Part shown: positions 1 to 40,043 of the stretch, in pieces | Position numbering within the stretch: the stretch's first letter is position 1 | How the letters are laid out: every line of letters starts with the position of its first letter | NCBI GenBank assembly: GCA_024692185.1 | Contig: JAILMV010000140.1 | Coordinates: forward strand, 1-40,043 | Direction of reading: 5' to 3' | DNA from: Bacteroidales bacterium | GTDB taxonomy: Bacteria; Bacteroidota; Bacteroidia; Bacteroidales; UBA932 | DNA: 40,043 nt | Translations under genes and position numbers: made by a program | The notes under the pieces: generated by a model | Seen by the model: the letters and a program-made list of their open reading frames with translations, nothing else | Database searches by the model: none | Told to the model about the DNA's origin: nothing

Positions 1-900
1 AACGTGAACAAGCTGCGCGGTTCGCGCTTCGATTTCGAAGGGCGCCTCGGCAACCATTGGTACGGCAAAGGCAAATACTCTTTTACCGCGCCCATGCTCC
101 CTACTTTCAATCTGGAAGGAAAGCTGGGCTTTACCAATGCCAACATCCGCAAGGACCATTACAATTACAAGACCGGCTTCCGCACTTCCAGCCTGGATGC
201 TTATTTTTCCGGGATGCGACTGGAAAACTTCGACTTCCGTGTCGGTTACAAATACGAAAAATACAGGGTAGAGTCCTGGCTGACCGATTCCGGAGACTCA
301 GTGCCCTGGAACCAGATGCAGCTGCAAAGCAAGGGCTTCAGCTCCATCTATTTCAATATGCGCCACTACACTCTGGACGATCTGTACTTCCCGAGCCGTG
401 GCCTGAACGTAGGAGTGGATTTCCAGTATCTTCCCTGGAACGGACGGACCAAGATGATGAGTCTGGACCTGCGTACCGTGTTCCCCCTGAATTCCTGGCT
501 GTCCTTCCTGCCTGAATTCTACTTCCGTTCCGTGATCGATGCCGCACAGGACAATTTCTTCTATGCCAATTTCGTGGGAGGCACTTTCCGAGGCAGATAT
601 TTCGACAGTCAGATGCCTTTCGTCGGCTTCAACCTGATGGTTCCGGCCGAGAATTTTGCCATGGTGCTGAACCTGGACCTCAGGGCCAGGGTGGCCAAGA
701 ACTTTTATACCAGCCTGATGGCCGGATACTTTACCGACGATCCCGCTCTCCCGACATCCTTCCACCAGCTCGCCCCGACTTATTACGGAGGAGCCCTGGA
801 GCTTGCCTACGATTCATTAATCGGCCCCGTAAGGGCCCGTGTGCAATGGTCCGATTTCCGCGGATGGAGCGGATATGTGGGCATAGGTTTCGATTTCTGA
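1..900 (+). CDS. C-terminal part of an outer-membrane beta-barrel protein, probably a patatin-like phospholipase with a BamA/surface-antigen-type C-terminus (5' truncated by window edge)
   Basis: Open frame continues upstream to base 1; alternating amphipathic strands ending in ...RARVQWSDFRGWSGYVGIGFDF with a terminal aromatic, typical of outer-membrane barrels. Confidence 0.65.
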   Translation, partial: NVNKLRGSRFDFEGRLGNHWYGKGKYSFTAPMLPTFNLEGKLGFTNANIRKDHYNYKTGFRTSSLDAYFSGMRLENFDFRVGYKYEKYRVESWLTDSGDSVPWNQMQLQSKGFSSIYFNMRHYTLDDLYFPSRGLNVGVDFQYLPWNGRTKMMSLDLRTVFPLNSWLSFLPEFYFRSVIDAAQDNFFYANFVGGTFRGRYFDSQMPFVGFNLMVPAENFAMVLNLDLRARVAKNFYTSLMAGYFTDDPALPTSFHQLAPTYYGGALELAYDSLIGPVRARVQWSDFRGWSGYVGIGFDF

Positions 901-903
901 ACC

Positions 904-1353
904 ATGAACGAAGTCCTGGATAAACTCGAGGCCCTCTGCGCCAAGCGCGAATACTGCGTGTCGGATATACGCCGTAAGGCTATAGAACGCCTGGATGGCG
1001 ACCGCCGGAAAGCGGAGGAACTGGTTCAGTCCCTGATAGAAAACAAGTTCGTGGACGATGCCCGCTATGCCTCGGCCTTTGCCCGCGAAAAGTCCGGTCT
1101 GCAGGGCTGGGGGCCAATCAAGATCCGCTTCCAGTTGCGCGCAAAAGGCATTTCCGACAGCATCATCAGCGAGGCCTTGGAGGAAGTTGATCCGCTCAAG
1201 GCCCAGGCCCGTCTGGAGAAGCTTCTCGAGAATAAATGGCGCAGCCTCTCGGACGACCCTCAGGGCCGCCTGAAACTAATCAAATTCGCGCTTTCGCGGG
1301 GCTATGAATACGAAGAAACCGAGCCGCTGATAAAGCGGATAACGGCCCGTTAG
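904..1353 (+). CDS. recX: RecX family regulatory protein
   Basis: 149 aa; RRKAEELVQSLIENKFVDDARYASAFAREKS...GWGPIKIRFQLRAKGIS is a RecX-type pattern. Confidence 0.85.
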   Translation: MNEVLDKLEALCAKREYCVSDIRRKAIERLDGDRRKAEELVQSLIENKFVDDARYASAFAREKSGLQGWGPIKIRFQLRAKGISDSIISEALEEVDPLKAQARLEKLLENKWRSLSDDPQGRLKLIKFALSRGYEYEETEPLIKRITAR

Positions 1354-2438
1354 GCTATCTGTGGTTTGCCGGGGCGGGAAGGCCTCTCCTCGTCGAGGGA
1401 TTTCTGCTCGGGCATCTTGTTCTCCTGCATCTTCTTCCAAGCCTGGCGGTGCTCCCATATATCTATGGCAGCGAAGATTGCCGCGCGCATCGAGCGGGGG
1501 TCCGCTTCGTCGCGTCCGGCCAGCTCGAAGGCTGTGCCGTGGTCGGGAGATGTACGCACTACGGGAAGGCCTGCGGTGTAGTTCACGCCGTCCTCGAAGG
1601 CAATGGCCTTGAAAGGAGCGAGGCCCTGGTCGTGGTACATGGCGAGGGTGGCGTCGAACTGCTCATAATGACCCATTCCGAAATATCCGTCGGGGGAGAA
1701 GGGGCCGAAGGCCATTATACCTTCTTCCGTAGCCTTGCGGATGGCGGGGATGATAATCTTCTGCTCTTCGGTGCCGAGCAGACCGCTGTCCCCGCTGTGA
1801 GGGTTGAGGCTGAGAACTCCGATCCTGGGATTGCCTATGCCGAAGTCCTGCTCCAGCGACTGCTTCATCAGGCGCAGCTTGCTGACTATCTTTTCCTCGG
1901 TTATGGAGTTGGGGACGTCCTTGAGGGGGATGTGGCCGGTGACTACGCCCACTTTCAGGCGCTCGCTGATCATCAGCATGGTCACGTCCTTCACCCCGAA
2001 TGCTTCCTGCAGGAACTCGGTATGGCCGGGGAAGCCGAAGCCCTCGGCAACGATAGCTTTCTTGTTGATGGGGCCGGTCACCAGCACGTCGATCTTGCCG
2101 GCCTTGAGGTCGCGGACTGCCCAGTCGAGGGCTGTGATTGCGGCCTTGGCGGAATCTGCGGTGGCTCCGCCCGGTTCGGCGAAAACATTATCCGGCAGGC
2201 AGCCGACTATGTTGACGCGCTTCTCGTGGGCATCTGCCGCGGAAGAGATGGCATTGGTGTCCATCTGCTCGATTTCGGGGATGGATTTGCGGTAGAAGCT
2301 GAAAATCTTGCTCGACCCATAGACCACGGGGGTGAGCATATCGAGGATGCGGGGGTCGCTCAGCGCCTTGATTATTACTTCATAACCAATTCCATTGCTG
2401 TCGCCCTGGGTGATACCCACTACAAGTTTGCGTTTCAT
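1350..2438 (-). CDS. pdxA: 4-hydroxythreonine-4-phosphate dehydrogenase
   Basis: MKRKLVVGITQGDSNGIGYEVI..., VTGPINKKAI, GHTEFL, NPHSGDSGLLG, YHDQGLAPFKAIAFEDGVNYTAGLPVVRTSPDHGTAF are PdxA hallmarks. Confidence 0.95.
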   Translation of the reverse strand: MKRKLVVGITQGDSNGIGYEVIIKALSDPRILDMLTPVVYGSSKIFSFYRKSIPEIEQMDTNAISSAADAHEKRVNIVGCLPDNVFAEPGGATADSAKAAITALDWAVRDLKAGKIDVLVTGPINKKAIVAEGFGFPGHTEFLQEAFGVKDVTMLMISERLKVGVVTGHIPLKDVPNSITEEKIVSKLRLMKQSLEQDFGIGNPRIGVLSLNPHSGDSGLLGTEEQKIIIPAIRKATEEGIMAFGPFSPDGYFGMGHYEQFDATLAMYHDQGLAPFKAIAFEDGVNYTAGLPVVRTSPDHGTAFELAGRDEADPRSMRAAIFAAIDIWEHRQAWKKMQENKMPEQKSLDEERPSRPGKPQIA

Positions 2439-2920
2439 ATATCTAATTTATTATCTTCGTCGTTAACATAGCCCTCGTCCTGGGGAAGCCCGCTCTGGCC
2501 GTAGGCCGCCACCGCAAGCCGGTCGCAGCGCTCGTTCTCGGGATGCCCCGCATGGCCTTTCAGCCAATGGAAGCGGACATTGTGCTTGCGGTAGAGAGGG
2601 AGGAAGCGCAGCCAGAGGTCCTGGTTCTTCTTTTTCTTGAAACCGGAGGCCAGCCATTTGTCCAGCCATTTTTCCTCGACGGCCTTCACCACGTATGAAG
2701 AATCGCTCCATACTTCCACCTCGGCCTTGTCCCATTTGATGGCCTCCAGACCCATTATCACAGCCAACAGTTCCATACGGTTGTTGGTAGTGCGCGCGAA
2801 TCCGCCGGAAAGCTCTTTACGGAGATTCCCGCAGATCAGCACTGCGCCCCAACCGCCGGGGCCGGGATTTCCGCTGGCCGCACCGTCGGTGTAGAGGTAT
2901 ATGGTCTGATTTCGTGCCAT
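2435..2920 (-). CDS. rnhA: Ribonuclease HI
   Basis: IYLYTDGAASGNPGPGGWGAVL...NNRMELLAVIMGLEA...VWSDSSYVV...WLKGHAGHPENERCDRLA; ATG at 2920 preferred over the TTG at 2929. Confidence 0.95.
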   Translation of the reverse strand: MARNQTIYLYTDGAASGNPGPGGWGAVLICGNLRKELSGGFARTTNNRMELLAVIMGLEAIKWDKAEVEVWSDSSYVVKAVEEKWLDKWLASGFKKKKNQDLWLRFLPLYRKHNVRFHWLKGHAGHPENERCDRLAVAAYGQSGLPQDEGYVNDEDNKLDI

Positions 2921-2925
2921 TTTCA

Positions 2926-2934
2926 ACAAAAATA
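2926..2934 (-). promoter_or_regulatory. Bacteroidetes-type -7 box for rnhA (TATTTTTGT)
   Basis: ACAAAAATA on + reads TATTTTTGT on -, matching TAnnTTTG, 5 nt before the rnhA ATG. Confidence 0.5.
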
Positions 2935-2936
2935 AC

Positions 2937-2945
2937 TATTTTTGT
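2937..2945 (+). promoter_or_regulatory. Bacteroidetes-type -7 box for rfbD (TATTTTTGT)
   Basis: Matches TAnnTTTG; exact mirror of the rnhA box across a 2-bp spacer. Confidence 0.55.
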
Positions 2946-2951
2946 AAGATT

Positions 2952-3851
2952 ATGAATGATAAAAAGCTCAATATTCTCGTAACAGGTGCCAACGGACAGC
3001 TCGGAAGATGCCTCCGCGACGAGAGCGTCGGCAGCCGCAACCGCTTCATCTTTACCGATGTCAGCGAACTGCCCGGTCTCGAAACGACATACCTGGATAT
3101 CTGCAATGCCGATGCCCTCGACATTGTTGCAGATTCCGAGAATGTGGATGTGATTATCAACTGCGCAGGCTATACCAATGTGGACAAGGCTGAAGATGAA
3201 ACCCATCTCGCTGAACTGCTGAATCACGTCGCGGCCTCCAATCTGGCCGCTACCGCCCGCCGCAGGGGAGCTTTGCTCATCCATATCTCTACCGACTATA
3301 TCTTCGGAGGCGATGCCTGCGCCCCTATACGCGAGGATGCAGCTCCTGCTCCACTGGGAGTGTACGGAGCCACCAAACTCGCAGGGGAGGATGCCGTCCG
3401 CTGTTCGGCCTGCCGCCATATAATTATCCGTACCGCCTGGATGTATTCCAAGTACGGGAAGAATTTCATGAAGACCATGCTGAGTCTCAGCGCTTCCCAC
3501 GAAAACTTGAAGGTGGTTTGCGACCAGATAGGCACTCCTACCTATGCTCCCGACCTGGCAAAGTTCATAGTCGGCGTGATAGACGGCGGAAAGATGGAGC
3601 ATACCGGCACCTACCATTACACAGGAGAGGGCGTATGCAGCTGGTATGACTTCGCATATGCCATAGTCAGACGGACCGGCAACAAGTGCAAGGTCAATCC
3701 CTGCCGGACCGAAGATTATCCCACCAGGGCCCGCCGCCCCCACTATTCGGTGCTGGACAAGAGCCTGGTGAAGTCCGTTTTCGGAATAGAGCTCCCGCAT
3801 TGGAGCGAATCGTTGGACCATTGTTTCCAAGAATTGAAAAATGACAATTGA
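2952..3851 (+). CDS. rfbD: dTDP-4-dehydrorhamnose reductase
   Basis: NILVTGANGQLGRCLRDE..., INCAGYTNVDKAEDE, HISTDYIFGGDA...YGATKLAGEDAV, RTAWMYSKYGKNFMKTML. Confidence 0.95.
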   Translation: MNDKKLNILVTGANGQLGRCLRDESVGSRNRFIFTDVSELPGLETTYLDICNADALDIVADSENVDVIINCAGYTNVDKAEDETHLAELLNHVAASNLAATARRRGALLIHISTDYIFGGDACAPIREDAAPAPLGVYGATKLAGEDAVRCSACRHIIIRTAWMYSKYGKNFMKTMLSLSASHENLKVVCDQIGTPTYAPDLAKFIVGVIDGGKMEHTGTYHYTGEGVCSWYDFAYAIVRRTGNKCKVNPCRTEDYPTRARRPHYSVLDKSLVKSVFGIELPHWSESLDHCFQELKNDN

Positions 3852-4413
3852 GCACACTTCCATACCTGATGTCGTGATACTGCATCCTCGCGTTTTCGAA
3901 GATGCAAGGGGCTATTTCTTCGAATCTTTCAACGAGAAGGAATTCGCATCCCAGCTGTATCCCGTGCATTTCGTGCAGGACAATGAAAGCAAGTCTTCCT
4001 ACGGCGTAGTCCGCGGCCTGCACTTTCAGAAAGGGAAGTCCGTGCAAGCTAAGTTGGTACGTGTAATAAAAGGAGAAGTTCTCGATGTCGCAGTCGATAT
4101 CCGCGTAGGCAGCCCCACTTTCGGAAAGTGGGTGGCTGTGCTGCTGTCGGAGCATAATGCTTCGCAGCTGTTCATCCCCCGCGGTTTCGCTCACGGCTTC
4201 TGCGTGCGCAGTGCCGAAGCGGTCTTCCAGTACAAATGCGACCGTTTCTATGATCCTTCGTCCGAGGGCGCCATTGCCTGGGACGATCCCGATCTGGGCA
4301 TCGACTGGGGAATCCCTGCAGAGGAAGTCCTGCTGTCCGAAAAGGACAAGAAGCACCGTATGCTGAAGGATATCCCGGCAGAGGAACTCTTCGACTATGG
4401 AAAAAACTTATGA
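3841..4413 (+). CDS. rfbC: dTDP-4-dehydrorhamnose 3,5-epimerase
   Basis: PRVFEDARGYFFESFNEKEF...VQDNESKSSYGVVRGLHFQKGKSVQAKLVRVIKGEVLDVAVDIRVGSPTFGKW...FIPRGFAHGF. Confidence 0.96.
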   Translation: MTIEHTSIPDVVILHPRVFEDARGYFFESFNEKEFASQLYPVHFVQDNESKSSYGVVRGLHFQKGKSVQAKLVRVIKGEVLDVAVDIRVGSPTFGKWVAVLLSEHNASQLFIPRGFAHGFCVRSAEAVFQYKCDRFYDPSSEGAIAWDDPDLGIDWGIPAEEVLLSEKDKKHRMLKDIPAEELFDYGKNL

Positions 4414-5240
4414 AGAAAGTAGCAATCCAAGGTTATTCCGGCTGTTTCCATGAAGAGGCCGCAAGGCAATTCTATGCAGCTGTCGCAGAGGGGCCGCTCC
4501 AGATAGTGGAGTGCGACACCTTCGACGGCCTGTACTCTTCCATGGCCTCCAAGAAGGCGGACGCTGCCGTAATGGCCATAGAGAATACGGTTTCCGGCGG
4601 ACTCATCCCCAACTTCGACCTGCTGCGCAAGAATCCCCAGCGCATCAAGGGAGAGGTTTTCCTGCGCATCGAGCAGAACCTGATGGCCCTTCCCGGACAG
4701 AAGATTGAGGACATAAAGGAAGTCCGCACCCACTATATGGCAATAAACCAGACCCGCGAGTTCTTCAGCTCCTGGCCGGGAATCCGCCTTGTGGAGTCGG
4801 AAGATACCGCCAAATCGGCGGCCCGTATTGCCGAAGAAGGCACCATGGGCGTAGGCGCAGTGGCCTCCAAGCTGGCCGCAAAACTCTACGGCCTCGAAAT
4901 CCTGGCCCCCGGCATCGAGACATACAAGCAGAATTTCACCCGTTTCCTGATAATGGACGACGGCCTTTCGGTTCCGGAAGAGAACATCGACAAGGCCTCC
5001 CTTTGCTTCACCCTGCCTCATACTCCGGGATCCCTGGCGCACATCCTCACCATACTCTCGTTCTACGAGATGAACCTTACCCGTATCCAGTCCCTGCCCA
5101 TCCCCGGCAAGGAATGGCAGTACTTCTTCTACGCCGACATCAAGTTCGGTTCCTACGAGAGATACCAGCAGGCCCTTGCCGCAGTGAGGCCCCTCATCGA
5201 TGAATTCCAAATATTAGGAGAATATAAATCCGCCCTATGA
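4410..5240 (+). CDS. pheA: Prephenate dehydratase with C-terminal ACT domain
   Basis: VAIQGYSGCFHEEAARQFY...AVMAIENTVSGGLIPNFDLLR...NFTRFLIM...; ACT-like GSLAHILTILSFYEMNLTRIQSLPIPGKEWQYFFYADI. No fused chorismate mutase. Confidence 0.93.
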   Translation: MKKVAIQGYSGCFHEEAARQFYAAVAEGPLQIVECDTFDGLYSSMASKKADAAVMAIENTVSGGLIPNFDLLRKNPQRIKGEVFLRIEQNLMALPGQKIEDIKEVRTHYMAINQTREFFSSWPGIRLVESEDTAKSAARIAEEGTMGVGAVASKLAAKLYGLEILAPGIETYKQNFTRFLIMDDGLSVPEENIDKASLCFTLPHTPGSLAHILTILSFYEMNLTRIQSLPIPGKEWQYFFYADIKFGSYERYQQALAAVRPLIDEFQILGEYKSAL

Positions 5241-6400
5241 TCATACCAGCAGCCCGACGTACCGAGAGCGTCAAAGAGTACTATTTCTCGAAGAAAAACC
5301 GTCAAATCGCAGAAATGAACGCCGATGGCAGGACCGAGCCCATCATCAACCTTGGCATAGGTTCTCCTGACGGGCGTCCTCCGCAGGCCGCAATCGACGA
5401 GCTCTGCTCCACTGCAGTACTCGACGGTGTGCACGCCTATCAGAGCTATACCGGCATCCCCGAGCTCCGCAAGGCCTTCGCAGGATGGTATGACCGCTGG
5501 TACGGAGTCAAACTGGATCCCGCCAAGGAAATCCAGCCTCTGACCGGTTCCAAGGAGGGAATCCTGATTACTTCGATGGCCTTCCTGAACAAGGGCGACA
5601 AGGTCCTGGTTCCGGATCCCGGATATCCTACCTACAGTTCCGCAGCCCGCCTCTGCGAAGCGGAGATAGTCTATTACGACCTGGTGGAATCCCGCGGCTG
5701 GCAGCCCGACCTCGAGGCCCTGGAAGCCTCCGACCTCAGCGGCGTGAAGATGATGTGGACCAACTATCCCAACATGCCCACCGGGGCTCCCGCCGACCCC
5801 GCTCTCTACGAGAAGCTGGTGGACTTCGGGCGCAGGCACGGGATAATGATATGCAACGACAATCCCTATAGTTTCATACTGACCGAGAATCACTATTCCA
5901 TACTTTCCGTTCCCGGAGCAAAGGACTGCTGCCTGGAACTCAACTCGCTCAGCAAGGCTCACAACATGGCCGGCTGGCGTCTGGGAATGGTGGCATCTTC
6001 GGCAGATGTGATCTACGAAATACTCAAGGTCAAGAGCCAGCTGGATTCCGGCATCTTCCGTCCTCTCCAGCTCGCAGCAGTCGAGGCGCTTGCCCAGGGG
6101 CCTGAGTGGTTCTCCGAACTGAATGCGGAATACACCCGCAGGAGGGCTGCAGCCGGCAAGATCTTCGATGCTCTTGGAATCAAGTACAATCCTGCCTCCC
6201 AGGGCCTTTTCCTCTGGGGCAGGGTGCCCGAAGGAGTGGAACCGGTGGAGCTCTCCGACAAGCTTCTGCACGAGGCCGGAGTGTTCATCACTCCCGGATT
6301 CATCTTCGGACATAATGGAGATAAATATATGAGGGTTTCGCTCTGCGCCACGGTCGAGAAACTTGGCAGGGCCCTCGAAAAAATAAAAGCTGTAATATGA
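5237..6400 (+). CDS. Pyridoxal phosphate-dependent aminotransferase (class I/II)
   Basis: INLGIGSPDGRPP, Y..YTGIPELRKAFAGWY, LVPDPGYPTY, NYPNMPTGA, CNDNPYSFI, LNSLSKAHNMAGWRLGM (PLP-lysine region). Confidence 0.92.
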   Translation: MIIPAARRTESVKEYYFSKKNRQIAEMNADGRTEPIINLGIGSPDGRPPQAAIDELCSTAVLDGVHAYQSYTGIPELRKAFAGWYDRWYGVKLDPAKEIQPLTGSKEGILITSMAFLNKGDKVLVPDPGYPTYSSAARLCEAEIVYYDLVESRGWQPDLEALEASDLSGVKMMWTNYPNMPTGAPADPALYEKLVDFGRRHGIMICNDNPYSFILTENHYSILSVPGAKDCCLELNSLSKAHNMAGWRLGMVASSADVIYEILKVKSQLDSGIFRPLQLAAVEALAQGPEWFSELNAEYTRRRAAAGKIFDALGIKYNPASQGLFLWGRVPEGVEPVELSDKLLHEAGVFITPGFIFGHNGDKYMRVSLCATVEKLGRALEKIKAVI

Positions 6401-7242
6401 ATGTAGGTATCATAGGTCTGGGCCTCATCGGCGGTTCCATGGCGATCGACCTCAAGAAAAGGGGCTTCGCCGGGAAGGTCTATGGCGTGGAGAACGAGAA
6501 ACTCAACGCCGAGGCCGCGCTGAAGATTGGCCTGGTAGATGAAGTTGTGGACCTGGACGTCTGCGCGGCCAAGTCCGACATCATAGTCCTGGCCGTTCCC
6601 GTGGATGCCGCCGTAAAGCTGCTTCCCCAGCTGATGAACAAGATTGCCGGGAGCGACAAGATAGTCATCGACGTATGTTCCGTCAAAGAAGCCATGTGCC
6701 AGGTGGCAAAGGGCCACTCCGCCCGCTCCCAGTACGTGGCCACCCATCCCATGGCCGGTACCGAGTACTCGGGCCCCTGGGCTGCCATGCCCGGACTTTT
6801 CGACGGTCGTGCCTGCATCTTCTGCGACGTTGAGGAATCCTCTCCCAAGGCAGTCAGGACCATTGAGAAGCTTTACGACGTGCTGAACATGCGCGTGACC
6901 TATATGCGCAGCGATGCCCACGACATGCACGTGGCCTATGTTTCGCACATCTCCCATATCACATCTTTCGCCTTGGCTCTGACCGTGCTGGACAAGGAGA
7001 AGGACGAGAAACATATCTTCGACCTGGCATCCGGCGGTTTCTCATCGACGGTGCGCCTCGCGAAGAGCAGCGCGGATATGTGGGTGCCCATACTCGGGCT
7101 CAACCACGACAACGTGCTGAGGGTGATAGACACCTATATCGAAAAGATGAAGCTGTTCCGTAACGCAATCGACAATTACGACGAAGATGCCATCCGGGAC
7201 CTTATTACCGAAGGAAATAAAATTAAAAGGATTATACGATAA
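6397..7242 (+). CDS. tyrA: Prephenate dehydrogenase
   Basis: MNVGIIGLGLIGGSMAIDLKKRG Rossmann start; DVCSVKEAM, THPMAGTEYSGPWAA. Confidence 0.92.
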   Translation: MNVGIIGLGLIGGSMAIDLKKRGFAGKVYGVENEKLNAEAALKIGLVDEVVDLDVCAAKSDIIVLAVPVDAAVKLLPQLMNKIAGSDKIVIDVCSVKEAMCQVAKGHSARSQYVATHPMAGTEYSGPWAAMPGLFDGRACIFCDVEESSPKAVRTIEKLYDVLNMRVTYMRSDAHDMHVAYVSHISHITSFALALTVLDKEKDEKHIFDLASGGFSSTVRLAKSSADMWVPILGLNHDNVLRVIDTYIEKMKLFRNAIDNYDEDAIRDLITEGNKIKRIIR

Positions 7243-8321
7243 TGGCGAATAAACTGGATCTTGTACCACTGAATGAATGGGGCTTCTTCCATCTCCCGCC
7301 CCGTCCCTGCGTGATTGCCGGCCCTTGCAGCGCCGAAAGCGAAGAGCAGGTAATGGAGACCGCCCGCGGGTTGAAGGCTATAGGCATTAACGTATTCCGT
7401 GCCGGAATATGGAAACCCCGTACACATCCGGGATGCTTCGAAGGCATAGGTACGCCGGGCCTCAAATGGATGCAGAAGGTAAAGAACGAACTCGGTATGA
7501 AGATCTGCACCGAAGTCGCCAGCCAGAAGCACGTGTTCGAGTGCCTGAAGTACGGAGTAGATATGGTCTGGCTCGGAGCCAGGACCACCGCCAATCCCTT
7601 CCTGGTACAGGAGATAGCCGAGGCCCTGCGCGATACCGATATCCCCGTGCTGGTAAAGAATCCCGTGAATCCCGACCTGGACCTCTGGATAGGTGCTTTC
7701 GAGCGCCTGAATGCCCAGGGCCTCAATAAGCTGGGTGCTATCCACCGCGGAGTATCGTCCGCCTCCAAGATCAAGTATCGCAACGATCCCCAGTGGGACA
7801 TGGCCGTGGAACTCCGTGCCCGTTATCCGGAACTGCCTATGTTCGCGGATCCCAGCCACATGGGCGGAAAGCGCGAGTATCTGAAGGAACTCTCCCAAAG
7901 GGCCATGGACCTTGGCCTGGAGGGTCTTATGATAGAATCCCACTGCAATCCTTCCTGCGCACTTAGCGATGCCTCCCAGCAGCTCACTCCTCCGGCTCTG
8001 ATAGAGCTCCTGGAGAGCCTGGTCATCCGCGATGCAGTGACTATGGACGAGAAGTTCAATGACAATCTCCGCCAGCTCCGTGCACAGATCGACGTGATCG
8101 ACGAGAATCTGATCTTCACCCTGGCCTCACGTATGAAGGTCAGCCGTGCCATCGGTTCGCTGAAAAAGGAGAACAGCGTGGCCATCGTGCAGCCCGGCCG
8201 TTGGGACGAGGTTCTGGAGAAGGCCGCCTCCTCCGCCGAAGGCTACGGCATTGACCCCGAGTTCATAAAACGGGTCTTCAATATGATTCACGACGCCTCC
8301 GTCGAAGAGCAGAATAAATAA
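7242..8321 (+). CDS. Bifunctional 3-deoxy-7-phosphoheptulonate (DAHP) synthase / chorismate mutase type II
   Basis: CVIAGPCSAESEEQVMETA...FRAGIWKPRTHPGCFEG..., DPSHMGGKREYL (KDSA-like DAHPS), then AroQ-like LRAQIDVIDENLIFTLASRMKVSRAIGSLKKENSVAIVQPGRWDEVL. Confidence 0.94.
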   Translation: MANKLDLVPLNEWGFFHLPPRPCVIAGPCSAESEEQVMETARGLKAIGINVFRAGIWKPRTHPGCFEGIGTPGLKWMQKVKNELGMKICTEVASQKHVFECLKYGVDMVWLGARTTANPFLVQEIAEALRDTDIPVLVKNPVNPDLDLWIGAFERLNAQGLNKLGAIHRGVSSASKIKYRNDPQWDMAVELRARYPELPMFADPSHMGGKREYLKELSQRAMDLGLEGLMIESHCNPSCALSDASQQLTPPALIELLESLVIRDAVTMDEKFNDNLRQLRAQIDVIDENLIFTLASRMKVSRAIGSLKKENSVAIVQPGRWDEVLEKAASSAEGYGIDPEFIKRVFNMIHDASVEEQNK

Positions 8322-8351
8322 AAAAGAGTCTCCAAGCGGAGACTCTTTTTT
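8321..8351. terminator. Bidirectional intrinsic terminator between the aromatic operon and tRNA-Pro
   Basis: AAAAAGAGTCTCC-AAGC-GGAGACTCTTTTTT: perfect 8-bp GC stem flanked by A and T runs. Confidence 0.85.
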
Positions 8352-8352
8352 G

Positions 8353-8425
8353 TCGAGAAGAGGCGACTCGAACGCCCGACCCCCACGTCCCGAACGTGGT
8401 GCGCTACCAACTGCGCTACTTCTCG
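8353..8425 (-). tRNA. tRNA-Pro(CGG)
   Basis: Reverse complement folds as a cloverleaf: acceptor CGAGAAG/CTTCTCG, anticodon stem CCACG/CGTGG with loop TTCGGGA (anticodon CGG), T-loop TTCGAGT. CCA not encoded. Confidence 0.93.
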
Positions 8426-8426
8426 A

Positions 8427-8454
8427 AAACAAAAGCGCGGAAAAAACCGCGCTC
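8427..8454 (-). terminator. Intrinsic terminator downstream of rpsT
   Basis: On -: AGCGCGG-TTTTTT-CCGCGCT followed by TTTGTTTT. Confidence 0.75.
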
Positions 8455-8467
8455 TGTTAAAGTTTTA

Positions 8468-8722
8468 TTAGGAAAGCTTACCGATGTACAGCGCGATACC
8501 GCTCTTAAGGTTCGAAGCCTTGTTCTTGTGGATGACGCCCTGCTTTGCAAGTTTGTCGATCATTGCGAAAACCTTGGGAGCCTCAGCCTCTGCGGCTTTC
8601 TTGTCGGTGGTTGTACGGATAGCGCGGATAGCGTTCCTGGTAGTCTTTGCATAATACCTGTTATGCATTTTCCGCCTCTCGCCTTGGCGATTGGCTTTTT
8701 CTGCTGATGCGTTATTTGCCAT
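8468..8722 (-). CDS. rpsT: 30S ribosomal protein S20
   Basis: 84 aa; MANNASAEKANRQGERRKMHNRYYAKTTRNAIRAIR... is an S20 pattern. Confidence 0.88.
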   Translation of the reverse strand: MANNASAEKANRQGERRKMHNRYYAKTTRNAIRAIRTTTDKKAAEAEAPKVFAMIDKLAKQGVIHKNKASNLKSGIALYIGKLS

Positions 8723-8744
8723 TGTTATACTTTTTTATAATTTC

Positions 8745-8819
8745 TGGTAGTGGGTAGGAGAATCGAACTCCTATTGCAGGAATGAAAATCCTGAGTACTA
8801 ACCGTTATACGAACCCACC
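8745..8819 (-). tRNA. tRNA-Glu(TTC), CCA encoded
   Basis: Reverse complement GGTGGGTTCGTATAACGGTTAGTACTCAGGATTTTCATTCCTGCAATAGGAGTTCGATTCTCCTACCCACTACCA; anticodon loop TTTTCAT. Confidence 0.95.
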
Positions 8820-8835
8820 AGCATTTCAAAGGAGT

Positions 8836-8866
8836 GCAAAGGTACGAATATTTTTTTATTCCGCAA
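8836..8866 (-). promoter_or_regulatory. Promoter of tRNA-Glu/rpsT: TTG-N19-TACCTTTGC
   Basis: -33 TTG (8864-8866) and -7 TACCTTTGC (8836-8844) on -, 19-nt gap, upstream of the tRNA 5' end at 8819. Confidence 0.75.
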
Positions 8867-9865
8867 CTAATTTTTGTCCTTATTTTCTTTCCACTCCCAG
8901 GAATACAGCAGAGACTCTACTTGTCGCAGGTACTGGCGCTTATCGTATTTGGGAGCATAGACGAACGCATCGCACACCACCACATACAGGCCGTCGGGGC
9001 TGTAGAACGAATGTGACACGAAGGGACCGCCCATATAATCGTTGGCAACTTCCCAGTATCCGCGGGTCTGTGCAAGGCTGCGTCCGCCATATTTTATGAA
9101 TTCTACCGAAGGGGTAGGGACGCTGCCCGTGGTCATGTAGGTATTCTCGAACATTCCGGGAACATTGTTGCGCAGCACCTCGTTACGGTGTGCGATAATG
9201 TTGGCGCGGCTGAAGTCGGCGCTGGTGCCGAGTGCGGGATAACGGTACACGAACACACCCTGTATGGTATATTGCTTTTCGTCGGCAATCCAGATGAAGT
9301 CGGAAGTCTTTTTCTTGAACTGATAGCCCATAGGGAAGTGCAAGCCGCCACCGAAGATTTCCACTACCATATTGTTGAGAGGTTTCTCCTCGTAACGCAT
9401 AGTGTTGCGGATGACGCGGTTGCGCTCGGCTTGCTCGATGAAGGAAACTATCTTCTGACCTTCCTTGTCAAGAATCTCGGCAGCACCCTGGGCATCGTGG
9501 GCTGCGATCTTCACCACGGCCTGGGGATTGGCCCATACATTCTGGAGGTATCTCACGCCGGGCTCCACGACCTGGGGGTCGATGTCGAAGAAAACTATGT
9601 TGCGGTGCACTTTGAACAGGTCTGCAAAGCCTCCGTGGGTGACGTTGGTGAGGGAGTAGAGAGGCTCTCTCATCAGGAACCAGGGGCAGTCGCAGGCAAG
9701 CAGCTCGCGGACGGAATTGCCCGGGGCTCCTTCCCAATCGACCTTCTCGATTACCACCAGGACTTCTCCGGCTTTGCCGCTGACGTTGGGCAGAAGTGCT
9801 TGATGCTTTCCTCCGCAGGAGAGGAGAGCAAACAGCATCAGTGTGAATGCGATTATCCTTTTCAT
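8867..9865 (-). CDS. DUF4837-like secreted lipoprotein
   Basis: MKRIIAFTLMLFALLSCGGKHQALLPNVSGKAGEVLVVIEK...; lipobox LLSC. ATG at 9865 chosen; the longer ORF to 10105 runs into rseP. Confidence 0.75.
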   Translation of the reverse strand: MKRIIAFTLMLFALLSCGGKHQALLPNVSGKAGEVLVVIEKVDWEGAPGNSVRELLACDCPWFLMREPLYSLTNVTHGGFADLFKVHRNIVFFDIDPQVVEPGVRYLQNVWANPQAVVKIAAHDAQGAAEILDKEGQKIVSFIEQAERNRVIRNTMRYEEKPLNNMVVEIFGGGLHFPMGYQFKKKTSDFIWIADEKQYTIQGVFVYRYPALGTSADFSRANIIAHRNEVLRNNVPGMFENTYMTTGSVPTPSVEFIKYGGRSLAQTRGYWEVANDYMGGPFVSHSFYSPDGLYVVVCDAFVYAPKYDKRQYLRQVESLLYSWEWKENKDKN

Positions 9866-9870
9866 AATAT

Positions 9871-11211
9871 CTATTTTATCAATCTTCCAATGTCGTTGCC
9901 GAAGGCCAGCATCATCAGGCCGAGCAGCAGTATCATACCGACTATCTGGGCCCCGACCATGAAACGGTCGGAAGGCTTGCGGCCGGTGATTATCTCGAAG
10001 AGCAGGAAAACTATGTGCCCGCCGTCGAGTCCGGGTATGGGCAGCAGGTTCATTACTCCCAGCATTATGGAGAAGAGCCCCAGCAGGAACACGAACTGGT
10101 ACCAATCCCAGGCTGCGGGGAATACCTGACCGATTGCTATGAAACTACCCACGGATTTGTAGGCCCCGGATGAGGGAGTGGCCAGCAGACGCAGGTCGCG
10201 GAGATATCCTCCTATGGTGCTTCCGGTGAACTTTATGCCCGCCGGAATGGCCTGCAGTCCCTTGTATTTGATGGTCTCTATCTTGGGGGTCATCATATAG
10301 ACGCCGATGCGTCCGGCGCTATCCACCTGTACCTTCGTCGTCAGGGTATCCGCATCGCGGAGTACGCTGACTTCGATTTCCTGTCCGGGATACCGGGCGA
10401 GCAGTTTCCGGGCATCCTGCAGATATTCCACCTCGGTCCCGGCGACGCTGGCAATCACGTCCCCGCGGCGTAGTTCCCCGCCTGCATTCAGGCCGTCGGC
10501 CGCGACGGAATCCACGCAGAAGGGAATGGCCAGGTCGAACATATTCTGGGAGTTGAGGACCTCTCCGAGCATGTTCCCGTCAACATAGAGGATGAGGGTG
10601 TCGGAGCCGCGGAGCACCTTGGCCTGGCGTACTTTGCGGCGGGCCAGGTCGGCCTGCAGCATCCCGAAATTGCCGGGAACATAGTCGTCGAAGGCCAGGA
10701 TTTCGTCCCCGGCGCGGAAACCCATCTCCTGGGCAAGTTCGTTGGGGTAGATCTTGTTCCCCTGATTGGGAATGTAGCTCTGCCCCCATATGGCCATTAT
10801 TATGCTGAAAGCGATTATTGCGAAGATGAAATTGTAGAGCACTCCTCCGCCCATAACCAGAAGACGCTGCCAGGCATTGTGGGTCCGGAACTCCCAAGGC
10901 TGGGGAGCGCGCTTCATCTGCCCGAGGTCCATGCTCTCGTCGATCATTCCGGAAATCTTGCAGTAACCTCCGAAGGGGAGCCAGCCGATGCCATATTCCG
11001 TCTGCCAGTCCTTGGCTTTCGGGAAGATCTTGGTGAACCATTTGCTGCGCTTGGTGCTGAAGATGAAGGTATTGCCTGTATCGAAGAAGAGGAAGAACTT
11101 CTCGACCCTGATGGAAAACAGTTTCGCGAAGGTAAAGTGCCCGAATTCGTGCACTATAATCAGTATCGAAAGCGCAAGCAGGACTTGCAGGAATTTCATC
11201 AAAAAGACCAT
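9871..11211 (-). CDS. rseP: RIP metalloprotease RseP (site-2 protease)
   Basis: HEFGHF zinc motif in the first TM segment, PDZ-like central region, MNLLPIPGLDGGH C-terminal motif. Confidence 0.95.
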   Translation of the reverse strand: MVFLMKFLQVLLALSILIIVHEFGHFTFAKLFSIRVEKFFLFFDTGNTFIFSTKRSKWFTKIFPKAKDWQTEYGIGWLPFGGYCKISGMIDESMDLGQMKRAPQPWEFRTHNAWQRLLVMGGGVLYNFIFAIIAFSIIMAIWGQSYIPNQGNKIYPNELAQEMGFRAGDEILAFDDYVPGNFGMLQADLARRKVRQAKVLRGSDTLILYVDGNMLGEVLNSQNMFDLAIPFCVDSVAADGLNAGGELRRGDVIASVAGTEVEYLQDARKLLARYPGQEIEVSVLRDADTLTTKVQVDSAGRIGVYMMTPKIETIKYKGLQAIPAGIKFTGSTIGGYLRDLRLLATPSSGAYKSVGSFIAIGQVFPAAWDWYQFVFLLGLFSIMLGVMNLLPIPGLDGGHIVFLLFEIITGRKPSDRFMVGAQIVGMILLLGLMMLAFGNDIGRLIK

Positions 11212-12362
11212 TATCGGATAGCTTCCCGGACTTTAGCGGCAATCTCGGCATGTGTGGCGAAGATGTCGTCGGGCGTAGGGCTAGCAACAAAATTCACGCC
11301 AGCAAGCGCCTGCTCGCACAGGCGTGCGATGTCGTAGAATCCGATTTCGCCTTTCAGGAAAGCTGCAACGGCTATTTCGTTAGCGGAATTAAGGGCGCAA
11401 GGAGCATTCCCTCCGCGGCCTATTGCCTCGTATGCCAGGCCCAGGCAGGGGAAGCGGTCAATGTCTGCTTCGCTGAAGCTCAGCTTGCCTATCTGCCCGA
11501 AATCCAGCTTCTTGTTGCCCACCGTAATCCTGGAGGGGAAACTGAGTGCGAAAGCTATGGGTTCGCGCATGTCGGGAGATGCCATCTGGGCAATTACGGC
11601 GCCGTCCTCGAACTCCACCATCGAATGGATTATGGATTCGGGATGAACCACGACGTGTATGCGTTCTGCCGGAATGTCGAAGAGCCAGCGGGCCTCAATT
11701 ACCTCGAAACCCTTGTTCATCATTGTGGATGAGTCGATAGTGACCTTGGCACCCATGTTCCAGTTGGGATGCTTCAGGGCCTCGGCTGCCGTGGCGGCTG
11801 CGATCTTCTCCTTGGGCCAAGTGCGGAATGGGCCTCCGGATGCGGTGAGATGGATTTTTTCGACTGCATTTCCCTGGGCGCCGAGCAGGCACTGGAAGAT
11901 GGCCGAATGTTCGGAATCCACGGGGAGGATCACTGCATTGTGCTCCCTCATTGTACGGGTGACTATGCTGCCTGCGGCCACTAATGTCTCCTTGTTCGCC
12001 AGGGCAACGATCTTCCCGGCCTCCAAAGCGGCCAGTGTGGGTTTGAGCCCGCTGAAACCGACCATCGCACCTACTACTATATCGACATCTTCCGCAGCGG
12101 CAAGGGAGCAAAGGCTGTCGATGCCTGCGAAAACTTTGCTGTCGCTGCTCTCGAGGGCGTCCTTAAGCTGGGAATAGCGGCTTTCATTGCAGATTACCAC
12201 ATTGTTCACGTCGAATTCCCTGGCCTGTTCCGCCAGCAGTTCCACGCTGTTGTTCGCGGAGATGAGCTCCACCTCGAAAAGGTCCCTGTGCTGCCGGACT
12301 ATATCCAGGGTCTGGGTACCGATCGATCCGGTGGAACCAAGTATCGCTATCTTTCTTTTCAC
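11211..12362 (-). CDS. dxr: 1-deoxy-D-xylulose 5-phosphate reductoisomerase
   Basis: KIAILGSTGSIGTQTLDIVR..., LANKETLVAAG, PVDSEHSAIFQCL, TASGGPFR, HPNWNMGAKVTIDSSTMMNKGFEVIEA. Confidence 0.97.
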   Translation of the reverse strand: MKRKIAILGSTGSIGTQTLDIVRQHRDLFEVELISANNSVELLAEQAREFDVNNVVICNESRYSQLKDALESSDSKVFAGIDSLCSLAAAEDVDIVVGAMVGFSGLKPTLAALEAGKIVALANKETLVAAGSIVTRTMREHNAVILPVDSEHSAIFQCLLGAQGNAVEKIHLTASGGPFRTWPKEKIAAATAAEALKHPNWNMGAKVTIDSSTMMNKGFEVIEARWLFDIPAERIHVVVHPESIIHSMVEFEDGAVIAQMASPDMREPIAFALSFPSRITVGNKKLDFGQIGKLSFSEADIDRFPCLGLAYEAIGRGGNAPCALNSANEIAVAAFLKGEIGFYDIARLCEQALAGVNFVASPTPDDIFATHAEIAAKVREAIR

Positions 12363-12374
12363 TCTCGGGAGATA

Positions 12375-13223
12375 TTAGAATTTGCAGTATCTGGCGGGAT
12401 CCACAGGCTCGCCCTGATACCATAGTTCGAAGCGCAGATGGTCCCCGGATGTGAGTCCGCCGGTGCTTCCCACCAGGGCCACGGGGGTGCCTACGGAGAC
12501 TTTGTCCCCGAGTTTGCGCAATAGTTTCTGGTTATGTTTATAGAATGAAATGATTCCGTTATCGTGCTGTATGGCAAGGGAATAGCCACTGGCATCAGTC
12601 CAGTCTGCGAAGATTACCGTGCCGTCGAGTACGGCGCTCACCACTGCTCCGGCAGGGGCGGTTATGTCCACTGCGGGATGCAGCACGGCGTCGAAGGCCT
12701 GGGTGATCGTGCCCTTGAGCGGCGAGAAGAAGTGCTGGCCTTCAAGGGGGAGTTCCCGCTTGCGGTCGGAGAGGCTGAACTGTTCGGTATTGCTGACGCT
12801 GGTGCGGAGGATGGAATCCCCGCGTATGATCTGCTCGTCGCTCATCTTGCGCAGATACTCCCTGGTGTTTCCGCTCAGCAGGCTGTCGGCCTTGAGGCTC
12901 TCTTCGCCGGCGAGTATGCGGCTCAGGTTCTCGGCATAGATGGACCAGCGGGTCATCTCGTTTTCGAGGGAATCTATCTTTAGTGCGTTCGCGATTGCTC
13001 CCCGTTTGAAATGGTCGTCGGGGTAACCGGGAATGGTGGTGCGCAGGGGAGTGAACGAAATGATGGACCAGGAAATCAGCGAGACTATTATAAGGGCGGA
13101 AATGCCGAGCACGATGAAACCGACCCTGGAGAACCTCCAGAACCTTATTCTCTGATGCGTACGGTCCTCCACCAGGGATAGTCTGTAGAGCTTATTCCAA
13201 TCCGCAAAATTTCTTTTTCCCAT
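12375..13223 (-). CDS. M23 family metallopeptidase (membrane-anchored)
   Basis: MGKRNFADWNKLYRLSLVEDRTHQRI..., one TM segment, HPAVDITAPAGAVVSAVLDGTVIFAD...GDHLRFELWYQGEPVDPARY. Confidence 0.88.
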   Translation of the reverse strand: MGKRNFADWNKLYRLSLVEDRTHQRIRFWRFSRVGFIVLGISALIIVSLISWSIISFTPLRTTIPGYPDDHFKRGAIANALKIDSLENEMTRWSIYAENLSRILAGEESLKADSLLSGNTREYLRKMSDEQIIRGDSILRTSVSNTEQFSLSDRKRELPLEGQHFFSPLKGTITQAFDAVLHPAVDITAPAGAVVSAVLDGTVIFADWTDASGYSLAIQHDNGIISFYKHNQKLLRKLGDKVSVGTPVALVGSTGGLTSGDHLRFELWYQGEPVDPARYCKF

Positions 13224-13231
13224 AATATTCG

Positions 13232-13240
13232 TAAATTTGC
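13232..13240 (+). promoter_or_regulatory. -7 box TAAATTTGC upstream of ruvX
   Basis: Matches TAnnTTTGC; 6 nt before the ATG at 13247. Confidence 0.5.
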
Positions 13241-13246
13241 ATCCTG

Positions 13247-13666
13247 ATGGACAGGATGATCGGTATTGATTACGGACGCGCCAGAGTGGGCGTCGCGATG
13301 AGCGACCCGCTCGGGATTTTCGCATCTCCGCTCGAAACCGTCGTAGCTGCAAAGATAATAGATTATCTTCAAAAATTGACCACCTCCGAGACGGTTGTCC
13401 GTTTCGTCGTAGGATATCCGGTCAATATGGACGGCAGGCCTTCGGAGGCCGCGGCCGATGTGGATGTCTTCCTCAAACAGCTTGCAAAGCGCTTCCCTTC
13501 AATCCCGGTGAGCCTCGAAGATGAGCGTTTCACCTCCGTGCTGGCCCACAAGGCCATGATAGACGGCGGGATGAAGAAAAGCGACAGGCGCAAGAAGGAA
13601 TCGGTGGACAAAATCAGTGCTGCCATCATCCTCCAGAGTTATTTGGATAGAAAAAACAGAAAATAA
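13247..13666 (+). CDS. ruvX: Putative pre-16S rRNA nuclease / Holliday junction resolvase YqgF
   Basis: MIGIDYGRARVGVAMSDPLGIFASPLETV...VVGYPVNMDG...LEDERFTSVLA. Confidence 0.93.
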   Translation: MDRMIGIDYGRARVGVAMSDPLGIFASPLETVVAAKIIDYLQKLTTSETVVRFVVGYPVNMDGRPSEAAADVDVFLKQLAKRFPSIPVSLEDERFTSVLAHKAMIDGGMKKSDRRKKESVDKISAAIILQSYLDRKNRK

Positions 13667-14220
13667 TGGTAAAACCTATTTACTTGTATGGTTCGGGAGT
13701 GCTCCGCCAGAAAGCAGAGCCTGCCGACCTGGAAAAGAAAGATGAAATCAAGCAGCTGGTGACAGACCTCTGGGATACCCTTGCCGCCAGCGAAGGTTGC
13801 GGACTTGCATCTCCGCAGATCGGTGTCAGCCAGCGCGTGGTCGTCGTGGACGGTGACGTGATGTCCGATATCTACGACTATCTGAAAGGCTTCAAACGTA
13901 CTTTCGTAAATCCCGTGGTCCTGGAAGAAAGTGAAGAGAAAAGCACCTACAACGAGGGCTGCCTGAGCATTCCCGGCATCTATTGCGACGTCGTCCGTCC
14001 CAAGAAGATCAAGGTGGAATATTACGACGAGAATCTGGAAAAGAAGGTGGAGGAATTCGACAATTTCGCCGCCCGTATGATCCAGCACGAATTCAGCCAT
14101 CTGGACGGCGTGCTCTTCACCGACCTCGTGGCCCCTATCCGCAAGAAGCTAGTAGTCAAGAAGCTCCAGCGCATATCTTCCGGAAAGGTGCCCACCAGGT
14201 ACAATTCCAAGATCCGTTAA
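13666..14220 (+). CDS. def: Peptide deformylase
   Basis: GCGLASPQIGVSQRVVVVDGD, EGCLSIPGIY, MIQHEFSHLDGVLFTD: the three deformylase motifs. Confidence 0.96.
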   Translation: MVKPIYLYGSGVLRQKAEPADLEKKDEIKQLVTDLWDTLAASEGCGLASPQIGVSQRVVVVDGDVMSDIYDYLKGFKRTFVNPVVLEESEEKSTYNEGCLSIPGIYCDVVRPKKIKVEYYDENLEKKVEEFDNFAARMIQHEFSHLDGVLFTDLVAPIRKKLVVKKLQRISSGKVPTRYNSKIR

Positions 14221-14226
14221 TTTTAT

Positions 14227-14235
14227 TACATTTGT
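14227..14235 (+). promoter_or_regulatory. -7 box TACATTTGT upstream of the phosphohexomutase gene
   Basis: Matches TAnnTTTG; 23 nt before the ATG at 14259. Confidence 0.5.
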
Positions 14236-14258
14236 AAGATACTAAAACTGATATAGAT

Positions 14259-15626
14259 ATGGGAGCATTCCATGCATATGACATCCGGGGAATCTACAAT
14301 GTGGATTTCGACAAAGATACCGCCTACAAGGTAGGCTATTTCCTTCCTGCGCTTCTCAAGGCGGACAAGGTCCTGGTAGGCCGCGACTGCCGCGTCTCCT
14401 CGCCTGAGGTCCACGATTATCTGATCAAGGGTATTACCGATGCCGGTGCCGACGTTGATGATATCGGCCTCAGCAGCACTCCTCTGGTGTACTTCGGTAC
14501 CGCCAACTACGGATACAAGGCCTCAGTCCAGATTACCGCATCCCACAATCCTGCCGAGTACAACGGAATGAAGGTGTCCCGCGAGAACGCCCTTCCCGTG
14601 GGCCTCGACACCGGTCTCGGCCAGATCAAGGCCTGGATAGAGGAAGGCCGTCCTACGCCTCCCGCAGCCAAGAAAGGCAACGTCCGTGAAATCGACATCA
14701 AACCCGATTATATCAAGTTCCTGAAGAAGTACAAAGGGGATTTCAGCAACCTCAAGATTGCCTTCGACCTTTCCAACGGAATGGCCAACCTCTTTGCCAA
14801 GGAAATCTACAAGGACGAGGAAGCCGAATGGCTCTTCGATACCATCGACGGCCGCTTCCCCAACCACGAGCCCAACCCGCTCATCCCCAAGAACGTACAG
14901 CCCCTGAAGGACCTGGTTGCCAAGTGCGGCGCGGACCTGGGCGTAATCTATGACGGAGATGCCGACCGAGTGATGTTCGTGGACGACAAGGCCCGTTTCG
15001 TGGCCCCCGACCTCATCATAGCCATGATGGCCCAGTACTTCTGCGGCGAGAGGGGAGAGAAGAACCCTCGCGTGCTGCAGGAAATCCGTTCCTCCAAGGC
15101 CGTGGGAGAGTATCTGCAGCAGTATGGCGCAGAGCTCCACACCTGGCGCGTGGGCCGCGCATTCGCAGCTCCCAAGCTCCGCGAGATCGACGGTCTCTGG
15201 GGCGGAGAGCTTGCCGGCCACTATTATTTCAAGGATTTCTTCTACTCCGACAGCGGAATGCTCGCCAGCATCATCGTGCTCCGCATAGTTGCCGCCCTCA
15301 AGCGTGCCGGCAAGACTTTCAGCCAGCAGATCGACGAACTTACCAAATACAAGAATTCCGGCGAGGTCAACTTCCGCGTGGAGGACAAGACCGGTGCTAT
15401 GGAAGCCGTCAAGAAGCATTTCGAGACTGCCGAGAAGCCCGAGGTCGTGATGGACTTCGACGGCTATCGCCTGGAGTTCCCCGACTGGTGGTTCAACATC
15501 CGTCCTTCCAATACGGAGCCTTATCTGCGCTTCATCTGCGAAGCCACCACCGACGAGGTACTGGAGAAGAAGATTGCAGAAACTGCCGCTATCATCGAGG
15601 GTCAGTTTGGAGGGAAGAGGGCATAG
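14259..15626 (+). CDS. Phosphomannomutase/phosphoglucomutase
   Basis: MGAFHAYDIRGIYNVDF, VQITASHNPAEYNGMKV (phosphoserine loop), DGDADRVMFVD, GGELAGHYYFKDF, RPSNTEPYLR. Confidence 0.94.
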   Translation: MGAFHAYDIRGIYNVDFDKDTAYKVGYFLPALLKADKVLVGRDCRVSSPEVHDYLIKGITDAGADVDDIGLSSTPLVYFGTANYGYKASVQITASHNPAEYNGMKVSRENALPVGLDTGLGQIKAWIEEGRPTPPAAKKGNVREIDIKPDYIKFLKKYKGDFSNLKIAFDLSNGMANLFAKEIYKDEEAEWLFDTIDGRFPNHEPNPLIPKNVQPLKDLVAKCGADLGVIYDGDADRVMFVDDKARFVAPDLIIAMMAQYFCGERGEKNPRVLQEIRSSKAVGEYLQQYGAELHTWRVGRAFAAPKLREIDGLWGGELAGHYYFKDFFYSDSGMLASIIVLRIVAALKRAGKTFSQQIDELTKYKNSGEVNFRVEDKTGAMEAVKKHFETAEKPEVVMDFDGYRLEFPDWWFNIRPSNTEPYLRFICEATTDEVLEKKIAETAAIIEGQFGGKRA

Positions 15627-15630
15627 CCGG

Positions 15631-16662
15631 ATGAAGAAAGCCAGTATCCTGACTCTTGTCCTGGCGTTCCTGCCCTTGATGGCAGGTGCGCAGGAGCCTC
15701 GCATCAGCATAAAGGAAGCAGAGAAACTGATTCCCCGCGAGGTCCGCAAGCCCGTAAAATCGATGATTCCGGGGGATAAGCCCGAGGTGCACGATACCAT
15801 CGACACCTCGGACCCCGTGATAAAGATAGTCCTGCTGAACAATGGTACCTGGCATTATTTCCGGGACCTCCGTTCCCTTGCAGACAGCTCCGTCTTCCGC
15901 AAGAACTGGAAGGAGAATGAATTGAATCCGTTCAAGACCCCTCTCCAGGACCTGCCCTTCCGCATAACCCTCTGCCTGGCGGACTCCAGCTCACGTTTCT
16001 GCTGCCCCCACCAGGCCAAGGTATTCTCTCCTTTCGGATGGCGCCGCCGCCGCAACCACATGGGCGTGGACCTGCCTCTGCCCATGCGTACGCCTGTATA
16101 TGCGGCCTTCGATGGCAAGGTGCGTTGCTCAATGTACAACCGCGGTTACGGTAACGTGGTGATAATCCGTCACGTTTCCGGGCTGGAAACCACCTACGCC
16201 CATCTTGCGGAAAGGAAAGTTTCCGCCGGGGATTACGTTTCGGCGGGAGATGTCATCGGCCTGGGCGGCTCCACCGGCCGTTCCACAGGGCCGCACCTGC
16301 ATTTCGAGACCCGCTACGATGGCTATGCCTTCGATCCGCAGTGGCTGATAGATTTCGAATCCGGAGTGCTGCGCCACGGCTATTTCGTGCTCAAGCGCAA
16401 GTATCTCTCACCTTCTTCCAAGTATTATCCCGAATCCGAGGAGGAAGAAGAGGAAATCTACAAGACCGAGGAAGAGGAGCGCGCAGAGGCCGAGCGTATT
16501 GCCAAGGAGATGGCCGCCGCCCGCTACCACACCGTGAAGGCCGGCGACAATCTCAGCCGCCTTGCAGTGAAGTACAATACCAGCGTGAGTGCCATCTGCA
16601 AGCTGAATGGCATCACTCCTTCCACAACCTTGAGAATAGGACGGAAACTAAGAGTCAAATAA
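15631..16662 (+). CDS. M23 family metallopeptidase with C-terminal LysM domain
   Basis: Signal peptide MKKASILTLVLAFLPLMAGAQ; NHMGVDLPLPMRTPVYAAFDGKV...STGPHLHFETRYDG; LysM-like YHTVKAGDNLSRLAVKYNTSVSAICKLNGI. ATG at 15631. Confidence 0.9.
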   Translation: MKKASILTLVLAFLPLMAGAQEPRISIKEAEKLIPREVRKPVKSMIPGDKPEVHDTIDTSDPVIKIVLLNNGTWHYFRDLRSLADSSVFRKNWKENELNPFKTPLQDLPFRITLCLADSSSRFCCPHQAKVFSPFGWRRRRNHMGVDLPLPMRTPVYAAFDGKVRCSMYNRGYGNVVIIRHVSGLETTYAHLAERKVSAGDYVSAGDVIGLGGSTGRSTGPHLHFETRYDGYAFDPQWLIDFESGVLRHGYFVLKRKYLSPSSKYYPESEEEEEEIYKTEEEERAEAERIAKEMAAARYHTVKAGDNLSRLAVKYNTSVSAICKLNGITPSTTLRIGRKLRVK

Positions 16663-16684
16663 GCAGCCGCTTAATTTATATACT

Positions 16685-17524
16685 ATGAAGTTCAATGCCG
16701 GCCTTCTGGCCATCCTTGCCCTTGTGGCATTTTCCTGTGCTCCTTCTTCCAAGGAGTTGAAAACCGAGTCCTTCCAGTACGAGGACAGTACCAGCTATTC
16801 TTATCTGAAGATGTATGTGGAGCTCCCCGTGGCCAAGACCGAGGCAGAGAAAAGCATACGCGAAGCCTTGCTCGGAGTAATGGATTCCCAGCTGGCATTC
16901 ATCTGCTCGTATGAGGGAGAGAGGCGCTTCCCCGCTTTCGAGGGTGAGGCCGACAACGCTGCCGTGGTAGCATATTACAAGGAGAATGCGCTTTCGCAGC
17001 TTGGAAAGCTTTCCGACGAGGATGCCGCCGAAAGGGCTAAGTATTTTGACGGCGACTTCCCTGGCTGGGGCTATGAATTCAGCCTCAGGAAGCTTGCGGA
17101 TACCCTTGGATACGTGGTTTTCGACAATACCGACTATGTGTATAGCGGAGGTGCTCACGGCGGGATCATAGGCCGAGGTTCCATGACTTTCGACAAGAAG
17201 AGCGGAGCGCAGCTCCTCGACTTCTTCAAGGAGGGGAGTACAGCAGCAATGCAGCCCATACTTACAAAGGGTCTGCTGAGCTATTTCTCCGAGTATGACG
17301 AAGGAATGGACGAAGAGAATCTCAAGGAGCATCTGATGCTCTGGGACAGCAACGAGATCCCTCTGCCGGCTTGGGCTCCCAGCCCTTCCGCCGATGGCCT
17401 GGCATTTACCTATCAGCAATACGAGATTGCAAGCTACGCTGACGGAATGCCCAATTTCACGGTTGCTTACGAGGATCTGCTGCCCTTCCTTACCGACGAA
17501 GCCAAAGCTCTGCTGATACAATAA
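16685..17524 (+). CDS. Lipoprotein with DUF3298/RsiV-like domain
   Basis: Signal plus lipobox AFSCAPSS; GGAHGGIIGRGSMTFDKKSGAQLLDFFKEGS is a DUF3298-type pattern. Confidence 0.75.
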   Translation: MKFNAGLLAILALVAFSCAPSSKELKTESFQYEDSTSYSYLKMYVELPVAKTEAEKSIREALLGVMDSQLAFICSYEGERRFPAFEGEADNAAVVAYYKENALSQLGKLSDEDAAERAKYFDGDFPGWGYEFSLRKLADTLGYVVFDNTDYVYSGGAHGGIIGRGSMTFDKKSGAQLLDFFKEGSTAAMQPILTKGLLSYFSEYDEGMDEENLKEHLMLWDSNEIPLPAWAPSPSADGLAFTYQQYEIASYADGMPNFTVAYEDLLPFLTDEAKALLIQ

Positions 17525-17526
17525 AC

Positions 17527-17566
17527 AAAAAAGGCAAATCTTCATTTCTGATGATTTGCCTTTTTT
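17527..17566. terminator. Bidirectional intrinsic terminator between the DUF3298-like gene and tRNA-Asn
   Basis: AAAAAAGGCAAATC...GATTTGCCTTTTTT. Confidence 0.85.
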
Positions 17567-17642
17567 GGCTCCCCCTCGGGGACTTGAACCCAGGACCCCC
17601 TGATTAACAGTCAGGTGCTCTAACCAACTGAGCTAAGGAGGA
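17566..17642 (-). tRNA. tRNA-Asn(GTT), CCA encoded
   Basis: Reverse complement TCCTCCTTAGCTCAGTTGGTTAGAGCACCTGACTGTTAATCAGGGGGTCCTGGGTTCAAGTCCCCGAGGGGGAGCCA; anticodon loop CTGTTAA. Confidence 0.96.
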
Positions 17643-17654
17643 ATTTTGTGGACT

Positions 17655-17685
17655 GCAAAGGTAGCACAAAAAGTTAATAGTGCAA
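17655..17685 (-). promoter_or_regulatory. Promoter of tRNA-Asn: TTG-N19-TACCTTTGC
   Basis: -33 TTG (17683-17685) and -7 TACCTTTGC (17655-17663) on -, 19-nt gap. Confidence 0.75.
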
Positions 17686-17721
17686 AAAATTTTTACATTT
17701 TTTTGAAAGGGCTTTTTTGCG

Positions 17722-17730
17722 TATATTTGT
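17722..17730 (+). promoter_or_regulatory. -7 box TATATTTGT upstream of the HU-domain gene
   Basis: Matches TAnnTTTG; 25 nt before the ATG at 17756. Confidence 0.5.
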
Positions 17731-17755
17731 AATCTTGTAAGGACTAAGCGCTTTT

Positions 17756-18580
17756 ATGGACATTGCCTTGTTGTCGAAAATGATCGGCCAGCTTCTGCTG
17801 GATCACGAGGAGGTCGGCCTTCCGGGGCTAGGGGCCTTCATGGCCGAAATGGTGCCTGCAAGTTTCTCTGACAAAGGCTATACCATCAATCCTCCCTACA
17901 GGCGCGTAACCTTCCTTCCAAGCCGTTCCGAGGACGATTCTCTCGTAACTCTCTACAGCGAAAGCAACGGTATCGACTACGACCAGTCCAAGGCCATACT
18001 CCAGCATTTCCTGGAAGAGTCCAAGAAAGAGCTTCTGGAAAAGAAGCTAGTGGTATTCCCCGGACTGGGCCGCCTGCGCTCTACCCGTCAGAACAATTTC
18101 TTCTTCATCAGCGACGAGGACCTGGACATCTTCCCGGATGGTTTCGGTCTTGCCGCCGTGTCCCTCAAGAACCACGTGGAGACCAAGGAAGAAGTTCAGT
18201 CAAAGGTCGAGGAACTGGTAAGCCTGGTAGAGGGCCCGGTGCCAGTTGCCGCCGAAGAGGCAATGGAGCCTGCAGAGGAAATCGTTTCGATGGAAATTCC
18301 CGAAACCCCTCTGGTAGAATTGGCGGAAGAAACTCCCATAGAAGAGGCGCCCGCCCCTGCGGAAGAAGCTTCCGAGCCGGTGGCAGCCACCGAGCCCAAG
18401 GCAAAACGCGAACGCCATTTCCCTAAATGGCTCAAGGTCACGCTGATCACCCTGCTGGTGCTGGCTGCAGTGGCAGCCGTGCTGCTCGCCACCTTCGTTG
18501 TGCTGGCCCAGGCAGCCCCTGATTTCATAGACTCTATTCTCTATACTCCCGAGGAGCTCAGGATCATCAATTATCAATAG
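17756..18580 (+). CDS. HU-CCDC81-type domain protein with C-terminal TM segment
   Basis: MDIALLSKMIGQLLLDHEEVGLPGLGAFMAEMVPASFSDKGYTINPPYRRVTFLPSR resembles the prokaryotic CCDC81-like HU domain; acidic linker and TM segment at the C-terminus. Confidence 0.75.
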   Translation: MDIALLSKMIGQLLLDHEEVGLPGLGAFMAEMVPASFSDKGYTINPPYRRVTFLPSRSEDDSLVTLYSESNGIDYDQSKAILQHFLEESKKELLEKKLVVFPGLGRLRSTRQNNFFFISDEDLDIFPDGFGLAAVSLKNHVETKEEVQSKVEELVSLVEGPVPVAAEEAMEPAEEIVSMEIPETPLVELAEETPIEEAPAPAEEASEPVAATEPKAKRERHFPKWLKVTLITLLVLAAVAAVLLATFVVLAQAAPDFIDSILYTPEELRIINYQ

Positions 18581-18583
18581 AAA

Positions 18584-19153
18584 ATGGCCGAACTCCTCTA
18601 TCCTGCAGAACCCGCACCCCTGATGGGCGTCAAATCCGCCCGAGGAAACAGCGAAATCCTTCCTATAATAGAAGCTTCCGGCTTGGTAATCGGCCGCAGT
18701 ACCAGAAAGCTCTGCCACGGCCGTCCGGATCTGCTGCACCCGGTGGTCCATCTGCACATCATCGACCCTTACGACAATCTCTACCTCCAGAAGCGATCCA
18801 TGACAAAGGACCTGCTTCCCGGGAGATGGGATACTGCGGTCGGAGGCCATGTGACCTATGGCGAGAGTCTTATGGAGGCTCTTTTCCGCGAGGCAGGGGA
18901 GGAACTCGCGTTCGTGGATTTCAATCCCACCCTGCTGGAAAGCTATGTCTGGAATTCTCCCGTGGAATCCGAGATGGTGAACGTGTTTGCCACCGTTACC
19001 GACAGGGAGATAAATCCCGACAATGACGAGGTGGACGAGGGGCGCTGGTGGACGGCCCGCGAAATAGAGGAAAGCATGGGAAAAGAGATCTTCACCCCTC
19101 AGTTCGAGCAAGAATACTACAAGATTAAGAACAGGCTCTACGCACTTTTATAG
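18584..19153 (+). CDS. NUDIX hydrolase
   Basis: Nudix box GGHVTYGESLMEALFREAGEELAF. Confidence 0.88.
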   Translation: MAELLYPAEPAPLMGVKSARGNSEILPIIEASGLVIGRSTRKLCHGRPDLLHPVVHLHIIDPYDNLYLQKRSMTKDLLPGRWDTAVGGHVTYGESLMEALFREAGEELAFVDFNPTLLESYVWNSPVESEMVNVFATVTDREINPDNDEVDEGRWWTAREIEESMGKEIFTPQFEQEYYKIKNRLYALL

Positions 19154-19154
19154 T

Positions 19155-21236
19155 ATGGCCGACATTCATAAATTCATAAAGGACCAGTTGTCCGTTTGGC
19201 CTATGGCCGCGGCGAATTTCCGTTCGCTGAAGGCCGCCGAGTACCGTTCCTTCAAGATAGGCGAGCTCCCCGTAACCCTGCAGCTCAATCCTTGCAGGAT
19301 AGCATCTTCCACAGCCGAAGTGGACGAGGAGTCCATAGCTGCCAGGCCCTGCTTCCTTTGCGCCGGTAACCGCCCCAAGGAGCAGTTCCACGTGAAATAC
19401 GAGGGCAAGAAACACCGCAACTACAATGTGCAGGTGAATCCTTTCCCCATCTTCCGCAACCATCTGGTGATAGTCCGCGACCAGCATCTCCCTCAGACCA
19501 TCTGGCATCATTTCCCGGACATGCTGCTCTTTACCAAGATGTACCAGGACTTCACGGTGTTCTATAACGGTCCCATGAGCGGAGCGTCCGCTCCCGACCA
19601 TCTGCATTTCCAGGCCTGCCCCAGGGGCATACTGCCTTTGGAATTAGCGGCGGATAAGGCTCTGGACAATGCTACGGGCGAACTGGAGAGGGTGCAGGAT
19701 GCCAGCCTCTACAAGTTCGAGGGCTATACTCGCGGGGTGTACATACTCAAGAGTACTACCCAGAAATCCATGGCCAAACTCTTCTACCGCCTGCTGGAGT
19801 GTTCTCCGCGCAGGGAGGGGGAGAGCGAGCCCCGCTTCAACCTTTATTCCTGGTACAAGAACGGCGAATTCCGTACTGCGGTGGTGCTGCGTTCCAAACT
19901 CCGCTCCCATCATTATACTGCGGAAGGAGACGAGCATCTTACCATGAGTCCCGGTGCTGCCGACATGGCCGGATACTTCATCGCTCCCCGCGAGGAGGAC
20001 TTCCGCAAAATCCGCCAGGAACAGCTCTCCAGCATGGTCGAGGAGGTCTCGGTCAGCGAGGAGGACGATGCCCTGGTGGTATGGCGTCTGACCCGCAAGC
20101 AGCCCAAGATAGATGTGGGAATAATGGCCGCCAAGGAGATTACCTTCGAGATTATCTCCGACGGAGCCGGCCCTCAGAGAGTGAGCTGGGTGGACGGAAA
20201 GATAAACTACAACGGCTCTCTCTACGACGAACTCACCTTCGACGCAGTCACCCGTTCCACGCTTTTCAGCGAACCTACTTTCATTCTGCACGACATCACC
20301 ATAGGAATCGGTTTCCACTGGGAACAGAAGATCACCCGCCGTTTCGCGGGCAGGCTGCGATTCATCGTCGAGGGAGATAAGATCCGCGCCGTGAACCGCC
20401 TGGGCCTGGAGGATTATCTGCTCAGCGTAATCTCTTCCGAGATGCATGCGGATGCTCCTCTGGAGTTCCTGAAAGCGCACGCCATCATCTCCCGTTCCTG
20501 GGTAATGAGCAATCTCCGCAGCCACGGGCGTTTCGATGTGTGCGCCGATGACCACTGCCAGCGCTATCAGGGCCTGGACGGTGCCGTGGGCCAGAATGTC
20601 CGCGATGCCGTGGACCGTACTTGGGGCAGCGTGCTTACCTACGACGGTAAGCTCTGCGATGCCCGCTATTCCAAGTGCTGCGGCGGTACCATGGAAAAAT
20701 ACAGCACTTGCTGGGAAGACAAGGACTATCCCTATCTGCAGGCCCTGCCAGACGTCCCCGAAGAGGGAGGAAAGGCCTTCTGCGATACGGAAGATGAGGA
20801 AATCCTCCGTAAAGTCCTTAACGACTATGATCTGAAGACCCGCGATTTCTACCGCTGGACAGTGCGCTACTCCCGCGAGCAGCTGAGCCGTCTGATAGGC
20901 TCCGGCGTAGGAACAGTGCGGGAACTGAACGCCTTGAAGCGTGGCCCCTCAGGAAGGATATATGAATTGGAAGTGATTGGAGATGAAGGCCGTGTGGTGC
21001 TGGGCAAGGAACTTGCCATACGCAAGGCCCTCAGCCCCACTTGCCTCAAGAGTTCAGCCTTCGAAATCGAATGGAAGGGCGAAGAATGCATACTCCGCGG
21101 GCGCGGCTGGGGCCATGGTGTAGGCCTATGCCAGATAGGCGCGGCCGTAATGGCATCCAAGGGTTATGACTGCGCCCAGATTCTTTCCCATTATTATCCC
21201 GGTACCCTAATCTCTGAACTGAAATCGGATGAATAA
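19155..21236 (+). CDS. Fusion: N-terminal DUF4922-like/HIT-superfamily-like domain and C-terminal SpoIID/LytB domain
   Basis: N-term RPCFLCAGNRPKEQ...NPFPIFRNHLVIVRDQHLPQTI...YNGPMSGASAPDHLHFQACP; C-term GLEDYLLSVISSEMHADAPLEFLKAHAIISRSW...CQRYQG...WGHGVGLCQIGAAVMASKGYDCAQILSHYYPGT. Confidence 0.85.
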   Translation: MADIHKFIKDQLSVWPMAAANFRSLKAAEYRSFKIGELPVTLQLNPCRIASSTAEVDEESIAARPCFLCAGNRPKEQFHVKYEGKKHRNYNVQVNPFPIFRNHLVIVRDQHLPQTIWHHFPDMLLFTKMYQDFTVFYNGPMSGASAPDHLHFQACPRGILPLELAADKALDNATGELERVQDASLYKFEGYTRGVYILKSTTQKSMAKLFYRLLECSPRREGESEPRFNLYSWYKNGEFRTAVVLRSKLRSHHYTAEGDEHLTMSPGAADMAGYFIAPREEDFRKIRQEQLSSMVEEVSVSEEDDALVVWRLTRKQPKIDVGIMAAKEITFEIISDGAGPQRVSWVDGKINYNGSLYDELTFDAVTRSTLFSEPTFILHDITIGIGFHWEQKITRRFAGRLRFIVEGDKIRAVNRLGLEDYLLSVISSEMHADAPLEFLKAHAIISRSWVMSNLRSHGRFDVCADDHCQRYQGLDGAVGQNVRDAVDRTWGSVLTYDGKLCDARYSKCCGGTMEKYSTCWEDKDYPYLQALPDVPEEGGKAFCDTEDEEILRKVLNDYDLKTRDFYRWTVRYSREQLSRLIGSGVGTVRELNALKRGPSGRIYELEVIGDEGRVVLGKELAIRKALSPTCLKSSAFEIEWKGEECILRGRGWGHGVGLCQIGAAVMASKGYDCAQILSHYYPGTLISELKSDE

Positions 21237-22500
21237 TAGCAGAAGTCCCTGGTTCTGGGTACCGACGCTTTATTTTGCCGAGGGTATCCCCTATTTCATA
21301 GTGAACGTGGTTTCCGTGACCATGTTCAAGAGACTGGGGATGAGCAATGCCGACCTCGCGATGTACACCAGCCTCCTCTATCTCCCTTGGGTGATAAAGC
21401 CCCTGTGGAGTCCTCTGGTAGATGTAATCCGAACCAAGCGCTGGTGGGTACTGCTGATGCAGGTCCTGATGACCGTATGCTTCGCGGCCCTGGCCTTCAG
21501 CCTGCCTTCCAAGACCGGCGCACCAGTAGGAGCATTCAGCCTCTCGCTGGTAATCTTCTATATCACCGCAATGCTTTCAGCCACCCACGACATTGCGGCC
21601 GACGGTTATTATATGCTGGCCCTCGATGAACACCAGCAAAGCCTTTTCGTGGGTATCAGAAGCACATTCTACCGCATTGCCTCGGTCTTCGGCCAGGGCG
21701 TTATAGTGGTGGTGGCAGGGCTGCTCGAAACCCGTTACGGGGATATTCCCAAGGCCTGGACGGTCACCCTGCTGCTTAGCTCGGCCATCTTCCTCGCAAC
21801 CACAATCTGGCACCTTGCCATACTCCCCAGGGAATCTGTTCCTCAGGCTGCCGGCGGCGGAAAACGCAACATACTGTCGGCCTTCAGCACGTTCTTCCGC
21901 AAGCCTGGAATATGGCTTGCAATGGTTTTCCTGCTGCTGTACCGCCTCCCCGAGGCTCTTTCGGTAAAGATGCTCACTCCCTTCATGCTGGATTCTCTGC
22001 AGGACGGCGGGCTTGGCCTGAGTACCGCCCAGTCCGGCCTGGTCTATGGCACCGTGGGCGTGATAGCGCTTACGATAGGCGGCATCCTGGGAGGAATCTG
22101 GAGCGCGAAGGTGGGCCTGCGCAAGGCTCTCTGGCCCATGGCCCTTTCCCTTGCCCTGCCTTGTTCGGTCTATCTTTTCATGGCCATCGCCCAGCCCTCA
22201 AACATTCTCACGATTTATTTTTGCGTGGCCTTGGACCAGTTCGGATATGGCTTCGGATTCACGGCATACATGCTTTATATGATATGGTTCTCGCAGGGTG
22301 AGTACAGCACTTCCCACTATTCCATCTGCACAGCTTTTATGGCCCTGAGCATGATGGTTCCTGGTTTTTTCGCCGGAATCTTGCAGGAGTCCCTGGGCTA
22401 TACGGGTTTCTTCGTGCTGGTGATGGTATGCTGCCTCGCTACCCTTGCCGTGACCGCCTTTTTACCCTCCAAGATCGAGCCTTCTTATGGGAAAAAGTGA
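21229..22500 (+). CDS. MFS transporter, AmpG-like
   Basis: 12-TM-like hydrophobic profile; WFWVPTLYFAEGIPYFIVNVVSVTMFKRLGMSNADLAMYTSLLYLPWVIKPLWSPLVD is an AmpG/PAT-type N-terminus. Confidence 0.85.
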   Translation: MNNSRSPWFWVPTLYFAEGIPYFIVNVVSVTMFKRLGMSNADLAMYTSLLYLPWVIKPLWSPLVDVIRTKRWWVLLMQVLMTVCFAALAFSLPSKTGAPVGAFSLSLVIFYITAMLSATHDIAADGYYMLALDEHQQSLFVGIRSTFYRIASVFGQGVIVVVAGLLETRYGDIPKAWTVTLLLSSAIFLATTIWHLAILPRESVPQAAGGGKRNILSAFSTFFRKPGIWLAMVFLLLYRLPEALSVKMLTPFMLDSLQDGGLGLSTAQSGLVYGTVGVIALTIGGILGGIWSAKVGLRKALWPMALSLALPCSVYLFMAIAQPSNILTIYFCVALDQFGYGFGFTAYMLYMIWFSQGEYSTSHYSICTAFMALSMMVPGFFAGILQESLGYTGFFVLVMVCCLATLAVTAFLPSKIEPSYGKK

Positions 22501-22564
22501 ATTTGGTATGAATTATGCAATTTGAAAAGAAATAGCTAAATTTAGGACACTAAAATTGAGCATC

Positions 22565-23935
22565 ATGAAAACTACATTTAAATTAGCGCTCGCAGCCGTA
22601 GCGGCAATGGCGCTCGCAATAACCCCCGTAAACGGACAGTCCCGCAGCGGCGGAAGCAGCAGGTCATCGTCCTCTACCACTTCTTCCAGATCTTCTTCCA
22701 GCTCCTCATCGAGCTCGAGGGCGGTCGGAGGAACAATCTCCCGCTCCAGCAGCTCGGGCTCCAGGTCCAGCGCTAGCAGTAGCCGTTCAAGCTCAAGCGT
22801 GGGCCGCTCCAGCAGCTCAAGTTCCCGTTCAAGCGCAAGCGTGGGCCGCTCCAGCAGCTCAAGCTCACGTTCCAGCGCCAGTACCAGCCGCTCCGGCAGC
22901 AGCGTAAGCAGCTCCCGCTCCAGCAGCAGCGTAAGCCGCTCCGGCAGTACAATCTCCCGCTCCAGCAGCTCGGGCTCCAGGTCCAGCGCAAGTACCAGCC
23001 GTGCAAGTTCCAGCGGATCCCGCTCTTCGGTAGTTACTACCAACGGCGGCAGCCGCAGCACCGCGGTAAGCGGAGGCGCCCGCAATAGCGTCGCTAACGT
23101 GAATCCTACCAACAGCTACGATCGTCAGACCGCAGGAACTCCTAATTCCGTCCGCTTCGACGACCATGGCAAGCGTATAGCACCCATGCATCGCGAGCCG
23201 GTCCGCTACGACCGTCCCGGCTACTTCTACGGAAAGCATCCTCACTACTATGGATACCGCGTACACCATCTGCCTCACTATGACAGATATCGTTACTGGG
23301 GAAGGGATTACTACTTCTACAATGGTATCTACTATCGCTACTGGGGTAACTACTACCACATCTGCCGTCCTCCTTACGGAATCTTCTTCGACAGGGCTCT
23401 GTATGCACTGGAACTGGATGTGCTGAGGTTCGCATACTACAATAATGTGTATCGTACCTACAATGTAGTTAACAACAACTACTCCACCATAAACGAGCAG
23501 AACCAGATCATAGCTGAGAACAATGCGACCATCGCGGCCCAGAATGCCGCAATAGCGCAGAACAACGCTACGATGGCTGCTCAGCAGGCAGGGGTCGCCG
23601 CCCAGGGTTCTACAGCCACCATGGATGTCAATACCCTCAGGTCCTACGCTTCCTACCAGCTTGCCACCAGCCTCGGCCTCGTGCAGAGCTTCGCTGCAAA
23701 CGGACAGGAGTACTACTACGATGACGGTGTCTTCTTCATGACAGGAGCCAATGGCCAGTACAAGGTCATCGTTCCTCCTGCAGGAGCCCTCATCAAGGCC
23801 CTCCCTGAGGACTACGAGACCGTGGTGCTCTCCGATGGTAAAGAGTACTACAAGGTGGATGACACCATCTACCGTATGACGGTCTCCGACGGAGTTCCTT
23901 ACTTCGAGGTTCTCGGACAGATGCAGAACGCATAG
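22565..23935 (+). CDS. Secreted protein with Ser/Arg-rich low-complexity region and Tyr-rich DUF6515-like C-terminal part
   Basis: Signal peptide MKTTFKLALAAVAAMALAITPVNGQ; about 130 aa of SSSSRSSA-type repeats; YYFYNGIYYRYWGNYYHICRPPYGIFF and repeated YYYDDGVFFM-type motifs. ATG at 22565 preferred over TTG at 22556. Confidence 0.75.
   Translation: MKTTFKLALAAVAAMALAITPVNGQSRSGGSSRSSSSTTSSRSSSSSSSSSRAVGGTISRSSSSGSRSSASSSRSSSSVGRSSSSSSRSSASVGRSSSSSSRSSASTSRSGSSVSSSRSSSSVSRSGSTISRSSSSGSRSSASTSRASSSGSRSSVVTTNGGSRSTAVSGGARNSVANVNPTNSYDRQTAGTPNSVRFDDHGKRIAPMHREPVRYDRPGYFYGKHPHYYGYRVHHLPHYDRYRYWGRDYYFYNGIYYRYWGNYYHICRPPYGIFFDRALYALELDVLRFAYYNNVYRTYNVVNNNYSTINEQNQIIAENNATIAAQNAAIAQNNATMAAQQAGVAAQGSTATMDVNTLRSYASYQLATSLGLVQSFAANGQEYYYDDGVFFMTGANGQYKVIVPPAGALIKALPEDYETVVLSDGKEYYKVDDTIYRMTVSDGVPYFEVLGQMQNA
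22640..23036 (+). repeat. Imperfect tandem-repeat tract encoding Ser/Arg-rich segment
   Basis: 41-nt exact direct repeat at 22733-22773 and 22949-22989; 28-nt exact repeat at 22794-22821 and 22836-22863 (period 42 nt = 14 codons, SVGRSSSSSSRSSA). Confidence 0.85.
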
Positions 23936-23951
23936 TTCAAGCTACATCATA

Positions 23952-23982
23952 GAAAAAGCCGCTCGAAAGAGTGGCTTTTTTT
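23952..23982. terminator. Bidirectional terminator between the Ser-rich gene and murI
   Basis: AAAAAGCCGCTC-GAAA-GAGTGGCTTTTTTT. Confidence 0.85.
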
Positions 23983-23986
23983 AATT

Positions 23987-24745
23987 CTATATAAGGGAGA
24001 AGGTCCGTTGCAGGGCGCTATCGTCGCCCGAGGCCAGGAGCTCGATCCGGGAAGAACCGTCTCCGTGGGAGATACCCCGCTGCTCCATTACTTCTATCAG
24101 ATGCGTGGCTACGGCCGGGGCCGGATCTATGAACTTGACTTCGGGGTGGCCCAGCGAAGCGGCGACCTTGCGCAAGCTTTCCAGCAGGAAGGGATAGTGG
24201 GTGCAGCCCAGCACTATTCTGTCGGCTCCCGCATCCAGCAGTGGCTTCAGGCTGGCCTTGACCACGGATTCGGCCTCAGGACCGCTCAGCTGGCCTTTTT
24301 CTACCAGTTCCACGAAACCCTTGCCCACCTGCTCCACTATTGTGACCTGGTCCTCGAAACGGCCCTTGGTGTTCAGATATTTGCTGCCTTTGAGAGTGCC
24401 GGCGGTGGCCAGAACTCCGATGACCTTGGTCTCGGTGCCCAGGGCGGCTGGTTTCACTGCAGGCTCCATCCCGATGAAGGGAATGCTGTATTTCTGGCGG
24501 AGATATTCTACCCCGGCGGCTGTGGCCGTGTTGCAGGCCAGGACCATCACATCCACCCCGCGGGAAAGGAAGAGCGCGGTTATCTTGTCCAGCCTTTCCC
24601 TGATGTAGGCGGGCGTCTTCTCGCCGTACGGGCAGTGGGCATTGTCGGAAAAATAGATGAAATGTTCATTCGGGAGAGCCTTGCGTATCTCGCGGAATAC
24701 GCTCAAGCCTCCTACGCCTGAATCCATTATGCCGATGCATGCCAT
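23987..24745 (-). CDS. murI: Glutamate racemase
   Basis: MACIGIMDSGVGGLSVFREIRKALPNEHFIYFSDNAHCPYGEK..., VLACNTATAAG, VLGCTHYPFL; ATG at 24745. Confidence 0.96.
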   Translation of the reverse strand: MACIGIMDSGVGGLSVFREIRKALPNEHFIYFSDNAHCPYGEKTPAYIRERLDKITALFLSRGVDVMVLACNTATAAGVEYLRQKYSIPFIGMEPAVKPAALGTETKVIGVLATAGTLKGSKYLNTKGRFEDQVTIVEQVGKGFVELVEKGQLSGPEAESVVKASLKPLLDAGADRIVLGCTHYPFLLESLRKVAASLGHPEVKFIDPAPAVATHLIEVMEQRGISHGDGSSRIELLASGDDSALQRTFSLI

Positions 24746-24764
24746 AGAGAATGATGTGATATCC

Positions 24765-24773
24765 ACAAAGATA
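24765..24773 (-). promoter_or_regulatory. -7 box TATCTTTGT for murI
   Basis: ACAAAGATA on + reads TATCTTTGT on -, upstream of the murI ATG at 24745. Confidence 0.55.
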
Positions 24774-24786
24774 ATCAAAAATGCAT

Positions 24787-24795
24787 TATCTTTGC
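24787..24795 (+). promoter_or_regulatory. -7 box TATCTTTGC for the GT2 operon
   Basis: Matches TAnnTTTGC, 12 nt before the ATG at 24808. Confidence 0.6.
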
Positions 24796-24807
24796 ACTAA
24801 GCGCGAG

Positions 24808-25749
24808 ATGTCAGAAGTCAGTGTCGTAATAGTGAGTATGAATAGGCCGGACCTGTTGGTTCCGTGCCTTGAATCTTTGTACTCGAACAACAAATGCGGG
24901 TGCGAGGTATTCGTGGTCGCCTATATGTACGAAAGCGACAATCTCGCAATAATCCGTACCCGTTTCCCCGATATCCGGGTCATTGAAAGCAACGAGGTCA
25001 GGGGATTCTCCGAAAACAATAATCTGGCTTTGCGCAAGGTCCGGACCCCTTTTGTTTTCATAGTGAATGACGATACGCTTCAGCAGATGCCCGTAATAGA
25101 CTGTCTGCTGCAGGATATCAAAGCTTTGCCCGACAAGGTTGCCTCCGTTTCGCCCAGGATAGTCTTTCCCGATGGCAGGGTGCAGACCTGTGGCCGCGCT
25201 CCCTGGACGAGCTGGAGATGGATGAAACATTATCTTCATATCGAAGATGAAACCAATCCGGGAAAATGGACCATGGGGGAGGGCCTGTTCCGCAGCTACA
25301 CTTTGAACGGGGCCTGCTTCCTTGCCAGGACGGATGCCTTCCGTGAGGCCGGCTGGTTCGATGAACGCTTCTTCTTTACGCCGGAAGACATAGCCCTAGG
25401 CCACAAATTCAATGATATGGGATATGAGGTCTGGGCAGACGCTGCCGTGAGCATAGTGCACATCGCCAGCTCATCTACATCATCCCTTTCGGCTGCCATC
25501 AAACCGGCAAGGATCCGGGGCTCTCTTTTGTTCTTCTCGAGGGGGTCCAAGCTGCGATATGCGCTTTTAGGCATCTATGCTTGTGCCATAGAGACCGCCC
25601 GTTACCTGAAGTATCTGTTGAAAGGCTGCAGGACGGAGAAGGATCGCATTATGAAAGCCAGCGCCAGGAACGTGCTGCGTTCCGTTTTTTCGGGCAAAAG
25701 TGCAAAAGAATTATTCATCGGTTTTAAAGACGAGCTCCCCTTGAAATGA
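24808..25749 (+). CDS. Glycosyltransferase family 2
   Basis: MSEVSVVIVSMNRPDLLVPCLESLY...FVFIVNDDTLQQ...LNGACFLARTDAFREAGWFDERFFFTPEDIALGHKFNDMGYEVW. Confidence 0.88.
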   Translation: MSEVSVVIVSMNRPDLLVPCLESLYSNNKCGCEVFVVAYMYESDNLAIIRTRFPDIRVIESNEVRGFSENNNLALRKVRTPFVFIVNDDTLQQMPVIDCLLQDIKALPDKVASVSPRIVFPDGRVQTCGRAPWTSWRWMKHYLHIEDETNPGKWTMGEGLFRSYTLNGACFLARTDAFREAGWFDERFFFTPEDIALGHKFNDMGYEVWADAAVSIVHIASSSTSSLSAAIKPARIRGSLLFFSRGSKLRYALLGIYACAIETARYLKYLLKGCRTEKDRIMKASARNVLRSVFSGKSAKELFIGFKDELPLK

Positions 25750-26603
25750 AAACCCTGGTCATCATAGTCACATACAATGCTATGCGCTGGGTCGACAAGT
25801 GCATAGGCAGCGTCAACGCCTCCAGCGCCCCTGCAGACGTATTCGTGGCAGACAATGCGTCAACGGACGGGACGGCTGACTACATAAGCAAGAAGTATCC
25901 GGATGTGCACCTGGTCCGTAACGAAGCTAATCTTGGTTTCGCTGAAGGAAACAACCAGGGATTCCGTTACGCATTGGAAGGAGGATACGATTACGTTTAT
26001 CTCCTCAATCAGGATGCGTGGATCATGCCCGATACACTGGAAGCGCTGATCCGCATACACTCGGCCCACAAGGACTACGCGATACTGAGCCCGGACCAGA
26101 TGCAGGCGGACGGGCAGTCGTATAACCCCGTCTTCCTTAGGGACGTGGTCCCCTGCGAAGTCCCCGAATCTGAGTCGGAACCCGGCTTGATGCATGTCCC
26201 GTTCGTAATGGCTGCGCATTGGTTCATGCCGGTGGAAACCATTCGCCGGGTGGGGATGTTCGCAGATATCTTCCCCTTGTATGGGAACGACGATAATTAT
26301 TGCCACCGGGTACTTTACCACGGTTTCAAGATAGGTGTAGTCAGCAACCTGAAGGTGGTGCACGACAAGGAATATTCGAAACAAAGCAAGGCTTACAAGA
26401 TATATCGCAACTATTACATGGCTTCGCTGGTAGAACTTTCCGATATACGGAAGAGTTTGTGCGGACGCCTGCTGTTCGTCACGGCCCTCACCTTCGTGAA
26501 GATGGTGAAGTACTTCTCGTTCAAGCCTCTGCTCTTTTATTTCAGGATTCTTTTCAAGGACTTGACCAAGGTCCGCGAACTAAGGCGCGTAACCCATGAG
26601 TAG
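25746..26603 (+). CDS. Glycosyltransferase family 2 (rhamnosyltransferase-like)
   Basis: TLVIIVTYNAMRWVDKCIGSVNASSAPADVFVADNASTDGTADYI...ANLGFAEGNNQGFRYAL...YVYLLNQDAWI. Confidence 0.9.
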   Translation: MKTLVIIVTYNAMRWVDKCIGSVNASSAPADVFVADNASTDGTADYISKKYPDVHLVRNEANLGFAEGNNQGFRYALEGGYDYVYLLNQDAWIMPDTLEALIRIHSAHKDYAILSPDQMQADGQSYNPVFLRDVVPCEVPESESEPGLMHVPFVMAAHWFMPVETIRRVGMFADIFPLYGNDDNYCHRVLYHGFKIGVVSNLKVVHDKEYSKQSKAYKIYRNYYMASLVELSDIRKSLCGRLLFVTALTFVKMVKYFSFKPLLFYFRILFKDLTKVRELRRVTHE

Positions 26604-27489
26604 TATTCTCCTTAACTTGCGTTGCCGATTAGGCACCATCTTCCCGGGCTTGGCTGCGAGACTTAATTATCTGCGCAGACTGCACCGCTGGCCGTCCTTG
26701 CGCCATCCGCAGACTCTCAACGAGAAGATACAGTGGCTCAAGTTCAATGGCGACAACAAGGCCATAGCTCCTCTGGCGGACAAATACGCAGTCCGCTCAT
26801 TCGTGGAGAGTCGCGGCCTTGGGGCCATCCTCGTGCCTCTTCTCGGGAAATGGGACAGCGTGGAAGACTTCCGTAAGGCATGGCCATCATTGCCTGCTCC
26901 TTTCGTGTTAAAGACCAACAATAGCTGCAAGACGATCATCATAGTGAAAGACAAGGTTTCGGCGGATTTGGACGCAGTCTGCAGCATGCTCGGAAAGTGG
27001 CTGTCCGACCGTACTACCTGGGGTATGTTCGTCGAACCACACTACAAGTATATCGAACCCTGCATCATAGCGGAGACTTTCCTCGAAGAAGAGGGCCCTG
27101 CCGCCCGGCTTTCATCGTCCTTGATAGATTATAAGATCTGGTGTTTCAACGGAAGGACCGAGTGTCTGTGGGTATGCGCCAACCGCAGCGAGGAAGGTTT
27201 GGACATGAGTTGTTACGACACCGGCTGGAACGAACATCCGGAACGCCTCGTATATTCATCCCATTTCAGGAAGCCGGAGAAATCGCTGCCTCGCCCTGAA
27301 GGTCTCGAGAAGATGCTTGAATGCGCTTCGATCCTTTCCAAGGGCTTCCCCCAGGTCCGGGTAGATTTTTACTGTATAGGCGGGAAAGTGTATTTCGGAG
27401 AGATGACCTTCACTTCCAACGGTGGATGCATGCCCTATTTTACGGACGAATATCAGCATGAGCTTGGCAGTCTGTGCGAGCTAACTTGA
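26596..27489 (+). CDS. ATP-grasp TupA-like (polysaccharide biosynthesis-associated) protein
   Basis: RHPQTLNEKIQWLKFNGDNKAIAPLADKYAVRSFVESRG...PFVLKTNNSCKTIIIVKDK...DYKIWCFNGRTECLWVCANR...VRVDFYCIGGKVYFGEMTFTSNGG. Confidence 0.8.
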   Translation: MSSILLNLRCRLGTIFPGLAARLNYLRRLHRWPSLRHPQTLNEKIQWLKFNGDNKAIAPLADKYAVRSFVESRGLGAILVPLLGKWDSVEDFRKAWPSLPAPFVLKTNNSCKTIIIVKDKVSADLDAVCSMLGKWLSDRTTWGMFVEPHYKYIEPCIIAETFLEEEGPAARLSSSLIDYKIWCFNGRTECLWVCANRSEEGLDMSCYDTGWNEHPERLVYSSHFRKPEKSLPRPEGLEKMLECASILSKGFPQVRVDFYCIGGKVYFGEMTFTSNGGCMPYFTDEYQHELGSLCELT

Positions 27490-27518
27490 TTTTTCTCATC
27501 AGAAAATGCTATATTTGT
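27486..27518 (+). promoter_or_regulatory. Promoter upstream of prfB: TTG-N21-TATATTTGT
   Basis: TTG 27486-27488, -7 box 27510-27518, 5 nt before the ATG at 27524. Confidence 0.55.
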
Positions 27519-27523
27519 AATCT

Positions 27524-28591
27524 ATGATTACAGCGGATCAAATCAAGGACCTCCGGCAGCGTATTTCCGCGCTGGAGAAATCTCTCGATATAGCGGGTAA
27601 GCGCGAGGACGTCGCAGCCAAGGAAGCCCAGAGTCAGGCTCCCGGTTTTTGGGACGATCCCAAGGCTGCAGAAGCCTTCATGAAGGGCGTCAGCAGCGTA
27701 AAATCCTGGATTAGCGCCTTCGATGCTATTGTCTCCGCGGCCGACGACCTGGACGTGCTTATGGAGCTTGACCCTGAAGGACCCGACACGGATGCTGCCT
27801 ATGCCGATGCGCTGGGCAAGCTGGAGGACTTGGAGTTCAAGAACATGCTGGGCGAGGAAGGGGATAATCTGGGCGCAGTCCTAACCATCAATTCCGGAGC
27901 CGGCGGCACCGAATCCAACGACTGGAGCGCTATGCTAATGCGTATGTACATGCGCTGGGGCGAGCGTAACGGCTACAAGATGACGGTCACCGAACTCATA
28001 GAAGGGGACGAGGCCGGCATCAAGAGCGCGACCATACAGTTCGAAGGGGACTATGCCTACGGCTATCTGAAAGCGGAGAGCGGAGTGCACAGGCTCGTGC
28101 GCATCTCTCCCTTCAATGCCCAGGGCAAGCGCCAGACCACCTTTTCATCGGTATTCATCTATCCTCTGGTAGATGATACCATCAACATTGAAATCAATCC
28201 TTCCGACATAGAATGGGACACCTTCCGTTCCGGCGGCCACGGCGGCCAGAACGTGAACAAGGTCGAGACGGGCGTGCGCGTCCGCCACATCCCCACGGGT
28301 ATAATGGTGGAGAACACCGAGACCCGCAGCCAGCAGGACAACCGCCAGAATGCCCTCCGCATCCTAAAGAGCCGTCTCTACGACATAGAGCTCAAGAAGC
28401 GTCAGGAGAAGCAGGCGGAGCTGGAAGGTCAGAAGAAAAAGATAGAATGGGGCTCGCAGATACGCTCCTACGTGCTGCATCCCTACCGTATGGTGAAGGA
28501 TCTCCGCACCGGATATGAGACCGCCGATACCCAGGGCGTGCTCGACGGGGACCTTAACGAGTTTATGAAAACCTGGTTAATGCAAAAATAA
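27524..28591 (+). CDS. prfB: Peptide chain release factor 2 (single frame, no programmed frameshift)
   Basis: SAGGTESNDWSAMLMRMYMRWGERNGYK, SPF tripeptide (VRISPFNAQGKRQTTFSSV), GGQ motif GGHGGQNVNKVETGVRVRHIPTGI, WGSQIRSYVLHPYRMVKDLRTG. Confidence 0.96.
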   Translation: MITADQIKDLRQRISALEKSLDIAGKREDVAAKEAQSQAPGFWDDPKAAEAFMKGVSSVKSWISAFDAIVSAADDLDVLMELDPEGPDTDAAYADALGKLEDLEFKNMLGEEGDNLGAVLTINSGAGGTESNDWSAMLMRMYMRWGERNGYKMTVTELIEGDEAGIKSATIQFEGDYAYGYLKAESGVHRLVRISPFNAQGKRQTTFSSVFIYPLVDDTINIEINPSDIEWDTFRSGGHGGQNVNKVETGVRVRHIPTGIMVENTETRSQQDNRQNALRILKSRLYDIELKKRQEKQAELEGQKKKIEWGSQIRSYVLHPYRMVKDLRTGYETADTQGVLDGDLNEFMKTWLMQK

Positions 28592-30211
28592 ATGGAATTC
28601 AAGTACGCACCGATGTTCCAGCTCGGGGAAGATAAGACGGAATACTACCGCATCCCCGGTTCGGAGAAATATGTGTCCACTTCGCAGTTCGAGGGACACA
28701 CTATGCTCAAAGTCGCACCCGAGGCCCTTACCCTCGTGGCGCAGCAGAGCTTTCATGACTGCGAATTCATGCTCCGCCGCGCCCATAACGAGCAGGTGGC
28801 GGCAATACTCGACGACCCTGAGGCCAGCGAGAACGACAAATATGTAGCCCTGCAGTTCCTCCGTAACGCGGAGTGCGCAGTCAAGGGCGTGCTTCCTTTC
28901 TGCCAGGACACAGGCACCGCCATCATCCACGGCGAGAAGGGCCAGCAGGTCTGGACAGGCTTCGAGGACGAAGAAGCCCTGAGCCTCGGTGTGTTCAACA
29001 CCTACACCCAGGAGAATCTCCGTTACAGCCAGAACGCTCCCCTGAACATGTACGACGAGGTGAATACCCGCTGCAACCTTCCTGCCCAGATCGACCTGGA
29101 GGCAGTCGAGGGGGATGAATATCGCTTCGTGATGGTTGCCAAGGGCGGCGGCAGCGCCAACAAGACCTACTTCTACCCCATGACCAAGGCCACCATCCAG
29201 AACGAGGGCACCCTCCTTCCTTTCCTGGTGGAGAAGATGCGCAGCCTCGGCACCGCTGCCTGCCCTCCTTACCACATCGCCTTCGTCATCGGCGGCACCT
29301 CCGCAGAGAAGAACCTGCTGACCGTGAAGCTGGCCAGCATCAAATACTACGACGGCCTTCCCACTACGGGAGATGAAACCGGCCGCGCATTCCGCGACAT
29401 CGACCTCGAGCAGAAGCTCCTCAAGGAGGCCCAGAAAATCGGCTTAGGAGCCCAGTTCGGCGGCAAATACCTGGCCCACGACATCCGCGTGGTGCGTCTC
29501 CCCAGGCACGGAGCCAGCTGTCCTATAGGAATGGGCGTCAGCTGCTCTGCGGACCGTAACGTAAAGAGCAAGATCAACGCCCAGGGCGTATGGATCGAGA
29601 AGCTCGACACCAATCCTTCCGAACTCATCCCCGAGCAGTACCGCAGGCCGGGCGAGGGCGCAAAGGGCATAGAAATCGACCTCGACAAGGGCATCGACTT
29701 CGTGCGCGGCGAACTCAGCAAATACGGCGTAGGTACCCGCGTCAACCTGAAGGGAACCATAATAGTTGCCCGCGACATTGCCCACGCCAAGCTGAAAGCC
29801 CGTCTGGATGCAGGTGAGGAGATGCCCGCATACTTCAAGGACCATCCTATCCTCTATGCCGGACCTGCCAAGACTCCTGAGGGATATCCTTGCGGCAGCA
29901 TGGGCCCTACCACTGCAAACCGTATGGATCCTTACGTGGACGAGTTCCAGGATCATGGCGCATCCTTGGTAATGATTGCCAAGGGTAACCGCACCCAGGT
30001 AGTTACCGACGCCTGCAAGAAGCACGGCGGCTTCTATCTCGGAACCATAGGCGGCGTGGCTGCAGTGCTTTCGCAGAGCAGCATACGCAGCATTGAGTGC
30101 GTGGAATATCCCGAACTTGGAATGGAAGCTATCTGGAAGATTACCGTGGAGGATTTCCCTGCATTCATCCTCGTAGATGATAAAGGTAACGATTTCTTCA
30201 AGAAGTTTTAG
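28592..30211 (+). CDS. Fumarate hydratase, class I (iron-sulfur type)
   Basis: 539 aa; [89 protein letters not shown]. Confidence 0.94.
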
Positions 30212-30214
30212 ATT

Positions 30215-33200
30215 ATGAAACGCCTGGTTGTCCGGCTGGCCAAGATCCTCGGGATCATAGCCGGGATTCTAGCAGTAATCCTACTGGTCCTGCATCTGGT
30301 TCTCAACAGTAATTGGATGCGCAAGAAAGTGGACAAGATCGCCGAGTCCGTGCTCGTCGATGGCCAGCTGCGATATTCCAGGCTGCATTTCAAGACCTTC
30401 CCTTACATAGCGGCGGAGATCGACTCACTGTCGCTTACCTATCCCCACGAACTTTTCTCCGCATACGATAAAGTCGGAGTCCGCGGCCCTCTGCTCGCAG
30501 AAGGGCGCGGTGCCGTGGAAGATACCCTCCTTGCCGCCGACAGGCTTTCCGCCTCGGTGAATCTTTGGAGGATATTCGGCGGGCGGCTCCGGGTCAGGCA
30601 ACTGCAGCTGGACAGGCCCAAAATCTACTATCACGCCTATTCGGAGGGGCATTCCAACCTGGACATAATGGCCAAGTCGGAAGAGCCCGAAGATACGGTC
30701 AAGAAATCCTCCGGCCTGCCCTGGATATCCGTCAAGGATGTGGCAATCCGCAACAATCCCCGGATAGTCTATACCTCCCAGGCAGATACCGTGCACGCCA
30801 AGGTCACTTTCGACGAGTTCTCCCTCCGCGGGAACGTACGCCTCAAGAAGAACATACTTTCCTCCAAGATACGCAAGGCCCATCTCCGCCTGGACAGCCT
30901 GATGCTTGGCGGGCGCCTGCCTTCCGACACCCTGGCCGTGGTGGTGAACAACCTGGTGCTGGACAATCCCAAGACCAACCTGCTGGACCTGCTGCTGGAG
31001 GGAAATGCCCTTTACTTCTCGCCGTCCCTGGGGAGCCTCCGGGTGCCAGCCAAGCTGGATACCCGCCTAGGCTTCAGCAACCACCGCACACATTTCGACC
31101 TGGACCTCGACCATCTGGACGGAAACATAGCCTACGTTCCCCTGCGCGCAAAGGGCTTCTTCAGCAAGTTCGAAGACCACAGCTATGTGAAAGCCAGCGC
31201 TGGCATAGATTCCTGCAGCTTGGCCTCGGTACTGGACAATTATGCCAGGAACTTCGTGCCTGCCGCCAAGGACCTGCGCACCGATGCCTTGCTGAATCTG
31301 GGCATCGAAGCCGACGGCAATATCTCGGAAACCGAGTATCCTACGGTAGATGTGGCCCTGGACATCCCTTCCGGCCACGTTTCCTACCTGCCCAAGAGCA
31401 TCAGGGCCATGCTGGACCTCGCTGCCAAGGCCAATCTCACTGCCTCCGGAGCGCTTAGCGCCGACGTGGAGCGCTGCCATCTGCGCAGCAACGGCGTCAA
31501 GCTGGACCTGGACGGCGACGGACGCGACCTGATAGGGCGCGACCCTGCAGTTGCAGCAAAGCTGGGTGGATTCTTGATAATGGATTCGGTGATGCGTTAT
31601 CTGCCTAAGGACCTGGACATCCATTCTTCCGGAAAACTCGACTTGCAGGCCGACGTAAACGCCCATCTGAACGAACTCGAAGACTATATTTTCCGCAAGA
31701 CCCGCATCTCCTGCAGGCTGGCATCCGAGCGCCTGGCCGTCCGCATGCCTTCCCAGGATCTTTCCGCAATGCTGCGTGCTCCCGAGGTCAATGTCTCATC
31801 TGCCGAAAGCTCCATACAGCTCTCAGCCGATGCCGACAGCGTGTCGGTAGGCCTTTCCGATTCCTTCCATGCGGCCATCCGCGGAATGGTGAACCGGGCG
31901 AGTGTGAAGAAGGTGGAAAACAATGGAAAGATGGTCCCTCATCTGAGTTTCTCCACCACCGACGACCTGGTGAAACTCTATGCCGGGGATAATAAGATAG
32001 AAGCCGAAAATGCCCTGATATCGCTGGAGGCAATGCGCCGCGTGCGTAGGGCCCGTCCGCGCTTCAAACGCTTCCTGGACTCCCTGCAGAGGGTTTATCC
32101 CGGCGTGCCAAGGGATTCCCTGATGCGTAAGTTCCGTGCCGGAAGGCCGGTGGACGAACTCGCCTCGAAAGATCTGAAGGTCTCCTTGGACTCTTCCTTC
32201 GTGGCCCTTCTCAACCGCTGGCATCCGGGAGGTCTGGTATCCCTCGAAAACGCCTCGATAGTATCGCCTTCACTGCCTCTGAGGACCACCCTGAACTCCT
32301 TCGACATGGCGCTTGACGACGATGATGCCCAGATAGCATCCTTCAATCTGGACTGCGGCACCTCCGATATCGACCTGACCGGTTCGGTGGGTGGTTTCCG
32401 CCGCTTCATCCGCAACCGCGGACCTCTGAAGTTCAATTTCGACGTGCGCTCCCACCGCCTGAATGCCAACGAGATACTGGTGGCCATGCAGCAGGCCCCG
32501 TCTTCCGAAGATGTGGACGTGGAGACTGCCGATTTCGTGGTGGATTCGCTCGCTAATGCGACTTACGATCCTGCTACCAGCGAGATGAAGGCCATAGTGG
32601 TGCCCAAGAACCTGCGCGGCTCCATCAAGCTGAATGCCGACCGCGTGGATTATTCTTCGCTCGAGATCAGGCCTGCATCTGCCGAAATCAATATCCGCAA
32701 CCGCGTGCTGCAGGTGAAGGATGTGGATGTTCAGAGCAATGTCGGTCAGATCAAGCTGGATGCCTTCTACGCCTCCAAGAGCAAGTCGGATCTTTCCGCG
32801 GGTGTGGATCTCCATTTGATGGATATGCCCGCTTACGACATCATCCACATGCTACCTACCGTGGACGCGATGATGCCTGCGCTGAAGTCCTTCGAGGGCA
32901 ACCTGGCCTGCGACCTTTCGCTGACCACCCAGCTGGATACCAATATGAACGTGCTGACCCCCAGCTTGAATGGTTTGGTGAGGATTGCGGGAGAGGATCT
33001 GTTCATCAGGAATGCGGGCAGCCTCCGCAAGGTGACGCGCCTGCTGATGTTCAAGGACAAGAACATAGGTCAGATTCAGAATCTTTATGTAGATGCCGTG
33101 GTAGGGGACAACAGGGTGGAGGTATATCCTTTCATCCTGGGCGTGGATAAGTACAAGCTCGCCCTTGCCGGTACCCAGGGCTTCAACGGCAGCATGAAAT

Positions 33201-33748
33201 ACAATGTCTCGATTCTGGAGAGCTTCCTGCCCTTCCGTTTCGGTATCAATATCTTCGGCAACCTGGACAAATGGCGCTTTACCCTTGGGCGCAACAAGTA
33301 CCGCAACGGCCGAGTGCCTTCGTTCACCGCGGACCTGGATACCATGCAGGTTAATCTGCTGGACGTTATCCGCAATGTGTACAACCGTGGCGTAGAGAAT
33401 GCCATGGTGCAGATGGCCGAAGAGAACAAGAGGCTGGAGAAGTCCAAGATGCTGAACAGCTACACCGGCGCTCCTTCCGAGGAGATGCTTTCCAAAGAAG
33501 AGTTCCAGCAGGTAGATTCGCTCTTGTTCGTGATGCAGACCGACGAGGAGGCACAAGTGGCGGATCAGGAGGTAGATGCCGCAATGGATGAAGCTTTGGC
33601 TGCATTGACCGCTCAGCAGGCTGCCTGGCTGGACGAGCATCCTTGGGCAGAAGCTGCGATGACTCGGGCCGAGCAGCGTAAGGCCGAGCGTGAGAAGCGC
33701 AAGGCTGAGAGAGATGCTGCTGAAGGGAATGTGGCATTTAAAGAATAA
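30215..33748 (+). CDS. Large AsmA-like membrane/envelope protein
   Basis: 1177 aa; N-terminal TM then DGQLRYSRLHFKTFPYIAAEIDSLSLTYP (AsmA-like); C-terminal LKSFEGNLACDLSLTTQLDTNM...AGEDLFIRNAGSLRKVTRLLMFKDK (AsmA_2-like). Confidence 0.82.
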   Translation: MKRLVVRLAKILGIIAGILAVILLVLHLVLNSNWMRKKVDKIAESVLVDGQLRYSRLHFKTFPYIAAEIDSLSLTYPHELFSAYDKVGVRGPLLAEGRGAVEDTLLAADRLSASVNLWRIFGGRLRVRQLQLDRPKIYYHAYSEGHSNLDIMAKSEEPEDTVKKSSGLPWISVKDVAIRNNPRIVYTSQADTVHAKVTFDEFSLRGNVRLKKNILSSKIRKAHLRLDSLMLGGRLPSDTLAVVVNNLVLDNPKTNLLDLLLEGNALYFSPSLGSLRVPAKLDTRLGFSNHRTHFDLDLDHLDGNIAYVPLRAKGFFSKFEDHSYVKASAGIDSCSLASVLDNYARNFVPAAKDLRTDALLNLGIEADGNISETEYPTVDVALDIPSGHVSYLPKSIRAMLDLAAKANLTASGALSADVERCHLRSNGVKLDLDGDGRDLIGRDPAVAAKLGGFLIMDSVMRYLPKDLDIHSSGKLDLQADVNAHLNELEDYIFRKTRISCRLASERLAVRMPSQDLSAMLRAPEVNVSSAESSIQLSADADSVSVGLSDSFHAAIRGMVNRASVKKVENNGKMVPHLSFSTTDDLVKLYAGDNKIEAENALISLEAMRRVRRARPRFKRFLDSLQRVYPGVPRDSLMRKFRAGRPVDELASKDLKVSLDSSFVALLNRWHPGGLVSLENASIVSPSLPLRTTLNSFDMALDDDDAQIASFNLDCGTSDIDLTGSVGGFRRFIRNRGPLKFNFDVRSHRLNANEILVAMQQAPSSEDVDVETADFVVDSLANATYDPATSEMKAIVVPKNLRGSIKLNADRVDYSSLEIRPASAEINIRNRVLQVKDVDVQSNVGQIKLDAFYASKSKSDLSAGVDLHLMDMPAYDIIHMLPTVDAMMPALKSFEGNLACDLSLTTQLDTNMNVLTPSLNGLVRIAGEDLFIRNAGSLRKVTRLLMFKDKNIGQIQNLYVDAVVGDNRVEVYPFILGVDKYKLALAGTQGFNGSMKYNVSILESFLPFRFGINIFGNLDKWRFTLGRNKYRNGRVPSFTADLDTMQVNLLDVIRNVYNRGVENAMVQMAEENKRLEKSKMLNSYTGAPSEEMLSKEEFQQVDSLLFVMQTDEEAQVADQEVDAAMDEALAALTAQQAAWLDEHPWAEAAMTRAEQRKAEREKRKAERDAAEGNVAFKE

Positions 33749-33752
33749 TTAT

Positions 33753-33761
33753 TATCTTTGC
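33753..33761 (+). promoter_or_regulatory. -7 box TATCTTTGC for tRNA-Leu
   Basis: Matches TAnnTTTGC, 9 nt before the tRNA 5' end. Confidence 0.65.
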
Positions 33762-33770
33762 AACCCTTTC

Positions 33771-33851
33771 GCGGGTGTGTTGAAATGGTAGACAAGCCAG
33801 ACTTAGGATCTGGTGCTTCACGGCGTGAGAGTTCGAGTCTCTCCACCCGCA
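33771..33851 (+). tRNA. tRNA-Leu(TAG)
   Basis: GCGGGTGTGTTGAAATGGTAGACAAGCCAGACTTAGGATCTGGTGCTTCACGGCGTGAGAGTTCGAGTCTCTCCACCCGCA; anticodon stem CCAGA/TCTGG, loop CTTAGGA, variable arm present; CCA not encoded. Confidence 0.95.
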
Positions 33852-33860
33852 CTTCCACTC

Positions 33861-33890
33861 AAAAGGCCGCCTTTCCAGGCGGTCCTTTTT
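33861..33890 (+). terminator. Intrinsic terminator downstream of tRNA-Leu
   Basis: AAAAGGCCGCCT-TTCC-AGGCGGTCCTTTTT. Confidence 0.8.
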
Positions 33891-33912
33891 CGTTCCGTGC
33901 GGGTGGATAGAC

Positions 33913-34006
33913 GCTTGCTTCGCAAGCTTCCTCCATTCTGTCAGGGGCTCCGCCCCTAACGTACCCCGCCGCCTAACGTCCCTTGCGTCTTTGCTGGCGC
34001 AAAGAC
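33913..34006. repeat. Cluster of three perfect short hairpins
   Basis: GCTTGC-TTC-GCAAGC (33913-33927), AGGGGC-TCC-GCCCCT (33943-33957), GTCTTTGC-TGGC-GCAAAGAC (33987-34006). Confidence 0.8.
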
Positions 34007-34115
34007 CGGGACCGGCGGTTCGCCTGGCGGCTTATTGACCTTTACTCAGATGTTTCGGCGTGACCTGTAGAGGTTTTGGCGTAAAAGCTTTAATGGTCGT
34101 ACGCTTCTGGACGGT

Positions 34116-34338
34116 TTATATCTCCACTTTTACGCCGTAAGAGGCAAATTTGGAGAAGAGCTGTATCTGTGCTGTATAGACGGCTATAGAGGAACCTTCA
34201 TAGAAAGATTCTTTGAAGGACTGCTCATCCTCATAGAAGCAGAAGCTACGCTCCCGGCTCCATTCCCACGATATGATGCTCGCGGTTGGACTTGTTCCAC
34301 ACCGGCTCGAAATACAGCCCGGTCATTTCCTCCGCCAT
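34116..34338 (-). pseudogene. Frameshifted ORF remnant of unknown family
   Basis: MAEEMTGLYFEPVWNKSNREHHIVG (ATG at 34338) continues after a frame change near 34265 as EWSRERSFCFYEDEQSFKESFYEGSSIAVYTAQIQLFSKFASYGVKVEI* (stop at 34116). Confidence 0.35.
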
Positions 34339-34436
34339 GATAAAGGCCTACAACTGTATGATTCCCTCTTAGGCAAAACGGTCCCCCACCCCCAAAGCGA
34401 ACAGTTGCAATCTACCCTCGACTGAGGGTTGGGGGC

Positions 34437-36206
34437 TTATTTTGAGTAATAATCCCTGACTACGAAGAAGGCCTGTTTCCGGCGGCCTTGTTCGTCGATG
34501 AGACCTTTGCGGTTGAAGTCGTCCTGTATGCCGGTGAGGGGCCGTTTGGGTGAGCGGAAATCCTTCAAGCACCAGGGACAGAGGCCACGGAGACTCGGAA
34601 GTTTGCCGAGCATCTCCAAGTTTTTGCGGTATAGCAACGCCAGATATTCTTCCGTAAAGAGTTCTTTATCGCTTCCATGGTTGCCATACAAGGCGCCTCC
34701 GCCGAATTCGCTGATCACCAATGGCTTGCCGGATGGGATTGACCAGACGAGCGAGTCGCAGTCCGCAGGCGTTCCGTTGTACCAGCCTATGTACTGGTTG
34801 ATACTAATTATATCGGTCAGGCTGATAAGTTCGTCTTCTACAACGGCATGTTGCGGGTTTGTGAGTTTCTTCTCCATTGCGGCACTGACAAGACGCGAAG
34901 GATCCTCCTCCCGGGTTCTGGCTATAAGACGTCCCAGGAAGGACAGTCTTTCCCTCGTGTGCGGGGTTTCATTGGCTACGGACCAAATGATTACTGCGGC
35001 TCGGTTGTAGTCCCTCCCTATCATCTCCAGAAGCTGGTTTTCGGCATTTGCGTAGGTTTCCTCGGAGGACCAGTCGATATTCCAGTAGCATGGAATTTCC
35101 TCCCACAGCAGGAAGCCCATTTCTTCGGCAAGCCGCACCATTTGTTCGCTGTGGGGGTAATGCGCAAGGCGCAAGAAATTACACCCCAGGTCCTTGGCTG
35201 CTTCCAGAAGTGCTTTTACATCTTCCTTGTTTTTACACCTTCCGGGGTTGGTGCCTATGGTCTCATCGTGCAGGGCTACTCCTTTAAGGAATACAGGCTT
35301 TCCGTTGAGGAGTATATCTTCTCCTTCAACCCGGACGGTCCTGAACCCGATGCGGTCTTCGATGCGGTCGACGCCGCTTGACAGGATAATGTCATACAGC
35401 CTGGGGTTATCCGGCGACCAAGGTTCCGGAGAAACCTTCAGCTTGAAATGGGCCACGCCGTCGCGTCCTGCGCAGGCTTTCTTCTTGATGCCAAGTTCAG
35501 GTATCTCAACCGTCACGGAACCGGTGCCTCCGTCGAGGGATACATCGAATGAGGCTTCCCTGCCGTCGAAGCGCATCCTCCAATCTTTGATAAACACTTC
35601 CGGTACGCTTATGAGCGTGACGTCCCGGGTGATTCCTCCATAGTTCCACCAGTCGAAGTTCTGGGTCGGAACCTCGGATACGCCTCGGGTGTTGTTCACC
35701 CAGACCACAAGACTGTTCGGCCCCTCCTGAAGTACATCGGTCACTTCAAATTCAAAGGGCGTGAATCCTCCTTTGTGTGTTCCGAGAATGACGTTGTTCA
35801 GGCCGACCATGCATTGGTAATTGACCGCCCCAAAATGAAGGAACCACCGCCGTCCTGCCACTTTTTGAAAATCAACAACCGTTCTGTACCAGATGGTTCC
35901 TTCATACAAATACAGCCGCTCGGACTGCGTGTTCCAGTCTCCTGGAACGGATAACTCCGGTGCCCTGTCGAAGTCGTATTCCACCAGTTTTGTCTTGTCC
36001 TGGTAGAAGTGCCTGTCGGCAAAGAAACGCTTGTGGGGCTTCTGAAGGGTCATGTGGTACTTGTATATTCCCGTGTCCATCGGATCTACTATATAGTTCC
36101 ACCGGCCGTTAAGGGGACGGCAGTCGCGCCCTCCGGCAAGGGTTGATGACATGAGGGGAAGGACGGTGAGCAGGAATACCCCAATAACGGATAACAGTCT
36201 TCGCAT
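34437..36206 (-). CDS. Glycoside hydrolase family 2 enzyme (beta-glucuronidase/beta-galactosidase-like)
   Basis: Signal peptide; PLNGRWNYIVDP, WYRTVVDF, NYGGITRDVTL, GVALHDE, NFLRLAHYPHSEQ, IIWSVANETP (acid/base), PLVISEFGGGA (nucleophile). Confidence 0.9.
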   Translation of the reverse strand: MRRLLSVIGVFLLTVLPLMSSTLAGGRDCRPLNGRWNYIVDPMDTGIYKYHMTLQKPHKRFFADRHFYQDKTKLVEYDFDRAPELSVPGDWNTQSERLYLYEGTIWYRTVVDFQKVAGRRWFLHFGAVNYQCMVGLNNVILGTHKGGFTPFEFEVTDVLQEGPNSLVVWVNNTRGVSEVPTQNFDWWNYGGITRDVTLISVPEVFIKDWRMRFDGREASFDVSLDGGTGSVTVEIPELGIKKKACAGRDGVAHFKLKVSPEPWSPDNPRLYDIILSSGVDRIEDRIGFRTVRVEGEDILLNGKPVFLKGVALHDETIGTNPGRCKNKEDVKALLEAAKDLGCNFLRLAHYPHSEQMVRLAEEMGFLLWEEIPCYWNIDWSSEETYANAENQLLEMIGRDYNRAAVIIWSVANETPHTRERLSFLGRLIARTREEDPSRLVSAAMEKKLTNPQHAVVEDELISLTDIISINQYIGWYNGTPADCDSLVWSIPSGKPLVISEFGGGALYGNHGSDKELFTEEYLALLYRKNLEMLGKLPSLRGLCPWCLKDFRSPKRPLTGIQDDFNRKGLIDEQGRRKQAFFVVRDYYSK

Positions 36207-37633
36207 TACAGTTCCAGCAGGGCTATGGCATTGTTATTCAACTCCAGTCGCAGAGTTCCGTCATCCGCAGGAAAGAGAGGAATCTCAGTGTATATGTGCT
36301 CGTCGTCGGTAAGGTGACAAAAAACTCTGCCGGGGTGGCTTCCTGCAACGGAAACCGTGATTTCGGCCAGGTTGCAGGTGTTGTTGTCGCCGTCGTAACG
36401 GGTAAGCAGGACAACCGGCCTGCCGTCCCTTACTGACGCTACCGCATATATGTCCCCGGCTCCGCCTTCAACCTTGCATTCACACTCCTTGTCTCCAAGT
36501 TTGCTCCATGCGTAAAATGCATAATAGAGCGGCATATGCTTATAAAGCTGAGTGTCATAGAAACCGCAATAATTTGTAGACGGCCGGTAATCGTAGTACA
36601 TCATCATATCGACCGGAGCATGCTGCAGGGCAGACATGGTCGCCATGGCAAACGCGGCGCCCTTAATGGAACGTCGGTTCTCATAGTTGTATCGTTCGTT
36701 GGTAAATCCGTCGCCGCCTTTGAGCCTCCGGTAGTTCCACTCGTTGAGAATCAGTTCGGCATTCTCATAGCCGTAATGCTTCATCCATCCCCGTATCAAG
36801 TCGGCCTCCATCAGGTAAACCGAAGGTTCAGCGCCGTATTTGTGCCATGAGATGAAATCGATGGGGACCTTGTTGCTCCGCATGTATTCGAAGAACTCCG
36901 GGAAATAAGTCTTGACGCCCTGGATGCGGCAGTAAGAGGGCCCGCCTATCTTCAGCTGAGGGAAGCATTTCTTAAGATGCTTTGCTGCAACCGCGTAGAA
37001 CTTATGGAATTCCTCGATAGTACCACCCCAGGTGCGCGGCAAGGTCTGCCAGCGGCCGGAGGACTGGTCCAGGTCGGCCTCGTTCCAGATTTCCCAGTAC
37101 TTTATCCCGTAATGGAAACCATCTGCCCAGCCTTCGTTATAATGACGTATGATGTGCTCGCAGATGCGCGCCCATTTCTTATAATCCTTAGGGGGATACA
37201 CATTGTATTTCGCAGCTGTCTGGTTTTCTATGGACTGACCCAGCCTGTAGAACGGTTCGCTGCCCGAATCGATTAATGTCTTGATATACAGATCTGTCTC
37301 CCGGAAATCGTATGCCGAAGGACAGTCGGGGTCTTTGTCGAAATCCGGGAATATATCGGTGACATCGACCAGGCGCTCTCCATAGCACTCTCCCAAACTG
37401 GCGTCGTGCGTGCGACTGTAAGGAATCTGAAGTATCCTGAAATCCTGCTGCTGCAAGTCGCTGTCATAAGATGGGCCGTTGTTGACCGCGTTCATAGGCT
37501 TGACAGGACCGATGACTACCGTCGGGTCAACCGTTACGCTGACCTTAACGGAGGTGATGTCCGGCTGGACTTCCTGGGCATACAACATAATCCCTCCGCT
37601 AAGATACAACGCCGCTAAGAGAAACCTTTTCAT
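36206..37633 (-). CDS. GH39-like (clan GH-A) glycoside hydrolase
   Basis: MKRFLLAALYLSGGIMLYAQ; IKYWEIWNEADLD (acid/base NE), AELILNEWNYR (nucleophile region). Family assignment approximate. ATG at 37633. Confidence 0.7.
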   Translation of the reverse strand: MKRFLLAALYLSGGIMLYAQEVQPDITSVKVSVTVDPTVVIGPVKPMNAVNNGPSYDSDLQQQDFRILQIPYSRTHDASLGECYGERLVDVTDIFPDFDKDPDCPSAYDFRETDLYIKTLIDSGSEPFYRLGQSIENQTAAKYNVYPPKDYKKWARICEHIIRHYNEGWADGFHYGIKYWEIWNEADLDQSSGRWQTLPRTWGGTIEEFHKFYAVAAKHLKKCFPQLKIGGPSYCRIQGVKTYFPEFFEYMRSNKVPIDFISWHKYGAEPSVYLMEADLIRGWMKHYGYENAELILNEWNYRRLKGGDGFTNERYNYENRRSIKGAAFAMATMSALQHAPVDMMMYYDYRPSTNYCGFYDTQLYKHMPLYYAFYAWSKLGDKECECKVEGGAGDIYAVASVRDGRPVVLLTRYDGDNNTCNLAEITVSVAGSHPGRVFCHLTDDEHIYTEIPLFPADDGTLRLELNNNAIALLEL

Positions 37634-37638
37634 AGTAA

Positions 37639-38901
37639 CTATTTCCATTTTACGTTTCTGATATATACCTGCCGGCTGCCCTCGTGTACGGAGTTAAATG
37701 CCAACTGACTGCCGTCGGGCCGCCAGCGGGCGTGAAGGTCGCACCGGGAGTATTGCTCCTTATAATTATCAGGCACTAAGAATCGACCGAGGGAGATGAT
37801 TGCTTCATCTTCCAGACGCAAGAGCACCCAGCTGCGGTAGCCGTCTTTGTTCCAGTAGCCCTCGCTGCTCAGGAACTGTCCGTCCGGAGAGAAAACGCAG
37901 TGTCCGTCCCAGTCCATGATGCCGGGAGCAAGATGGCGCACGTTTTCCTCTTCTCCCACCTTGAAGACTGTGTGCGCCCAGCAACTTCCGCCGTCCCATA
38001 GGGCTGTTACAACCAGTGTTTCGCTGTCTTTCCAATTAAAATGGGAGCCCTTCCATCCGTCGGGGAAACAGCGCCGGAGATTTGTTCCATCAGTGTTGAT
38101 GGTTAAGGATACCGTATCCCAGTTATAGATGTAACCTCGTTCGGCCAATTGCGCCTTAAACCCTTCCACCGTGCGAGCAAGGAAGAATATCTTGCTTGCG
38201 TCCGGGCTGATGATGGTATGGCAGAAATAAGCCAGACCATCGTCAGAAGTGATTTCCGGCATCAGACTCCGGGCATCGGCGACCGACAACAGAAGCTTCT
38301 CTTCCCTTGTCTTGAGGTTGATCAGCCATAGTCCGTCGTCCTCCGGCCAGACCTCATCGAGCAGAGGGTCCTGTCCGTACCCGGCATAGCCATAGTCGGG
38401 GCGACATACCCTCAGGCGGGCGTAATTCAGACTGACGGCCCATTCGCCGGTAGGATCAACGGCGCTCACCGGCCTGGATACAATCCGCTCGCCACCGGTC
38501 TTCCAATTGAGGAGCACGGTCACGAAATGGCCGTCACGGAAGTCGTTGAAGGCACAAAGGCCGTCTTCCCAGGGAATCCAGTGGAACATCGCCGCTTCCT
38601 GAAAATTCCAGCAGGTGGTACGGCTGATTGGGATATAGCGACAGCTGTCGGCCAGGTCGACCAGTGCAACCGTCGCCGTATCCGTCTCTTCAGCCAGCCG
38701 TCCGGTGAAATCCGTACCCAACACGCAAACATAGCGGCCGTCAGGGCTCCAGGCGTTTATACCGAAATAGTTGGCGAGGAAATGGTCTTCCGGTCCTTGG
38801 CTGATAGCGTACGGCTCTCCGACCTCCGGGAAGGGAGGCAGTTGCCTGCCGCACGCAGTCAGGGCCAGGGTGCCGACCAGAACAAGTAAAGTTTTTCTCA
38901 T
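37639..38901 (-). CDS. Beta-propeller lipoprotein (TolB/PD40-like; possibly oligogalacturonate-lyase-like)
   Basis: Lipobox ALTACG; repeats of the type WSPDGRYVCVLGTDF, ISPDASKIFFLA, FSPDGQFLSSEGY, WRPDGSQLAFNSVHEGSRQVYI. Confidence 0.65.
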   Translation of the reverse strand: MRKTLLVLVGTLALTACGRQLPPFPEVGEPYAISQGPEDHFLANYFGINAWSPDGRYVCVLGTDFTGRLAEETDTATVALVDLADSCRYIPISRTTCWNFQEAAMFHWIPWEDGLCAFNDFRDGHFVTVLLNWKTGGERIVSRPVSAVDPTGEWAVSLNYARLRVCRPDYGYAGYGQDPLLDEVWPEDDGLWLINLKTREEKLLLSVADARSLMPEITSDDGLAYFCHTIISPDASKIFFLARTVEGFKAQLAERGYIYNWDTVSLTINTDGTNLRRCFPDGWKGSHFNWKDSETLVVTALWDGGSCWAHTVFKVGEEENVRHLAPGIMDWDGHCVFSPDGQFLSSEGYWNKDGYRSWVLLRLEDEAIISLGRFLVPDNYKEQYSRCDLHARWRPDGSQLAFNSVHEGSRQVYIRNVKWK

Positions 38902-40043
38902 CAGTAGATGTTTACGGGGGTATAGTCTTCACGCGAAGATCCTGTGCTGTTGTAAGGTTCTGTGGCGCCGGGAACCATGCAATTCTTCATCGGGTTGCCG
39001 CCGAGTTGCGACCAGTTGGCGCCGGGGCCCGTTGTCCTCGGGCAGGTTATTTTGTAGAGGACGGCGCCCTCGTCATCGATGGAAGTACAAGTCACGTATA
39101 TATTGCCGTTATAGTCGATTGTAGGGCTTGTCCTTGGCTGGGCATTGTTGAATAAAAACTGTGAGACAAGTGAACCGTCCTGAGGCGAGAGCTTCAGCAG
39201 GCGTCTCTTGCCGCTGTCGTTAACATAGACATACCCCAGATTGTCGATGGCGGGAACACCGCAGTTGCCTGTTCCGGTGTCACGTGACCAAGCCAGAGAG
39301 CCGTCGGCGGCGTTGAGCTTGAAAATCTTGTCGGCAGCACGGACATAGGCGTTGCCGTCGTCATCAAGCACACAGCCAAGGCCGAAGTTATTGGCGGCCG
39401 CTTCCACTTCCACTTTCCAAATAGGCGAGGGTGAAGAGCCGTAAACATAAGCGTTCAAGTTGTACCGGGCGACAATCATATTATCATTGGTGGTCGTGGC
39501 GCATACATATACGCTACCGTCAATGGTGGAAATCGCCGGCTGGAAGCCCTTTGTCAGGTAGCCGTTGCCGTCAGTATGAGTCATGCCCAGGAAGTTTGTA
39601 GCACGGCCGGAATCGCTGTTGGATGAGGTCTTCCAACTTCCGAATCCACCGTCGATCACTGCGACCTTGTAGCCACCGCTTGTCTCTGTTCCGGTTGCTG
39701 TACCGGAGGAAGCGCCGCCACGGGCAGAACCGAACACCAGTTTCCCGTCTGCGCTCACGGCCATGCCGCCGTATGAGCCCTTGTCGCAGGAAAGCGTCTG
39801 CCTGAGACTACCGTCACTGCGGTTGAGGATAATCATGTTGGTGGCAAAGAGACCTTCGTCAATATTACGCGTCATTACGCTCACGTAAGCGCCGAAGACA
39901 GCAGGAATGGTTGCCCGATAGGTTGAATTCTCACCCGTTGTCACATACCATTTCTCGGTCATATTCGGGCGGATGCAGAACAAGCCGCCGTTGCCGCCTG
40001 CACCTGTGGAATACTGCACAGGAATATAGACATTGCCCTCAAC
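38901..40043 (-). CDS. PQQ-like beta-propeller repeat protein (5' end beyond window)
   Basis: Frame open to base 40043; repeated blades such as DGSLAWSRDTGTGNCGVPAIDNLGYVYVND and TSPTIDYNGNIYVTC. Confidence 0.75.
   Translation of the reverse strand, partial: VEGNVYIPVQYSTGAGGNGGLFCIRPNMTEKWYVTTGENSTYRATIPAVFGAYVSVMTRNIDEGLFATNMIILNRSDGSLRQTLSCDKGSYGGMAVSADGKLVFGSARGGASSGTATGTETSGGYKVAVIDGGFGSWKTSSNSDSGRATNFLGMTHTDGNGYLTKGFQPAISTIDGSVYVCATTTNDNMIVARYNLNAYVYGSSPSPIWKVEVEAAANNFGLGCVLDDDGNAYVRAADKIFKLNAADGSLAWSRDTGTGNCGVPAIDNLGYVYVNDSGKRRLLKLSPQDGSLVSQFLFNNAQPRTSPTIDYNGNIYVTCTSIDDEGAVLYKITCPRTTGPGANWSQLGGNPMKNCMVPGATEPYNSTGSSREDYTPVNIY

Follow-up and report, generated by a model that had tools for sequence, protein, structure and literature searches.

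The gene studied here lies in a stretch of 40,043 nucleotides from a member of the Bacteroidales (contig JAILMV010000140.1; the window), where the gene order is HU-CCDC81, Nudix, DUF4922-SpoIID fusion, AmpG-like. The relevant genes, domains and residues are as follows.

17756-18580, + strand: HU-CCDC81-domain protein (PF18174/PF18175) with a C-terminal hydrophobic segment, first of the tight gene group; the cluster recurs in relatives
18584-19153, + strand: Nudix hydrolase (PF00293), directly 5' of the fusion in most loci of the clade
19155-21236, + strand: DUF4922-SpoIID fusion protein of 693 aa with ATG start (ORF, Pfam, NCBIfam, relatives, models)
19155-20093, + strand: DUF4922 domain, residues 1-313, GalT/Apa2-like, HIT superfamily (PF16269, AlphaFold, Foldseek)
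19350-19361, + strand: CFLC (C66 and C69), putative metal site with H103 and H149 (conserved in 115/116 sequences)
19461-19463, + strand: H103, putative metal-site residue (115/116)
19599-19613, + strand: HLHFQ (H149-H151-Q153), putative catalytic motif (H149 116/116, H151 116/116, Q153 114/116)
20103-21233, + strand: SpoIID/LytB domain, residues 317-693 (TIGR02669, E 6e-57; Foldseek match to 5i1t, E 1.8e-14)
20439-20441, + strand: E429, predicted counterpart of the catalytic E101 of C. difficile SpoIID (alignment; 90/90)
20523-20558, + strand: H457, C463, H467 and C468, counterparts of the zinc ligands H134, C140, H145 and C146 (alignment; 89-90/90)
21229-22500, + strand: AmpG-like muropeptide permease, MFS (TIGR00901, E 4e-48), overlapping the fusion gene by 8 bases

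A single base separates the stop of the upstream Nudix gene from the start of the fusion gene. Its AmpG-like neighbour, which adjoins the target gene in most relatives, scores 164 bits with TIGR00901, below the cut-off of 350; the experimentally tested AmpG of T. forsythia is just 27% identical to that of E. coli (PMC7670621). Farther downstream lie a serine-rich, signal-like secreted protein with a DUF6515 end (22556-23935, + strand), which follows either AmpG or NamZ in 47 of the loci, and the glutamate racemase MurI, a peptidoglycan-precursor enzyme (23987-24778, - strand), whose cluster recurs in 28 loci.

The 693-aa protein matches Pfam DUF4922 at residues 7-155 (E 3e-52; 176.8 bits, cut-off 23.6), Pfam SpoIID (PF08486) at residues 407-496 (E 2e-24; 86.7 bits, cut-off 23) and NCBIfam TIGR02669 (SpoIID/LytB) at residues 412-687 (E 6e-57; 193.7 bits, cut-off 83.3), and the AlphaFold model of the whole chain is confident (pLDDT 91.8, pTM 0.86). 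The same fusion is present in relatives down to 44% identity. Extraction yielded about 58 near-full-length fused relatives, so the fusion is a maintained feature, and a chance ORF or an assembly join is ruled out. The nearest named relatives of the window are rumen and gut Bacteroidales, some of them labelled Candidatus Cryptobacteroides. A preliminary description of this DNA had claimed a single 693-aa ORF with the motifs RPCFLC (19344-19361) and HLHFQ (19599-19613); that ORF is confirmed at 19155-21236, with both motifs exactly in place. It had also considered that the two halves might be separate proteins, which does not hold for the window and its clade, where they are truly fused, and does hold for other Bacteroidales, where they are neighbouring separate proteins.

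Structural modelling supports assigning DUF4922 to the GalT/Apa2 branch within the HIT superfamily, in line with the HIT-like GalT/Ap4A-phosphorylase fold proposed in the preliminary description. With the AlphaFold model of this half (pLDDT 96.2), the top Foldseek match was yeast Apa2 (E 7e-11, TM 0.5-0.6), followed by GalT (E 1e-5), At5g18200 and a DUF4931 protein, and a profile of 76 DUF4922 sequences run against the PDB reached yeast Apa2 by sequence (E 2.4e-7). The HLHFQ histidines and CFLC cysteines, whose conservation had been put forward as a check, are kept in 115-116 of 116 sequences. H151 aligns with an Apa2 residue that is Ala in the Ap4A complex (chain 4i5v); the histidine that is its counterpart we take to be the nucleophile of Apa2. 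The 693-aa protein was rejected as a member of the Pfam family of Ap4A phosphorylases because Ap4A_phos_N scored 20.0 bits on it, under its cut-off of 23.1. The literature search for DUF4922 returned plant GGP papers only.

The C-terminal half is alignable with the SpoIID proteins of C. difficile and B. anthracis. This alignment, the TIGR02669 match and the Foldseek match to 5i1t (E 1.8e-14) bear out the SpoIID/LytB signatures described earlier for this half. The equivalog model for stage II sporulation protein D, TIGR02870, gave 137.4 bits, below its cut-off of 234.75; the window protein is not a sporulation SpoIID. To our knowledge, the cleavage known for SpoIID enzymes is that of MurNAc-GlcNAc bonds and not the opening of an anhydro ring. 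In C. difficile SpoIID, according to work summarised in PMC6934232, E101 is catalytic and H134, C140, H145 and C146 are zinc ligands. Activity of SpoIID requires denuded, i.e. peptide-free, glycan (PMC6221140). From such glycan the Waddlia enzyme releases mainly non-anhydro products (PMC6635528), and therefore water can serve as acceptor in the SpoIID family.

ORF calling and clustering covered the window plus 99 related loci. In other Bacteroidales, GT2, DUF4922, SpoIID, AmpG-like and NamZ proteins are encoded by separate adjoining genes, to which some loci then add a NagX-like membrane protein (MurT position), a kinase (MurK position) and MurQ. Some relatives continue with an AmgK-like gene that includes a RapZ domain, then one further gene, of whose cluster a MurU-like member was checked in L158. 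The pieces of the module are fused in several combinations across the Bacteroidales: a GT2-DUF4922 fusion of 778-783 aa precedes SpoIID and AmpG in L136, L137 and L140, and L153 encodes a single GT2-DUF4922-SpoIID protein of 1266 aa, then AmpG. In a DUF4922 tree whose deep branches are poorly resolved, most DUF4922-SpoIID fusions form one clade, outside of which fall L158, the GT2-DUF4922 forms and L153. No partner accompanies DUF4922 more constantly across the phylum than GT2, which retains the motifs QLDSDD and YGED; the window genome encodes a GT2 relative on a different contig (G000:C217), with 61% identity to the GT from a split locus. A setting in recycling is supported by the MurQ, MurU-like and AmgK-like genes that these loci or their genomes also contain. 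The most suitable reading appears to be that the fusion represents one version of a GT2/DUF4922/SpoIID module, conserved in Bacteroidota and tied to an AmpG importer.

Two further variants were seen among the relatives. An AmgK-like kinase domain is fused to a RapZ C-terminal domain 3' of AmpG-NamZ in L100 (8991-10406), and the same cluster occurs in L099, L101, L103, L105, L106, L120 and L125; this fusion could link amino-sugar recycling to regulation. The AmpG-like permeases of L145 (8772-10646) and, similarly, of L141, L142, L146, L150, L151, L155, L156, L159 and L160 measure about 613-633 aa, with an insertion of about 190 residues compared to the usual 425-440 aa.

A comparable gene set was described for T. 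forsythia, whose operon Tanf_08345-08385 comprises genes for xanthan lyase, gtf, gtf, lytB (Tanf_08360), ampG (Tanf_08365), ybbC, murT, murK and murQ (PMC5388701). Based on gene order we infer that the second gtf encodes DUF4922.

Signal peptides and transmembrane segments were judged by hydropathy, with NamZ as positive control. By this measure, neither a signal-like N-terminus nor a transmembrane segment was found in 60 fused proteins or in the split forms of SpoIID (24), DUF4922 (50) and GT (41); a signal-like N-terminus was present in 85% of the 55 NamZ controls. The lack of a signal peptide noted in the preliminary description is thus backed by hydropathy, and the compartment that it had found puzzling has a likely answer: the split and fused relatives, the adjacency of AmpG and hydropathy indicate that the SpoIID half of the fusion probably sits in the cytoplasm. 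Because a single-chain GT2-DUF4922-SpoIID protein exists, all three parts would share one compartment. Given that the set looks cytoplasmic and, together with AmpG, part of peptidoglycan recycling, cleavage of the wall itself is unlikely.

The distribution of the module was assessed by strong matches to the window protein (E below 1e-40), in counts that treat genomes regardless of kinship. Outside the order, DUF4922 occurs in 38 of 294 genomes and the cytoplasmic-type SpoIID in 37, all of them among those 38 (Fisher 3e-46), with the two genes often unlinked. Their joint presence in 37/38 genomes even when unlinked argues for coupled functions. The single exception outside the order, G223, has DUF4922 without this SpoIID type and carries AnmK. 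In the same genome a GH3 gene of the NagZ type, devoid of a signal, lies directly after DUF4922 (L022:2542-3432).

Within the order, AnmK was found in 12 of 79 module genomes (15%) as opposed to 182 of 216 others (84%), an odds ratio of 0.033 that ignores kinship; a weaker contrast, likewise ignoring kinship, was seen outside the order (16/38 module genomes versus 190/256 others, p 2e-4). Strict mutual exclusivity of AnmK and the module is rejected, since both are present in those 12 and 16 genomes. The anticorrelation lies mostly between families: among 31 module families, module members are without AnmK in 21, always with it in four and mixed in six. In families with both module and non-module genomes AnmK is mostly retained in both groups, and contrasts within families therefore have little power. 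The pattern is compatible with a gain of the module followed by loss of AnmK. A search of five genomes from the window's family gave no NagZ-type GH3 match in four (G000, G410, G492, G556), where more distant hexosaminidases are possible. All 14 module genomes checked have a strong match to MurQ or the AmgK-like kinase. AmgK as a fixed downstream partner was rejected, as it was not found in the window genome and several relatives; the estimated completeness of the window genome is 71%, which makes gene absences in it weak.

Growth of T. forsythia on GlcNAc-MurNAc and on GlcNAc-anhMurNAc depends on AmpG, the main substrates are peptide-free, and free anhMurNAc supports poor growth; AnmK is not predicted in this organism, and the authors leave the metabolic route to be explored (PMC7670621). 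Taking into account these data and the distribution of the module, we propose that AmpG would bring peptide-free GlcNAc-anhMurNAc and GlcNAc-MurNAc into the cytoplasm, where SpoIID may hold the disaccharide in the subsites in which lytic transglycosylases keep their product. With the conserved glutamate and a water molecule, SpoIID might then open the 1,6-anhydro ring, or otherwise act at the anomeric carbon of MurNAc, to yield an ordinary MurNAc sugar. Ring opening in the cytoplasm is proposed because SpoIID uses peptide-free glycan and Waddlia SpoIID yields non-anhydro products. The MurNAc would enter MurK/MurQ or AmgK/MurU, genes for which are present, and AnmK would not be needed. DUF4922 could be a GalT/Apa2-type nucleotidyl enzyme acting, together with GT2, most likely on a nucleotide-sugar of the GlcNAc half; these roles of DUF4922 and GT2 we infer from fold and linkage alone. 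If binding requires the GlcNAc unit, poor growth on free anhMurNAc would be expected, though limited uptake accounts for it just as well.

These proposals differ in strength. That the fusion protein belongs to a cytoplasmic peptidoglycan-recycling module is likely. The opening of the anhydro ring by SpoIID is a tentative suggestion, with the odds against it. For the reading as a whole, a cytoplasmic two-domain recycling enzyme including its chemistry, we estimate a probability of roughly 0.55. It is tempting to speculate further on a route independent of AnmK and NagZ, in which SpoIID opens the anhydro ring with water by lytic-transglycosylase chemistry, while GT2 and a GalT-like phosphorylase carry out a UDP-relayed phosphorolysis of the disaccharide to GlcNAc-1-phosphate and MurNAc, but this exact scheme would be a long shot.

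Four other explanations have to be weighed. The triad might build or trim an intracellular glycan or glycoconjugate, with GT2 as the maker, DUF4922 supplying or salvaging the nucleotide-sugar and SpoIID as the cutter, and the link to AmpG being regulatory or coincidental. Such a role would suit GT2 as the steadiest partner with both of its motifs kept, and the T. forsythia operon has also been called glycosylation-related (PMC5388701). Yet AmpG and NamZ stand alongside, joined at certain loci by MurK-like/MurQ or AmgK-like/MurU-like genes, and the zinc and glutamate sites of SpoIID match those of peptidoglycan enzymes, which makes this explanation unlikely. We consider it slightly more doubtful that DUF4922 acts as a phosphorylase of general range, on Ap4A or nucleotide-sugars, which was joined to SpoIID for co-expression and leaves the recycling to the SpoIID half alone: although the structure nearest to it is Apa2, the Pfam Ap4A_phos_N match stays under its cut-off, and the two domains occur together in nearly every genome outside the order that has DUF4922. 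A function as sensor or regulator, in which SpoIID would recognise an imported muropeptide and DUF4922 would bind a nucleotide, catalysis being slight or absent, would agree with the joining of a ligand-binding domain to a nucleotide-type domain and with the HU-like gene that adjoins in the window's clade; it seems improbable in view of the catalytic residues kept in both domains of nearly all members, and of a fusion devoid of any DNA-binding or signalling output domain. Finally, characterised SpoIID proteins work outside the cytoplasm (PMC6635528, PMC6221140), but arrival of the SpoIID half in the periplasm by an unusual route to cut the wall there is hardly credible, as export is disfavoured by hydropathy across the fused and split proteins and by the single-chain fusion to GT2.

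The preferred reading, a cytoplasmic recycling enzyme, implies that the fusion is probably part of an as yet undescribed re-use of imported cell-wall sugars in bacteria that mostly do not have the textbook AnmK. Both of its domains belong to known families, and peptidoglycan recycling itself is already known; the literature searched, mostly outside subscription papers, held no account of the GT2/DUF4922/SpoIID set as a cytoplasmic recycling module. The fate of GlcNAc-anhMurNAc in T. forsythia was posed as a question (PMC7670621), and by gene order three candidate enzymes are found in the same operon; our data indicate that these enzymes form a cytoplasmic set co-inherited across the phylum. 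DUF4922, a family to which Pfam assigns no function, gains a predicted fold, conserved residues and a pathway setting. The analysis also suggests that many Bacteroidales annotations as 'amidase enhancer/SpoIID' refer to a cytoplasmic protein.

Likenesses to characterised systems extend to both domains and to the pathway. Yeast Apa2 (4i5t) and GalT are the closest fold matches of the DUF4922 half and share its HxHxQ site, but identity is only about 14% and TM 0.5-0.6, so that DUF4922 is likened to them by fold and motif. C. difficile SpoIID has the fold, the catalytic glutamate and the four zinc ligands in common with the window protein; by contrast, it is a sporulation protein working outside the cytoplasm, while the window protein has no signal, carries a fused DUF4922 and falls under the SpoIID equivalog cut-off. 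Waddlia SpoIID, with its non-anhydro products from denuded glycan in a non-sporulating bacterium, provides a precedent for hydrolysis, yet it has a signal peptide and is septal and predicted to be periplasmic (PMC6635528), whereas the window SpoIID has no export signal. With the NagZ/AnmK recycling pathway, module genomes share AmpG-type import and the MurQ or AmgK-like ends; they differ in being mostly without AnmK, and NagZ-type GH3 was unseen in four of the five genomes of the window's family. The order of the T. forsythia operon matches that of the split Bacteroidales loci analysed here (PMC5388701, PMC7670621). No role was assigned to its lytB and gtf genes in either of these papers, and its pieces are separate genes, whereas the window has DUF4922 joined to SpoIID in one chain, with GT2 encoded away from this locus.
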